This document shows, piece after piece, positions 1 to 52,840 of a DNA stretch of 52,840 nt. The notes under the pieces were generated by a model. That model made no database searches and was not told the origin of the DNA. It worked only from the letters and a program-made list of their open reading frames with translations. This DNA is from PVC group bacterium (GTDB lineage: Bacteria; Verrucomicrobiota; Kiritimatiellia; CAIKKV01; CAITUY01). The stretch covers positions 1-52,840 of the forward strand of contig CAMDCX010000010.1 of the NCBI GenBank assembly GCA_945890715.1. The letters run 5' to 3'. Both the position numbers and the translations under genes were made by a program. How positions within the stretch are numbered: the first letter of the stretch is position 1; each line of letters opens with the position of its first letter.

Positions 1-727
1 CCGGTTCTGGCGCCGGAGCGGGCTCGGGTAGCGGTTCCGGTTCCGGCGGGGGTTCGGCTTCGGGCGGCGGCTGTACGGGCTGCTCAATCACCGGTTCCGG
101 CTCGGGAGTGGGTATTATCACCGGTGGGGGTTCAGGTTCATTGGCAGGCTCTGGCGGCGGCACTGGCTCAGGGGCTGGGAATTCTGCTTCTGCCGCCGGT
201 ATCGACTGAACGGATGGCTCCACCGCCGGTTGGGGTTCCGGATCAGGCTCCGGCTCGGGTTGTGGCGTGATTTCCGTCACCGGTTCAGGGTCAGTAAGCG
301 GAACCGTGGCGGGCGGAACAATCTCCACGGGTTCGGGCATCACGGGGGAAACCACCGGCGGCTCGGCGACAATGGGCGGCACGACTACAGGCACAGGGGC
401 GACGGGAATTGGGACAACGAACACAGGCGCGACGGGAACTGAGCGACTCATGGGCGGCGGGAGGCTGGTGGTGAGAGGCTGCGAGACTGCCACGGGTACC
501 GCTTCGGCGGCCACCGCCACTTGCCCGGTGGCCATCTCGCGGGCGGCCGAACTGGGAACGTAACCCATCTGGCGGACCAGAGCCGTGACCCGCTGCCGGG
601 TGGCCAGGCTGATTCCCACTTGATCGGCACGGCCATTGACGATCAGCGAAACGGTCGTCTTGGAGACTCCCGCCGCTGCCGCCACATCCCGGATTCTCAC
701 ACCCTGCTTTATCCGTAATATCGACAT
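1..727 (-). CDS. LacI-type HTH protein with long Pro/Glu-rich tail (partial, runs off the left edge)
   Basis: The minus frame is open from an ATG at 727 to the window edge (242 codons, no stop). Residues about 10-65 are a classic LacI helix-turn-helix: IRDVAAAAGVSKTTVSLIVNG, then TRQRVTALVRQMGYVPSSAAREMA with the hinge-helix region. From about residue 70 onward there is no sugar-binding domain. Instead there are more than 170 residues of Pro/Val, then Pro/Glu low complexity (PEPEPEP-like runs) up to the edge. The codon directly before the ATG is an in-frame TAG, so the start cannot lie further upstream. No Shine-Dalgarno is visible, and the predicted promoter fits a leaderless mRNA. The HTH assignment is secure. 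The overall role is unknown because the C-terminus is missing; a regulator with a long extended linker to an unseen domain is the simplest reading. Confidence 0.85.
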   Translation of the reverse strand, partial: MSILRIKQGVRIRDVAAAAGVSKTTVSLIVNGRADQVGISLATRQRVTALVRQMGYVPSSAAREMATGQVAVAAEAVPVAVSQPLTTSLPPPMSRSVPVAPVFVVPIPVAPVPVVVPPIVAEPPVVSPVMPEPVEIVPPATVPLTDPEPVTEITPQPEPEPDPEPQPAVEPSVQSIPAAEAEFPAPEPVPPPEPANEPEPPPVIIPTPEPEPVIEQPVQPPPEAEPPPEPEPLPEPAPAPEP

Positions 728-743
728 CTAAACCGGTTTAGAT
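726..743. promoter_or_regulatory. LacI-family operator (perfect 18-bp palindrome)
   Basis: ATCTAAACCGGTTTAGAT is a perfect palindrome with the central CG typical of LacI/GalR operators. It overlaps the start codon of the LacI-type gene and the predicted -10 box. Binding there would block the gene's own transcription, so autorepression is inferred. Confidence 0.8.
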
Positions 744-765
744 CATATATTTCGGCGGAAGTCAA
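737..765 (-). promoter_or_regulatory. Promoter of the LacI-type gene
   Basis: On the minus strand, TTGACT (765-760) and TCTAAA (742-737) are separated by exactly 17 bp. Initiation 6-8 nt downstream would fall within a few bases of the ATG at 727, which predicts a leaderless transcript. The -10 box lies inside the palindromic operator. Confidence 0.6.
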
Positions 766-892
766 GACAGGCAACTGACCATATCGAAGACTTTAGAATG
801 TTGCGGCGAATCCGTGATAATGTTGTCGTTCTTCCCAGCGGCTGGAGCTTTTTCAGCTTGCCCGCGCCCCGTGCTCCAACTATTTTTGCCGG

Positions 893-2488
893 ATGACAAC
901 ACCAACTTCCGCATCCAATCCCTGGCTGGCCGCTTTGAAATCCAACGAACCCTGGTTTGTAAAAGGCGACCTGGATGGTTTCTTCGGTCTCTTCATCGAC
1001 AATCTGCTCCAACTCATGCTAATCGGCGTCCTGTGCCGGTTCGTGTGTGGGTTTCCCTCCGACTTCATCACCAGCGTCATTCTGCCCGGTGCGGCCATCT
1101 CCATCCTGATCGGAAACCTTTTCTACGGCTGGCAGGCTCGGATGGTGGCCTTCAAGACCGGACGCCGGGACACCACCGCCCTACCCTTCGGCATCAACAC
1201 GCCAAGCCTCGTAGCCTATGTCTTCCTGATCATGGGCCCGGTGTACCGCGAGACCGGAAACTGGCAATTGGCCTGGCAGGCTGGACTATTTGCCACTCTC
1301 GTCTCCGGCGTCATGGAAGTCGCAGGCGCCTTCGTCGGCGACTGGATGCGGACACACACACCCCGCGCCGCCCTGCTGTCCGCACTGGCCGGCATTGCCA
1401 TCACCTTCATCGCCATGGGGTTCATTCTCCAGATTTTCGCCTCGCCCCTGATCGCCATCCTGCCCATGATGCTGATCCTGATTTCCTACGCCTCCCGTAT
1501 CCGGTGGCCGCTTTCCCTTCCCGGCGGCTTCCTGGCGGTGATCATCGGCGTCTCCGTTGCCTGGATTCTGCGGTCCCTCGGCTGGATCACCTTCATCACT
1601 CCTCAGGACGCCTACACATTCGGATTCCATACCCCTCGTTTCATGCCCGGCGACGCCCTCTCCATGATGACTTCACCGCTCGGCTGGAAATACATGGCCA
1701 TTATCGTTCCTATGGGGCTTTTTAATGTCATTGGGTCGCTCCAGAACCTGGAAAGCGCCGAGGCGGGTGGGGATCGCTATGAAACAAAGCCCTCCCTGCT
1801 GACCAACGGCATTGGAACCCTGGTCGCCGGCTTTTTCGGCAGCCCCTTCCCCACCACCATCTACATCGGCCATCCGGGCTGGAAAGCCATGGGCGCGCGG
1901 GGTGGCTATTCGATCCTCAACGGGGTGGTCATCACCCTCCTCTGCCTGTTCGGCGGCCTGACGCTGATCCTGAAGGTCATTCCCATCGAGTGTACACTGG
2001 GCATTCTGCTGTGGATCGCCATTATCATCACCGCCCAATCGTTCCAGGAAATCCCCAAGCCCCATGCCCTCGCCGTGGCACTGGGCCTGATTCCGTCCTT
2101 TGCCGCATGGATGCTGCTCCAGATTGAAACCACCCTGCGCGTGTCAGGGTCGTCTCTCTTCGCCATGTGGGACAAATTCGGCCCGGATCTCTACATCAAG
2201 GGCGTCGTCGCCCTCAGCCAGGGGTTCATCCTGACCTCCATGGTTCTATCCGCCGCCACGGTCTTCATGATCGACCGGAACTTCCTGAAGGCGGCCTACT
2301 GGATGTTTGCCGGAGCGGCGTTATCAGCCGTCGGCTTGATCCACGCCTACACCATGACCCCGACCGGTATCGAAAACAAATTCGGCTGGCTGGCTGCTCC
2401 CGACTTCGCCGTCATGTATGCCCTGACCGGCCTCATCCTGATCGGCCTGCACTTCTGGCATCTCCCGGAATCGGGCGAACATGGGTAA
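893..2488 (+). CDS. NCS2/AzgA-like nucleobase permease
   Basis: A 531-residue polytopic inner-membrane protein with about 12 or more hydrophobic helices. The N-terminal part has GDLDGFFGLFIDNLLQLMLI and ALPFGINTPSLVAYVFLIMG, and the middle has SLLTNGIGTLVAGFFGSPFP followed by TTIYIGHPGWKAMGARGGYS. These follow the layout of AzgA-type purine permeases (COG2252, xanthine/uracil/adenine superfamily). Length fits the family, which runs about 430-550. It is probably a proton-coupled importer of a purine or related base, but the substrate cannot be read from sequence. It stands alone, divergent from the LacI-type gene and convergent with the next minus-strand gene. Start chosen at ATG 893; the Shine-Dalgarno is weak (GCCGG). 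Confidence 0.8.
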   Translation: MTTPTSASNPWLAALKSNEPWFVKGDLDGFFGLFIDNLLQLMLIGVLCRFVCGFPSDFITSVILPGAAISILIGNLFYGWQARMVAFKTGRRDTTALPFGINTPSLVAYVFLIMGPVYRETGNWQLAWQAGLFATLVSGVMEVAGAFVGDWMRTHTPRAALLSALAGIAITFIAMGFILQIFASPLIAILPMMLILISYASRIRWPLSLPGGFLAVIIGVSVAWILRSLGWITFITPQDAYTFGFHTPRFMPGDALSMMTSPLGWKYMAIIVPMGLFNVIGSLQNLESAEAGGDRYETKPSLLTNGIGTLVAGFFGSPFPTTIYIGHPGWKAMGARGGYSILNGVVITLLCLFGGLTLILKVIPIECTLGILLWIAIIITAQSFQEIPKPHALAVALGLIPSFAAWMLLQIETTLRVSGSSLFAMWDKFGPDLYIKGVVALSQGFILTSMVLSAATVFMIDRNFLKAAYWMFAGAALSAVGLIHAYTMTPTGIENKFGWLAAPDFAVMYALTGLILIGLHFWHLPESGEHG

Positions 2489-2535
2489 GACAGGATCCTG
2501 CGAAATATTCCGGAGGCGAAAAACTTTTCAGCCCT

Positions 2536-2952
2536 CTATTGGGGCATTTCGGCGGTCATGGTGCCTTTTCGGCCGCGACCATTGACTTCATTATAGCTAC
2601 ACTGGGCAATCCCGTCGTTGCCATACTTCCCGGAAAATTCAAAGGTGCCATTGGCGCCTCTGCCACTCGCCTTGCCACTGCCGCTGATCTCTGACTTCAG
2701 ATCGGTCTTAACCGTTCCCACGTAGTCCAAGGCCTTGCCGTTCCAAGTGGAAACGTAGGTGGCGTCATACGTGCCATCCCCTTTCGGAGTGAGTTTGGCA
2801 GACCAGGGGTTTTGCTTACCGCTAAACGTGCACATTCCCTTGATTGACGTGATTTTTGATAATTTTGCGGAATCCTTGTCGGATCCAGAACAGACCCCTC
2901 CCAAGACTAGCATACCCCCCAGAACAACGATGGTGATTAACGGTATTTTCAT
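2536..2952 (-). CDS. Small secreted protein, unknown function
   Basis: 138 residues starting with a signal peptide (MKIPLITIVVLGGMLVLGGV). A Cys follows, but the residues before it (G-G-V) do not make a good lipobox. The mature part is about 110 residues, rich in Gly/Ser/Thr/Lys, with alternating beta-strand-like segments (GDGTYDATYVSTWNGKAL, GANGTFEFSGKYG). It resembles small periplasmic beta-rich proteins that are annotated only as hypothetical. It is monocistronic and convergent with the permease. The GGAGAAT-like sequence just upstream of the ATG is a plausible ribosome site. Function not recognised. Confidence 0.7.
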   Translation of the reverse strand: MKIPLITIVVLGGMLVLGGVCSGSDKDSAKLSKITSIKGMCTFSGKQNPWSAKLTPKGDGTYDATYVSTWNGKALDYVGTVKTDLKSEISGSGKASGRGANGTFEFSGKYGNDGIAQCSYNEVNGRGRKGTMTAEMPQ

Positions 2953-3046
2953 TCAATTCTCCCTCTATTAGTGAAGATCAATTGATTGCACTATTACGTG
3001 TTTATTCAGCTTGCCCCTATCCGAGCAGCCCATTATTTTAAAAACC

Positions 3047-3535
3047 ATGAAAGAGAATCGTACCACATCTTCTGCTCGATCGACCAGCCTCATCATCAGG
3101 CTTCGATCAAGCGGGAAAGTGATGCTACCCGTCATGATGGGTGCCGCTCTGCTGTCCGGGTTCCGCGACGGAACTTATTCCGTTGAGCATCTTTCTTCCG
3201 GCGCGCCCCCCATCATCATAACCCTTCTGGTGGCGTGGCTCGGCGGGTCAGTACTCGGCCCCGCGATCCTTTCCTGGTTGCCGGGTGAATCCCTTCCGTT
3301 CAAGGGGTGGATGGCGGGCATTCTCGCACTCACCGCCTGGCCGGCCGCCTGCCTGCCACTGCACCTGACGCCCCTGGATGTCACCGTGGCGCTTCTGATC
3401 ATTCCCGCTACGACCGCTTTGTTGATCAACCGGCTTACCGGCACTCCCCCTGACTCCTGGCGAAAATCAGCGCCTTTACAAGTGGCTCCGATTGCTTTCG
3501 CCACAGGAATCTGGATAATGGCGAGATTCATTTAA
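3047..3535 (+). CDS. Small integral membrane protein, unknown
   Basis: About 162 residues from ATG 3047 (a TTG start at 3011 would add 12). After a basic N-terminus there are about four hydrophobic segments: MLPVMMGAALLSG, IIITLLVAWLGGSVLG, WMAGILALTAWPAACL and VTVALLIIPATTALLI, with a last one at the C-terminus (VAPIAFATGIWIMARFI). The layout is reminiscent of Yip1-like membrane proteins, but no diagnostic motif is visible. It ends 12 bp before murG on the same strand, so co-transcription with murG is likely. Function unknown. Confidence 0.6.
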   Translation: MKENRTTSSARSTSLIIRLRSSGKVMLPVMMGAALLSGFRDGTYSVEHLSSGAPPIIITLLVAWLGGSVLGPAILSWLPGESLPFKGWMAGILALTAWPAACLPLHLTPLDVTVALLIIPATTALLINRLTGTPPDSWRKSAPLQVAPIAFATGIWIMARFI

Positions 3536-3547
3536 GAGGGATTCTTC

Positions 3548-4624
3548 ATGGCGAAATTCAGTGTGTCGTGTGGCGGTACCGGCGGGCATGTCTTTCCCGG
3601 CATGGCAACCGCTCTGGCCCTTCAGAAGCGGGGACATTCGGTCACTCTCTGGCTTTCAGGCAAAGCCATCGAAACTGCCACCCTCCACGCCTGGAGCGGC
3701 CCGGTCATCAGCATCGGGGCCGAAAAGCTCTCCTTTCATCCCCTTCATCTTCCCCGCACTCTGCTCAGCCTCCTACGCGTCTACCGCACGAGTGTGAAGG
3801 CGTTACGTGAACAGCAACCGGATGCCCTCCTCGCGATGGGCAGTTACTCCTCCATCGGTCCGGTGTTGGCGGCACGCCGTCTCGGAATTCCGGTTGTCCT
3901 CCATGAGGCCAATGTCATCCCGGGCAAAGCCGTCAGCACTTTTTCCCGGCTCGCAACAGCCATCGCCATCAGTTTTCCCGAAACCCGCGCCCACCTGAAA
4001 CACCCCGCCATGACACTCACCGGCCTGCCGCTTCGCAAGGAAATGGAAATGGCGGCAACCCTCCCGGCGGACGCACCCGCCCTATTCACGGTCCTCACCA
4101 TGGGCGGAAGCCAGGGTGCCCAGCGTCTGAACGACACCGTTCCCACCGCATTGGCCCGCCTGATCGCCGCCGGAATCCAGGTGGAGGCCATCCACCTGTC
4201 GGGAGAAAAAGCGAAATCCTCCGTCGAGGAGTCCTATCGAGCCGCAGGCGTTCCCGCCACCGTATATGGCTTTTGCAACGACATGGTTTCCGTCTACCGC
4301 CGGACAAGTTTGGCAATTTCCCGCTCGGGCGCCAACTCCTGTCTGGAGCTTGCCCTGTTCGGCATCCCGGCACTCCTCGTTCCCTACCCCCAGTCAGCCC
4401 GGAACCACCAGCTCGCCAATGCCCGGGCCATGGCCGATGCCGGAGCCTCCGAGGTGTTGGAACAACAGGATCTTTCACCCGAGCGCCTTGCGGAATCCAT
4501 TCGTTTTCTGGCAACTAACCCGGTCTCACAATCCGCGATGCGCCGTGCCGCCCGGACCCGCGCCCTTGCGGGAGCCGACGACCGGCTTGCGGATTTGATT
4601 GAGAAAGTCGCGGCCAGTCGTTAA
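3548..4624 (+). CDS. murG: MurG, lipid II synthase (GlcNAc transferase)
   Basis: Transfers GlcNAc from UDP-GlcNAc to undecaprenyl-pyrophosphoryl-MurNAc-pentapeptide on the cytoplasmic membrane face, making lipid II. 358 residues, normal for the family. The N-terminal glycine loop CGGTGGHVFPGMA (residues 8-20), the HEANVIPGKA segment, the second loop TMGGSQGAQRLN and the UDP-binding stretch SRSGANSCLELALFGIPALL with PYPQSARNHQLANA are all present. GAGGG lies about 8 nt upstream of the ATG. It sits between a small membrane protein and pyrK rather than in a division/cell-wall cluster, so it may be a relocated or second copy. Confidence 0.93.
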   Translation: MAKFSVSCGGTGGHVFPGMATALALQKRGHSVTLWLSGKAIETATLHAWSGPVISIGAEKLSFHPLHLPRTLLSLLRVYRTSVKALREQQPDALLAMGSYSSIGPVLAARRLGIPVVLHEANVIPGKAVSTFSRLATAIAISFPETRAHLKHPAMTLTGLPLRKEMEMAATLPADAPALFTVLTMGGSQGAQRLNDTVPTALARLIAAGIQVEAIHLSGEKAKSSVEESYRAAGVPATVYGFCNDMVSVYRRTSLAISRSGANSCLELALFGIPALLVPYPQSARNHQLANARAMADAGASEVLEQQDLSPERLAESIRFLATNPVSQSAMRRAARTRALAGADDRLADLIEKVAASR

Positions 4625-4635
4625 TCTCCCCTCCC

Positions 4636-5424
4636 ATGATGCGTATCGAAAACGGAACTGTTGTCGGCCATGACGCCATGGGCCCGGACTACCGGGTACT
4701 GACCCTGAAACTGCCCGATGTGGCCCCCCTGGCCAAGCCCGGCCAGTTCATCCACCTCCGCCTTGCCCAGTTACATGATGCCGTCCTGCGCCGCCCGTTC
4801 AGCATCTACCGGGTCGATGGAAATCACCTCTCCATTCTCTACAAAACGGTGGGACGCGGAACCGCCTCCATGCAAACCCTGCGCCTGAACGACACGGCCA
4901 GCGTGGTCGGCCCCCTCGGAAACGGATTCCCCCTGGATCTCGCCGACTCCCTTACCCCCGTCCTCGTTGCAGGCGGTTACGGGGTCGCTCCGCTTTATTT
5001 CCTGGCGCGAAAAATGACACGCCGCGGTATTCTTTTTATAGGAGGTGCCAAGGCGGCGGATATTCTCCTGGCCGACGAATTCCGCGCCCTGGATTGGGAG
5101 GTTCAGGTGGCCACGGATGATGGCTCTCTGGGAGTAAAGGGTTTGGTAACCGTGGCACTCGATGCCTGGCTTGCGGCCTCAGCCCCTCACACGCAACCGG
5201 AATTCTTCGCCTGCGGCCCGAACGGCATGCTCAAGGCTGTTGGCGATCGCGCCATCGGCGGCAACCAGAAAGCCTGGCTCTCGCTTGACCGCCACATGGG
5301 CTGCGGGGTCGGCGCCTGCCTCGCCTGCGTCCAGAAAGTCCGCCTCAGCGGACAGGAAACCCTGGCCCGCGTCTGTAAGGACGGCCCGATTTTCGAAGCC
5401 CGCGACGTTATCTGGGAAAATTGA
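4636..5424 (+). CDS. pyrK: Dihydroorotate dehydrogenase electron-transfer subunit PyrK
   Basis: The FAD and [2Fe-2S] subunit that passes electrons from class 1B dihydroorotate dehydrogenase to NAD+. 262 residues. An N-terminal ferredoxin-reductase-like barrel carries RRPFSIY (FAD binding), followed by VGPLGNGFPL and the Rossmann-like part (AGGYGVAPLYFLARKM). The C-terminal cluster motif is CGVGACLACVQK plus a later Cys (RVCKDGP), the four ligands expected. Its stop is 1 bp before the pyrD start, so the two subunits are translationally coupled. ATG at 4636 is used; 4639 is equally possible. Confidence 0.94.
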   Translation: MMRIENGTVVGHDAMGPDYRVLTLKLPDVAPLAKPGQFIHLRLAQLHDAVLRRPFSIYRVDGNHLSILYKTVGRGTASMQTLRLNDTASVVGPLGNGFPLDLADSLTPVLVAGGYGVAPLYFLARKMTRRGILFIGGAKAADILLADEFRALDWEVQVATDDGSLGVKGLVTVALDAWLAASAPHTQPEFFACGPNGMLKAVGDRAIGGNQKAWLSLDRHMGCGVGACLACVQKVRLSGQETLARVCKDGPIFEARDVIWEN

Positions 5425-5425
5425 C

Positions 5426-6340
5426 ATGACACCAACACTCGACATCACGCTTGCGGGAATCCAGATGAAAAACCCCGTCATGGTCGCCTCCGGCACCTTC
5501 GGATATGGCCCGGAATACGCCGATCTCGTGGATCTGAACCAGCTCGGCGCCATCGTGGTCAAGGGGATCAGTCTGGAGCCCTGGGGTGGAAACAAAACCC
5601 CGCGCATGGTGGAAGTCTCCGGTGGGCTCATCAACGCCATCGGGTTGCAAAACCCGGGCGTAGCGGGCTTTATTGGGAAATACATGCCGTTCCTGCGCAA
5701 GCACGATCTTGCTGTCATTGTGAACATCTGGGGAAAGACGCTGGAGGAATACGCGGAAGTGGCCGCACAATTCGACGGTGTCGAGGGCGTGCATGCCTTG
5801 GAGATCAACATTTCCTGTCCCAACGTGAAGGCGGGCGGAAGTTCCTTCGGCACCACTCTCGAATCCACCGCCAAGGTAGTGGCCGCCGTTCGGGCAAAAA
5901 CAAAACTTCCCATCATCCCCAAGCTGGCGCCCAATGTGTCCGACATCGGCGCCTTTGCCAAGGTCTGCGAAGACAACGGGGCTGATGCGCTCTCGCTCAT
6001 CAATTCATTCCCTGCCATGGCCATTGATATTGAAACCCGGCGCCCCATCCTCGCCAATATCTCCGGCGGACTCAGCGGCCCGGCCATCCACCCGATCGCG
6101 GTCAAGCTGGTGTACGAGGCCGCCAAGGCCGTCAAGATTCCCCTGATCGCCCTCGGCGGCATCACCTCCGCCAAGGACGCCATTGAATTCATGATTGCAG
6201 GCGCCTCGGCGGTGGCCGTGGGCACGGCTAATTTCACGGAACCCTTGACGGCGTTACACGTGATCGATGGCCTCCGCGACTATCTTGTCAGAAACAACAT
6301 GAGCCGCGTCCAGGAACTGGTACGCAGCATAAGGATATAA
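5426..6340 (+). CDS. pyrD: Dihydroorotate dehydrogenase, class 1B catalytic subunit
   Basis: FMN enzyme oxidising dihydroorotate to orotate in pyrimidine synthesis, working with PyrK. 304 residues. Visible motifs: [12 protein letters not shown] at the N-terminus, the substrate loop [11 protein letters not shown], the catalytic-loop Cys in [13 protein letters not shown] (class 1 enzymes use Cys as base), [28 protein letters not shown] and the FMN-phosphate site [28 protein letters not shown] longer in-frame reading from 5162 lies inside pyrK and is rejected, because the family start [12 protein letters not shown] at 5426 fits the normal length. Confidence 0.95.
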
Positions 6341-6344
6341 TCCC

Positions 6345-7295
6345 ATGACCATGCAAAAGAATTCCCGTATCTACGTTGCCGGACACCGCGGACTGGTGGG
6401 CTCGGCCATCATCAAACACCTGAAATCAGATGGCTACACCAACCTCCTGTGCCGAACGCACCAGGAACTGGAACTCACAGACCAGACCGCCGTAAAACGA
6501 TTCTTCGAACAGGAAAAACCCGAGTTTGTATTTCTGGCGGCAGCCAAAGTCGGCGGAATCTTCGCCAACAATACCTATCCCGCTGAATTTGCCTACAGCA
6601 ATCTCCAAATCCAGAATAACATCGTTAACTCCAGCTATCTCTCAGGCGCCAAAAAACTGATGTTCCTCGGCTCCTCGTGCATCTACCCGAAATTCGCCCC
6701 CCAACCCATCCGCGAGGATGCCCTGCTGTCTGGCCATCTCGAGGAAACCAACAAGTCCTACGCACTGGCCAAGATCGCCGGCATCATCATGTGCCAGAGC
6801 TATAACCGCCAGTACGGCACCAATTTCATCAGCGTCATGCCCACCAATCTGTATGGACCGGGTGATAACTACCACCCCGAAAACTCCCATGTGCTTCCCG
6901 CGATGATCCGTCGCTTCCATGAAGCCAAGGTCGCCAACGCTCCCACCGTCACCATCTGGGGAACCGGAGTCGCCCTGCGTGAGTTCCTGTACTCCGACGA
7001 CCTGGCCGATGCCTGTGTTTTTCTCATGAACACGTATGAGGATATCGAGATCATCAACATCGGCTCCGGCACCGAAGTCTCCATCAAGGAAGTCGCCCAT
7101 CTCGTCCAATCCACCGTCGGCTATCCCGGAAAAATCGTATTTGATACGTCGAAACCCGACGGCACCCCGAGGAAGTTGCTGGATTCGACCAAACTGACCA
7201 AACTGGGATGGAAGGCTCCCACCCTGCTTTCGGATGGCCTGAAGCTCGCCTATGCCGACTTCCTGAAGCAGATTGCTGAAGGCAAAATCAAGTGA
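6345..7295 (+). CDS. fcl: GDP-L-fucose synthase
   Basis: NADPH-dependent epimerase/reductase converting GDP-4-keto-6-deoxymannose to GDP-L-fucose for surface polysaccharide. 316 residues. Extended-SDR features: [13 protein letters not shown] (nucleotide loop), [34 protein letters not shown] and the catalytic YALAK, then the substrate-binding [27 protein letters not shown]. The start follows AAGGA at about 10 nt and lies 4 bp after pyrD, so it is in the same transcript. No GDP-mannose dehydratase gene is in the window. Confidence 0.93.
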
Positions 7296-7300
7296 TCGGC

Positions 7301-8896
7301 ATGACCTCACGAAACCCTTTCCTATTCTGGATCCTCCTCGTTGTTTTTCTGGCCATCGGAATAGGGTGGCTGTTCTATGTCCCCTATCGCCCCGAACGCA
7401 CCTTTTCGGCCATTCCCATAAATGCCTCGGTGGTCAGCGTCCACCGGAACCTCGCCGGGGAATGGGACACTCTCTTCACCAACCCCATGATTCTCAGGGC
7501 TGTACAGGCCGCCGGGGTTCCAGACAAGGATCTAAACGACTTCAGCAAAAATCCCGTTACAAAAAAATGGGTCACCCGGCTCGTCTCCAAGCAGTCTGTC
7601 CTGGCCTATGTTCCTTCACTCGGCGCCCAACAAAAACCGGCCTTGGTCTGTGCCTCGTGGATCGGCGGACAAAGCCGCACCTTGCGCTGGCAAATGGCCT
7701 GGATCAAATCCAGCGACCTCATTCCTGTCAAATTGAATGACGGTCAGCTGACTGTCTGGCGGAGCCGGACGAAGTTCGGAAACACGAACCTGCGGCTCTC
7801 GCTGGCTCTGACCGAAGGCATGGTGCTGGCCTGCATTTCCGAGGATCCGACGGGTGTACGTGTGTTGCTTGAAGCCGCTGAAACCTACCCGGGCCGCCTC
7901 ACCGTGGCCACAGCAAAAAAACCGGAACAAGCCCGCGCCCAATTGAAACGAACCCCGCGGCATTGGGGCTGGATCGAGACCCATCAGAGCCTGGTGACCT
8001 ACGAACTCACACTGGATCAGGAACACATCTCCCTGTACCTCAATGGACGACTTCCCCTACCGACGACCCCACCTCTTAGCGAAACAACCGGAATGAAAAC
8101 CGTGGCAAACCTGACCGGAACCACTTCGGACTTCATCACCCTTCTGCCCCTGAGCTGGGTGCATTCACTGATGGGATCGGAATCGAACTATCTCTGGTTA
8201 AACACCCTTCGCCCCCTCTTCGATCCCGAGGGAGCCCCGTCCAATGCCCTTGCCTTTGTGGCTCTTCTCGACCAGCAGCACAACGGACGGCTTCGCGGGC
8301 CCATGGGCGCAACCTTGCGCGCCTTTGTGAAAGGGGTTAAAACACCCACTCTCCTGCTCGGCATTCAAGTGGGAAGCCGTGATGCGGCTGACAGCCGGAT
8401 CCAGCAGGCCATTACCCAGCTCAACAGCCAGTACAATCTCGGCCTTGTACTCCGCTCCATCTCCCAGGAAAACGGCTCGGGGTTGACCCTGATTGAGGAA
8501 TCCCGGAAAAACTTTTACGGCTCGTTTGAACCCGACGAATGTATTGCATATACCCTGTCGAACGACTGGCTCATCCTGTCCAGCAATGCCTCCGTCCTGA
8601 AAACCCTGATTCCCCCCGCTCATCACGGCAATCCGGTTTGGGGCTCCTCTTCCAAACCAGGCCCCTGCGGCCTGGGCTGGATCAACTTGGAAAGTATTGC
8701 TCCAACGGTGAAAAATGCAGCAGGCGTCCTGAAACTGGCGACCCTGATCGCCCCATCGGACCAGTCTGAAAAAATGCGCGACACCCTCAATCAGGCAGGT
8801 GTCCTGACCGATGTCTTGCGGGCTCTGGGTCAGGCCAAACTCACGATCTACTCACAGGATTCAGGAGTCGAAGCCCGGCTGGTTATTGGCAACTAA
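7301..8896 (+). CDS. Membrane-anchored protein of unknown function
   Basis: About 531 residues from ATG 7301; a GTG at 7292 would overlap the fucose synthase stop by 4 bp. One N-terminal membrane helix (PFLFWILLVVFLAIGIGWLF) anchors a large soluble domain, presumably periplasmic. The rest is a mixed alpha/beta sequence without catalytic signatures. Its layout (N-terminal anchor, repeated strand-rich modules, statements such as GCIAYTL/WLILSSNASVLKTL) is reminiscent of DUF3352-like proteins, a weak resemblance only. It lies between fucose synthase and GtrA, so a role in surface glycan assembly is a contextual guess. Confidence 0.65.
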   Translation: MTSRNPFLFWILLVVFLAIGIGWLFYVPYRPERTFSAIPINASVVSVHRNLAGEWDTLFTNPMILRAVQAAGVPDKDLNDFSKNPVTKKWVTRLVSKQSVLAYVPSLGAQQKPALVCASWIGGQSRTLRWQMAWIKSSDLIPVKLNDGQLTVWRSRTKFGNTNLRLSLALTEGMVLACISEDPTGVRVLLEAAETYPGRLTVATAKKPEQARAQLKRTPRHWGWIETHQSLVTYELTLDQEHISLYLNGRLPLPTTPPLSETTGMKTVANLTGTTSDFITLLPLSWVHSLMGSESNYLWLNTLRPLFDPEGAPSNALAFVALLDQQHNGRLRGPMGATLRAFVKGVKTPTLLLGIQVGSRDAADSRIQQAITQLNSQYNLGLVLRSISQENGSGLTLIEESRKNFYGSFEPDECIAYTLSNDWLILSSNASVLKTLIPPAHHGNPVWGSSSKPGPCGLGWINLESIAPTVKNAAGVLKLATLIAPSDQSEKMRDTLNQAGVLTDVLRALGQAKLTIYSQDSGVEARLVIGN

Positions 8897-8905
8897 ACAT
8901 CGACT

Positions 8906-9361
8906 ATGAACTGGATCACGCAACTAAAAAAATACATCACCGTCGGGGTGGGAAGCGCCATCACGGATTTCACGATTTACGGAGCGCTGATCCATTTCGG
9001 CGGATTTCCACCCGAAGGAGCCAATCTCATCAGCCGTCCCTGCGGGGGTCTCTTCAGCTTCACGGGAAACAAACTCTGGACCTTCGACCGCAGGCAACTG
9101 AAGGGAACCCGCCGTCAATTCATCCGTTTCTGGATCGTTTGGGTCGTATCATACGTTCTGTCAGAGCTTCTGGTCTGGCTCTTCCACCTCTATTTTATCC
9201 GGAATCCAGCCCTACCCCAGGCACTTTCGAGTCTCATTTTTCATCTGAGCCATATCTCCGCAAACATGATTCAGATCCTTCCCAAAATCTGCGCTGAAGG
9301 GCTGATCTGTACGGGACTATTTCTGAGCCACCGGATTTGGACCTTTCGTCACCACGATTAG
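8906..9361 (+). CDS. GtrA-family membrane protein
   Basis: 151 residues with four hydrophobic segments. It opens with KKYITVGVGSAITDFTIYGALI, the family's usual first helix (FxxVGxxxTxxD), followed by the conserved SFTGNKLWTF and a C-terminal SHRIWTF echo, which are GtrA hallmarks. GtrA proteins are small membrane proteins thought to help flip undecaprenyl-linked sugars. It fits the preceding fucose-sugar gene and ends the plus-strand run. Its last 45 bp overlap the 3' end of the convergent gene at 9317. Confidence 0.85.
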   Translation: MNWITQLKKYITVGVGSAITDFTIYGALIHFGGFPPEGANLISRPCGGLFSFTGNKLWTFDRRQLKGTRRQFIRFWIVWVVSYVLSELLVWLFHLYFIRNPALPQALSSLIFHLSHISANMIQILPKICAEGLICTGLFLSHRIWTFRHHD

Positions 9362-10369
9362 GGCTGGGTCCACCTTAATGGCCGCCCCCAGATGAATCGA
9401 GGTCATCGTGGCGCGAATACTGCCGAGCCCCAATTCATAGTCAACGGCCAGCGGCACCACAGTCTCCACCGGCGCATGATCGGCAGACTCAATCAGTGCC
9501 CTGTCCTGAAGTGTTTTAGCCAACTGCTTAAACGTCAGGCTCCACGCATGAAAATCACGCGGTTTAACCGAACTCCCGGGTTCCGCCACTGTTTTGATGG
9601 TCATCGAATCCAACCGCTTCCGGATCAGGCAGGAGGGTGACTTTTCCCGCTCGGTCACAATGCGCAAGGCGACAACCTTCCCATCCATATTCACGACAAT
9701 TCGCCCCTTATCCGCATTCCCCTCGGAGCAGTCCGGAAACTGGGTTTGCGTGACAAGAAACTCCATGATCGGCCTTATCTTGCGGCTTAATTCCATCAAG
9801 GCCTCGGGATTCATGAGATGAGTCTTGATCTCACCCTTTTTCAGGTCATGAGTCTCGTACTCCAGCCGCCCGGACTGGGTATCATAAAGAGACCACTGCA
9901 AAGACTCCTTCGACCGGCCGATCAGGGGGTTCAGCACTTCGTCTGTGTATTTCGAAAACACCAAAGCCTGCAAATCCGGAACCGTCATCACCGCCACAAT
10001 ACGATCATGAATCGAGATCCGACTCCGCTGTCCGGCTTTCCCGCTGTCCGGCGAATCCACGCGCATGTCGAGAAACAGCGCCGGAACCTCCTGCCCGGTG
10101 CCGCGGTGCTTCCATCGCCCGATCGTGGTGGTCGCGACGATCTTCCCAACCTTGCGCAATTCAATATTCAGGAACCGGTATCCGACGTCATACTCCATGA
10201 ATACCGGCGTCTCAAGCGGTGTGAACCGGGCATCCAGCTCCGCCATCCCCCCCGCCCATCCCATCCCCCGACTGAACACAGCGGCCAGTATCAGTGCTAA
10301 TAATAGTCTGCCCCGAAACTTCTGAATACTGACTTCTGACTTCTGAATACTCTTCTTCCCCCTCATCAT
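9317..10369 (-). CDS. DUF3108-like secreted protein
   Basis: 350 residues. A basic, repeat-derived n-region (KKSIQKSEVSIQKFRG) precedes the hydrophobic signal helix RLLLALILAAVFSRGMGWAGG. The mature part starts with EYDVGYRFLNIELRKVGKI, then WKHRGTGQEVPALFLDMRVDS and WSLYDTQSGRLEYETHDLKKGE, a pattern like DUF3108 outer-membrane-associated proteins. Its start overlaps the RNase R stop (ATGA, 4 bp), so it is the last gene of the minus-strand operon. The 5' end contains the heptad repeat at 10319-10353, which lengthens the n-region of the signal peptide. Function unknown. Confidence 0.7.
   Translation of the reverse strand: MMRGKKSIQKSEVSIQKFRGRLLLALILAAVFSRGMGWAGGMAELDARFTPLETPVFMEYDVGYRFLNIELRKVGKIVATTTIGRWKHRGTGQEVPALFLDMRVDSPDSGKAGQRSRISIHDRIVAVMTVPDLQALVFSKYTDEVLNPLIGRSKESLQWSLYDTQSGRLEYETHDLKKGEIKTHLMNPEALMELSRKIRPIMEFLVTQTQFPDCSEGNADKGRIVVNMDGKVVALRIVTEREKSPSCLIRKRLDSMTIKTVAEPGSSVKPRDFHAWSLTFKQLAKTLQDRALIESADHAPVETVVPLAVDYELGLGSIRATMTSIHLGAAIKVDPALIVVTKGPNPVAQK
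10319..10353 (+). repeat. 7-bp-periodic repeat (CTTCTGA/ATACTGA heptads)
   Basis: Five consecutive heptads read CTTCTGA, ATACTGA, CTTCTGA, CTTCTGA, ATACTCT. The array lies within the first codons of the DUF3108-like gene, next to the RNase R stop. The array at 16187-16221 has the same period and a related unit. Confidence 0.7.
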
Positions 10370-12558
10370 CGCCGTCTCCTCTGTCCCTTCCGTTGCTCAG
10401 GCCGTCCCTTCGCTGCACGTTGCGGCTCCGGCCGCTTAAGGGAGAAGTCAATTCTCCGCTTTTCGAAATCCACCTTCACGGCAAACACTTTCACCCGCGT
10501 ACCCAGCTTGTAAATGTCCTGTCCCGCACGCAATGCCTTGAGCCCCGGATCAAACTGGACAAAGGAGTCTGAAATTGCCGAAACATGAATCAAGCCCTGA
10601 ACACTCAACCCGTCGAGTTCGACAAAAAGCCCGAAATTCATGACTTTCACCACCACGGCGTCATAGATCCGGACATCGTTCTGCTCGATCTGCTGGGCCA
10701 GAAAACGGTATTTCTTGATTTCCAGCAATTCGCGCTCCGCTTCCTGCGCCGTCTGCTCGGTTTCGGAACAATGCAGGGCGAGTCGTTCCAATTCGTCCCC
10801 GGGATACGGATTCGCGCGCGATTCCAGAATGGCCGCCAGGATCCGATGCACCACAAGATCCGGGTAGCGACGAATCGGCGAGGTGAAATGCGCATAAAAC
10901 TTCTTGGCCAGCCCGAAATGCCCGCCTTCCTTGGAACTATAAACTGCCCGCTTCATGCTCCGTAAGACGGCCACTTGAGCGCAATTCGCCAGCGGGGTAT
11001 CCTTGATCCGTTTCAGGAATTCCATGAGATTGCGCCGGTTATTCAACTGACCGGGCTGGTAGCCCATATCGTGCAGGTCGGCGGTCAGCATCTCGATTTT
11101 ATCCTCCGCAGGCGCCTCGTGAAGCCGGTGGATCAACTTCATGCCCCGTTCGCTGATTACCCGGTCAACCGCCTCGTTGGCCGCCACCATGCACTCCTCA
11201 ATCATCTGGTGCGAAATGTCGTTCACTACCGGCTTGATATCCTCGATCATGCCGCCTTTTCCGATGACGACCTGGTTTTCAGGCATATCAATGTCCAACG
11301 CCCACTGGGTCATGCGGCGCCCCCGCAACTGCATGGCCAGGGCGCAGACGTCATTGACCAGGCCCCTCGCCTCTGCGGGAAAATTCGGAACCTTGCACGT
11401 CATTCCGGCAGGAGTCTGAAGCACTTCCAGCGCCTGCTCGTAAGTCAATCGCAGCCGGGACCGGATGATCGTGCGGGAAAACCGGGACTGCACCACATTC
11501 CCCGCGTCATCAAAAGTCATAAACGCGGAGAACGCCAGGCGATCCTGATCAGGCTTCAGGCTGCATAAGCCGTTCGACAACTCCTCGGGAAGCATGGGAA
11601 TCACCTTGTCGGGAAGATACACGCTATTGCCGCGCTCAACGGCTTCCCGATCCAGGGCATTTCCCTTGGTCACAAAATGACAGACATCGGCGATATGGAC
11701 TCCCAGCACGCGCCGTCCCTCCGCATCCCGCTCCAGGGACAACGCATCATCGAAATCCTTAGCCGTTGCCGGATCCACCGTGAAGATGAATTTTCCCCGC
11801 AAATCCTCCCGCTTTCCCGGCTGATCAAGACGGGCGGCGGAAACTCCAGCCTCATGCATGACGGCAATGGGAAACGATTCGGGCAATTCATACTGGCGCA
11901 TGATGGCCAATGTATCCAGAGACGGGTTATCAGCCGGGCCGATCACCTCGATGATTTCAGCCTCGGGATTCACATGGCGGTTTTCCCAATTCGTAAACTG
12001 GATCACCACCCGGTCATTGATCTGGGCACCCTTGACTTCAGAAACATAAAAGTCCTGCTGATACGATGGATCCATGGGAGCCACATACAGGAACCGCCCC
12101 GTGCTTTTCAGGGTTCCAACCACGACCCGGGTTCCCCGCTCCAAAACCCGTATCACCACACCATGGCGCTGCCACGTCGCCATTCCGGTGCGCAACGGTT
12201 CAATCCGCACCACCACCTGATCGCCGGGAAGGGCCGTGCTGAGGTGCCCCCGATCAATCTTAACGGTCAGCTCTCCTTCGAGATTGGTCAGATAACCATC
12301 TCCTGATCGTTTCACTTCCAGCCTGCCTGTAATCAGATCGGCGGGAGCGCCCAGGGAATAACGGGTCTTGCGGATCAGAACAATCTCCCCGTTCATCACC
12401 ATCTTATGCAGAAGTGAAACGAGCGCTTTCCGCGCCCCACCCCGCAGGGAAAAGGCGGCCTCCAGCTCTCCCAGAGTCATCGGGGCATAGCCCGGTCTCT
12501 GAAAAAACTCCAGAATCGTCTCGTGCGTCAGGATTTCAGAAGCCATTTTTTTAGGCAT
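10366..12558 (-). CDS. rnr: Ribonuclease R (RNB-family 3'-5' exoribonuclease)
   Basis: Processive 3'-5' exoribonuclease for structured RNA. 730 residues. N-terminal winged-helix-like region (MTLGELEAAFSLRGGARKAL), cold-shock OB domains at about 75-205, and an RNB catalytic domain with the acidic cluster DPATAKDFDDAL (residues 262-273; Asp262, 268, 270, 271). The later motif HFTSPIRRYPDLVVHR is diagnostic. A C-terminal S1 domain (VVKVMNFGLFVELDGLSVQGLIHVS) is followed by a short basic tail. It sits between oppC (4 bp gap) and the DUF3108-like gene (4 bp overlap). ATG 12558 is used; 12546 is possible. Confidence 0.95.
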   Translation of the reverse strand: MPKKMASEILTHETILEFFQRPGYAPMTLGELEAAFSLRGGARKALVSLLHKMVMNGEIVLIRKTRYSLGAPADLITGRLEVKRSGDGYLTNLEGELTVKIDRGHLSTALPGDQVVVRIEPLRTGMATWQRHGVVIRVLERGTRVVVGTLKSTGRFLYVAPMDPSYQQDFYVSEVKGAQINDRVVIQFTNWENRHVNPEAEIIEVIGPADNPSLDTLAIMRQYELPESFPIAVMHEAGVSAARLDQPGKREDLRGKFIFTVDPATAKDFDDALSLERDAEGRRVLGVHIADVCHFVTKGNALDREAVERGNSVYLPDKVIPMLPEELSNGLCSLKPDQDRLAFSAFMTFDDAGNVVQSRFSRTIIRSRLRLTYEQALEVLQTPAGMTCKVPNFPAEARGLVNDVCALAMQLRGRRMTQWALDIDMPENQVVIGKGGMIEDIKPVVNDISHQMIEECMVAANEAVDRVISERGMKLIHRLHEAPAEDKIEMLTADLHDMGYQPGQLNNRRNLMEFLKRIKDTPLANCAQVAVLRSMKRAVYSSKEGGHFGLAKKFYAHFTSPIRRYPDLVVHRILAAILESRANPYPGDELERLALHCSETEQTAQEAERELLEIKKYRFLAQQIEQNDVRIYDAVVVKVMNFGLFVELDGLSVQGLIHVSAISDSFVQFDPGLKALRAGQDIYKLGTRVKVFAVKVDFEKRRIDFSLKRPEPQRAAKGRPEQRKGQRRRR

Positions 12559-12562
12559 AATA

Positions 12563-13531
12563 TTAACTTTCCCTCACTCTCGACCGTGGATCCAGTGCGT
12601 CCCGCAGGGCATCCCCCACCAGGTTAAACGCCAGAACAACCAGCAGAATGACAACCGTCACCGCCGTCAATTCCCACCACATTCCCTGCCACAGGCGGAG
12701 CCGTGCATTTCCAATCATAATACCCCATGATGGCTCTCCCTGCACTCCAATTCCCAGAAAGCTCATGAACACTTCCGTCCCGATCGCGGCGGGAAAGCGG
12801 ATGGAAAACGTGATGATCACGATATGAAACACATTCGGCAGGATGTGCCGGAAAATAATCCGTCCGTTTCCGTAGCCCAGTGAACGGGCCGCCATCACGT
12901 ATGCCCGGTCACGGTGCTTCATCACCTCCGCACGCAATAACCGGCACAATCCCACCCAGGTCGTCAGCCCGATTCCCAAATACACCCCCAACAACCCCTT
13001 CCCCACCACCATGGAAATGGCCAGAATGAACAACAAACCGGGAATGCTTTCCATCGTTGAATAGAGCCAGACAATCCCCTCATCCACCCAGCGCCCGAAA
13101 TACCCGGCCAGACACCCCAGCATCATGCCGATGGGAATGGCGATCAGCGAGGTGACGACCCCGACCAGAAAGGCAATGCGCGCCCCCTGCACCGTCCGCT
13201 GGAGCACGTCGCGGCCAAGGTTGTCCGTCCCCCATGGCCGATAGGCCAGATTCCTGAATCCACGCCATACCCAGTGGGGAGCACCGTCAACCTTCGTCTG
13301 GCGGGCTTCCACAAAAGGATGCCGGAGCAGGCTCGGGGGCAGATAGCGCTCATTCAGGTTGACCTGCTGATAGGACGGCGTGCGATCTACCGCCTGATAG
13401 TAGCGGTACACCCCCTCGCCGTAGGCGGCCACCAGCACAAAGGCCGCGATGACCCACAGGCAGACGCGGATGAGTCGGCGCCGACACAACTCCCGCCACA
13501 CTCCCCTCCAAATTGACTGTCCGTCTTCCAT
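12563..13531 (-). CDS. ABC transporter permease, OppC/DppC type
   Basis: 322-residue inner-membrane permease of the peptide/opine/nickel ABC class. N-terminal helix (VCLWVIAAFVLVAAYGEGVY), the family motif WGTDNLGRDVLQRTVQGARIA, further helices (VVTSLIAIPIGMMLGCLAGY), and the cytoplasmic EAA loop around YVMAARSLGYGNGRIIFRHI. The segment before the GTDNLGRD motif is about 25 residues longer than in typical members. It pairs with oppB directly upstream; the junction holds a 7-bp-periodic repeat that includes this start codon. No ATPase or binding-protein genes are nearby, so the substrate is unknown. Confidence 0.88.
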   Translation of the reverse strand: MEDGQSIWRGVWRELCRRRLIRVCLWVIAAFVLVAAYGEGVYRYYQAVDRTPSYQQVNLNERYLPPSLLRHPFVEARQTKVDGAPHWVWRGFRNLAYRPWGTDNLGRDVLQRTVQGARIAFLVGVVTSLIAIPIGMMLGCLAGYFGRWVDEGIVWLYSTMESIPGLLFILAISMVVGKGLLGVYLGIGLTTWVGLCRLLRAEVMKHRDRAYVMAARSLGYGNGRIIFRHILPNVFHIVIITFSIRFPAAIGTEVFMSFLGIGVQGEPSWGIMIGNARLRLWQGMWWELTAVTVVILLVVLAFNLVGDALRDALDPRSRVRES

Positions 13532-13548
13532 ATTCCAAAATCTAAAAT
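13521..13548 (-). repeat. 7-bp-periodic repeat bridging oppB stop and oppC start
   Basis: On the minus strand four heptads run from the oppB stop region into the oppC start: ATTTTAG, ATTTTGG, AATATGG, AAGACGG. The third contains the oppC ATG. The unit differs from the CTGA-type heptads at 10319 and 16187, but period, length and position at a gene junction are alike. Confidence 0.5.
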
Positions 13549-14804
13549 TATTTCAATTTCACTCTCGGATCGACCAACGCATAACACAAATCCGTGAGCA
13601 GACTGGCCACCACATAAAGAATCGCCCCCACCAGCACCACGCCCCGCACCACATCCACATCGGATGAATTAATGGCGTTCACACTCAGGCCGCCCAGCCC
13701 CGGCACTCCGAAAAAACTCTCCAACAAAAGGCTTCCGGTATACAAAAACGGCAACGCCAGCGCCGTGTTGGTGACAATCGGGATCAGGGCATTGGGAAGC
13801 ACATGCTTGAACAATACCGCCACCGGCCCCAACCCCTTCGCGTAGGCTGTCCGGACATAGTCCTTGTAGAGCTCATCCAGCAGCACCGTCCGGTAGAATC
13901 GCAAATTTGAACCCAACCCGCTGAGGATTCCAATGATCACGGGCAGAAGCAAATAGCTCCACGACTCAAAGCCCCAAATCGGAAACCACTTGAGCTTATA
14001 CGCCAGGAAGAACTGGCCGAAAATAATCCATACCAGATAGTTCACGCTCATCAGGGCCACCGCCGTGATAACCAGAACCCGGTCAACCCACCGGTTTCGC
14101 CAATACGCGCATACCAGCGCCAATCCCACCGACAACACCAGCCCGCCAAAAAATATCGGAACCGTCAACGCCAGGGAGGGGCCAATCCCCCGCTTCAACA
14201 TCGTCGTCACCTTCTCATTGGTCGCCAACGATGTTCCCAAATCGAGGCGTGCCAGCAACTTGAAATAATGCGCCAGTTGCGAGTCATACCAATGGGGCAT
14301 CCGCCTGCTCAGAACCAGTGAACTCACCTCCAGAACGCCTTGATGCACAACCAGTGTAACCGGCATCGGAGTCCCCTTTGCGCCAGTCCGAAAAATCAAT
14401 TCAGCGGGGCTATTGGTGGGCGACACGGCTATGACGCCGTTTTCCGGAATCCATGAAACGGAACCGGCCATTCGACTGACCCCGCACCGGAGACGATAAA
14501 CGGTGTCGGGTTTCAGAGGAAACAGCATTCTAATCGGAAAGTTGGTTCCGGCGGTCAGGGCGACAACGCTTGCGAAACGGGTTTCCGGCAAGGCTCGCGT
14601 GGAGGTCCACCTCCCGAGAACAGCCGGCTTATTAAACCCGCGCTGCTCATCAAATTCCTCCAACGCCTGGGGCGAGGCATTTTTTCCAAGGGCCATGGAA
14701 GCCGGACTCCCCCCGACCACATTGAACAGCAGGAATGTGATGAGAATCACCCCGAGAATGATGGGAATCATCGTGAGAAGGCGACGTATGATGAAAGGCG
14801 TCAT
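13548..14804 (-). CDS. ABC transporter permease, OppB/DppB type, with extracytoplasmic insertion
   Basis: 418 residues where OppB-type permeases usually have about 305-340. The N-terminus is standard (IIRRLLTMIPIILGVILITFLLFNVV, then ALGKNASPQALEEFDEQRGFNKP), and so is the rest after residue about 175 (HYFKLLARLDLGTSL onward, with the EAA loop YVRTAYAKGLGPVAVLFKHVLPNALIP). Between them lies an extra stretch of about 110 residues, rich in strands and without helices (residues about 62-172), predicted in the periplasm after the first helix. The start overlaps the upstream regulator stop by 4 bp. The pair oppB-oppC would form the membrane channel of an importer. Confidence 0.88.
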   Translation of the reverse strand: MTPFIIRRLLTMIPIILGVILITFLLFNVVGGSPASMALGKNASPQALEEFDEQRGFNKPAVLGRWTSTRALPETRFASVVALTAGTNFPIRMLFPLKPDTVYRLRCGVSRMAGSVSWIPENGVIAVSPTNSPAELIFRTGAKGTPMPVTLVVHQGVLEVSSLVLSRRMPHWYDSQLAHYFKLLARLDLGTSLATNEKVTTMLKRGIGPSLALTVPIFFGGLVLSVGLALVCAYWRNRWVDRVLVITAVALMSVNYLVWIIFGQFFLAYKLKWFPIWGFESWSYLLLPVIIGILSGLGSNLRFYRTVLLDELYKDYVRTAYAKGLGPVAVLFKHVLPNALIPIVTNTALALPFLYTGSLLLESFFGVPGLGGLSVNAINSSDVDVVRGVVLVGAILYVVASLLTDLCYALVDPRVKLK

Positions 14805-16171
14805 GAGAAGGGCAGATTGTAGTCCCTGATTTTGCGCTGAATGGTCCGCGTTGAAATCCCCAGGGCGTCGGCCGTCATTTGTCGATTCCCTTCATTCCTG
14901 CGCAAGGCCTGAAGCAGTGCTTCTTTCTCCAAGTCAGCCAGGGTCATTCCCGGAGGAATCGACATGGCCTGACGCGGCGTGGAGATTTCACTCCGCCCCA
15001 TTTGAAGGTCACTCCCCCGCAGGACCGGCCCCGTGGCCATAATCACAGAGGCCTCCACGACATTCCGGAGTTCACGGATATTGCCGGGCCAGTCGCATCC
15101 TTCAAGCCGGGTATAACAGCCGGGATCGACTGACTCAATATGTCGGCTGTGCTCCTCACAAGCCTGCGAAACAAACCGGTCGGTTAACGGCCGGATATCC
15201 TCACGTCGTTCGCGCAAGGGGGGAAGCCTGATCGTGATGACCTGCAGGCGGTACAACAAATCATGCCGAAACTCGCCCGCCTCCACCAGTTCATCCAGAT
15301 CACGATTGGAGGCGGCGACAATACGCACATCCACCTTTACGGGAAGCTTTCCGCCCACCCGCATCACCTCCCGCTCCTCAAGAACCCGAAGCAGCCGTGC
15401 CTGGACAGACTTGGGCGCAATTCCGATCTCATCCAGAAACAGGGTGCCGCCATGCGCCCGCTCAAAGGCCCCTTCATGCCGCGTCGCGGCTCCGGTAAAG
15501 GATCCCTTTTCATGGCCAAAGAGTTCGGATTCAAGAAGGGTTTCAGCAAAAGCCCCGCAGTTGACCGCCACGAAAGGGCCATCCGCCCGGCGTCCATCGG
15601 CATGCAATGCCCGGGCGACCAATTCCTTACCCGTCCCGCTTTCACCCAGCACCAGCACTGTGGCATTCGTTCCCGCTACGGCGGCAATCTGCCCCAATAC
15701 CTCCTGCATGGCAGGCGCTGCAGCAATCATGCGCCGGGCCGAATATCGCCCCTGAACGGCGCTACGAAGTTGAGTCACCTGGGTTCGTAACCGGCTGGTT
15801 TCAATTGCGCGGGCCAATTTGACCTGCAGATCATCCAAATCAAGCGGCTTGGTCAGGAAATCATACGCCCCCTGCTTGAGGGCCTTGACCGCCGACTCCA
15901 CGGAACCATAGGCCGTCATGATCAGAACGGGAATTCCGGGCTTCAATCGGCGAACCTCTTCCAACACCTTCAGTCCGTCGATATCCGGCAGGAAAAGATC
16001 GCACAAGACAACATCCGGCGGCTCGCGGAGGATGCCATCCAGACCGCCCCGCCCGGTGGCGGCGACCCTGACGGCATACCCGGCTTCCGTAATGGCCTCT
16101 GTCACAGAACGGAGTCCGTCCGGATCATCCTCAATCACAAAAACCGTTGATGGTTCATTCACAGACATCAT
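14801..16171 (-). CDS. NtrC-family sigma-54 response regulator
   Basis: 456 residues in three parts. The receiver domain has EDDPDG acidic residues, phosphoacceptor Asp58 in VVLCDLFLPD and the Lys in FLTKPLD. The AAA+ domain has Walker A GESGTGKE (176-183), GSFTGA (223-228, in place of the usual GAFTGA sigma-54 loop), Walker B GGTLFLDEIG and the arginine-finger region. The C-terminal Fis-type HTH reads ALRRNEGNRQMTADALGISTRTIQRKIRDY. It activates sigma-54 promoters on phosphorylation, most likely by the kinase encoded just upstream (16220-17551). It overlaps oppB by 4 bp. Confidence 0.93.
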   Translation of the reverse strand: MMSVNEPSTVFVIEDDPDGLRSVTEAITEAGYAVRVAATGRGGLDGILREPPDVVLCDLFLPDIDGLKVLEEVRRLKPGIPVLIMTAYGSVESAVKALKQGAYDFLTKPLDLDDLQVKLARAIETSRLRTQVTQLRSAVQGRYSARRMIAAAPAMQEVLGQIAAVAGTNATVLVLGESGTGKELVARALHADGRRADGPFVAVNCGAFAETLLESELFGHEKGSFTGAATRHEGAFERAHGGTLFLDEIGIAPKSVQARLLRVLEEREVMRVGGKLPVKVDVRIVAASNRDLDELVEAGEFRHDLLYRLQVITIRLPPLRERREDIRPLTDRFVSQACEEHSRHIESVDPGCYTRLEGCDWPGNIRELRNVVEASVIMATGPVLRGSDLQMGRSEISTPRQAMSIPPGMTLADLEKEALLQALRRNEGNRQMTADALGISTRTIQRKIRDYNLPFS

Positions 16172-16186
16172 GGAACCGTCGAATTT

Positions 16187-16221
16187 ATACTGAATGCGGA
16201 CAACTGAAAACTGAATACTTT
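16187..16221 (+). repeat. 7-bp-periodic repeat (ATACTGA/AAACTGA heptads) at the kinase-regulator junction
   Basis: Five heptads read ATACTGA, ATGCGGA, CAACTGA, AAACTGA, ATACTTT. The last overlaps the stop codon of the histidine kinase gene. The array fills most of the 48-bp gap before the regulator gene. It shares the NNACTGA-type unit and period with the array at 10319-10353. Confidence 0.65.
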
Positions 16222-17551
16222 ACCCGGCCAGGGGAAGGCGCAGGATAAAGCGGGCCCCGCCTCCGGGCTGATTCTCAGCCGAAATGGTTCCGCCGCAATT
16301 CTCCACAGCCGCCTTGGCCAGATACAGCCCGAGCCCGATCCCGTCGGGCCGACCAGTCACAAACATCTCAAACAGGCGCTTGACCTCTTCCTGCTTAACA
16401 CCGGGACCCTGATCGTCAATGGTCAGAATGGCCACTTCACCCTCCCGAAGAGTTTTTACAAACACGCTCCGGCCTGCCGGGGAAGCCTGCTTCGCATTGG
16501 TCAGAACATTGATCACGGCCCGTTTGAGCCCGATACTCTGCCCCACCAAGGGCAATGGCTCTGAGCAAAGATGAGCCTCCAGCCTGACTTCAGCCCGCTC
16601 AAAACGGGGACCCAGAAGATCCAGACAGTCCCGGACAGCGGCATTCATTTCAAACCGCTCAGGCTCCCGCGCCCCGGGCTTGGACACATACAGGAATTCA
16701 CGCATCACCAGATCAATTCGATCAATCGTGGTCCGTGCCCGCTCCGCCAGTTCGACTATTCTGCCGGTCCGGCACCCGGTTCCTTTTCCGGCTTCCTTCT
16801 CCAGCATTTGGACATCGAGCCGGAGGGAACTCATCGGATTGCGAACATCGTGAATGATGCCATCGGCCAGAAGTCCGGCAAAGGCCAGGTGCTCTTCATC
16901 CTGGCGTCGGCGCTGCCTCTCCATCTCATGGCGAAACACCCAGACCCCCAGCACGCCAGCCAGCCCCAGTGCCACGCTTAAGGTGATGATCGACAGCCGG
17001 AACATGATCTCCAGCATCCGGGCCGCCTGTTCCTCCCGCTGCTGAACCGCCTCCTTCCGCATCGCAATCTGAAGACTCAGAACCGATCCCTCCGACCCGG
17101 TTGCCCGGGTCGAAAAAGTGAGAACGGGAATCACGCCTGCTTCCGTCGCCAACCTCTTGCGCCCGACCCGAACATCCTCGTCGGTGCGAGGAGAGTTGGC
17201 CGACACCCCGGAATGGGTTCCCGAGATATCCACATGGAACAGGGTGACATCGCCCTCATTAACCGTGACATACTCCAGAGACGGCTCGATTCCTTTGATC
17301 GCACGGACAAGCCGCTCAAAATCAGCCCATCGATTCGCGCCCCCGGGGGCGGCTTGAAACCCTGGATGGCTCGAAAGGGTTCGAGCGAGTTCCGAGCCCA
17401 GTTCCAAAACCGATTGCGCCGCGGTATCATGCAGGTTTCGACTGTGCAGCGTTCTCAGGAACCAGAGATTCACTCCCGCCAGAACCGCAATACAGAGCAC
17501 CAGCACTCCGGCGACAATCAGCAGGGAATGTTGTCGTTTAAACCGCATCAT
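16220..17551 (-). CDS. Sensor histidine kinase (NtrB/ZraS-like)
   Basis: 443 residues from ATG 17551, which follows AGGGGG at about 5 nt and lies 7 bp after the SDR stop. A longer frame from 17731 lies inside the SDR gene and is rejected. Helix 1 (LLIVAGVLVLCIAVLAGVNLWFL) and helix 2 (MFRLSIITLSVALGLAGVLGVWVF, about 183-206) enclose a periplasmic sensor of about 150 residues. The dimerisation domain has His234 in GIIHDVRNPMSSLRLD. The ATPase domain shows NVLTNAKQA, DDQGPGV and GIGLGLYLAK. It is the evident partner of the NtrC-type regulator downstream. The signal sensed is unknown. Confidence 0.9.
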   Translation of the reverse strand: MMRFKRQHSLLIVAGVLVLCIAVLAGVNLWFLRTLHSRNLHDTAAQSVLELGSELARTLSSHPGFQAAPGGANRWADFERLVRAIKGIEPSLEYVTVNEGDVTLFHVDISGTHSGVSANSPRTDEDVRVGRKRLATEAGVIPVLTFSTRATGSEGSVLSLQIAMRKEAVQQREEQAARMLEIMFRLSIITLSVALGLAGVLGVWVFRHEMERQRRRQDEEHLAFAGLLADGIIHDVRNPMSSLRLDVQMLEKEAGKGTGCRTGRIVELAERARTTIDRIDLVMREFLYVSKPGAREPERFEMNAAVRDCLDLLGPRFERAEVRLEAHLCSEPLPLVGQSIGLKRAVINVLTNAKQASPAGRSVFVKTLREGEVAILTIDDQGPGVKQEEVKRLFEMFVTGRPDGIGLGLYLAKAAVENCGGTISAENQPGGGARFILRLPLAG

Positions 17552-17558
17552 CGTCCCC

Positions 17559-19082
17559 CTACCAGTCCGTCGGCTGGTAATCCTTGAGGAATTTTCCCCA
17601 CACATGCACTCCGGTATTGAAGCCGGAAATAATCGGATCCACGATGCGCGCCGCCCCATCCACAATATCCAGGGGGGGGTGGAACCGGTGCATCTTCGTC
17701 TTGAGTTCCGCAAGTTGCACCGGATCCTCATCAGTCACCCATCCCGTATCCACGGCGTTCATGTGGATGCCCTCGTTAAAATAGTCTGTCGCCGACGTAC
17801 GCGTCATCATGTTCAGCGCCGCTTTGGCCATGTTCGTATGCGGATGCCGTGTGGTCTTGAGCTTCCGGTAAAACTGCCCCTCCATGGCCGACACGTTCAC
17901 AATATGCTTGTCTCGCTCCGGCGTTCGCAGCATCAGGGGTTTGAGCCGTGCATTCAGAATGAAGGGAGCAATGGCGTTCACCAGATGCACCTCCAGTAAC
18001 TCCACTGCGGGAACATCCGCCATCAGTAACCGCCACGAATTGGTGGTTCGCAGATCCACCTGCTGGAGATCCTTGTCAAGCTGGCCTTCGGGAAACAAAT
18101 CCCTCTGGGCCGCGAGCTCATCAGGCAACAACGGCACTTGGGACAACTCGGCGGCATGGGTCAGTCCCGCCACCTCGGACATTCTTTTCCGGGCCGCCAC
18201 CGCATCACCTTCGGGCAGCATATGATATCCCCGCAAGCCCTCATAGGCACCCAGCAACCGGCGCACGTGCTCCGGCATATCGCCCAGTGCCGCGGTTTCA
18301 CGCTCCATCATATGCTCGTAGAAATCCGGCGGCCGGCGAACGGTCTGACAGGCGTTGTTGATGATGAAATCCAGCCGGCTCCGGGTGGCCAGCAGATGAC
18401 GGCAGAACGCCTCAACGCTCGGGGTATGACGGAAGTCCAACCCGAAGATCTCGAGGCGGTGCCCCCACTCCGAAAAATCCGGTTCAGCGGCATAGCGAAT
18501 GGCTGAGTCACGGGGAAAGCGGGTGCAGACGATGAGGTGCGCCCCTGCCCTCAGCAGCTTGATCCCCGCCTGATAGCCGATCTTCACCCGCCCGCCCGTC
18601 AACAAGGCCACGCGGCCCGTGAGATTGGCTGATTCGGTGCGTTTGGTAAAGTTGAACTCCGCGCAGGCGGGGCACAGTTGGTCGTAAAAGTGGTGGATGG
18701 TGGTAAAGTTCTGCTTGCAGATATAGCAATTCTGGGGCTCAACGACATCGCGAAATTCCGGATCCTCCACGTCATTCTGCTCGAAGTTGGGAGGCGGAAG
18801 CGCATTCGGGGTCATGTAAACGGGCTTCTTCCTGAGTTCCCGGATCCCCGTGGAGCTGAGTTTGTTCTGGTCGCGCTCCACCAGCTGCGCCTTGCGCCGT
18901 CTTTCGGTAGCCCTGACCAACCGTCGCCGCTCGATCATATCCGGATTATAGACCTCACCCGCCACGGAAATCAGATCCTTGCGCTCTTCAGCCGAAAGCC
19001 CGGCCAGCAACGCCCGGTTCCCCGCCACAGTCTTCAACAGCGCCGTCGCCGCCTTCAATTCGTCAATCAAGGAGTCATGCAT
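17559..19082 (-). CDS. SDR-superfamily protein with N-terminal zinc ribbon
   Basis: 507 residues. An alpha-helical N-terminus (about 1-90) with basic [16 protein letters not shown] is followed by a four-Cys zinc ribbon: CYIC (119/122) and CPAC (137/140). A Rossmann domain starts at about 155 ([42 protein letters not shown]). The short-chain dehydrogenase Ser is present ([10 protein letters not shown]), but the position of the catalytic Tyr in YxxxK is Thr ([14 protein letters not shown]). The Rossmann loop is also non-canonical. The fold is clear, but normal SDR chemistry is doubtful. First gene of the operon behind the promoter at 19159-19188. Confidence 0.8.
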
Positions 19083-19158
19083 AATGGATCAATCAGCGAA
19101 AAAACCGCACGCATCAAAAAACTTACGTGCTTAAACAACTCTGCTATAAAAGCGATCC

Positions 19159-19188
19159 AGTATACACGAACGCAGGGAGTATTGTCAT
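19159..19188 (-). promoter_or_regulatory. Promoter of the SDR-kinase-regulator-opp-rnr operon
   Basis: On the minus strand ATGACA (19188-19183) and TATACT (19164-19159), each 5/6 matches to consensus, are 18 bp apart. Initiation near 19152 gives a leader of about 70 nt before the ATG at 19082. The nearby element at 19216-19423 lies just upstream. Confidence 0.55.
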
Positions 19189-19215
19189 GGGAATTGAAAT
19201 CAAGCGACGAAAGGA

Positions 19216-19423
19216 GGGCGCATGGCAGTTCCGTCGGGGTTTATCTAAATCATAATCGTAATCTTAATCGTAATCGTAATCCTCCTCATGACCATAGCTC
19301 GTTTTTAAGATTTTCACTTTAGAGGATCCTTGAAGATCAAAACAAGATCAGGATTACGATTAGGATTACGATTACGATTACGATTATGATGGGTGTTATC
19401 CCCGACGGAACTGCCATGCGCCC
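19216..19423. mobile_element. MITE-like element, 208 bp, 24-bp perfect inverted ends, 9-bp target duplication
   Basis: The ends 19216-19239 and 19400-19423 are perfect 24-bp inverted repeats (GGGCGCATGGCAGTTCC... at the left). They are bounded exactly by direct repeats ACGAAAGGA at 19207-19215 and 19424-19432, the signature of a transposition target duplication. Inside each end lies an inverted hexamer array built on ATCGTA (left 19249-19283, right 19350-19390), leaving a 66-bp centre without an ORF. No transposase is encoded, so it must be mobilised in trans. It lies between the asnB-like gene stop and the promoter of the next minus-strand operon. The long stem could also stop transcripts. 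Confidence 0.88.
19249..19390. repeat. Inverted pair of ATCGTA hexamer arrays inside the MITE
   Basis: The left array (19249-19283) and the reverse complement of the right array (19350-19390) both read as ATCATA followed by ATCGTA-type hexamers ending in ATCCT. The left has about 6 units, the right about 7. They extend the terminal inverted repeats into a long imperfect stem. Confidence 0.8.
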
Positions 19424-19449
19424 ACGAAAGGAACAGCTACTTGGGACGG

Positions 19450-20979
19450 TCAAGCCGGCTTCACCCTCGTGCCGTTTTTCTTCACCGCCGCACAGATATC
19501 GCGAGTGCGTCCGACCATGCGAGCAGAAATGCGCGGCCCCATGGCCTCACGCCAGATATGGTAATAGTGGATCTCCTCGGGGGATCTGAGAACGACTCCA
19601 GGTTCAACTTCCCGCTTTTCCTTGAATTCCTCGGCAGAGATGAGGCTTTCCACAATATCGGCCATCACCTCCGCGGAACCCGCACCTTCCGAGAATTTCA
19701 TTTTTTTCCGATTCAGAAACTCGGGCGGAAGAATCCCCCGGCACGCTTCCCGGAGAAGCCATTTCTCGGGACGATCTGGCCTCGGCTCCAGCAATTTCGC
19801 CGGTAACCGGCTGGCATAGCGCACCAGACTGCGATCCAGAAAGGGAACACGCGCTTCCAACCCGTGCGCCATACTCACACGGTCGGCCCGCTGGAGGTTG
19901 ATATCCTGCAATCTCACGGTAATATCAGCGAGTTCGCGTTTCAACCGTGCCCCCCCACCCAACCCGGACAAATACGAATAACCCGCAAACAACTCATCCG
20001 CGCCTTCACCGGAAAGCACCACCTTGACATGTTGGGCCACAAGTTTGGAAACGAAATGCATGGGTATGGCAGAACGGACCAAGGGCGCGTCAAACGACTC
20101 GAGCTGGCGAACGACTTCAGGGACGGCCGCCTTGACATCCTTGGCCGTGTAGATCAATTCGTGATGTTGCGTGCCGAGAAAATGCGCCACCTTCCTCGCG
20201 GCCAATACGTCCGGCGCGTCCTTCATTCCCGCCGTGAACGAATGCAACGCCACGGTATGCGGGCGCATCAGGGCCGCTATCAGGCTACTGTCCAGGCCCC
20301 CGGACAGGTAGACGCCAACGGGCACATCCCCCATCAGGCGCTTGATAACCGCCTGCTCCAAACGCCGCCGGATTTCCTCCAGAATCTCAGGCAGGGAGGC
20401 GGTTACGATGCAGCGCTCCGGGGGATAAGGCGGGGCAAAGCGCCAGGGCTCGGAGCCAACGATCATGGCGTGACCCGCCGGAAGCATTTTGATTTCATCC
20501 ATTGGGGGGAAAGCCTTGAGTTCACTGGCCGCCAGGAATTGATCGCCGTGCCATCCATAGTACAAGGGCTTGATTCCAAGCGGATCCCGGGCCAGGAGAA
20601 GCCCCTGCGGCCCGGCCAGGGCAATGGCGAACATGCCATCCAATTTCGCGAGCATGTCTTCGCCCTCTTCCTCGTAAAGATGGAGCAGTACCTCCGTATC
20701 CGAACGGGTTTTAAAAATATGCCGCGTCTCAAGCTCGCGACGCAACTCTCGATGGTTGTAGATTTCACCATTGAAGGCAATGAGCAGGTCGCCCCGTTCG
20801 TTCGCCATCGGCTGATGCCCGCCCGCTATGTCCAGAATCGCAAGTCGGACATGCCCGAGTGTCGTCCGTCCGATGCCGGCAACGCCCGCTCCATCAGGAC
20901 CGCGGTGTCTGATCCGTCCCAACACGTCCAGTGCGAGTATCGCATCCGGGTTTCCATGAATTGCCACGATACCACACAT
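19450..20979 (-). CDS. Asparagine-synthase-like glutamine amidotransferase
   Basis: 509 residues from ATG 20979, so that Cys2 becomes the N-terminal nucleophile (MCGIVAIHG). A frame open from 21072 lies inside the ATPase gene and would bury that Cys. The class II glutaminase domain has RHRGPDG, LGHVRLAILD and FNGEIYNHRELR. The synthetase domain has the PP-loop YLSGGLDSS (226-232), LSGEGADELFAGY and HGLEARVPFLDR. Known relatives make asparagine or amidate other carboxylates (peptides, osmolytes, glycan or natural-product precursors). It is shorter than E. coli AsnB (554). It is the last gene of its operon, starting 1 bp after the ATPase stop with AAAGGA at 8 nt. Confidence 0.9.
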   Translation of the reverse strand: MCGIVAIHGNPDAILALDVLGRIRHRGPDGAGVAGIGRTTLGHVRLAILDIAGGHQPMANERGDLLIAFNGEIYNHRELRRELETRHIFKTRSDTEVLLHLYEEEGEDMLAKLDGMFAIALAGPQGLLLARDPLGIKPLYYGWHGDQFLAASELKAFPPMDEIKMLPAGHAMIVGSEPWRFAPPYPPERCIVTASLPEILEEIRRRLEQAVIKRLMGDVPVGVYLSGGLDSSLIAALMRPHTVALHSFTAGMKDAPDVLAARKVAHFLGTQHHELIYTAKDVKAAVPEVVRQLESFDAPLVRSAIPMHFVSKLVAQHVKVVLSGEGADELFAGYSYLSGLGGGARLKRELADITVRLQDINLQRADRVSMAHGLEARVPFLDRSLVRYASRLPAKLLEPRPDRPEKWLLREACRGILPPEFLNRKKMKFSEGAGSAEVMADIVESLISAEEFKEKREVEPGVVLRSPEEIHYYHIWREAMGPRISARMVGRTRDICAAVKKNGTRVKPA

Positions 20980-20980
20980 A

Positions 20981-23719
20981 TCAGTTATCCTTTCGGGAAC
21001 GCATGCCCGCGTTCGACAGTGCCTTGAATCGCGCCCACTTCTCGATCTCCACGATAATGTAGACGGCAACACCGACTCCCGTTATCCGGAGCCAGGATTG
21101 CTCGTTGAGGGGTGCCGTATCGAATAGGCGATTCATGACCGGGACATAGGTAAAGACCAATTGTGCGGCTATCATGGCGCCGATTCCGAGGAGGATCCAG
21201 AGGTTGCTGAACACCCCCACCGCTGTCATCACGCGTGTGAGTGACCGGCAGTTAAGCAAATAGAACACCTCAACCATCACGATTGTGTTCACGGCAACCG
21301 TGCGCGCCTCGGCGAGGCTTGCTCCCAGGCTCACCCGCTCCCATTGGAACAGCCCCCATGAACCCGCCAGAATCAGAACCGAGACCATTAAGGTGCGCAA
21401 CCCCAGCGTCAACGTCAACAGGGACTGTTTCGGATCACGGGGGGGGCGATTCATCAGGTCAATCTCCTTGGGCTCAAAAACCAGGGTAGTCCCGAGCAGG
21501 ATGGCCGTCATCATGTTCACCCACAGCAGGTGCACAGGAAGTACGGGTAATACCGCCCCAAAAAAGATGGCGGCCAGCACAACCAGGGCTTCGCCCCCGT
21601 TCGTCGGCAAGGTCCAGACAATGAACTTGGTCAGGTTATCGAACACGCCACGCCCTTCCTCTACGGCCGATTCAATCGAGGCAAAATTGTCATCGGTGAG
21701 CAACATATCGGCCGCCCCCTTGGCAACATCCGTCCCCGCAAGCCCCATGGCGATACCGATATCGGCCTGCTTGAGAGCGGGAGCATCGTTGACGCCGTCC
21801 CCTGTCATGGCCACGATGTGACCTCGGGATTGCAGCGCCTCAACCAGCCGGAGTTTCTGTTCCGGAGCAACGCGGGCGAACACGACCGCGCGCTCTGCCG
21901 TATTCCGCAGTTCCTCGTCCGTCATCAGTTCCAAATCCCGGCCGCTTACCGCCACCTTCCCAGGCCCTTCGACACCAGCCAATCCAATCTGCCGGGCCAC
22001 GGCGAGGCCGGTCCGGAGATGATCGCCAGTGATCATTTTCACTTCGACCCCCGCTTGCTGGCACTTTTTGACGGCAGCAATCACTTCCGGGCGCGGCGGA
22101 TCGATCATGCCCTGCAGACCGAGGAACGTCATCTGACCGGCCACATCGTCATGGGTGAGTCGGGCTTGGCCGACAGGAGCTTGCCGCCGGGCAAACGCAA
22201 GCACCCTGAGCCCCTTGGAACCCATCTCTTCCACAATGCGCTCCACGCGGCCCTTGTCGAAGGCGCCGACCGTGCCGTCCGCCTGCAAGGCGGTGGTACA
22301 GCGCTCCAAAACCCGCTCGGCGGCTCCTTTCAGGTAAATAACCTGGCTCCCATCGGGCAGCCCCTTGTGAAGCGTCCCCATGTACTGGTATTGCGACTCA
22401 AAGGGGATGGCATCCACCCGCGGATACTCCCGGGTCATCTGATCTTCTTTCATACCCGCTTTGCGCGCGACCACAATCAACGCCACCTCCGTGGGGTCGC
22501 CCTGCGCCTTTGCACGGCCATTCTCCTGAACAAGCTGGGAATCATTACACAGGACACCGCATCGTACGCACTCGGAAAGGGCCGTTGCCCGGGTCAGATC
22601 AACCTGTTGCCCGTCCTGACTGATCTGCCCCACAGACTCATATCCCCCGCCGGTAACATCGAACATCGCCTCGGCCGCGAAGACCGACTGCACAGTCATC
22701 TGGTTTTCGGTAAGCGTCCCGGTCTTGTCGGAACAAATCACGGTGGTGCTACCCAGCGTCTCCACCGCGGGCAGTTTCCGGATGATGGCACGTCGTTTCG
22801 CCATGCGAGCCACCCCGATGGCCAGAACAATGGTCACGGCGGCCGGTAGCCCTTCTGGAATGGCACCCACCGCCAACGCAATGGCGGCCATGAACATGTG
22901 ATTGGGGCTTTCACCATGCCACAGCCCGACGGCAAAGGCGACACCGGCCAACACCAGGATAACGTAAAGCAGAAGCCGACTGAACTCGGAGATTTTCCTG
23001 GTTAGGGGTGTCTGCAGATTGACTGCCTCATTAATCAGGTAGGCGATACGACCGGTCTCGGTCGAATCACCAGTCGCCCAGACCACTCCCTCGGCCTGTC
23101 CGTAGGTGACCAGAGTCGCGGCAAACGCCAAATTCTTCCGGTCCGCAAGGATCGTGTCCAGGGCGAGTTGCTCCTCGTGTTTTTGGGCAGACACCGACTC
23201 CCCCGTCAACGCCGACTCATCCACCTGCAAACTCCGAACTCGAAACAGCCGCAAATCCGCCGGAACCTTGTCGCCCGACTGGAGGAGAACAACATCGCCA
23301 GGCACCAGCTCGACCGCCGACACCCGCTGGACGCGCCCATCCCGCCGCACCGTTGCCTCGGTCTTGACCATTTTGGAAAGGGCCTCGATGGCCTTCTCCG
23401 CCTTGCTTTCCTGAAGGTATCCAACGATCGCATTGACGAGCACGACGCCAAAGATAACCGACGCTTCGACCCATTCAGCGAGATATAAGGTAACCCCGGT
23501 CGCGACCAGCAGGATGTAAACCAGAGGCTGATGGAACTGCAATAGAAAGCGTTTCAACACACTTACCCCTTTGGGCGGGGTGAATTGATTCAGTCCGTAT
23601 TTGACCTGACGGCTTTTGACTTCGTCCTGTGTCAGACCGAGCCTCAAATCGACTCCCAGCAACTGGGTGATTTTCTCCATTTGCAAATGATGCCACCGGG
23701 TCTCGCTCTTTGGATTCAT
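20981..23719 (-). CDS. P2-type cation-transporting ATPase (CtpF/PacL-like)
   Basis: 912-residue membrane pump. Cation_ATPase N-domain at about 5-75 ([17 protein letters not shown]), actuator TGES (172-175), the cation-site motif PEGLP (288-292) in helix 4, the phosphorylated Asp331 in [27 protein letters not shown] hinge, and about ten helices. PEGLP points to the Ca2+ (P2A) branch. Helix 6 reads [22 protein letters not shown], as in CtpF-like ATPases of stress regulons rather than in SERCA. The exported ion is probably Ca2+ or another divalent, not proven. It lies between mscS (7 bp gap) and the amidotransferase gene (1 bp). Confidence 0.92.
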
Positions 23720-23726
23720 GTGACCC

Positions 23727-24779
23727 TCACTTCATATGAATATCCCGCTGGGGGAAGGGAATTTCGACATTCTCCACTTCAAAACAATCCTTGATGGCCA
23801 TGTTCAGTTCATCCCGTATCCTGAACTGCTGCCGATAATCGGAGACTCGACAGGTGTAAAACAAGTTCAACGAGGACTCACCAAAATCGGTAAAAAAGAC
23901 AGCAGGCTCAGGATCCTTGAGCACGTCGGGATGTTCCTGAAAAACAGCCATGAGGAGCTTCTTCACTTTCCGAAGATCCGTACCGTACGCGACTCCCAAT
24001 TTAGCCCGGATGGTGTAGGCGGAGTTCGGTGCGCTCAGATTGATGATCTGATTTTTCGCAATATCCGCATTTGGAATATTGATCACAGTGTTGTCGAACC
24101 CCAGAATCCTGGTGCTGCGCAATCCCACCTCCAGCACATCCCCCATCTTACCGTTGACAAGCTCAACCCGGTCCCCCGGCTTAAATGACTGATCAGCCAT
24201 CAGCGCAAAACCAGAAAACATGTTACTAAGCGTCTCCTGGGCTGCCAGGGCAAGAGCCAGAGAGGCTACACCTGCGGTCGCCAGAAGTCCGGTAACCTGA
24301 ATGCCAAAGTGGCCGAAGATAATCGTCAACGAAACAAATATAAAAACAATTTTGACCACTTTTCGAAAAAGGACGATGAACTGCTCATCCCATGTGGTCT
24401 GAGCCTTTCCGGAAATTTCCTTCACATACCATTCCGTGGCTGCATGCAACACCGCAAATAGCACCGCCGTGACACTTAAGACTACCAGCACGTAAACAAA
24501 CCCTGAGTAAACGGTCCAGGCAAGATGGCTTGTGATTGGGGGACTATTCTCAAAACTTACCCGCGCCCCCATGTAGAGACCTGCGGAAAAAACAGCCCAC
24601 TGCACCGGGGTTCGCGTCCCCTCGACAACCATCACATCCAGCAAGGTCCTCGTCCGTTTGGCAATCGGGATAAACACCCAGTTCCAAATCGCAAGCGCCA
24701 CCTTGGCGGCCACAATGCTTCCGAAGACCCAGCCGATGAACCAGACAAAATCACGAAAAATCAACGAAGACCCCATCAT
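23727..24779 (-). CDS. MscS-family mechanosensitive channel
   Basis: About 351 residues from ATG 24779, preceded by AAAGGAG at 5 nt and just after the stop of the upstream gene (24781). A start at 24797 would overlap that gene. There are four to five N-terminal helices, then the MscS pore helix [40 protein letters not shown] and the beta domain [37 protein letters not shown], which are diagnostic. It opens under membrane tension to release solutes on hypo-osmotic shock. It is one of two mechanosensitive-type membrane proteins in this operon. Confidence 0.93.
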
Positions 24780-24780
24780 T

Positions 24781-26637
24781 TTACTCCTTTCTACCAATTA
24801 GCCGCTCTTCAACGCGTATCGGGATCCCCTTATCGTCAACCACCTGAACCCCGCCCCGGATTAATCGGGTCTGCCATTGGCACGCCTTATGGAACTCCTC
24901 CTGACACTCCCACAGGTAGGGTACAGGCAGAAACCCCTGAGCCAAAATACGGTAAAGCCCCTCCACGCCATAAGGGTCAGGCATGGTGGTTTCAATGGCG
25001 CTCATAACCGTCCTGGCTCCAGCAACCAGTTCAGCGACCCGGGAGGCAACATCAGGGTCTTCACCCATGTTATTCAGATCACCTTTTTCTCGTAGTTTTC
25101 GGTATTCAGTGAGCGCATGGCGCGTAATCTGTATGCTTTCATTAATGGTGGGAGGGTCCGCCAAGTGGGATCCTTCGGAATAACTGACCACATGGATCAC
25201 TTCAGGGCTTGACGGATTATCGGGCTCAATATCATCCATTAACGCCGTAACGGCTGCCAGTTGTGATTTCGCCGTGTCGATGTCATGAGAGAAGTAGTCA
25301 AGCCCACCACGGGGCTGCAAGATGACGCGGAACCGGTCATCCTCCAATTCCCTGACAAGTTTCAGCATGGCTCGGGACTTGGCAAGATCCTGTACACCCC
25401 AGGTGTATTTGGGTGTATTGAGCATGTTCTGAAGAACAAATTGCCGTACTCCCATCTTCTTGGCGACCTTAGCGGCAATCACCGCGGAAACGACATACGT
25501 CACATCGTCGGCACCCCTGAATGCGAAATGATGCGGGACATTGGCCTCAAAAGGTTTACCTGTCGACGCAATGTATCGCAGGGCCTCAAGATGCTGTGAG
25601 AGGTTTTCCCTCACCGAATAAGGTCCCCGTCCATCAATCCGACAGAACCACCAGAAAGACAGGGCATGCCAGGCAATGTTGAGTGTCTCTTCATTCATCT
25701 TCGCCAGCGCGGCGACATCACGGGTTCCGGCATACGCCCGAACAAGCATTGGACGAGCCGCTTGCCAAACTGCCTCAAATTCCTGTTTTGAATTCAGCGG
25801 CACTCCGCCGCCATTTGGTTTCTCGCCCCATTGCTCGCCAAAATTGGATTGCGTAAGTTGGGATGTACCAACAGAAAGGATGTCCAGGAATCCCTTGCCA
25901 GCCAGTTCCTTGCACCACTGCATGAACAAGCGAATTGCCGCATCCCGGTCTGGCAGGTAAGGACCCACATGCGCCCTCATCAAGGGCGGTAAATGATGCA
26001 GAGCACCATGTTTCAGGCGTGCCACCAGCGTGTCCTGCCTTGTGCCAAACCCCCGATAGCCAGACCTGTTCACGGGTTTTACGGCCAAATAGTCCCCTTT
26101 ACGAATCAACTCACGGCCGAAGGCCAACCTGTCCTCATCATAACGAACGCCGCCTGTGAGCTCTTTTGGAATGGCCGAAGCCTCAACACCAAGCCGTTCC
26201 AGCGTTTCGGCGGCCGTTTCGTCTCCCATAAAGACGGCATTGACTTCAGGTACAAGGTCGCGAACCAAGTCGCATGTCTTTGGGAGCCCGGCAAAAAAAA
26301 TGGCGCGGATGGGACCGCCCAACGCTTTTAGAAGCCGTCTTGTTTTCAGGCCATTCACCAATCGTGCGATTGCTCGGACACCATCCTGAGGATCTAGTCG
26401 GTAGCTGAAGCCAAGCACAGTGATCCGATGATCCATTATCCAACGTGATATGCCGTCAAGATTTTCAGGGGCTTCTGGAGCATTAAGACAAGTACTCAGC
26501 TCGCTATCGGACATGAGGCACGGATAGCCACAATCGCTCAACATTTGGGCAAGCGATGTCAACCCTAGCGTATGGGCATCGACGGCCGGTCTAGCCAATC
26601 CAAAACAATCGCTTCTGGTTATCCGTACCGTACCCAT
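24781..26637 (-). CDS. Cobalamin-binding, mutase-like protein
   Basis: 618 residues. The N-terminal domain (about 1-140) carries DAHTLG (residues 20-25), matching the DxHxxG motif whose His ligates cobalt in base-off B12 enzymes. A Rossmann-like order follows ([20 protein letters not shown]). The C-terminal 450 residues look like a TIM-barrel mutase subunit: [42 protein letters not shown] and [21 protein letters not shown]. The overall plan recalls glutamate (methylaspartate) mutase with its B12 subunit fused at the N-terminus, but no reaction can be assigned. ATG 26637 follows AAGGGG at 8 nt. Neighbours are two mechanosensitive-type membrane proteins. Confidence 0.72.
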
Positions 26638-26661
26638 GAGAGCCCCTTCCCGGATTTTTCC

Positions 26662-27336
26662 TCACCCCTCCATATCGGATTTCGTGGCGTCCCGATGCCG
26701 TTCCTTCATATCGGCAACCATTTTTTCCATGGCTTGTCGGGCCATATCCTTGCACCCCAGGCCAAAGGCCAACGCCAGCCCGAAAGCAAATGCGGCAACG
26801 ACAATCAGAATCACTGCGGCAAGGATGGATCCACGGATCTCCGCCTGCTCGAAAGCCATGGCTAATACCAGAGTCACGCCCACCCAACGGGTTAAGCGAA
26901 ACCACAGGTTGGCATACGAACTTCCGGCATTACGTGTCACCGTCCGAACGAATCCTGCCAGAAAGGTGATCACCATGAGCCCCACAATCAACACCAGTAA
27001 GGCGCTGAGCAGAGACGGCAATGCCGCCGCGACACGCATCCGGAATTCGGTGGCCACCCCGATATCGAGAAGCCGGGCCGCCTCCAGAAATGCCAGAATC
27101 AAGATCACCCAGTAAAACCCCCGTCCCACGAGTTGCGCCGGTGTATAAGCCACTTCGCCCTTCCTGAGGAACTCGCAGGCACCGGTTCGCACACACAACT
27201 GATTGAAACGGAGTAACGTCAGAACTTTCGAAGCGATAAACCGTGCCGCACCGGCGGTCAACCATCCAAAGACGATCACTATCGCCGCGATTATCCATCC
27301 GGGCAGCACGGAAATATAATCATTCATGTTTTCCAT
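26662..27336 (-). CDS. CmpX-like membrane protein (MscS N-terminal helix repeats)
   Basis: 224 residues. It begins with LPGWIIAAIVIVFGWLTAGAARFIASKVLTLL, the 'conserved TM helix' module (PF05552-like) found ahead of MscS-type channels. A second copy-like stretch is ALPSLLSALLVLIVGLMVITFLAGFVRTV. Two more helices and a charged C-terminus (AMEKMVADMKERHRDA) follow, with no MscS beta domain. CmpX-type proteins influence membrane tension or osmotic response, a loose family inference. GGGAGGG lies before the ATG. Fourth-from-last gene of its operon's upstream half, between the opine-dehydrogenase-like and B12 genes. Confidence 0.75.
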   Translation of the reverse strand: MENMNDYISVLPGWIIAAIVIVFGWLTAGAARFIASKVLTLLRFNQLCVRTGACEFLRKGEVAYTPAQLVGRGFYWVILILAFLEAARLLDIGVATEFRMRVAAALPSLLSALLVLIVGLMVITFLAGFVRTVTRNAGSSYANLWFRLTRWVGVTLVLAMAFEQAEIRGSILAAVILIVVAAFAFGLALAFGLGCKDMARQAMEKMVADMKERHRDATKSDMEG

Positions 27337-27359
27337 AACAGGTCCCTCCCTTCATCACC

Positions 27360-28508
27360 TCACTCCAGTCCGACCGCCAATTGGCGGATTTGCTTCACAG
27401 TCATTCCCTCGATTCCCATATGAGCGACAGTTCGGCCCTCTTTCCAGTAGTCCTTTCCATGCATCACATTGGCCAAGCTGATCACCATCTCCATCATCGG
27501 CACCGCCACACCCAACATCTTGCCGATGGAAGCCAGGGGCACCAGACTCATGGGCACATCCTCGGTGACATAGCGATGCAAGATGGTCTGGGGAGCCCGA
27601 ATACCCTGGTAGCCCACGGTATTCTGAATCGCCTCGTAAAGATCACGCCCCGGAGAGTCATAGGTCAGATACAGCCATTCCCGCGCGGAGACTGTATGAA
27701 CACCCATGCTTCGCGCGACGGCAACCCGTTCAGCATCAAGCCGCTCCAATACCCGGGCAACGGAAGGTGAAATACCCCCAATGTAATAATCAAAATCACC
27801 TTTTGTGGTCTCAATCCATCCGGCATTCATCAAGGTCAGCGCCGGATGAAAAATGGCCCCGATGTTCTCCATACCGGTTGAAAGCACATTATCGCCAGCA
27901 GCGAACTGCGGAAACGCCTGGTTCAGCACAGGAAGAATCTCCGGGATCCAGTACGCCGGCAATGTCGCCAATCGCACGGTATTCTTGATACGGAAAATTC
28001 GAGCTTCGTATCGGGAAAGCGCTCTGGAAGCATAAATAAAAGTGGATGTTTCCGCGACCAATACCAACTCTTTACATCCCGTGCTCTTGAGAACCTGCTG
28101 AAACTCCAGTGCGCCGCCTGTACGGCCCGGGTTTAGCACCACAATCTGGCCCGCCCCCAAGCAGGGCGCCAACTGTTCTGCGATAAACCGGTGCGCCGAC
28201 GCTGGCACAACCACCATTACCAGATCCGCCCCGGAAACCGCTTCCGCCATGATGGATGTCGCCCGCTGGACTGCACCAAAGCCCTCAACCTCTCCCGAAA
28301 CCTTGATCCCCCCGTGCCACCTAACGGCATGAAGATTCTCATCGGTACGGTTGTAGAGGTTTACAGGAAAACCCATGATCCCCAAGTGCCCCGCCATGGC
28401 CAAGCCACCGTGACCTGCGCCGACAACGCAGAAGGAGATAGTTCTCTCTCTGTTCCGTAGAGGTCGAAACACCTCGTGTAATTTTTCATCCGGGGTGAGG
28501 CTATTCAT
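27360..28508 (-). CDS. Opine/octopine-dehydrogenase-like NAD(P) enzyme
   Basis: About 382 residues from ATG 28508, 5 bp after the upstream stop; an ATG at 28538 would overlap that gene. The Rossmann motif reads FCVVGAGHGGLAMAGHLGIMGFPVNLYNR. The C-terminal octopine-dehydrogenase domain has STGMENIGAIFHPALTLMNAG with the conserved N-x-x-x-H-P block, and APQTILHRYVTEDVPMSLVPLASIGKMLGV. Family members reductively condense an amino acid with a keto acid, or reduce related substrates such as ketopantoate-like acids. The substrate here is unknown. The downstream B12-mutase-like and amidotransferase genes suggest an amino-acid-derived product. Confidence 0.82.
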   Translation of the reverse strand: MNSLTPDEKLHEVFRPLRNRERTISFCVVGAGHGGLAMAGHLGIMGFPVNLYNRTDENLHAVRWHGGIKVSGEVEGFGAVQRATSIMAEAVSGADLVMVVVPASAHRFIAEQLAPCLGAGQIVVLNPGRTGGALEFQQVLKSTGCKELVLVAETSTFIYASRALSRYEARIFRIKNTVRLATLPAYWIPEILPVLNQAFPQFAAGDNVLSTGMENIGAIFHPALTLMNAGWIETTKGDFDYYIGGISPSVARVLERLDAERVAVARSMGVHTVSAREWLYLTYDSPGRDLYEAIQNTVGYQGIRAPQTILHRYVTEDVPMSLVPLASIGKMLGVAVPMMEMVISLANVMHGKDYWKEGRTVAHMGIEGMTVKQIRQLAVGLE

Positions 28509-28513
28509 CTTAA

Positions 28514-28792
28514 TCAATCCTGGAGGCTTATTTCCCACAGTTCCCCACGTTTTTTAAATCTGATCTTGCCTGCGCGTGCAAGCCACCCGACCGCCATGGC
28601 CACCTCGTTCGTCGTGGCGTTATCGATTCGTCTGGCTAAATTCGCCAAGGACATAGGGCCGGATTCTCCAAGAACCTCACGCACTTGCCCGGTCCACTGG
28701 AGAATACAGGACTCCATGTCCATTTTTCCCTGACGATCAAGTTCTTCTTGTGACTGAGAACCCATCTGCCTTCGCCTTTCCTGATTTTTCAT
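28514..28792 (-). CDS. DUF2582-like winged-helix protein
   Basis: About 92 residues from ATG 28792. A start at 28723 (MDMESC, with AGGGAAAA before it) would give the roughly 68 residues usual for the family and is a strong alternative. After a charged N-terminal tail comes a winged-helix sequence: VREVLGESGPMSLANLARRIDNATTNEVAMAVGWLARAGKIRFKKRG. This matches DUF2582 winged-HTH proteins, which are often single small regulators. It is the first gene of the seven-gene operon and lies opposite the cyclic-glucan synthase gene, so it may regulate one or both. Confidence 0.7.
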   Translation of the reverse strand: MKNQERRRQMGSQSQEELDRQGKMDMESCILQWTGQVREVLGESGPMSLANLARRIDNATTNEVAMAVGWLARAGKIRFKKRGELWEISLQD

Positions 28793-28798
28793 CGCCAA

Positions 28799-28972
28799 GT
28801 ACTGTGCGCCACGATGACGCTCTTTACTACAAAGGAAGGATAAGGTATGTCAGCCTTCTGGCCTACTGGGCAATTTCCACTTCAAGGGGTGAAAGATTCT
28901 CGGTTGCGGGATATCTAAATAGATGTCATTCTTTAAATTAACTTCAAAAAAGAACGAAATAGGGCAACCCTA
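28799..28972. promoter_or_regulatory. Divergent control region, operon versus glucan synthase
   Basis: This 174-bp AT-richer gap must hold the promoters of the minus-strand operon and of the plus-strand glucan synthase cluster. CTGACA with an 18-bp spacer to a poor -10 is the best minus-strand candidate. No clear sigma-54 (GG-N10-GC) site was found. The plus-strand promoter is not identifiable by eye. Confidence 0.35.
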
Positions 28973-31900
28973 ATGAAAACACTTTTTTTGAAGAAAATGA
29001 CACACATGATTCGTCGACCAAACTGGAAAAAAAGATCGGCACATTCGGAAACGAATGAGCCGACCTTGCGGGCCGAGCTCTTCAGCGGCAAGCAGTTGCG
29101 TCGACATGCCGTTGCCCTGGCAGGACAACATCAACTTGACCCAAATCTTGGCCCGAATCGATTATTATTGCGATTGGCGGATAACGAACAGGCGCTCATT
29201 CATGCCTACGATCTGGTAACCGGCGCGGAAGCCGAGGGGCGACGCCTTGCCCCGGCGGGCGAATGGCTCCTGGATAACTTTTATCTTATTGAGCAACAAA
29301 TCCGTGTGACGCGATTGCATTTGCCGAGAACCTATAACCGCGAACTGCCACGTTTGTCGACAGGCGCCGCGGCGGGGTTTCCCCGGGTGTATGACATCGC
29401 CCTGGAGCTGATCGCCCACGTCGACGGCCGTGTGGAGGCGGAAAATATCAGCGACTTCGTCGCCGCCTACCAATCGGTCACCCCGCTGACACTCGGTGAA
29501 CTGTGGGCCATACCGATCATGCTGCGCCTGGGACTGATCGAGAACCTGCGCCGCGTATCGGTGCACATCGCCCAACGCCGTGTCGACCTGAATCTGGCCA
29601 ACGGGTGGGCGGGCCGTATGTTGGCAGCAGTGGAAAAACACCCTGCAGCGGTCCTCAATGTATTAGCGGAATTGGCATTGTCCGAGCCGCCATTCAGCAG
29701 CCAGTTCGTGGAGGAATTTTGCAGTCGGCTACAAGGGCAAAGCCCGGCGCTGGCAACAGTCGAGAGCTGGATCCAGCATCGCCTTGCAGAACAAGGCCTG
29801 ACCCGTGAGCAATTACAGCGGGCGGACAACCAGACCCAGGCGGCTGACCAGGTGTCCATCGGCAGTAGCATCGGTAGCCTGCGGTTCCTCAGCATCATGG
29901 ACTGGCGGACCTTCGTCGAGACCATGAGCGTCATCGAGCGAACGCTGCAAACCGACCCCGCCAACATGTATGCCGACATGGATTTCGCCACCCGTGATCG
30001 CTACCGCCATGGTGTGGAAACTCTGGCCAGGGAGGTGGGAACCACCGAGGACAAAGTGGCCCGCGCCGCAATCCAACTCGCACAGGAGGCGTCCCTCCGC
30101 GACGGCCCCCAGGCGCGTACCGCGCATGTGGGATACTACCTCATCGACAAAGGTCAGCCGCAGCTGGAAAACGTCGTCGGAGCCCCCTGGTCGCCCGCCC
30201 GCGCCATCACCCGGGCCGCACGCCGGTTCCCTGTTTTCTGCTATATCAGCTCCCTGGCGTTAGTCACGGCAGTAACGGTTGCCCTGGCGCTGGCGCCGGC
30301 CGCCCTGCTAGGCTGGCATGACTGGCGGGCCTGGCTGTTGATGTTTCTGGAAATCATAGCCGCATCGCATATGGCGGTGGCGCTGGTGAACTTGCTGGCA
30401 AACGCCGTGGTCTGTCCGCACCTTCTTCCCCGGTTGGATTTGTTAAAGGGGATCACGGCCACACACCGCTCCATGGTAGTCATCCCCACGCTCCTGACGG
30501 GACCGCAGGCCGTCACCGGCCTACTGGAAAGCCTGGAGACCCGCTACCTGGGGAACCGCGATCCGAACTTGTTTTTCGCCCTGCTCACCGACTTCCACGA
30601 TGCCACCGGGCCGGTGCAGCCCGATGACGCAGCCCTGTTGAAGATGGTGCGGGAGGGCATCCAGTCCTTGAATGCGCGGTATAGCCCGGAGGGTGCGGCG
30701 GTCTTTCATCTGTACCACCGTCCCCGCGTCTGGAATCCGCACGAGGGGCTATGGATGGGCTATGAACGGAAACGGGGCAAGCTTGAACAATTCAACGCCC
30801 TGCTGCGAGGCGGCCCGCGCGACCCGTTCTCTGACATCATCGGCGACCTGGCCATCCTCCCCACCATCCAATACGTCATCACCTTGGACACTGACACCAG
30901 CCTCCCCAGAGATGCCGCCCGAAAACTGGTCGGCACAATGGCCCATCCGCTGAACCGACCACAGTTCGATCCGGCGACCGGCCGCGTCGTCGAGGGCTAC
31001 GCCATTTTGCAGCCGCGTACCCCCATCAGCCTGCTCGCCGCCAACCGCTCGCGGTTCGCCCAGCTCAGTGTCGGCGAAGCAGGAATCGACCCCTATACGC
31101 GGGAAGTGTCCGACATCTATCAGGATCTCTTCGCCGAGGGAACCTACGTGGGAAAAGGCATCTACGATGTGGATGCCTTCCGGCAGGCCACGGACGGCCG
31201 CTTCCCGGAGAATCTCATTCTGAGCCACGATCTGGTGGAAAGCGGCTATGCCCGTTCAGCACTGGTCACGGATGTGGAGCTGCATGAAGAACACCCCTCG
31301 AGTTTCGCCGCCGACATGAGCCGTCGTCACCGCTGGATCCGGGGCGATTGGCAGATCGCCGGATGGCTTCTGCCGCGCGTACTGGGTCCGGACAACAACC
31401 GCAGGCCCAACACGCTGACCTCGCTCGGTTGGTGGAAAATCTTCGACAACCTGCGCCGCAGCCTCGTGCCACCCGGCCTCTTGCTGCTGTTGCTTGGCGG
31501 CTGGATGGCAGCGCCGGCGCCGACCGGTTTCTGGACGTGCCTCGTGCTCGTTCTGCTCCTGCTTCCCGTACTGTTGGCAGCCCTGATGGACGTGGCGCGC
31601 AAACCCCGTGAGCAGGCATGGACCATGCATCTTGCCAGCTCCCTGAAATCGCTGGGCCGTATGCTTGGGGAGGCCGGCCTGATGCTGAGCTCCTTGCCGT
31701 ACCAAGCCGTTGTCAACTTTGACGCCATCCTCGTTTCCGGAGGGCGCATGCTCTTCACCCGGCGCGGGCTGATGCTCTGGCACACACCGGAATATGCGCG
31801 ACGCAACAACCGGACCTCCCGTGTCGACTTCCTCAAGGAGATGTGGGTCGCGCCGGTGGTCGCGATGGTTGGGTTCGCCGGGCTCACGGTGATGCATCCC

Positions 31901-34900
31901 GCGGAACTCGGCATCAGTGGGCCGGTGTTGGCTTTGTGGCTGATCTCCCCCCTTATCGGCTGGTGGATCAGCCAGCCACTCGTGGCTGTCCAGCCGGCCC
32001 TGTCCGAGGCGCAGCAGGCTTTCCTGCACGGCTTGGCCCGGAATACGTGGCGCTATTTCGAAGAGCGGGTCAATGAGCAGGAACATTGGCTACCCCCCGA
32101 TAACGTCCAGGAACGGCCGGCCCCCATGGTCGCCAACCGCACCTCGCCCACAAATATCGGCATGGCTTTGCTGACTAACCTGGCTGCCCGTGATTTCGGC
32201 TATCTCACCGCGGGCCAATTGCTCGACCGGACGGACAAGACCCTCGCCACCCTGGAGCAGCTCGAACGCTTCCGGGGGCATTTCTTCAACTGGTATGACA
32301 CGCGCACGCTCAAACCCCTGCGGCCGCACTACGTGTCGAGTGTCGATAGCGGTAATCTGGCCGGAGCGTTGCTCACGCTGCGTGCGGGGTTGCTGGAATT
32401 GAAGACCCTGCCGATTGTCTCCCCCCGCCTTGTGGCCGAACTGCGGGAGGCCTTGGAGTGGGCATCCACTCCAGCAACCGGCCCGCTTCACGACAAGGTT
32501 CACACGGCGTCGCTTCCCAATCTCCCCGCCACAGTTGAGTTCCTGAAGGATCTTGGCCGTGACTCCACGGCACTGCCCGTCAACCCCGACGCGGAGAAGC
32601 AAAGGAGGGTAGAGTCCTTCACGCGGCAGTGCTTCGCCGCCTATGCCGACTTAAGGTTTCTTGTCTCCGGGTCGCTGCCGTTCGACCACGTGCCCACCTT
32701 GCAGGAGTTGGCCCGTGCGTCCACCGGGGGAAACCAGGCCGCCGGGCGCATCAGGCAAATCGAACAACTCGCCCAGCGTTGCACCGAGCTGGCCGCCATG
32801 GACTTCTCCTTCCTGTATGACCAGACCCGTGACCTATTGTCAATCGGTTATAACATCACCGACCGCCGTCGCGATCCGTCGTTTTACGATTTGCTCGCCT
32901 CGGAGGCACGGCTGGCAAGTTTCATCCTCATCGCCCAAGACCAGTTACCGCAGGAGCATTGGTTTGCCTTGGGCCGACAGTTGACCTCCCATGCCGGAGA
33001 GATGGCGTTGTTGTCATGGAGCGGCTCGATGTTCGAGTACTTGATGCCGCTGCTGGTGATGCCGACCTTCGAGCACACGCTACTCGACCAGACCTACCGG
33101 GCGGTCGTCGCCCGCCAGATCGAATATGGCCGCCAGCGCGGCGTGCCCTGGGGTATTTCCGAGTCTGGTTACAATATCTCCGACGCCCAAGGCGTCTATC
33201 AGTACAGCGCGTTCGGTGTGCCGGGGCTGGGCTTCAAACGGGGGCTCGCAGACGATCTGGTTATCGCGCCGTATGCTTCGGTAATGGCGTTGATGGTCGC
33301 ACCCCTGGAAGCCTGCGAGAATCTCCAAGCCTTGGCCAAAGCTGGCAACCAAGGCACATATGGGTTTTATGAAGCGGTTGATTTTACTCCCACCCGCGTG
33401 CCCCGCGGCAAGGGCAGTGTGACCCTGCGCAGTTTCATGGCGCATCACCAGGGAATGAGCTTCCTGGCGCTTGACTACCTGCTGATGGGCCAACCCATGC
33501 AACGCCGGTTCCTGTCGGACCCGTTTTTCAAGGCATCGGAACTGCTGTTGTGCGAACGCATTCCGAAGATAGCCACCCCGTTGCAGCCACATGCCGCGGA
33601 AGTCAGCGCCGCCCGCCGCCCCCCGGCGGCGGCCGCCTCCACCATGCGTGTGTTCCCTTCGCCTCAAACCGCGATCCCCCAGGTGCACTTGTTATCCAAC
33701 GGGCGTTACCATGTCATGGCCACCAATGCGGGGGGTGGGTACAGCCGGTGGAAAGACTTGGCGGTCACCCGCTGGCGCGAGGACGCCACGCAGGACAGTT
33801 GGGGCACCTTCTGCTATCTGCGAGACACCGCCACGGGCTCACTATGGTCGTCGGCCTATCAACCAACGCATCGGCCGTCCAAAAAATACGAGGCGATCTT
33901 CGTGCAGGGCCGCGCTGAATATCGTTGCCGCGCCGATGACATCGACGCCCACACTGAAATCGCAGTGTCCCCGGAAGACGATGTCGAAGTCCGCCGCGTG
34001 ACGCTGACGAACCTCTCGTCCCACACCCGGACCATTGAGCTGACCTCGTACGCGGAAGTCGTCCTCGCACCACAGAACGCCGACCTCGCGCACCCGGCCT
34101 TCAGCAATCTGTTTGTCCAGACCGAAATCCTCCATAAATCACGGGCCATCCTGTGCACGCGTCGGCCGCGCGCACCCGGCGAGGATGCGCCGTGGATGTT
34201 CCATCTGATGACCACACAAGGGGCGCATGCGGGTGAGGCGTCCTACGAGACGGACCGGGACAAGTTCATCGGCCGCGCGCGCTCCCCCATAAACCCGGCC
34301 GCGTTCGACAGGATCGGCCCGCTGTCCAACACCTCTGGATCGGTACTCGACCCGATTGTCGCGATACGGGGCGGCGTTGTCATCGGGGCAGATACCTCTG
34401 CCAACTGGCACATCGTCTCGGGCATGGCCGAAACGCGCGCGGCGGCATTGTCGTTGATCGAGAAATATCGCGAACCCAGCATCGCCGCACGCGCCTTCGA
34501 AATGGCCTGGTCGCACAGCCAGCTCGTGCTACGCCAGGTGCAGGCGACCGAGGCCGAAGCCCAAATCTATGCGCAGCTGGCCAGCTCAATCATCCATGCC
34601 AACCCCCTCCACCGCGCCGGCGCCGGGATCCTGACCCGCAATCGGCTCGGACAGTCCGGCTTGTGGTCCTTCGGGATCTCGGGCGACCTGCCGATCCTCC
34701 TGATGCGCATCGCCGACGTGCAGCGGATCGGCCTTGTGCAAGAGATTCTCAAGGCCCACGCCTATTGGCGCGAGAAGGGTCTGGAAGTCGACCTGATCAT
34801 CCTGAACGAGGATTTCTCCGGGTATCGCCAGATTTTACAGGACCGGATCCTGGGCTTGATCGCGGCCGGCACGGAAGCCGACCGGATGGACAAGCCCGGC

Positions 34901-37504
34901 GGAATTTTCCTGCGGCGGAGCGAACAGTTTGCGGAGGAAGACCGGGTCTTGCTCCAAACGGTCGCGCGAGTGATCCTGACCGACAGCGCGGAATCCCTGG
35001 ACGAGCAGGTCGAACGGCAGGCCCTGGTGTCCCGCCCGATTCCGCGCTTTGTCCCAACCCGGCCCATGTTGCCGGCAACCGCCAGCGCACCTCCAGCGCG
35101 CGAACGCGTCTTTTTCAATGGGTTGGGCGGGTTCACGCCCGACGGACGCGAATACGTGATCTCGCTCAAGCCCGGCCATATCACGCCCGCGCCGTGGACG
35201 AACGTGCTGGCCAATTCGCAGATCGGCACGGTGGTCTCGGAAAGCGGAGGGGCGTACACGTGGGTCGACAACGCCCATGAATTCCGCCTCACCCCCTGGC
35301 ACAACGATCCCGTGTGCGACACGAGCGGCGAGGCTTTCTATATCCGCGACGAGGAAACCGGACAGTTCTGGTCGCCAACGCCGTTGCCCGCACGCGGGGA
35401 CGGAACATACGTTTGCCGACACGGGTTCGGCTACAGTGCCTTTGAATACGCGCAGCTGGGGATCCACTCGGAACTGTGGACCTATGTCGCGCTGGACGCA
35501 CCCGTGAAACTGGTCGTGGTGAAAGTGCGCAACACGTCGGGCCAGCCCCGGCGCCTGTCGGTCTCCGGCTACTGGGAGTTGGTGCTCGGCCAATGGCGGC
35601 ACGCAAACCTGATGCACGTGATCACCGAAATTGACCCCCGAACAGGTGCCCTGTTCGCCCGCAATGTGTACAACCGGGAGTTCGCCGGCAAAACCGTATT
35701 CGTCAACGTCAGCGACGCAACCCGAACCCTCACCGGCAACCGCACGGAATTTCTGGGGCGCAACGGCTCCCTGGCCAATCCGGCCGCGATGCGCCACGCA
35801 CAGCTATCCGGCCAGACCGGTGCCAGCCTCGACCCCTGCGCGGCGCTGCAGGTTTCGTTCGCCCTAGCCGACGGCCAGGAGCGCGAACTGGTCTTCGTGC
35901 TGGGCGCCGGCAACACCACCGAGGAGGCCCACCAGCACGCCCAGCGGTTCAGCAATCCGGCCAGTGCCCGACAGGCGCTGGAAAGCGTCTGGGAATTCTG
36001 GAAACAGACCTTGGGCGTGGTCTACGCCGAAACCCCGGATCCAGCCTTGAACCTGCTCGTGAACGGCTGGCTTGAGTACCAGACGCTGACCAGTCGCTAT
36101 TGGGGACGTAGCGGGTATTACCAGTCTGGAGGCGCGTATGGGTTCCGTGACCAGCTCCAGGACACGGCGGCGCTGCTCCACGCCGCCCCGTGGGTCGCCC
36201 GTGAACATCTGGTGCGGTGTGCCGGTCGCCAATTCCGCGATGGCGACGTCCAGCACTGGTGGCATCCGCCCACCGGCCGCGGGGTGCGAACGCACTGCTC
36301 CGACGATTACCTCTGGCTGCCTTACGTAGCCTGCTGGTATGTCAAGACAACGGGTGACATCGGCGTACTCGACGAACGCGCCCCATTCCTTGAGGGCCGC
36401 CCGGTTAATGCCGATGAGGAATCCTACTATGACCTGCCGCAACTCGCGGCTGAGGACGGCACCCTTTACGAGCACTGCGTGCGGGCAATCGAGCACGGGC
36501 TACGGTTCGGCGCACACGGCCTGCCGTTGATCGGCTCCGGTGACTGGAACGACGGAATGAACCTCGTTGGCGAAAAAGGCAAGGGCGAGAGCGTATGGCT
36601 GGCGTTTTTCCTCTCCCACGTATTGCTGCATTTCGCGGAACTGGCGCAACGCCGGGGCGACGCGGCGTTTGCCGGCGAGTGCACCCGCCAGGCGGCAGAA
36701 CTGAAAAAGAACATTGAACTCCACGGATGGGATGGCGAGTGGTACCGGCGTGCGTACTTCGACGATGGCACACCCTTGGGTTCGGCCACCAATAAGGAAT
36801 GTCAGATCGATTCCATCGCCCAAAGTTGGGCGGTCTTGTCGGGTGCGGCCGATCCGGAACGGGCGCGAGCCGCCATGGAGTGCGTGGACCAACGGCTGGT
36901 TCGGCGCGACTCACGGCTGATTCAGCTCTTTGCCCCCCCGTTCGACACATCCACGCTCGAACCCGGATACATCAAAGGCTACGTGCCCGGCGTGCGAGAA
37001 AACGGCGGCCAGTATACCCATGCCGCAATCTGGGTAGTCATGGCGTTCGCAGAACTGGGCGAGACCGAGCGGGCGTGGGAACTGTTCTCGTTGATCAATC
37101 CGATCCGCAACGCGACAACCCTCGAGGAGGCCAACCGATACCGGGTCGAGCCGTACATTGTCGCCGCCGACATCTACGCCGTTGAACCCCACACGGGGCG
37201 TGGCGGCTGGAGCTGGTACACGGCTTCAGCGGGGTGGATGTACCGGATGATCGTCGAGACGCTGCTCGGCTTGCGGCTCGAAGCGGACCAACTGCGGGTG
37301 AACCCGCGGCTGCCAAGCTCGTGGCCTTCGCTCAAGCTGCACTACCGGTATCACGACACGTTTTACCATATCACCGTGAATCGGGCTGGAACGGAAGCCC
37401 CCCAGACCACCCTCGTGGTCGTCGATGGCCAGGAGCAGCCCAACGGCTTGATCCATCTCGTCGCCGACGGACGCGAGCATTCCGTCGACATAACGGTCCC
37501 CTGA
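28973..37504 (+). CDS. Cyclic beta-1,2-glucan synthase (NdvB/ChvB/Cgs type)
   Basis: A 2843-residue, membrane-embedded enzyme making periplasmic cyclic beta-1,2-glucans from UDP-glucose. Order: soluble N-terminal part (about 1-410); membrane helices near 425-490; a GT84 transferase domain (VITLDTDTSLPRDAARKLVG, GKGIYDVDAF, ILSHDLVESGYARSALVTDVEL, RRHRWIRGDWQIAGW, about 640-830); helices near 850-885 and 960-1010; a glucoamylase-like domain (about 1290-1520, SESGYNISD, FMAHHQGMSF); two GH94 N-terminal-like beta modules; and a C-terminal GH94 phosphorylase domain with GSGDWNDGMN (about 2520-2530), the family acid. Such glucans act in osmoadaptation. Length is typical (about 2700-2900). No clear ribosome site; start could be one of the nearby ATGs. 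Confidence 0.93.
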   Translation: MKTLFLKKMTHMIRRPNWKKRSAHSETNEPTLRAELFSGKQLRRHAVALAGQHQLDPNLGPNRLLLRLADNEQALIHAYDLVTGAEAEGRRLAPAGEWLLDNFYLIEQQIRVTRLHLPRTYNRELPRLSTGAAAGFPRVYDIALELIAHVDGRVEAENISDFVAAYQSVTPLTLGELWAIPIMLRLGLIENLRRVSVHIAQRRVDLNLANGWAGRMLAAVEKHPAAVLNVLAELALSEPPFSSQFVEEFCSRLQGQSPALATVESWIQHRLAEQGLTREQLQRADNQTQAADQVSIGSSIGSLRFLSIMDWRTFVETMSVIERTLQTDPANMYADMDFATRDRYRHGVETLAREVGTTEDKVARAAIQLAQEASLRDGPQARTAHVGYYLIDKGQPQLENVVGAPWSPARAITRAARRFPVFCYISSLALVTAVTVALALAPAALLGWHDWRAWLLMFLEIIAASHMAVALVNLLANAVVCPHLLPRLDLLKGITATHRSMVVIPTLLTGPQAVTGLLESLETRYLGNRDPNLFFALLTDFHDATGPVQPDDAALLKMVREGIQSLNARYSPEGAAVFHLYHRPRVWNPHEGLWMGYERKRGKLEQFNALLRGGPRDPFSDIIGDLAILPTIQYVITLDTDTSLPRDAARKLVGTMAHPLNRPQFDPATGRVVEGYAILQPRTPISLLAANRSRFAQLSVGEAGIDPYTREVSDIYQDLFAEGTYVGKGIYDVDAFRQATDGRFPENLILSHDLVESGYARSALVTDVELHEEHPSSFAADMSRRHRWIRGDWQIAGWLLPRVLGPDNNRRPNTLTSLGWWKIFDNLRRSLVPPGLLLLLLGGWMAAPAPTGFWTCLVLVLLLLPVLLAALMDVARKPREQAWTMHLASSLKSLGRMLGEAGLMLSSLPYQAVVNFDAILVSGGRMLFTRRGLMLWHTPEYARRNNRTSRVDFLKEMWVAPVVAMVGFAGLTVMHPAELGISGPVLALWLISPLIGWWISQPLVAVQPALSEAQQAFLHGLARNTWRYFEERVNEQEHWLPPDNVQERPAPMVANRTSPTNIGMALLTNLAARDFGYLTAGQLLDRTDKTLATLEQLERFRGHFFNWYDTRTLKPLRPHYVSSVDSGNLAGALLTLRAGLLELKTLPIVSPRLVAELREALEWASTPATGPLHDKVHTASLPNLPATVEFLKDLGRDSTALPVNPDAEKQRRVESFTRQCFAAYADLRFLVSGSLPFDHVPTLQELARASTGGNQAAGRIRQIEQLAQRCTELAAMDFSFLYDQTRDLLSIGYNITDRRRDPSFYDLLASEARLASFILIAQDQLPQEHWFALGRQLTSHAGEMALLSWSGSMFEYLMPLLVMPTFEHTLLDQTYRAVVARQIEYGRQRGVPWGISESGYNISDAQGVYQYSAFGVPGLGFKRGLADDLVIAPYASVMALMVAPLEACENLQALAKAGNQGTYGFYEAVDFTPTRVPRGKGSVTLRSFMAHHQGMSFLALDYLLMGQPMQRRFLSDPFFKASELLLCERIPKIATPLQPHAAEVSAARRPPAAAASTMRVFPSPQTAIPQVHLLSNGRYHVMATNAGGGYSRWKDLAVTRWREDATQDSWGTFCYLRDTATGSLWSSAYQPTHRPSKKYEAIFVQGRAEYRCRADDIDAHTEIAVSPEDDVEVRRVTLTNLSSHTRTIELTSYAEVVLAPQNADLAHPAFSNLFVQTEILHKSRAILCTRRPRAPGEDAPWMFHLMTTQGAHAGEASYETDRDKFIGRARSPINPAAFDRIGPLSNTSGSVLDPIVAIRGGVVIGADTSANWHIVSGMAETRAAALSLIEKYREPSIAARAFEMAWSHSQLVLRQVQATEAEAQIYAQLASSIIHANPLHRAGAGILTRNRLGQSGLWSFGISGDLPILLMRIADVQRIGLVQEILKAHAYWREKGLEVDLIILNEDFSGYRQILQDRILGLIAAGTEADRMDKPGGIFLRRSEQFAEEDRVLLQTVARVILTDSAESLDEQVERQALVSRPIPRFVPTRPMLPATASAPPARERVFFNGLGGFTPDGREYVISLKPGHITPAPWTNVLANSQIGTVVSESGGAYTWVDNAHEFRLTPWHNDPVCDTSGEAFYIRDEETGQFWSPTPLPARGDGTYVCRHGFGYSAFEYAQLGIHSELWTYVALDAPVKLVVVKVRNTSGQPRRLSVSGYWELVLGQWRHANLMHVITEIDPRTGALFARNVYNREFAGKTVFVNVSDATRTLTGNRTEFLGRNGSLANPAAMRHAQLSGQTGASLDPCAALQVSFALADGQERELVFVLGAGNTTEEAHQHAQRFSNPASARQALESVWEFWKQTLGVVYAETPDPALNLLVNGWLEYQTLTSRYWGRSGYYQSGGAYGFRDQLQDTAALLHAAPWVAREHLVRCAGRQFRDGDVQHWWHPPTGRGVRTHCSDDYLWLPYVACWYVKTTGDIGVLDERAPFLEGRPVNADEESYYDLPQLAAEDGTLYEHCVRAIEHGLRFGAHGLPLIGSGDWNDGMNLVGEKGKGESVWLAFFLSHVLLHFAELAQRRGDAAFAGECTRQAAELKKNIELHGWDGEWYRRAYFDDGTPLGSATNKECQIDSIAQSWAVLSGAADPERARAAMECVDQRLVRRDSRLIQLFAPPFDTSTLEPGYIKGYVPGVRENGGQYTHAAIWVVMAFAELGETERAWELFSLINPIRNATTLEEANRYRVEPYIVAADIYAVEPHTGRGGWSWYTASAGWMYRMIVETLLGLRLEADQLRVNPRLPSSWPSLKLHYRYHDTFYHITVNRAGTEAPQTTLVVVDGQEQPNGLIHLVADGREHSVDITVP

Positions 37505-37709
37505 CATTTAAGAATCCGAAACATCCACCTGGGCGCGCAACACGTCATGGCGCTTCACAAAGCCGATGATACGGCGTCTCATGAACCAAGGGGGGGTGGT
37601 CTGACAAGTAGGGTATTACCCCATAACAGGACGATGACGATAAGGCGTACAATGGCTCAGTAATTGAAAAAAATAAAATCAGCAATCCGACCTATCCTCA
37701 GGAGGGATT

Positions 37710-37790
37710 ATGAACCGCAGCTTAAGCAAAGGGATCCAGTCCCTTGTATTCTTCTCCGCTTGGTGGATAGTCGGAAAGCCTCTGATATGA
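37710..37790 (+). CDS. 26-residue leader ORF coupled to transaldolase
   Basis: ATG 37710 follows AGGAGGG at an ideal distance, the strongest ribosome site in this neighbourhood. The peptide starts MNRSLSKGIQ and continues with a hydrophobic stretch (SLVFFSAWWIVG). Its TGA overlaps the transaldolase ATG in ATATGA (ATG 37787, TGA 37788-37790). Transaldolase itself has only a weak site, so reinitiation from this ORF is likely. A function for the peptide itself is not known. Confidence 0.5.
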   Translation: MNRSLSKGIQSLVFFSAWWIVGKPLI

Positions 37791-38923
37791 AAAATAATCC
37801 ACTGAAACACCTGGAAACACTCGGGCAGTCCATCTGGTTGGACTACATCCGACGGGATTTAATCGCCAGTGGCGGACTGCGGCGACTAATCGAGGAGGAT
37901 GGACTGCGGGGGATGACCTCGAATCCATCCATATTCGAGAAGGCAATTGTGGAGAGCCATGATTACGATGAAAACATAAGAACGATGGTACTCAATGGAA
38001 AGGATGCCAAGGAAATCTATGAGGCCCTCAGCCAACGCGATGTGCAAAGCGCCGCCGACGAATTTCGCCCGCTGTACGACCTGACGGATGGCAAAGATGG
38101 GTATGTCAGCCTGGAGGTCAATCCCCACTTGGCGCATGACACCCAGGGCACTCTGCAAGAGGCCCGCCGGTTGTGGGGCGCCCTGAGCCGACCCAACGTG
38201 TTTATTAAGGTTCCAGGAACGGCTGAAGGGCTGCCCGTCATCCAACAACTGATCAGCGAAGGCATAAACGTTAACGTCACGCTGCTCTTTGGGTTACCGC
38301 GTTACCGACAGGTAGCGGAAGCCTTCATCGCTGGTATCGAAGCACGGATGGCTCAGGGCAAGCCCGTAAAACAGGTGGCCTCGGTAGCCAGTTTCTTTGT
38401 AAGCCGCATTGATGCCCTGGTTGACCCGCTGTTGGAACCATTAATCGCGAAAGGTGGCAAAGAGGCAGAGATCGCCAAGGAAGCACTAGGTCAAGTTGCG
38501 GTCGCGAGCGCAAAAATGGCCTATCAAATCTACAAGGAGATATTCGGCAGCGACCGGTTCAGGGTTCTGGCGGCACAAGGAGCTTGCGTCCAACGCCTGC
38601 TCTGGGCCAGCACTGGCACCAAGAGCCCGGCTTACAGTGATGTTAAATACGTTGAGGCTCTTATTGGGCCGGACACAGTCAACACGGCCCCGCTGGAAAC
38701 CGTTGAAGCCTACCGCGACCATGGAGAGCCAAAAGCCCGGCTCGAAACGGATGTCGCCCAAGCAGCGCGCTTACTGAAGCGATTACCGGAACTCGGGATC
38801 AACCTCGACACCGTGACCCAGCAACTGGAGGACGAAGGCGTCGCGAAATTCAATAAGCCATTCGACAAGCTGATGGAGACCTTGTCGCAAAGATCTTCAC
38901 GGCATTCGACGAACGAGCCATGA
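37787..38923 (+). CDS. tal: Transaldolase
   Basis: 378 residues from ATG 37787. A longer frame from 37664 crosses the leader ORF and adds nothing family-like. Pentose-phosphate enzyme moving a three-carbon unit between sedoheptulose-7-P and glyceraldehyde-3-P. Motifs: [40 protein letters not shown], the Schiff-base lysine region [14 protein letters not shown], and [21 protein letters not shown], as in the longer (about 370) bacterial type. It supplies sugar phosphates to the phosphoketolase encoded two genes on. Its end overlaps the PPK2 start by 4 bp. Confidence 0.93.
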
Positions 38924-39819
38924 AAGCAAGTCCTTGTGCAGGAAAGCCAACCGAGATGAAAATAGACATCAAGGAGTTTCGTGTACCTCCCGGGAAGACC
39001 GTGAGCCTGGCAAAGTGGCCGACGCGCGCGAAACCGCTTTACAAGTCGAAGAAGAAATACCGCGCCGTGCTTGAAGCACAGGTGGAAGAGTTGAGTTCAT
39101 TGCAACGCCTTCACTACGCCTCCAACCACCATGCGTTGCTGTTGATCTTTCAGGGAATGGATTCCGCCGGCAAGGACGGCGCCATCCGGCACGTCATGTC
39201 CGGGATCAATCCGCAGGGCTGTCAGGTCTTCAGTTTCAAGCAGCCCAGCGCCGAGGAACTGGATCATGATTTTCTCTGGCGCACAACCCGACGTCTTCCC
39301 GAACGCGGCCGGATCGGCATCTTCAATCGATCCTATTACGAGGAGGTGCTTATCGTGCGCGTGCATCCGGAGCTCCTCAGCCGCCAAAGGCTTCCGGATC
39401 AGTTGCCAAGCGCAAAGAACATCTGGAAAGACCGCTATCGTTCGATCATGGATTTGGAGGAGCATCTCCACCGTAACGGTACCCGGATCGTCAAATTCTT
39501 CCTCCATCTTTCGAAGGCCGAACAGCGAGAACGATTCATTGATCGCATCGATGATCCAGACAAGAACTGGAAATTTAGCCTCGCCGATCTGCATGAGAGA
39601 AAGTACTGGCCGCTCTACATGCAGGCCTATGAAGAGTGTCTGAGTGCCACGAGTACCGCTTCAGCACCCTGGTATGTCGTCCCCGCCGACGACAAGAAGA
39701 ACGCCCGGTTGATTATTTCCCAGATTGTCCTGGATGTGTTCCGTGAACTTAAGATGGCCTATCCCGCGACCACCGCGAAACGGCGGCGGAAATTGGAAAC
39801 GATTCGGGAAAGGCTATGA
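38920..39819 (+). CDS. Polyphosphate kinase 2 family enzyme
   Basis: 299 residues (an ATG at 38956 giving 287 is possible). PPK2 enzymes move phosphate between polyphosphate and nucleotides. Core: [20 protein letters not shown] (Walker A, about 78-95), the lid-side [35 protein letters not shown] (Walker B-like), and [27 protein letters not shown] with the family's conserved Arg/Lys and Trp. Whether it makes ATP, GTP or acts on AMP/ADP cannot be read from sequence. Overlapping ATGA junction with tal and 27 bp before phosphoketolase, so the three form one operon. Confidence 0.92.
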
Positions 39820-39846
39820 AGGCAAAACAATAAACATGAAGGTTCT

Positions 39847-42198
39847 ATGATAACATATAATCTGCTCCGCAAGATGGACGCCTATTGGCGGGCCGCGAAT
39901 TATCTCTCAGTGGGTCAGCTCTATCTGCGCGACAACCCGCTGCTGCGTGTGCCGCTGAAGCTGGCCCATGTGAAAGCGATGCTGCTCGGCCATTGGGGCA
40001 CCACGCCGGGTCAGAATTTCATCTATGTGCATCTGAACCGGGTCATCAAAGAACACGATCTGGATATGATCTATATTTCCGGCCCCGGTCACGGCGGTCC
40101 CGCGCTGGTGGGCAACACGTATTTGGAGAGCACATACAGCGAGATCTACCCCGAGATCAGCCAGGATGAGGCCGGACTCCGGAAGCTGTTCAAGCAGTTC
40201 TCCTTCCCCGGCGGCATTCCCAGCCATGTTTCGCCGGAGTGTCCGGGCTCAATCCACGAGGGCGGCGAACTTGGCTATTCGCTCAGCCATGCCTTCGGCG
40301 CCGCGTTCGATAATCCGGAACTGATCGTCGCCTGCGTCGTCGGGGACGGCGAAGCCGAGACCGGCCCGCTGGCCACGGCCTGGCACTCCAACAAGTTCCT
40401 CAACCCGGTCACGGACGGGGCCGTGCTGCCGATCCTGCATCTCAACGGCTACAAGATCGCCAACCCGGCCGTGCTGGCGCGCATCGAACCGGAAGAGCTG
40501 GATCAACTGTTCCGCGGCTATGGCTGGACGCCTTATTTTGTGGAGGGCGACGATCCGGAAACCATGCACCAACGCATGGCGGAAGTCCTGGACATAGCCG
40601 TTTTGGATATCCGCCATATTCAAGCCAATGCGAGGGTAAACAACACCCCCGACCGCCCGCGCTGGCCGATGATCATCCTCCGATCCCCCAAGGGCTGGAC
40701 GGGACCGAAGGAGGTGGATGGCGTGCCGAACGAAGGAACCTTCCGGGCGCACCAGATCCCAATCCTGATGGATGCGGAACATCCCGATCATCTCAAGCTC
40801 CTGGAAGACTGGATGAAAAGCTATAAGCCCGAAGAACTCTTTGACGAGAGCGGGCGTCTTATCCCCGAACTGGCCGAACTCGCGCCAAAGGGCGACCGCC
40901 GGATGGGGGCGAATCCACACGCGAACGGCGGTCTGCTGTTACGCGACCTGATCATGCCTGATTTTCGCGAGTATGCGGTGGAAGTCCCATCGCCTGGCGC
41001 TGTCCAGGCCGCCGACACGCACGAACTGGGCGTGTTTCTGCGCGAGGTTGTGAGCCTCAACAGCCAGCAACGAAACTTCCGCATCTTCGGCCCCGACGAA
41101 ACGCTGTCGAATCGATTGAATGCCGTGTTCGAGGTCACCGACCGGCAGTGGGAAGCCCGCACAAGAGACCATGATGAGTTTCTGGCAACCGACGGCCGCG
41201 TGATGGAAATGCTGAGTGAGCATCAATGTGAAGGTTGGCTCGAAGGCTACCTGCTTACCGGGCGTCATGGACTTTTCAACTGCTACGAGGCGTTTATCCA
41301 CATCATCGATTCGATGTTCAACCAGCATGCCAAGTGGCTGAAGGTCAGTGCGGAGCTTCCCTGGCGACGCCAGATCGCCTCGCTGAACTACCTGCTCGCC
41401 TCGCATGTGTGGCAGCAGGCCCATAACGGCTTCACGCATCAGGATCCCGGCTTCATCGATCATGTGGTCAACAAGAAGGCCTCCGTCGTGCGCGTGTACC
41501 TGCCGCCCGACGCCAACTGCCTGCTGTCAGTGTGGGACCATTGCCTCAGGAGCCGCCACTATGTCAACGTGGTGATCGCCGGAAAATACCAGGCACCGCA
41601 ATGGTTATCCATGACGGCGGCCGTGGAACACTGCACCAAGGGGATCGGAATCTGGGAATGGGCGGGGTGCGATCAGACCACCGAACCGGACCTCGTGATG
41701 GCCTGTTGCGGTGACGTTCCCACGCTGGAAACGCTCGCCGCTGTTTCCATCCTTCGGACCCACTTGCCCGAGCTGAAGATTCGCGTGATCAACATTGTTG
41801 ACCTGATGAAACTGCAGCCGGAAAGCGAACACCCGCACGGACTGAGCGATCAGGACTTTGACGCCCTGTTCACCAAGGACAAGCCGATCCTCTTTGCGTT
41901 TCATGGGTACCCATGGCTGATTCACCGGTTGACCTATCGCCGCACTAACCACGGACAGCTCCATGTGCGCGGCTACAAGGAAGAAGGCACCATCACCACC
42001 TATTTCGACATGACCGTGCTTAACGATATGGACCGCTTCCACCTGGTGCAGGACGTAATATATCGGGTTGGTTCGCTCGGAACTCGAGGCGTAAAGCTGA
42101 ACGAGATGATGACAGACAAGCTGCGCGAGCATAAGCGATACATCAACCAACACGGGGTGGACATGCCGAACATCCGCGACTGGAAGTGGACGGGATGA
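39847..42198 (+). CDS. xfp: Xylulose-5-P/fructose-6-P phosphoketolase
   Basis: 783 residues, normal length. TPP enzyme cleaving xylulose-5-P or fructose-6-P to acetyl-phosphate plus a shorter sugar phosphate. It has the phosphoketolase N-terminus ([21 protein letters not shown]), [52 protein letters not shown], the TPP/Mg motif [22 protein letters not shown] and C-terminal [18 protein letters not shown] lies 4 nt before the ATG. With transaldolase and PPK2 this allows energy conservation as acetyl-P or polyphosphate when glycolysis is slow. No acetate kinase gene in the window. Confidence 0.95.
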
Positions 42199-42200
42199 CC

Positions 42201-42227
42201 CCGCCGTAGGAGTTTCTGATGCGGCGG
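42201..42227. terminator. Possible terminator hairpin between convergent genes
   Basis: CCGCCG (42201-42206) and CGGCGG (42222-42227) pair across a 15-nt loop just after the phosphoketolase stop, between convergent genes. A short A-run follows on the plus strand and T-residues further on, so it is a modest candidate only. Confidence 0.35.
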
Positions 42228-42240
42228 AAAACAGGGTCTT

Positions 42241-42888
42241 TTAGAGTTCCGTCAGACCTTCACGTACCGCATATTTGGTAAGCCCGGCCACGGTTTGTAC
42301 ATTCAACTTCCGCATAAGATGCTCACGATGGGCATGAACCGTTTTGATGCTCAAGTTTAACTGCCCGGCAATCTCTTTGATGCTTTTTTCTTCCACCAGA
42401 AGTTGAAGAACCTCGCGTTCCCGGTCGGTCAACCGAGAGAATGCAGAAGTGGGCTCGGTGCTGGCATTCCTCACATACCGCTCCACAAGGGTTCCAGAGA
42501 TCGAGGGACTGAGATAGGTCTTGCCAGACACGGCAGCGTGAATTGCCGTAACCAGTTCGTCCGCATCACTCTTCTTGCACAAGTACCCGACAGCCCCAGC
42601 CCGCAGCATTTCCGCAACGAATTTCTCATCCACATGCATGGATAGCCCAATGACACACGTTTTGGGATAATCCTTTTTGATCTGCCGTGTCGCTTCGATC
42701 CCATTCAGCGCAGGCATGCCCACATCCATGATCACCACATCCGGCCTGAGTTGGGAAATCTTGATAAGCGCTTCACGACCATCCTCAGCTTCACCGACAA
42801 TGAAGATATCCCGTTCCTCAGCAAGGAGTCCACGTAACCCCTGCCTGAAAATTTTATGGTCGTCAGCCAGTAATATTTTTATCGCCAT
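42241..42888 (-). CDS. NarL/FixJ-type response regulator
   Basis: 215 residues. The receiver domain has KILLADDHKIFRQGL, phosphoacceptor Asp in DVVIMDVGMPALNG, and YLCKKSDADE with the Lys. The LuxR-type HTH reads LTDREREVLQLLVEEKSIKEIAGQLNLSIKTVHAHREHLMRKL. It binds DNA when phosphorylated by its partner. Its start lies inside the 3' end of the kinase gene (26-bp overlap), so the pair is translationally coupled. Targets are unknown; the divergent oad genes and the convergent phosphoketolase gene are the nearest candidates. Confidence 0.95.
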   Translation of the reverse strand: MAIKILLADDHKIFRQGLRGLLAEERDIFIVGEAEDGREALIKISQLRPDVVIMDVGMPALNGIEATRQIKKDYPKTCVIGLSMHVDEKFVAEMLRAGAVGYLCKKSDADELVTAIHAAVSGKTYLSPSISGTLVERYVRNASTEPTSAFSRLTDREREVLQLLVEEKSIKEIAGQLNLSIKTVHAHREHLMRKLNVQTVAGLTKYAVREGLTEL

Positions 42889-44740
42889 GATTCACCCCCT
42901 TGTCTTCCTCTGCCAACACTACGGGCAACGCCACAACCACGCGCGTTCCCGAGCCACGCGAAGATTCAACAACAAAACGCCCGTTCAGATGGGTCACGCG
43001 TTCATGTAGATTAAATAAGCCAAATCCGCCCGTTCTACTGAATCCACTACCCGCCTCCGTCGCATCAAAGCCTACACCATCATCCCCCACTGAAACAAAC
43101 ACCTCTTCGGCATCCCCGCCACAAATGACGGTCACCCGTCTCGCTTCGGCATGTTTGACGACATTGAGAAGCAATTCACGCGCCGCCCGGTACAGAACAA
43201 TACGTTGATCCTGACCAAGTTCCTGGGGTGTTCCCTGATCCTGGAAATTAACATCCATACCGTGATGTTCCCCCATATCCCGACACAATTCCTCCACAGC
43301 TGCAGTCAGCCCCAACGTATACAATGCCGGGGAACTGAGGTCAAATGTCAGGGAACGCAGCTCTCCAATCGCCTGATCGATCAGGGTGCGACTCTCCTCG
43401 AGTGCCACGGTAACCTCCTCCTGAGCAGACACCTTAAGGACACGCCCCAACTTCATGAAACATGTGGCAAGAAGCGGTCCTGCTTTGTCGTGCAGCCCCG
43501 CCGCAATCTGCTTTCGCTCATGTTCTTCAACGAGAACCGTTTCAACTGACATGGAACGTAATTGTCGGTCGTACAAAACAAGCTTTTTCTGCATGGCTTC
43601 CCGCTCGTCGGCTTCCCGCTGGAGTGTTTCCGCCATACGGTCAAAGGCCCTTGCAAGTTGGGTAATCTCCCGCGGCCCGCCGATCTCACCTGACCGCGTG
43701 GCGAGATCGCCCTCCCCCAGGCGTTGAGTCGCACCCACCAATGAGGCCAAGGGGCGAGTGATAAAAAAACCGGTTCCATACCAGGCTGCAAGAATCAGCA
43801 CAAGCCCAACAAGGGATACCCCTACAAGACTGTGCCGCATGTTACGCCGGGCAGCCTGCAAGGCAACATCTCGCGACACCCCAATGCTGACGATAATGTC
43901 ACCTGATGCCGCCTCCACCGATTTGAAGGCATATAACCGGCGAAGCCCAGCCAAACCCACCAAATCGGCAGTCCCCTCTCCCGTCTGAATGATCTTATGA
44001 AACACCTCGGAGTCTGGAAATCTCCTGCCTGTCCATTGAGCCTTGTCTGGATATCGAGTCAATATCGTCCCAGATCGATCCAGAATGTTGAGAACCATTC
44101 CCTCAGGAAAAAGCGATTTGTGTCCGGTAACCCGCTCCTCCGCAAGCAACGAATTCAACCAGCCAAAGTCCAACACAACATAGCAGATTGAAACAGGGCT
44201 CCCTTGGTGATTTCCTTCCACGCGATAGGCGACACTCAGCAAATCTTTGCCGCCAGGCGAACTGGCTTGAAACTTGCCGACAACAATTTTATCGGAGCGT
44301 GAAGCGCGTTGTAGCAAGGCTTCGTCGCCAGACCCCGATGCGCTTAACGTAGACAAATCAGCAGGAATGTTACCCTTCGCAAGATTTACCACACCAACGC
44401 GCGTGTAATAGGGACATCTTTCAGCCAGACTAGAAAAGATTTGGCGCTCCTGTTCAGGGGTTGCGGAACGATGGATCCATGAAACCGCTATAAGCATCTG
44501 CCGGGTGGATTCCAACAGGTGGTTCACGTCCCCTGTTATGAACGCCGTGATTCGCTGCACTTCCTGTTCAAGTGCCAACGATTCACGCTCATATTCACGT
44601 TGCGCCCCATGCCAAACAAGCACTAAAAGCGGCAACGTGGTTATGAGAACGGCCACGATCAAACGTCCCCGAAGACTCAAACTGAAAAAAGAAAATTGAG
44701 TTTGCGAATGAACGTGGTCACGATGGGATAGCTTTTTCAT
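42863..44740 (-). CDS. NarX/DegS-type sensor histidine kinase
   Basis: 625 residues. Helix 1 (GRLIVAVLITTLPLLVLVWHG), a periplasmic sensor of about 260 residues with dCache-like features (VGVVNLAKGNIPADLS, LNILDRSGTILTRYPD, GTADLVGLAGLRRLYAF), and helix 2 (SLVGVSLVGLVLILAAWYGTGFF). HAMP domain (PLASLVGATQRLGEGDLATRSG), then HisKA_3 with phosphoacceptor His in RKQIAAGLHDKAGPLL. ATPase domain with NVVKHAEA, GDDGVGFD and GGFGLFNLHERV. The dCache-type domain suggests a small-molecule ligand such as an organic acid. Divergent from the oad operon, which it may control. Confidence 0.92.
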   Translation of the reverse strand: MKKLSHRDHVHSQTQFSFFSLSLRGRLIVAVLITTLPLLVLVWHGAQREYERESLALEQEVQRITAFITGDVNHLLESTRQMLIAVSWIHRSATPEQERQIFSSLAERCPYYTRVGVVNLAKGNIPADLSTLSASGSGDEALLQRASRSDKIVVGKFQASSPGGKDLLSVAYRVEGNHQGSPVSICYVVLDFGWLNSLLAEERVTGHKSLFPEGMVLNILDRSGTILTRYPDKAQWTGRRFPDSEVFHKIIQTGEGTADLVGLAGLRRLYAFKSVEAASGDIIVSIGVSRDVALQAARRNMRHSLVGVSLVGLVLILAAWYGTGFFITRPLASLVGATQRLGEGDLATRSGEIGGPREITQLARAFDRMAETLQREADEREAMQKKLVLYDRQLRSMSVETVLVEEHERKQIAAGLHDKAGPLLATCFMKLGRVLKVSAQEEVTVALEESRTLIDQAIGELRSLTFDLSSPALYTLGLTAAVEELCRDMGEHHGMDVNFQDQGTPQELGQDQRIVLYRAARELLLNVVKHAEARRVTVICGGDAEEVFVSVGDDGVGFDATEAGSGFSRTGGFGLFNLHERVTHLNGRFVVESSRGSGTRVVVALPVVLAEEDKGVNHGDKNITG

Positions 44741-44829
44741 ATGAGTTTTTCCGTTTTAACTGGTCTTGCACGTTAATTGTCCTTATAGAGATTCTCTTTT
44801 ACATCATTTTCAACCTCCGTGGGACTATT

Positions 44830-45066
44830 ATGAATACATTATTTGGACAAGGGCTCGTATTAATGTTTCTTGGCATGGGAATGGTTTTTGCATTTCTGTT
44901 GTTGTTAATCTTTGCCATGAACCGCCTCGCCGCCTGTTTTTCCCGGTTTGGTCATTTATTTTCTGACGTTCATGACGCCCCGATTCCCGTCAAGGCCGAT
45001 GCCGGAGTTGACCCCGAAATCGCGATTGTCCTTGCGGCTATCCACGCCAAGCAAAGGGGATCGTAA
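44830..45066 (+). CDS. oadG: Na+-translocating decarboxylase gamma subunit
   Basis: 78 residues: one N-terminal membrane helix (LVLMFLGMGMVFAFLLLLIFAM), then a short Pro-rich hydrophilic tail ending DPEIAIVLAAIHAKQRGS, the usual OadG layout. It tethers the carboxyltransferase subunit to the membrane pump. It starts the oad operon and its stop is 1 bp before the alpha subunit ATG. The 89-bp gap to the divergent kinase gene holds the promoters, but no clear -10/-35 was found by eye. Confidence 0.9.
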   Translation: MNTLFGQGLVLMFLGMGMVFAFLLLLIFAMNRLAACFSRFGHLFSDVHDAPIPVKADAGVDPEIAIVLAAIHAKQRGS

Positions 45067-45067
45067 C

Positions 45068-46879
45068 ATGTCCCGTAAAACCATTCACGTCATGAACACC
45101 ACTTTCCGCGACGGCTTCCAGTCCGCCTTCGGAGCCCGCGTATTGACCCATGATTTCATCCCTGCGATTCAAGCTTGTCGCGATGCCGGAATGACGCACT
45201 TCGAATCGGGCGGCGGCGCCACGTTCCAATCCCTGCTCTTTTATTGTCGGGAAAATGCCTTCGCCATGATGGATCGATTCCGGAAGGTCGTCGGCCCTGA
45301 GGCCGAATTGCAAACGCTTGCAAGGGGTATCAATGTTGTAGGGCTTGACTCCCAACCCCGCGACATCATCCAGTTGCACGCCAAGCTCTTTAAAAAACAC
45401 GGCGTTACCACCATTCGTAATTTTGATGCCCTGAATGATGTCAATAATCTCATCTATTCCGGACAATGCATTCACGAGGCTGGACTCAAACACGAAATAG
45501 TGGTCACCTTGATGGAACTGCCTCCGGGTTGTAATGGGGCCCATACCGTTGAGTTTTATCAAAATTGTCTCACGGAAATCCTTCAAGCGGGGATTCCCTT
45601 TAACAGCGTTTGCTTCAAGGATGCCTCCGGCACGGCAACACCCCATAAGGTACACGATACAATCCGCATGGCGAAACGACTTCTGCCAGAAGATATAAAA
45701 TGCGTCTTTCACACTCACGAAACGGCCGGATGCGGTACCCTTTGCTACAAGGCCGCTATTGAAGCCGGCGTCGATCAGGTCGACCTTTCAATGGCTCCCA
45801 TTTCCGGAGGCACCTGCCAACCCGACATCGCCACGCTCTGGCATGCCCTGCGCGGAACGAACTACGAGCTGGATGTGGATATTGATAAGGTGCTGATTGC
45901 AGAGAAAGTGCTGGGCGAATGCCTGGCCGACTATTTCATGCCACCGGAAGCCAAGGCAGTCGAACCCCTGATCCCCTGGGCTCCCATGCCGGGGGGCGCC
46001 CTTACCGCCAATACCCAGATGTTGCGCGACAATCATCAGATGGATAAATACATGGACTGCATCCGCGCCATGGGTGACGTCGTTCGACGGGGGGGCTATG
46101 GAACCTCAGTGACACCGGTATCCCAATTCTACTTCCAACAGGCCTTCAATAACGTCATGTTCGGCCCCTGGAAAAAGATTGCCGAGGGATATGGAAAAAT
46201 GGTGCTCGGGTATTTTGGCAAAACCCCAGTCCCCGCCGACCCGGAGATTGTGAACCTTGCCTCCGAGCAACTCAAACTCGCGCCCACTACAGAACACCCA
46301 CTTGACCTTAATGACCGGAACCCGAAAAAGGGAGTCGTTGCCGCGAAAAAAATGCTGACTGAAGCCGGCATCACCGACTTATCTGACGAAAACATTTTTA
46401 TCGCCGCAACCTGCCAGGATAAGGGAATCGCCTTCCTCAATGGCAAAGGGGAACTGGGAGTTCGGAAGCACACCCCGATCCCCCTCGCCCGGACCGCTCA
46501 GACCCTCACGCCTGCCACCGACAATTATACCGTCAGCATCAATGGCAAAAGTTTTGCGGTTCAGATTAAGGGACAATCAGCCATCATTAATGGAAAAAGC
46601 TACGATGTTTCGGTGACCGACGGGGTGGCGGAAGCGAATGGCGCTATTCCCCATAAGGCAGCAAATTCTACAGCCATCAAATCACCTATGCACGCTAAGG
46701 TAATCAAGATCCTGGTCGCGGAAGGCGCTTCCATTCAGGCCGGTCATGTTATCTGTCTACTGGAAGCGATGAAAATGGAAGTGGAAGTCAGTTCACCGGC
46801 AGCCGGCACCGTTTCCTCCATTGCCATCACACCAGGACAACAGGTAAAAACGGGACAACTCCTCGCCACAGTCAACTAA
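45068..46879 (+). CDS. oadA: Na+-translocating decarboxylase alpha subunit (carboxyltransferase, biotinylated)
   Basis: 603 residues from ATG 45068; a frame from 44948 overlaps oadG and is rejected. The N-terminal DRE-TIM carboxyltransferase opens [20 protein letters not shown], where canonical OadA has DTTLRDAHQS, and has [15 protein letters not shown] (carboxylated-Lys loop) and [13 protein letters not shown] linker (about 420-510) leads to a C-terminal biotinyl domain, with the biotin Lys in [12 protein letters not shown]. It removes carboxylate from an oxo acid, most likely oxaloacetate, and passes it to biotin for Na+ export by the beta subunit. The divergent N-terminal motif leaves the substrate slightly open. 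Confidence 0.9.
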
Positions 46880-46901
46880 TCAGTCACTCATGGGATCTAT
46901 C

Positions 46902-48287
46902 ATGAAAACCTCTTCTCGCACCCTGCTATCGATCATTATCCTGCTCAGTTTGGCCGGCTTAGCCCGGGCGGATACATCCGCCGGGTCAGCCGAAGCAACC
47001 CTTTCCCAACCCTTATCCATTAAGGGGGGGATTGTGAAACTCTGGCATGACACGGGGATCTACCGGTTTATTCATCCCAAAACAATAAGTGAAAAAAGGG
47101 CCGAGACAGAGGAGGCCAGAGTGCAGGCCGTTACCGCAACGATGAAGGGAAAAGCCGTCACGCTCACGATCCTCCCCGAAGGCGCGGGGCAAGCGGTGAT
47201 GATCCTGGTGGGGCTCATCCTGGTTTATCTGGCAATTGCCAAACAATTCGAGCCGCTGCTCCTGCTTCCGATCGGGTTTGGGGCCATCCTTGCCAATATC
47301 CCTATCGCAGGGATGGCTGAAGCCGGGCTTGCCGGGCAACCCGGCGGCCTGCTTTACTATTTTTACGCAGGCGGAATTCAGACCGGTATCTTCCCGTTAT
47401 TGATATTCATGGGCGTCGGGGCCATGACCGACTTCGGGCCGCTTTTAGCCAATCCCAAAACAGCCCTGCTGGGGGGCGCAGCCCAACTGGGAATTTTCTT
47501 TGCCCTGCTAGGGGCTTTGGCGCTGACACATTTTTCTGGGGGCCTGATTAACTTCACCCTCCAGGACGCGGCCTCAATCGGCATTATCGGTGGAGCGGAC
47601 GGCCCCACCGCTATCTTTCTTTCGTCCAGACTTTCACCGGATCTCCTGGGAGCCATTGCGGTGGCCGCCTATTCTTACATGGCACTGATCCCGATTATCC
47701 AGCCCCCGATTATGCGGCTTTTAACCACACCTCAAGAACGCGCCATTGAAATGAAACAATTACGACATGTCTCACAAGCGGAGCGGATCGTCTTTCCTAT
47801 CATGACGCTACTCCTGTGTATACTCCTCATCCCTTCCGCCACCCCTTTGATCGGCATGCTGATGTTCGGAAATCTAATCAAAGAGTGCGGCGTGGTAAGT
47901 CGCTTGTCAGACACCGCTCAGAACGCCCTCATCAACATTGTCACCATCATGCTGGGTCTTGCTGTTGGCTCAAAGCTGGCAGCGGCAAAATTTCTCACGG
48001 CCGAAACGCTGGGAGTGCTGACACTGGGGCTGCTTGCATTCTGCGCGGGAACTGCAGGCGGAATCCTGTTAGCCAAACTCATGAACTTGTTTTCCAAGAA
48101 CAAAATCAACCCGCTCATTGGTTCGGCGGGCGTCTCGGCGGTCCCTATGGCGGCTCGGGTCGCCAATAAACTCGGACTCGAAGCCAACCCCCACAACTTC
48201 CTGTTGATGCATGCCATGGGCCCGAATGTGGCAGGTGTGATCGGCTCAGCCGTCAGCGCCGGTGTGTTACTCGCGCTCTGCAATTAA
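46902..48287 (+). CDS. oadB: Na+-translocating decarboxylase beta subunit
   Basis: About 461 residues from ATG 46902 (46890 is possible). Integral membrane Na+ pump driven by decarboxylation of carboxybiotin. The conserved core starts at [39 protein letters not shown] and includes [44 protein letters not shown] and [21 protein letters not shown], all OadB/GcdB signatures. It carries an unusual N-terminal extension of about 95 residues with its own signal-like helix ([16 protein letters not shown]) and a hydrophilic stretch. Ends convergent with acr3, 10 bp apart. Confidence 0.94.
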
Positions 48288-48297
48288 CCCTGCATAA

Positions 48298-49356
48298 TCA
48301 TTGCGAAACTCTAAAGAACCGCTTCCGGAAGTACAGCGCCACGTTCACGAGACCGATCAATACCGGCACTTCCACCAGTGGCCCAATCACAGCCGCGAAC
48401 GCTGCGCCGTGGTTAATCCCGAACACGCCCACGGCCACAGCAATGGCCAGTTCGAAATTATTACTGGCCGCCGTGAAGGAGAGGGTTGCCGACTTGGCAT
48501 AAGTAGCGCCCGCCTTGGCGCTCATCCAGAAGCTCACCAGGAACATCGTTACAAAGTAAATCAAAAGCGGCACGGCAATCAAAATCACGTCACCGGGCTT
48601 GGCGACGATCTTCTGACCCTGCATGGAGAACATGACCACAATGGTGAACAACAAGGCGATCAGGGTCATGGGCGAGATTCTGGGGATGAATTTTTCATGA
48701 TACCAAACCTTCCCCTTCACCTTCACCAGAATGAGTCGGGTCAGCATGCCGGCAATGAAGGGAATCCCCAGATAGATGAACACGCTTTCGGCAATCTGCT
48801 TCATGGTCACATTCACCACCACGCCCGAAAGCCCGAGCAGAGGCGGGAGTTTCGTCACAAAAAGCCAGGCAAACAGGCTGTAAAACAGAACCTGAAAGAT
48901 CGAATTGAATGCCACCAGCCCCGCGCAATACTCCGTGTCACCCTTCGCCAGATCATTCCACACAATCACCATGGCAATGCAGCGTGCCAAACCGATCATG
49001 ATCAACCCGATCATGAATTCCGGCTGACCCCTCAGGAAAACAATGGCTAAGGCAGTCATCAGAATGGGTCCAACCACCCAATTCTGAACCAGACTCAATC
49101 CAAGAATCTTGAAATCCCGGAAGACATCACCCAGCTCTTCATACTTCACCTTGGCCAAAGGCGGATACATCATCAGGATTAAGCCGACAGCAATGGGGAT
49201 GCTGGTTTGAGTCCCTTCCGGTCTCAACCCGCCGATCCAGTTTCCAAAGGCAGGCACGACATAGCCCAGCGCGACCCCCACCCCCATCGCCAGAAAAATC
49301 CAAAGCGTCAAATATCGATCCAGAAAGGATAATTGTTGTGTAATTTTCTCAGACAT
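48298..49356 (-). CDS. acr3: Acr3-type arsenite efflux permease
   Basis: 352 residues, ten predicted helices. Exports arsenite across the inner membrane. Family hallmarks: [68 protein letters not shown] with conserved Cys126, [18 protein letters not shown] and [19 protein letters not shown] near the end. It is last in the ars operon, 23 bp after arsC. It works with ArsC, which supplies arsenite from arsenate. Confidence 0.95.
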
Positions 49357-49379
49357 AGTCGTGTTTCTCCAGGCTTCCC

Positions 49380-49805
49380 TTACAGGGACACCAACACTTC
49401 AGGGCACTTCTCCACAAACTTCCTGATCTCATCCCGAACACGCCGGTAACAATCCAGTTTTTCTTCGTCTGTCTTAACTTCCTTGGCCATCCGGGGCGGA
49501 TCCTGAAATCCCACATGCACGACTTTGGCCTTGCGAAGAAAGAGCGGACAGGATTCATGGGCGTTGTCACACACTGTCACCACGTAGTCGAACTCAACAT
49601 CTTTCAGTTCATCCACATGCTTCGAGCGGTGCCCGGTAATATCGATCCCGGCCTCTGCCATAACTTTTATGGCACTGGGGTTCATCCCATGAGTTTCAAT
49701 TCCCGCCGAGTAAGCCTCAATCACATCCCCTTTAAGCTGCCGCGCCCACCCCTCCGCCATCTGGCTCCGACAAGAATTTCCCGTACAAAGAAATAATACC
49801 TTCAT
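49380..49805 (-). CDS. arsC: Arsenate reductase, thioredoxin-dependent (ArsC, LMW-PTPase fold)
   Basis: 141 residues. The P-loop CTGNSCRS starts at Cys7 (CX5R), with the resolving cysteines Cys79 and Cys86 in [13 protein letters not shown], as in the S. aureus pI258-type enzyme. DPP (102-104) supplies the general-acid Asp. Reduces arsenate to arsenite for export by Acr3. It follows the P-type ATPase gene by 10 bp in one transcript. Confidence 0.95.
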
Positions 49806-49815
49806 ACTTCACCTT

Positions 49816-51708
49816 TCATAATTTCCCTGTTCGCCCCTTCGACCAGAGCAACAGCGTCGAACTGACCACAACCGTCACACAACCCGCTTCCTGAAAAATA
49901 ACCGCAAGAATGGGTGTCATCAGTCCGACAACGCTCAGGGTGAGGCCGATAACGTTATAGATCATCGAAAAGAAGATGTTCAGTTTGATTCGTCGAAGCA
50001 CTTTCCGGGACATCCACATAAAGTCCGCAACGCCTGAAATATTATCATTCATCAGGGTAACATCGGCCGTTTCAATGGCGACATCGGTGCCTGCAGCACC
50101 CATGGCAATACCCACATCAGCCTGAGCCAGGGCGGGCGCATCGTTGACGCCATCGCCGATCATTCCAACAACCTGCCCCTGCGCCTGACATTTCTTAACG
50201 AACGCCTGTTTCTGTTCGGGAAGGAGTTCGGCCTCAAAGTCGTCCACACCGATCACTCGGGCAACGGCGGCGGCCACCTGCGGATTGTCCCCCGTCAACA
50301 TGGTAATCCGTTTGACGCCCATTCCCCGTAGGGCGAGGATGGTGGCGGGCATTTCCGGACGAATCTCGTCGGCAATTGCCAGCAATCCCACCACCTCGTC
50401 ATGATAGGCGACCAGCACCGCAGTGCGACCCTGTTCCGATTGTTGCGCGATGGCCTGCTCTACGTGAGGAGTGAGGCGTAATCCGGCGACCTGAAAAAAT
50501 GAGGGCTTGCCCACCCGGATCCGGATAGCACCCCATGTGGCCTCCACACCCATGCCGGCGGCGCTCTTAAAGTGATCAGGGTCCGGAATGGATTGCCCCG
50601 TTCCTGCCGCCAGAATGGCCCGGCCCAACGGATGCTCTGAGTATTTCTCGGCGATACAGGCCAAATGCAGAATGTCATCCGTAGAGCGATCACTGAAACT
50701 GATGATGTCCATAACCTTCGGTTTGCCGAAAGTAAATGTTCCTGTCTTGTCGACCAGGAGGTGGTCAATCTTGTGCGCAAGCTCCAGAAACATCCCCCCT
50801 TTGATCAAGATCGCCCGTTTGGCCATGTTCGAGATGCCGGCCGTCACCGCAGTCGGGGTGGCGATGGCAAAGGCACAGGGACAAGCCACCAGCAGAACCG
50901 AAACCGCCGCCTTGACGTCACCGGTAACAAAATAGGCCACAATAGCCAACACGACAACCGTGGGCAGAAACCACGTCGTGAAACGGTCGGCCAGGTTTTG
51001 GATGGGAGCCCGCGCACCCTGGGCTTCCTGTACCAGATGGACAATTCGAGCCAGCGTGGTGGAGTCACCGACTCGCTCAGTCTTGATCTCCAACCGACCC
51101 GATTCGTTGAGTGTTCCGCTGAACACGGGGCACCCGGGTAATTTCTCCACCGACATGGATTCGCCGGTGATGGGAGCCTGGTTGACACTGCTCGCGCCGC
51201 TAATCACCGTGCCGTCCACTGGAATCCGCTCGCCGGGACGCACCATAATCAAGTCGCCAGCGTGAAGCTCGGTAACGAGCACGGTGACTTCCCCGCCGTT
51301 CCGACTCACCGTCGCGGTCTGTGGCGCCAGATCCAGAAGGGCTCGAATACTGCGACGTGTCTTATCGAGCGCATAACTCTCCAGCGCCCCGACCACCGAC
51401 ATAATAAGGATGATGATGGCCGCCGGACGGAATTCTCCTATGGCAATGGTTGCAGCAATCGCCACAGTCACGAACACGTTGACCGTGATCCTTCTGCGGA
51501 AGGCATCCTTGAAACCCGTCATAAAACGCGGTATTCCCCCCAGCAGGACAGCCGCCAGTGCCAGGAACGCATTTAGATAAACGGGGCCGATCTCCCACTG
51601 AGCGAGTCCCCAACTCAGCAGGATTAACCCCAGGATCAGGGCAGGAGCAAAGGCAAATACCAAAATCTCCCGGCGCATTTCGGAACGAATAGTATGAGAA
51701 TCAGACAT
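49816..51708 (-). CDS. P1B-type heavy-metal ATPase in the ars operon
   Basis: 630 residues. Metal-binding CPC (276-278) in helix 6, TGES (181-184), phosphorylated Asp320 in DKTGTFTFGKP (Phe where most have Leu), SEHPLGRAI (His359), [20 protein letters not shown]. Family (ZntA/CadA/CopA) pumps export soft or transition metals. The N-terminal cytoplasmic metal-binding domain normally present is missing; the chain starts within about 12 residues of the first helix. The 55-residue Cys-rich gene just upstream shares a 0-bp junction (TAA-ATG) and may be a detached metal-binding partner. Which metal is pumped is unclear. Confidence 0.92.
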   Translation of the reverse strand: MSDSHTIRSEMRREILVFAFAPALILGLILLSWGLAQWEIGPVYLNAFLALAAVLLGGIPRFMTGFKDAFRRRITVNVFVTVAIAATIAIGEFRPAAIIILIMSVVGALESYALDKTRRSIRALLDLAPQTATVSRNGGEVTVLVTELHAGDLIMVRPGERIPVDGTVISGASSVNQAPITGESMSVEKLPGCPVFSGTLNESGRLEIKTERVGDSTTLARIVHLVQEAQGARAPIQNLADRFTTWFLPTVVVLAIVAYFVTGDVKAAVSVLLVACPCAFAIATPTAVTAGISNMAKRAILIKGGMFLELAHKIDHLLVDKTGTFTFGKPKVMDIISFSDRSTDDILHLACIAEKYSEHPLGRAILAAGTGQSIPDPDHFKSAAGMGVEATWGAIRIRVGKPSFFQVAGLRLTPHVEQAIAQQSEQGRTAVLVAYHDEVVGLLAIADEIRPEMPATILALRGMGVKRITMLTGDNPQVAAAVARVIGVDDFEAELLPEQKQAFVKKCQAQGQVVGMIGDGVNDAPALAQADVGIAMGAAGTDVAIETADVTLMNDNISGVADFMWMSRKVLRRIKLNIFFSMIYNVIGLTLSVVGLMTPILAVIFQEAGCVTVVVSSTLLLWSKGRTGKL

Positions 51709-51876
51709 TTACTTCTTCTTTCCATCTCCCCCACCCTTGTCGACTTTAGCCTTCTTCTCGTCACCCGCATGGCAACCACAACCCGGCCCGCAACCGTCAT
51801 TGCTCTTGGCGATCGATTCCTTCAATAACGTCCAGAGGCCCTTTTTCTTTTCATTATCCTTCGCTGTATTATTCAT
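51709..51876 (-). CDS. Small Cys-rich protein in the ars operon
   Basis: 55 residues, found by reading the gap between arsR and the ATPase. ATG 51876 follows GGGAGGG at 5 nt. The stop at 51709 abuts the ATPase ATG at 51708. Sequence: charged N-terminus, helical KKKGLWTLLKESIAKS, a metal-site-like cluster DGCGPGCGCHAG (Cys29, Cys33, Cys35, His36), then a Lys/Gly-rich tail. No domain recognised. The C-x3-C-x-C-H cluster could bind As(III) or a soft metal for the adjacent ATPase or ArsR, an inference from context. Confidence 0.72.
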   Translation of the reverse strand: MNNTAKDNEKKKGLWTLLKESIAKSNDGCGPGCGCHAGDEKKAKVDKGGGDGKKK

Positions 51877-51891
51877 CTTCGCCCTCCCTTT

Positions 51892-52251
51892 TTAGAATAT
51901 TCTGCGGCACACTGATTCCATGCCCTCCTTGCAAATCGCTTTTAGATGCTTCTGATCCTCGACGATACGAGCCGTACCCTCAAAATCCTCAAACATCAAC
52001 GCCAGCAATTTCCTCGTGGAGGGAGTTCTGAACTCCCGAGACAACCGGTAGTACATCCACCGTCCGTCCTTCCGACTTTCCACCAGTCGCGCCGCCCGCA
52101 GGATAGACAGGTGCTTCGAAACGGTCGACGGCGCCAATTCCAGTAGGGCAATTAGTTGGCAAACACACAACTCCCCGCCCCTCAGCGCACAGAGCGCCCG
52201 CAACCGCGTTTCATCCGCCAACGCCTTCAACACATCCAATCGATCCTGCAT
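51892..52251 (-). CDS. arsR: ArsR-family metalloregulatory repressor
   Basis: 119 residues from ATG 52251, preceded by GGGAGGG at about 4 nt; a TTG reading from 52263 is rejected. Winged helix with LKALADETRLRALCALRGG, the metal-sensing ELCVCQL (Cys29, Cys31) at the alpha-3 helix, and the recognition helix PSTVSKHLSILRAARLVESRKDGRWMYYRL. It represses its operon and releases DNA when As(III)/Sb(III) binds the cysteines. First gene of the operon, with the operator at 52270-52289. Confidence 0.95.
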   Translation of the reverse strand: MQDRLDVLKALADETRLRALCALRGGELCVCQLIALLELAPSTVSKHLSILRAARLVESRKDGRWMYYRLSREFRTPSTRKLLALMFEDFEGTARIVEDQKHLKAICKEGMESVCRRIF

Positions 52252-52269
52252 ACACCCTCCCAATAATTC

Positions 52270-52289
52270 GTTATATGGCGAAATATAAC
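52270..52289. promoter_or_regulatory. ArsR operator
   Basis: GTTATAT and ATATAAC form a perfect 7-bp inverted repeat with a 6-bp spacer (GGCGAA), the AT-rich dyad typical of ArsR/SmtB sites. It overlaps the -10 box of the ars promoter, so binding would block transcription. Confidence 0.75.
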
Positions 52290-52310
52290 AATGTTAGTTA
52301 CTGGCGTCAA
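52282..52310 (-). promoter_or_regulatory. ars operon promoter
   Basis: Minus strand TTGACG (52310-52305), exactly 17 bp, then TATATT (52287-52282). Five of six bases match consensus in each box. The transcript would begin near 52275, giving a short leader before the arsR ATG at 52251. Confidence 0.7.
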
Positions 52311-52388
52311 TGTTCTTTATAACGGAATGGATTCGGAAAAAGTGACAAGGAGATAGGAGCGACCCATCGCGACTTTGTAAAAATCTAA

Positions 52389-52460
52389 AAAGCGATCCAG
52401 GAGTCCACCGCCAAGCACAATCAATTCCTGAAAGAGCTAGGCCTTCCTTTGATTCCATAG
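52389..52460 (+). pseudogene. Remnant of a type I restriction-modification HsdM C-terminus
   Basis: After an in-frame stop, codons 52389-52457 read KAIQESTAKHNQFLKELG followed by LPLIP and TAG. This is the typical end of type I DNA methyltransferase subunits (IxxSxxKHNxFLxELGLPxL). Nothing upstream continues the domain, and arsR promoter DNA starts about 75 bp away. It is a decayed scrap. Confidence 0.5.
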
Positions 52461-52530
52461 CCGTGCCTCCAATCTCGGACTCATTATTAGGCAATGCTAA
52501 ACAGGTTGCGCAATCAGTCGCCCTCACGCT

Positions 52531-52707
52531 TCATTGCCGTTTAACATCAGCGGCGATCCCCACCTGCTTCACCATCTTGTCAAAGTCGGATTCATAGAGC
52601 CGATCCTGAACGATCCGGTATTTCTCGAATTCGCTTTCGGCAAAGGCTTGGGCAATGTCATGAGTGACCTTGCCGGGATGATCCAGAATATCCGGTCGAT
52701 GGACAAA
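52531..52707 (-). pseudogene. RhuM-family C-terminal remnant, cut by an insertion-sequence end
   Basis: The minus frame from about 52707 to TGA 52531 reads FVHRPDILDHPGKVTHDIA and EFEKYRIVQDRLYESDFDK, ending DVKRQ. This matches the C-terminus of RhuM-type proteins, which often sit in type I restriction loci. The upstream part of the gene is replaced by the repeats of an insertion sequence starting at 52707. No start codon remains, so it is a broken gene. Confidence 0.6.
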
Positions 52708-52840
52708 GTAAGTTAGCTTTTGGCGGAGTAAGTTAGCCTGGGGGCGCGGTTAGTCTGTCCGAAAACGGTGCCGAGTGCAGGTGTTTGCGGTGGATATGGG
52801 CATGAAGGCATGGTTTGTGGAGTCCGGGGTGCCGAAAAAG
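52707..52840 (+). mobile_element. Left end of an insertion sequence (IS21-like guess), runs off the window
   Basis: AGTAAGTTAGC occurs at 52707-52717 and 52727-52737, a 20-bp spacing, with a degenerate third copy near 52747. Multiple terminal repeats of about 20 bp are an IS21-family habit. A frame opens at 52796 (or GTG 52781) and reads MGMKAWFVESGVPKK to the window edge, resembling the start of an IS21-type transposase (a helix before an IARRLG-type HTH). The family call is an inference from these two features. Confidence 0.5.
52796..52840 (+). CDS. Transposase N-terminus (partial, runs off the right edge)
   Basis: Fifteen codons, MGMKAWFVESGVPKK, open to the edge. A GTG at 52781 would add VFAVD. 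Too short to identify alone. Its place just inside the terminal repeats of a presumed insertion sequence is the reason for the call. Confidence 0.35.
   Translation, partial: MGMKAWFVESGVPKK

Follow-up and report, generated by a model that had tools for sequence, protein, structure and literature searches.

We find that a 208-bp element in the genome of a PVC group bacterium of the Kiritimatiellia (assembly GCA_945890715.1) is very probably a MITE of the ISKra4 family that was cut from a longer cassette carrying an S23-type gene, mobilised in trans and targeted to promoters. Its assignment follows from ends shared with autonomous ISKra4 elements, 9-bp target duplications and a consistent spacing from promoters. 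The element is thus a member of a known family, with the gene remnant, the fixed promoter spacing and the hexamer-stem cargo as variant features. An earlier sequence-only reading had taken it for a clean MITE-type insertion, which is borne out by the ends, the duplication, further copies and transposase-bearing parents, all of which we observe directly, along with the gene remnant and the promoter spacing. Beyond that reading, we show that the interior is the remnant of a gene-carrying element, that the insertion is promoter-targeted, and that the hexamer arms are part of a wider pattern.

Anatomy of the element

The window, i.e. the whole stretch of 52,840 nucleotides analysed here, is contig C10 of a 2.1-Mb genome in 87 contigs, approximately 90% complete. 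It contains no rRNA, and the insertion site is intergenic. The perfect 24-bp inverted ends and the 9-bp duplication directly outside both of them, as originally described, are present (Table 1), and the 208 bp are devoid of a gene. Between the ends lie inverted arms of 76 nt that are 83% complementary, the left one comprising the units AATCAT, AATCGT, AATCTT, AATCGT, AATCGT and AATCCT, in that order. The predicted RNA fold of the element has an energy of -111.9 kcal/mol, which, compared with dinucleotide shuffles, corresponds to z = -14; a search of the window against Rfam gave no match, and no terminator-like site was found. The arms indeed differ by one unit, but the claim of active slippage is unsupported: the difference in unit number points to past slippage or unequal exchange rather than to present activity.

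Table 1. Features of the window element and its surroundings, and further exact 9-bp duplications around same-end elements of the class
Feature	Position	Strand	Evidence or sequence
Element, 208 bp	19216..19423		bounded by 24-bp ends
Left target duplication copy, 9 bp	19207..19215	.	ACGAAAGGA; 9/9 identical to right copy
Left terminal inverted repeat, ISKra4-type end	19216..19239	+	GGGCGCATGGCAGTTCCGTCGGGG; matches ends of transposase-encoding elements L194, L195, L216, L218
Left hexamer array, 6 units AATCNT	19248..19283	+	sequence reading, unit statistics
Remnant, first ~9 codons of PF05635 gene	19282..19308	-	alignment to C65 element; frame read by hand
Core: 5' leader and gene-start remnant, joined directly to other array (internal deletion)	19284..19349	-	C65 match
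Right hexamer array, 7 units ANGATT, outermost imperfect	19350..19391	+	sequence reading
Right terminal inverted repeat	19400..19423	-	exact reverse complement of left end (24/24)
Right target duplication copy, 9 bp	19424..19432	.	ACGAAAGGA; sequence reading
Sigma70-type promoter ATGACA-18-TATACT, facing left	19159..19188	-	promoter scoring; -35/-10 kept in G005 ortholog L324
Gene downstream of promoter, 507 aa, short-chain-dehydrogenase fold	17559..19082	-	orthologs 85-91% in five same-genus genomes
Exact 9-bp duplication	G003:C258		TTGGGACAG
Exact 9-bp duplication	G007:C197		GAGCGTCCC
Exact 9-bp duplication	G151:C14		CCCTCTGCA
Exact 9-bp duplication	G165:C508		CTGCGCGCC
Exact 9-bp duplication	G192:C211		CGCAGGCCG
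Exact 9-bp duplication	G097:C23		TACGTCGCC

Autonomous parents, copies and target duplications

A 23-letter end pattern, which replaced a loose 16-letter one that gave near-background counts, was searched against 193 genomes of the class and matched in 82 of them, often as inverted pairs, with a reversed control mostly near zero. Full-length parents with the same ends, for which the sequence-only reading had proposed a search, were recovered from related genomes (1966 bp in G009, 1964 bp in G014, 1976 bp in G114 and 1936 bp in G158) and encode an ISKra4-family transposase. The G009 and G014 elements code for a 454-aa transposase, scoring 214 and 211 bits respectively against the NCBIfam ISKra4 model (NF033572; cut-off 205), and additionally for a DUF6788 ORF. 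Window-type ends bound the NF033572-positive transposases of loci L194 and L195 and their homologs in L216 and L218, and the G114 element has no mismatch in either end. The outer flanks of L218 (G158) are near-identical inverted copies on both sides, an assembly artefact or a nested palindrome.

As claimed, the transposase is not in the window; nor does the genome contain a parent-type transposase at E 1e-20 in its approximately 90% complete assembly, so the mobiliser is either absent or unassembled. Among five same-genus genomes searched, four lack a close ISKra4 transposase and G003 has only a distant one (31%). These absences weigh against the assignment made here. Transposition of the window element would have been catalysed in trans. 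Window-type ends also enclose unrelated interiors in G013, G151 and G165, which argues that the ends, and not the hexamer arms, define mobility. At L144, L145 and the G151/G165 loci (L200-L207) ISKra4-type ends surround quite different, genome-specific hairpins. It is as if such ends repeatedly capture local palindromic repeats.

Further same-end copies, for which a search had likewise been proposed, occur across the class and in the same genome on contigs C42, C13, C65 and C6. The C42 copy (11901-12098) is 91% identical and has its own exact 9-bp duplication, TTTCCCGAT; the repeat extends to 14 bp there because the flank resembles the element end. A degenerate copy resides on C58. The C13 copy (L050:2285-2554) is a chimera, combining window-like ISKra4-type ends and outer arms with an interior derived in part from another repeat, type A. 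Its switch point falls inside a hexamer array, which suggests that these arrays act as exchange points. Type A is a second MITE-like family, whose ends are CATCCCATAGG and whose direct repeats measure 12 and 15 bp (L034:1839-2021, L017:1369-1545 and L047:1597-1773, on contigs C61, C21 and C78); its repeats, several of which lie at contig ends, also hold a hexamer hairpin, with loop TTTCCGGGGCAGTCG. One stretch of the type A repeats is similar to ACGAAAGGA, which we judged to be a coincidence.

A target duplication of 9 bp is typical of the ISKra4 group. Across the class we found nine independent exact 9-bp duplications around same-end elements, i.e. that of the window and eight further cases, when approximately 1e-4 would be expected in about 28 pairs. 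None of the four full-length transposase-bearing copies has one, a point against the assignment, possibly on account of contig assembly joining repeats from different sites.

Insertion upstream of promoters

At the window site, 27 bp separate the end of the element from the -35 edge of the promoter, a distance made up of the 9-bp duplication and 18 bp. This spacing recurs: 28 of 93 outward end flanks contain a sigma70-like promoter whose -35 starts at the peak distance of 26-27 bp from the end, whereas shuffled flanks average 0.33 promoters per position, with a maximum of 4 at the 99th percentile. A single fixed end-to-promoter spacing amounts to a sharp targeting rule. Part of the ISKra4 group was previously reported to insert 13-17 bp upstream of sigmaA promoters, on either side of the element when its ends are near-perfect complements (PMC3942029). 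The larger offset seen here perhaps stems from a different way of measuring. We did not find the proposed empty site, with just one ACGAAAGGA, in the strict sense; the orthologous promoter in the same-genus genome G005 (L324) has conserved -35 and -10 and no element. Both the offset and the missing empty site count against the assignment.

The interior as a remnant of a gene-carrying cassette

Two elements of the same genome, C65:9104-9671 and C6:7285-7865, share the window element's type of ends and of hexamer arms and enclose an intact ORF of approximately 130 aa. Its product scores 70 bits against Pfam PF05635 (23S_rRNA_IVP; cut-off 33.8) and 64 bits against NCBIfam TIGR02436 (four helix bundle protein; cut-off 24). 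The C65 element is flanked by the 9-bp duplication GTGGGTGAA. By sequence, the only solved relative of the protein is 2gsc, an uncharacterised Xanthomonas protein, which we take to be the S23-type structure cited in PMC4990558. The window core recovers C65 with an E-value of 2e-14 (query 80-177), and on the minus strand its alignment to the leader and gene start of C65 outscores every one of 1000 shuffles. The translation in that frame is LKTSYGHEE (versus MNTSFDHEK or MKTSFDHEK), with the start codon lost; of the gene that is intact in C65 and C6, the window retains only this nine-codon remnant. As the core thus encodes the leader and about the first nine codons, the window element is an internal-deletion derivative, and we infer from the alignment that the deletion removed what lay between about codon 9 and the far array. 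The G145 element, too, combines ISKra4-type ends with one non-transposase gene. A further PF05635 gene at L053 (contig C5:12310-12600) sits between inverted ATGAAGGATGAATT-type arrays and, by eye, appears to be inserted in a RAYT-type-transposase-like gene.

These relatives provide a worked chain from parent insertion sequence through gene-carrying cassette to MITE. Its source would have been a same-end cassette with an intact four-helix-bundle gene of the 23S rRNA IVP/S23 type between inverted hexamer arrays. An internal deletion would then have retained the ends, both arrays, the leader and roughly nine codons of the gene start. The 24-bp ends would have been recognised by an ISKra4-type DDE transposase provided in trans, and the element would have inserted 18 bp, counted after the 9-bp duplication, upstream of the sigma70-type -35 box, duplicating ACGAAAGGA.

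The cargo gene and hexamer arrays across phyla

Searching named genomes with the C65 protein as query brought up over 500 relatives, of which the best 80 span Kiritimatiellae, other Verrucomicrobiota, Planctomycetota (including the isolates Rhodopirellula rubra and Aporhodopirellula aestuarii), SAR324, Desulfococcaceae, Ignavibacteria and others. In Rhodopirellula rubra CECT 8075 the four-helix-bundle array element is at L316. Among these best 80, 65 had adequate flanks, and 61 of the latter show a flank-to-flank inverted match above all 100 shuffles, nearly always with a period of 6 or 12. In a controlled rerun 51 of 55 relatives lay in inverted hexamer arrays, as against 4 of 212 shifted windows. 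The array unit varies (AATCNT, TCTTAC, TTTGTC and others), with period and inversion kept. In the window's genome the fifth position of AATCNT takes any base (G 158, C 62, A 54, T 42), with the others nearly fixed, the unit filter itself restricting changes at those other positions. Base-pair covariation between the arms at the variable position did not stand out (69% versus 65% in shuffles, 24 of 500 of which reach it). The four-helix-bundle protein is under purifying selection (dN/dS 0.05-0.10), and no rRNA was found at 20 related loci. Direct repeats of 16-43 bp flank several array elements, the majority of which have no intact ISKra4 ends; such repeats are commoner than mispaired flanks predict, with about 6 independent cases among the 80. 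Searches of the open-access literature in PMC turned up no description of four-helix-bundle genes within hexamer-array stems, nor of MITEs from this bacterial group.

Alternative explanations

Such data raise the prospect that the hexamer-stem/four-helix-bundle unit is itself mobile, by an IVS-like route of its own, with ISKra4 ends as secondary passengers in some lineages. In its favour, most of the relatives in hexamer arrays have no recognisable ISKra4 ends, at least two distinct end families contain hexamer hairpins, and the gene is maintained by purifying selection. Moreover, the array elements L258, L261/L097, L305 and L256, which lack ISKra4 ends, lie between direct repeats of about 18-43 bp, some of which span the start of the downstream gene (those at L097 and L258 at least cover its apparent start codon). 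Nevertheless, we regard this as a rather unlikely account, since the ISKra4 ends and the 9-bp duplication fully explain the window copy, and the long direct repeats are few and have no known enzyme. A broader conjecture, slightly less doubtful and offered tentatively, is that IVP/S23 genes in inverted hexamer-array stems constitute a previously unrecognised multi-phylum class of mobile elements, which would insert with long, variable duplications of 16-43 bp, be the source of solo hairpins as well as of 23S rRNA intervening sequences, and be repeatedly captured by transposon ends such as those of ISKra4.

The genome also has about 30 or more loci with hexamer hairpins that lack window-type ends, many sharing a loop; solo hairpins tested for flanking duplications showed none above chance, except two with ISKra4 ends. 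At one hairpin locus (L013, contig C19, ~1700) the hairpin is seen, by eye only, just upstream of an apparent tmRNA start. Together with two Y1-type transposases in the genome, these shared-loop hairpins without duplications recall REP-type palindromes spread by a RAYT (IS200-like tyrosine) transposase. This is a very improbable origin, applicable to the solo hairpins only: an element with 24-bp perfect ends and a 9-bp duplication is not a product of IS200-like transposition, and the duplication rules out a RAYT origin for the window element. Finally, the very stable fold might betray a chance palindrome or a transcript-level structure, such as a terminator or regulatory RNA. We assign this next to no probability, given the negative Rfam and terminator results and the copies that lie in different surroundings, each with a duplication of its own; the further copies and the parents of the element already refute it.

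Relationship to known systems and implications

The ISKra4-family MITE favoured here shares with its counterparts in that family (p-MULT 4, Mutator superfamily) ends that begin with GGG and are near-perfect complements, 9-bp duplications at non-autonomous copies, parents encoding a transposase above the NCBIfam cut-off, and insertion upstream of sigmaA promoters on either side (PMC3942029). It differs in the placement of the -35 at 26-27 bp as opposed to the published 13-17 bp (PMC3942029) and in an interior made up of a hexamer-array stem and a gene remnant; further, the parents in G009 and G014 carry DUF6788. The C65, C6 and G145 elements, with ISKra4-type ends around one non-transposase gene, resemble mobile insertion cassettes, but their passenger is a four-helix-bundle IVP/S23 gene between inverted hexamer arrays. 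REP/RAYT palindromes are likewise dispersed hairpins, but the window element is set apart by its terminal repeats and target duplication.

The intervening sequences of 23S rRNA in Coxiella and Leptospira offer another parallel, namely a gene of the same Pfam family in a long inverted-repeat stem loop (PMC4990558). The elements described here differ in being outside rRNA, in having hexamer-array stems, in being dispersed and, in some cases, in having transposon ends. As the cargo is not in rRNA, we do not class it with the rRNA intervening sequences. The mobility of rRNA intervening sequences with S23 genes has been suspected for decades, and their origin is unclear (PMC4990558). The cargo described here bears on that question: S23-type relatives, including those of the cultured planctomycetes, occupy array stems away from rRNA, are under purifying selection and, in some cases, have clean target duplications.
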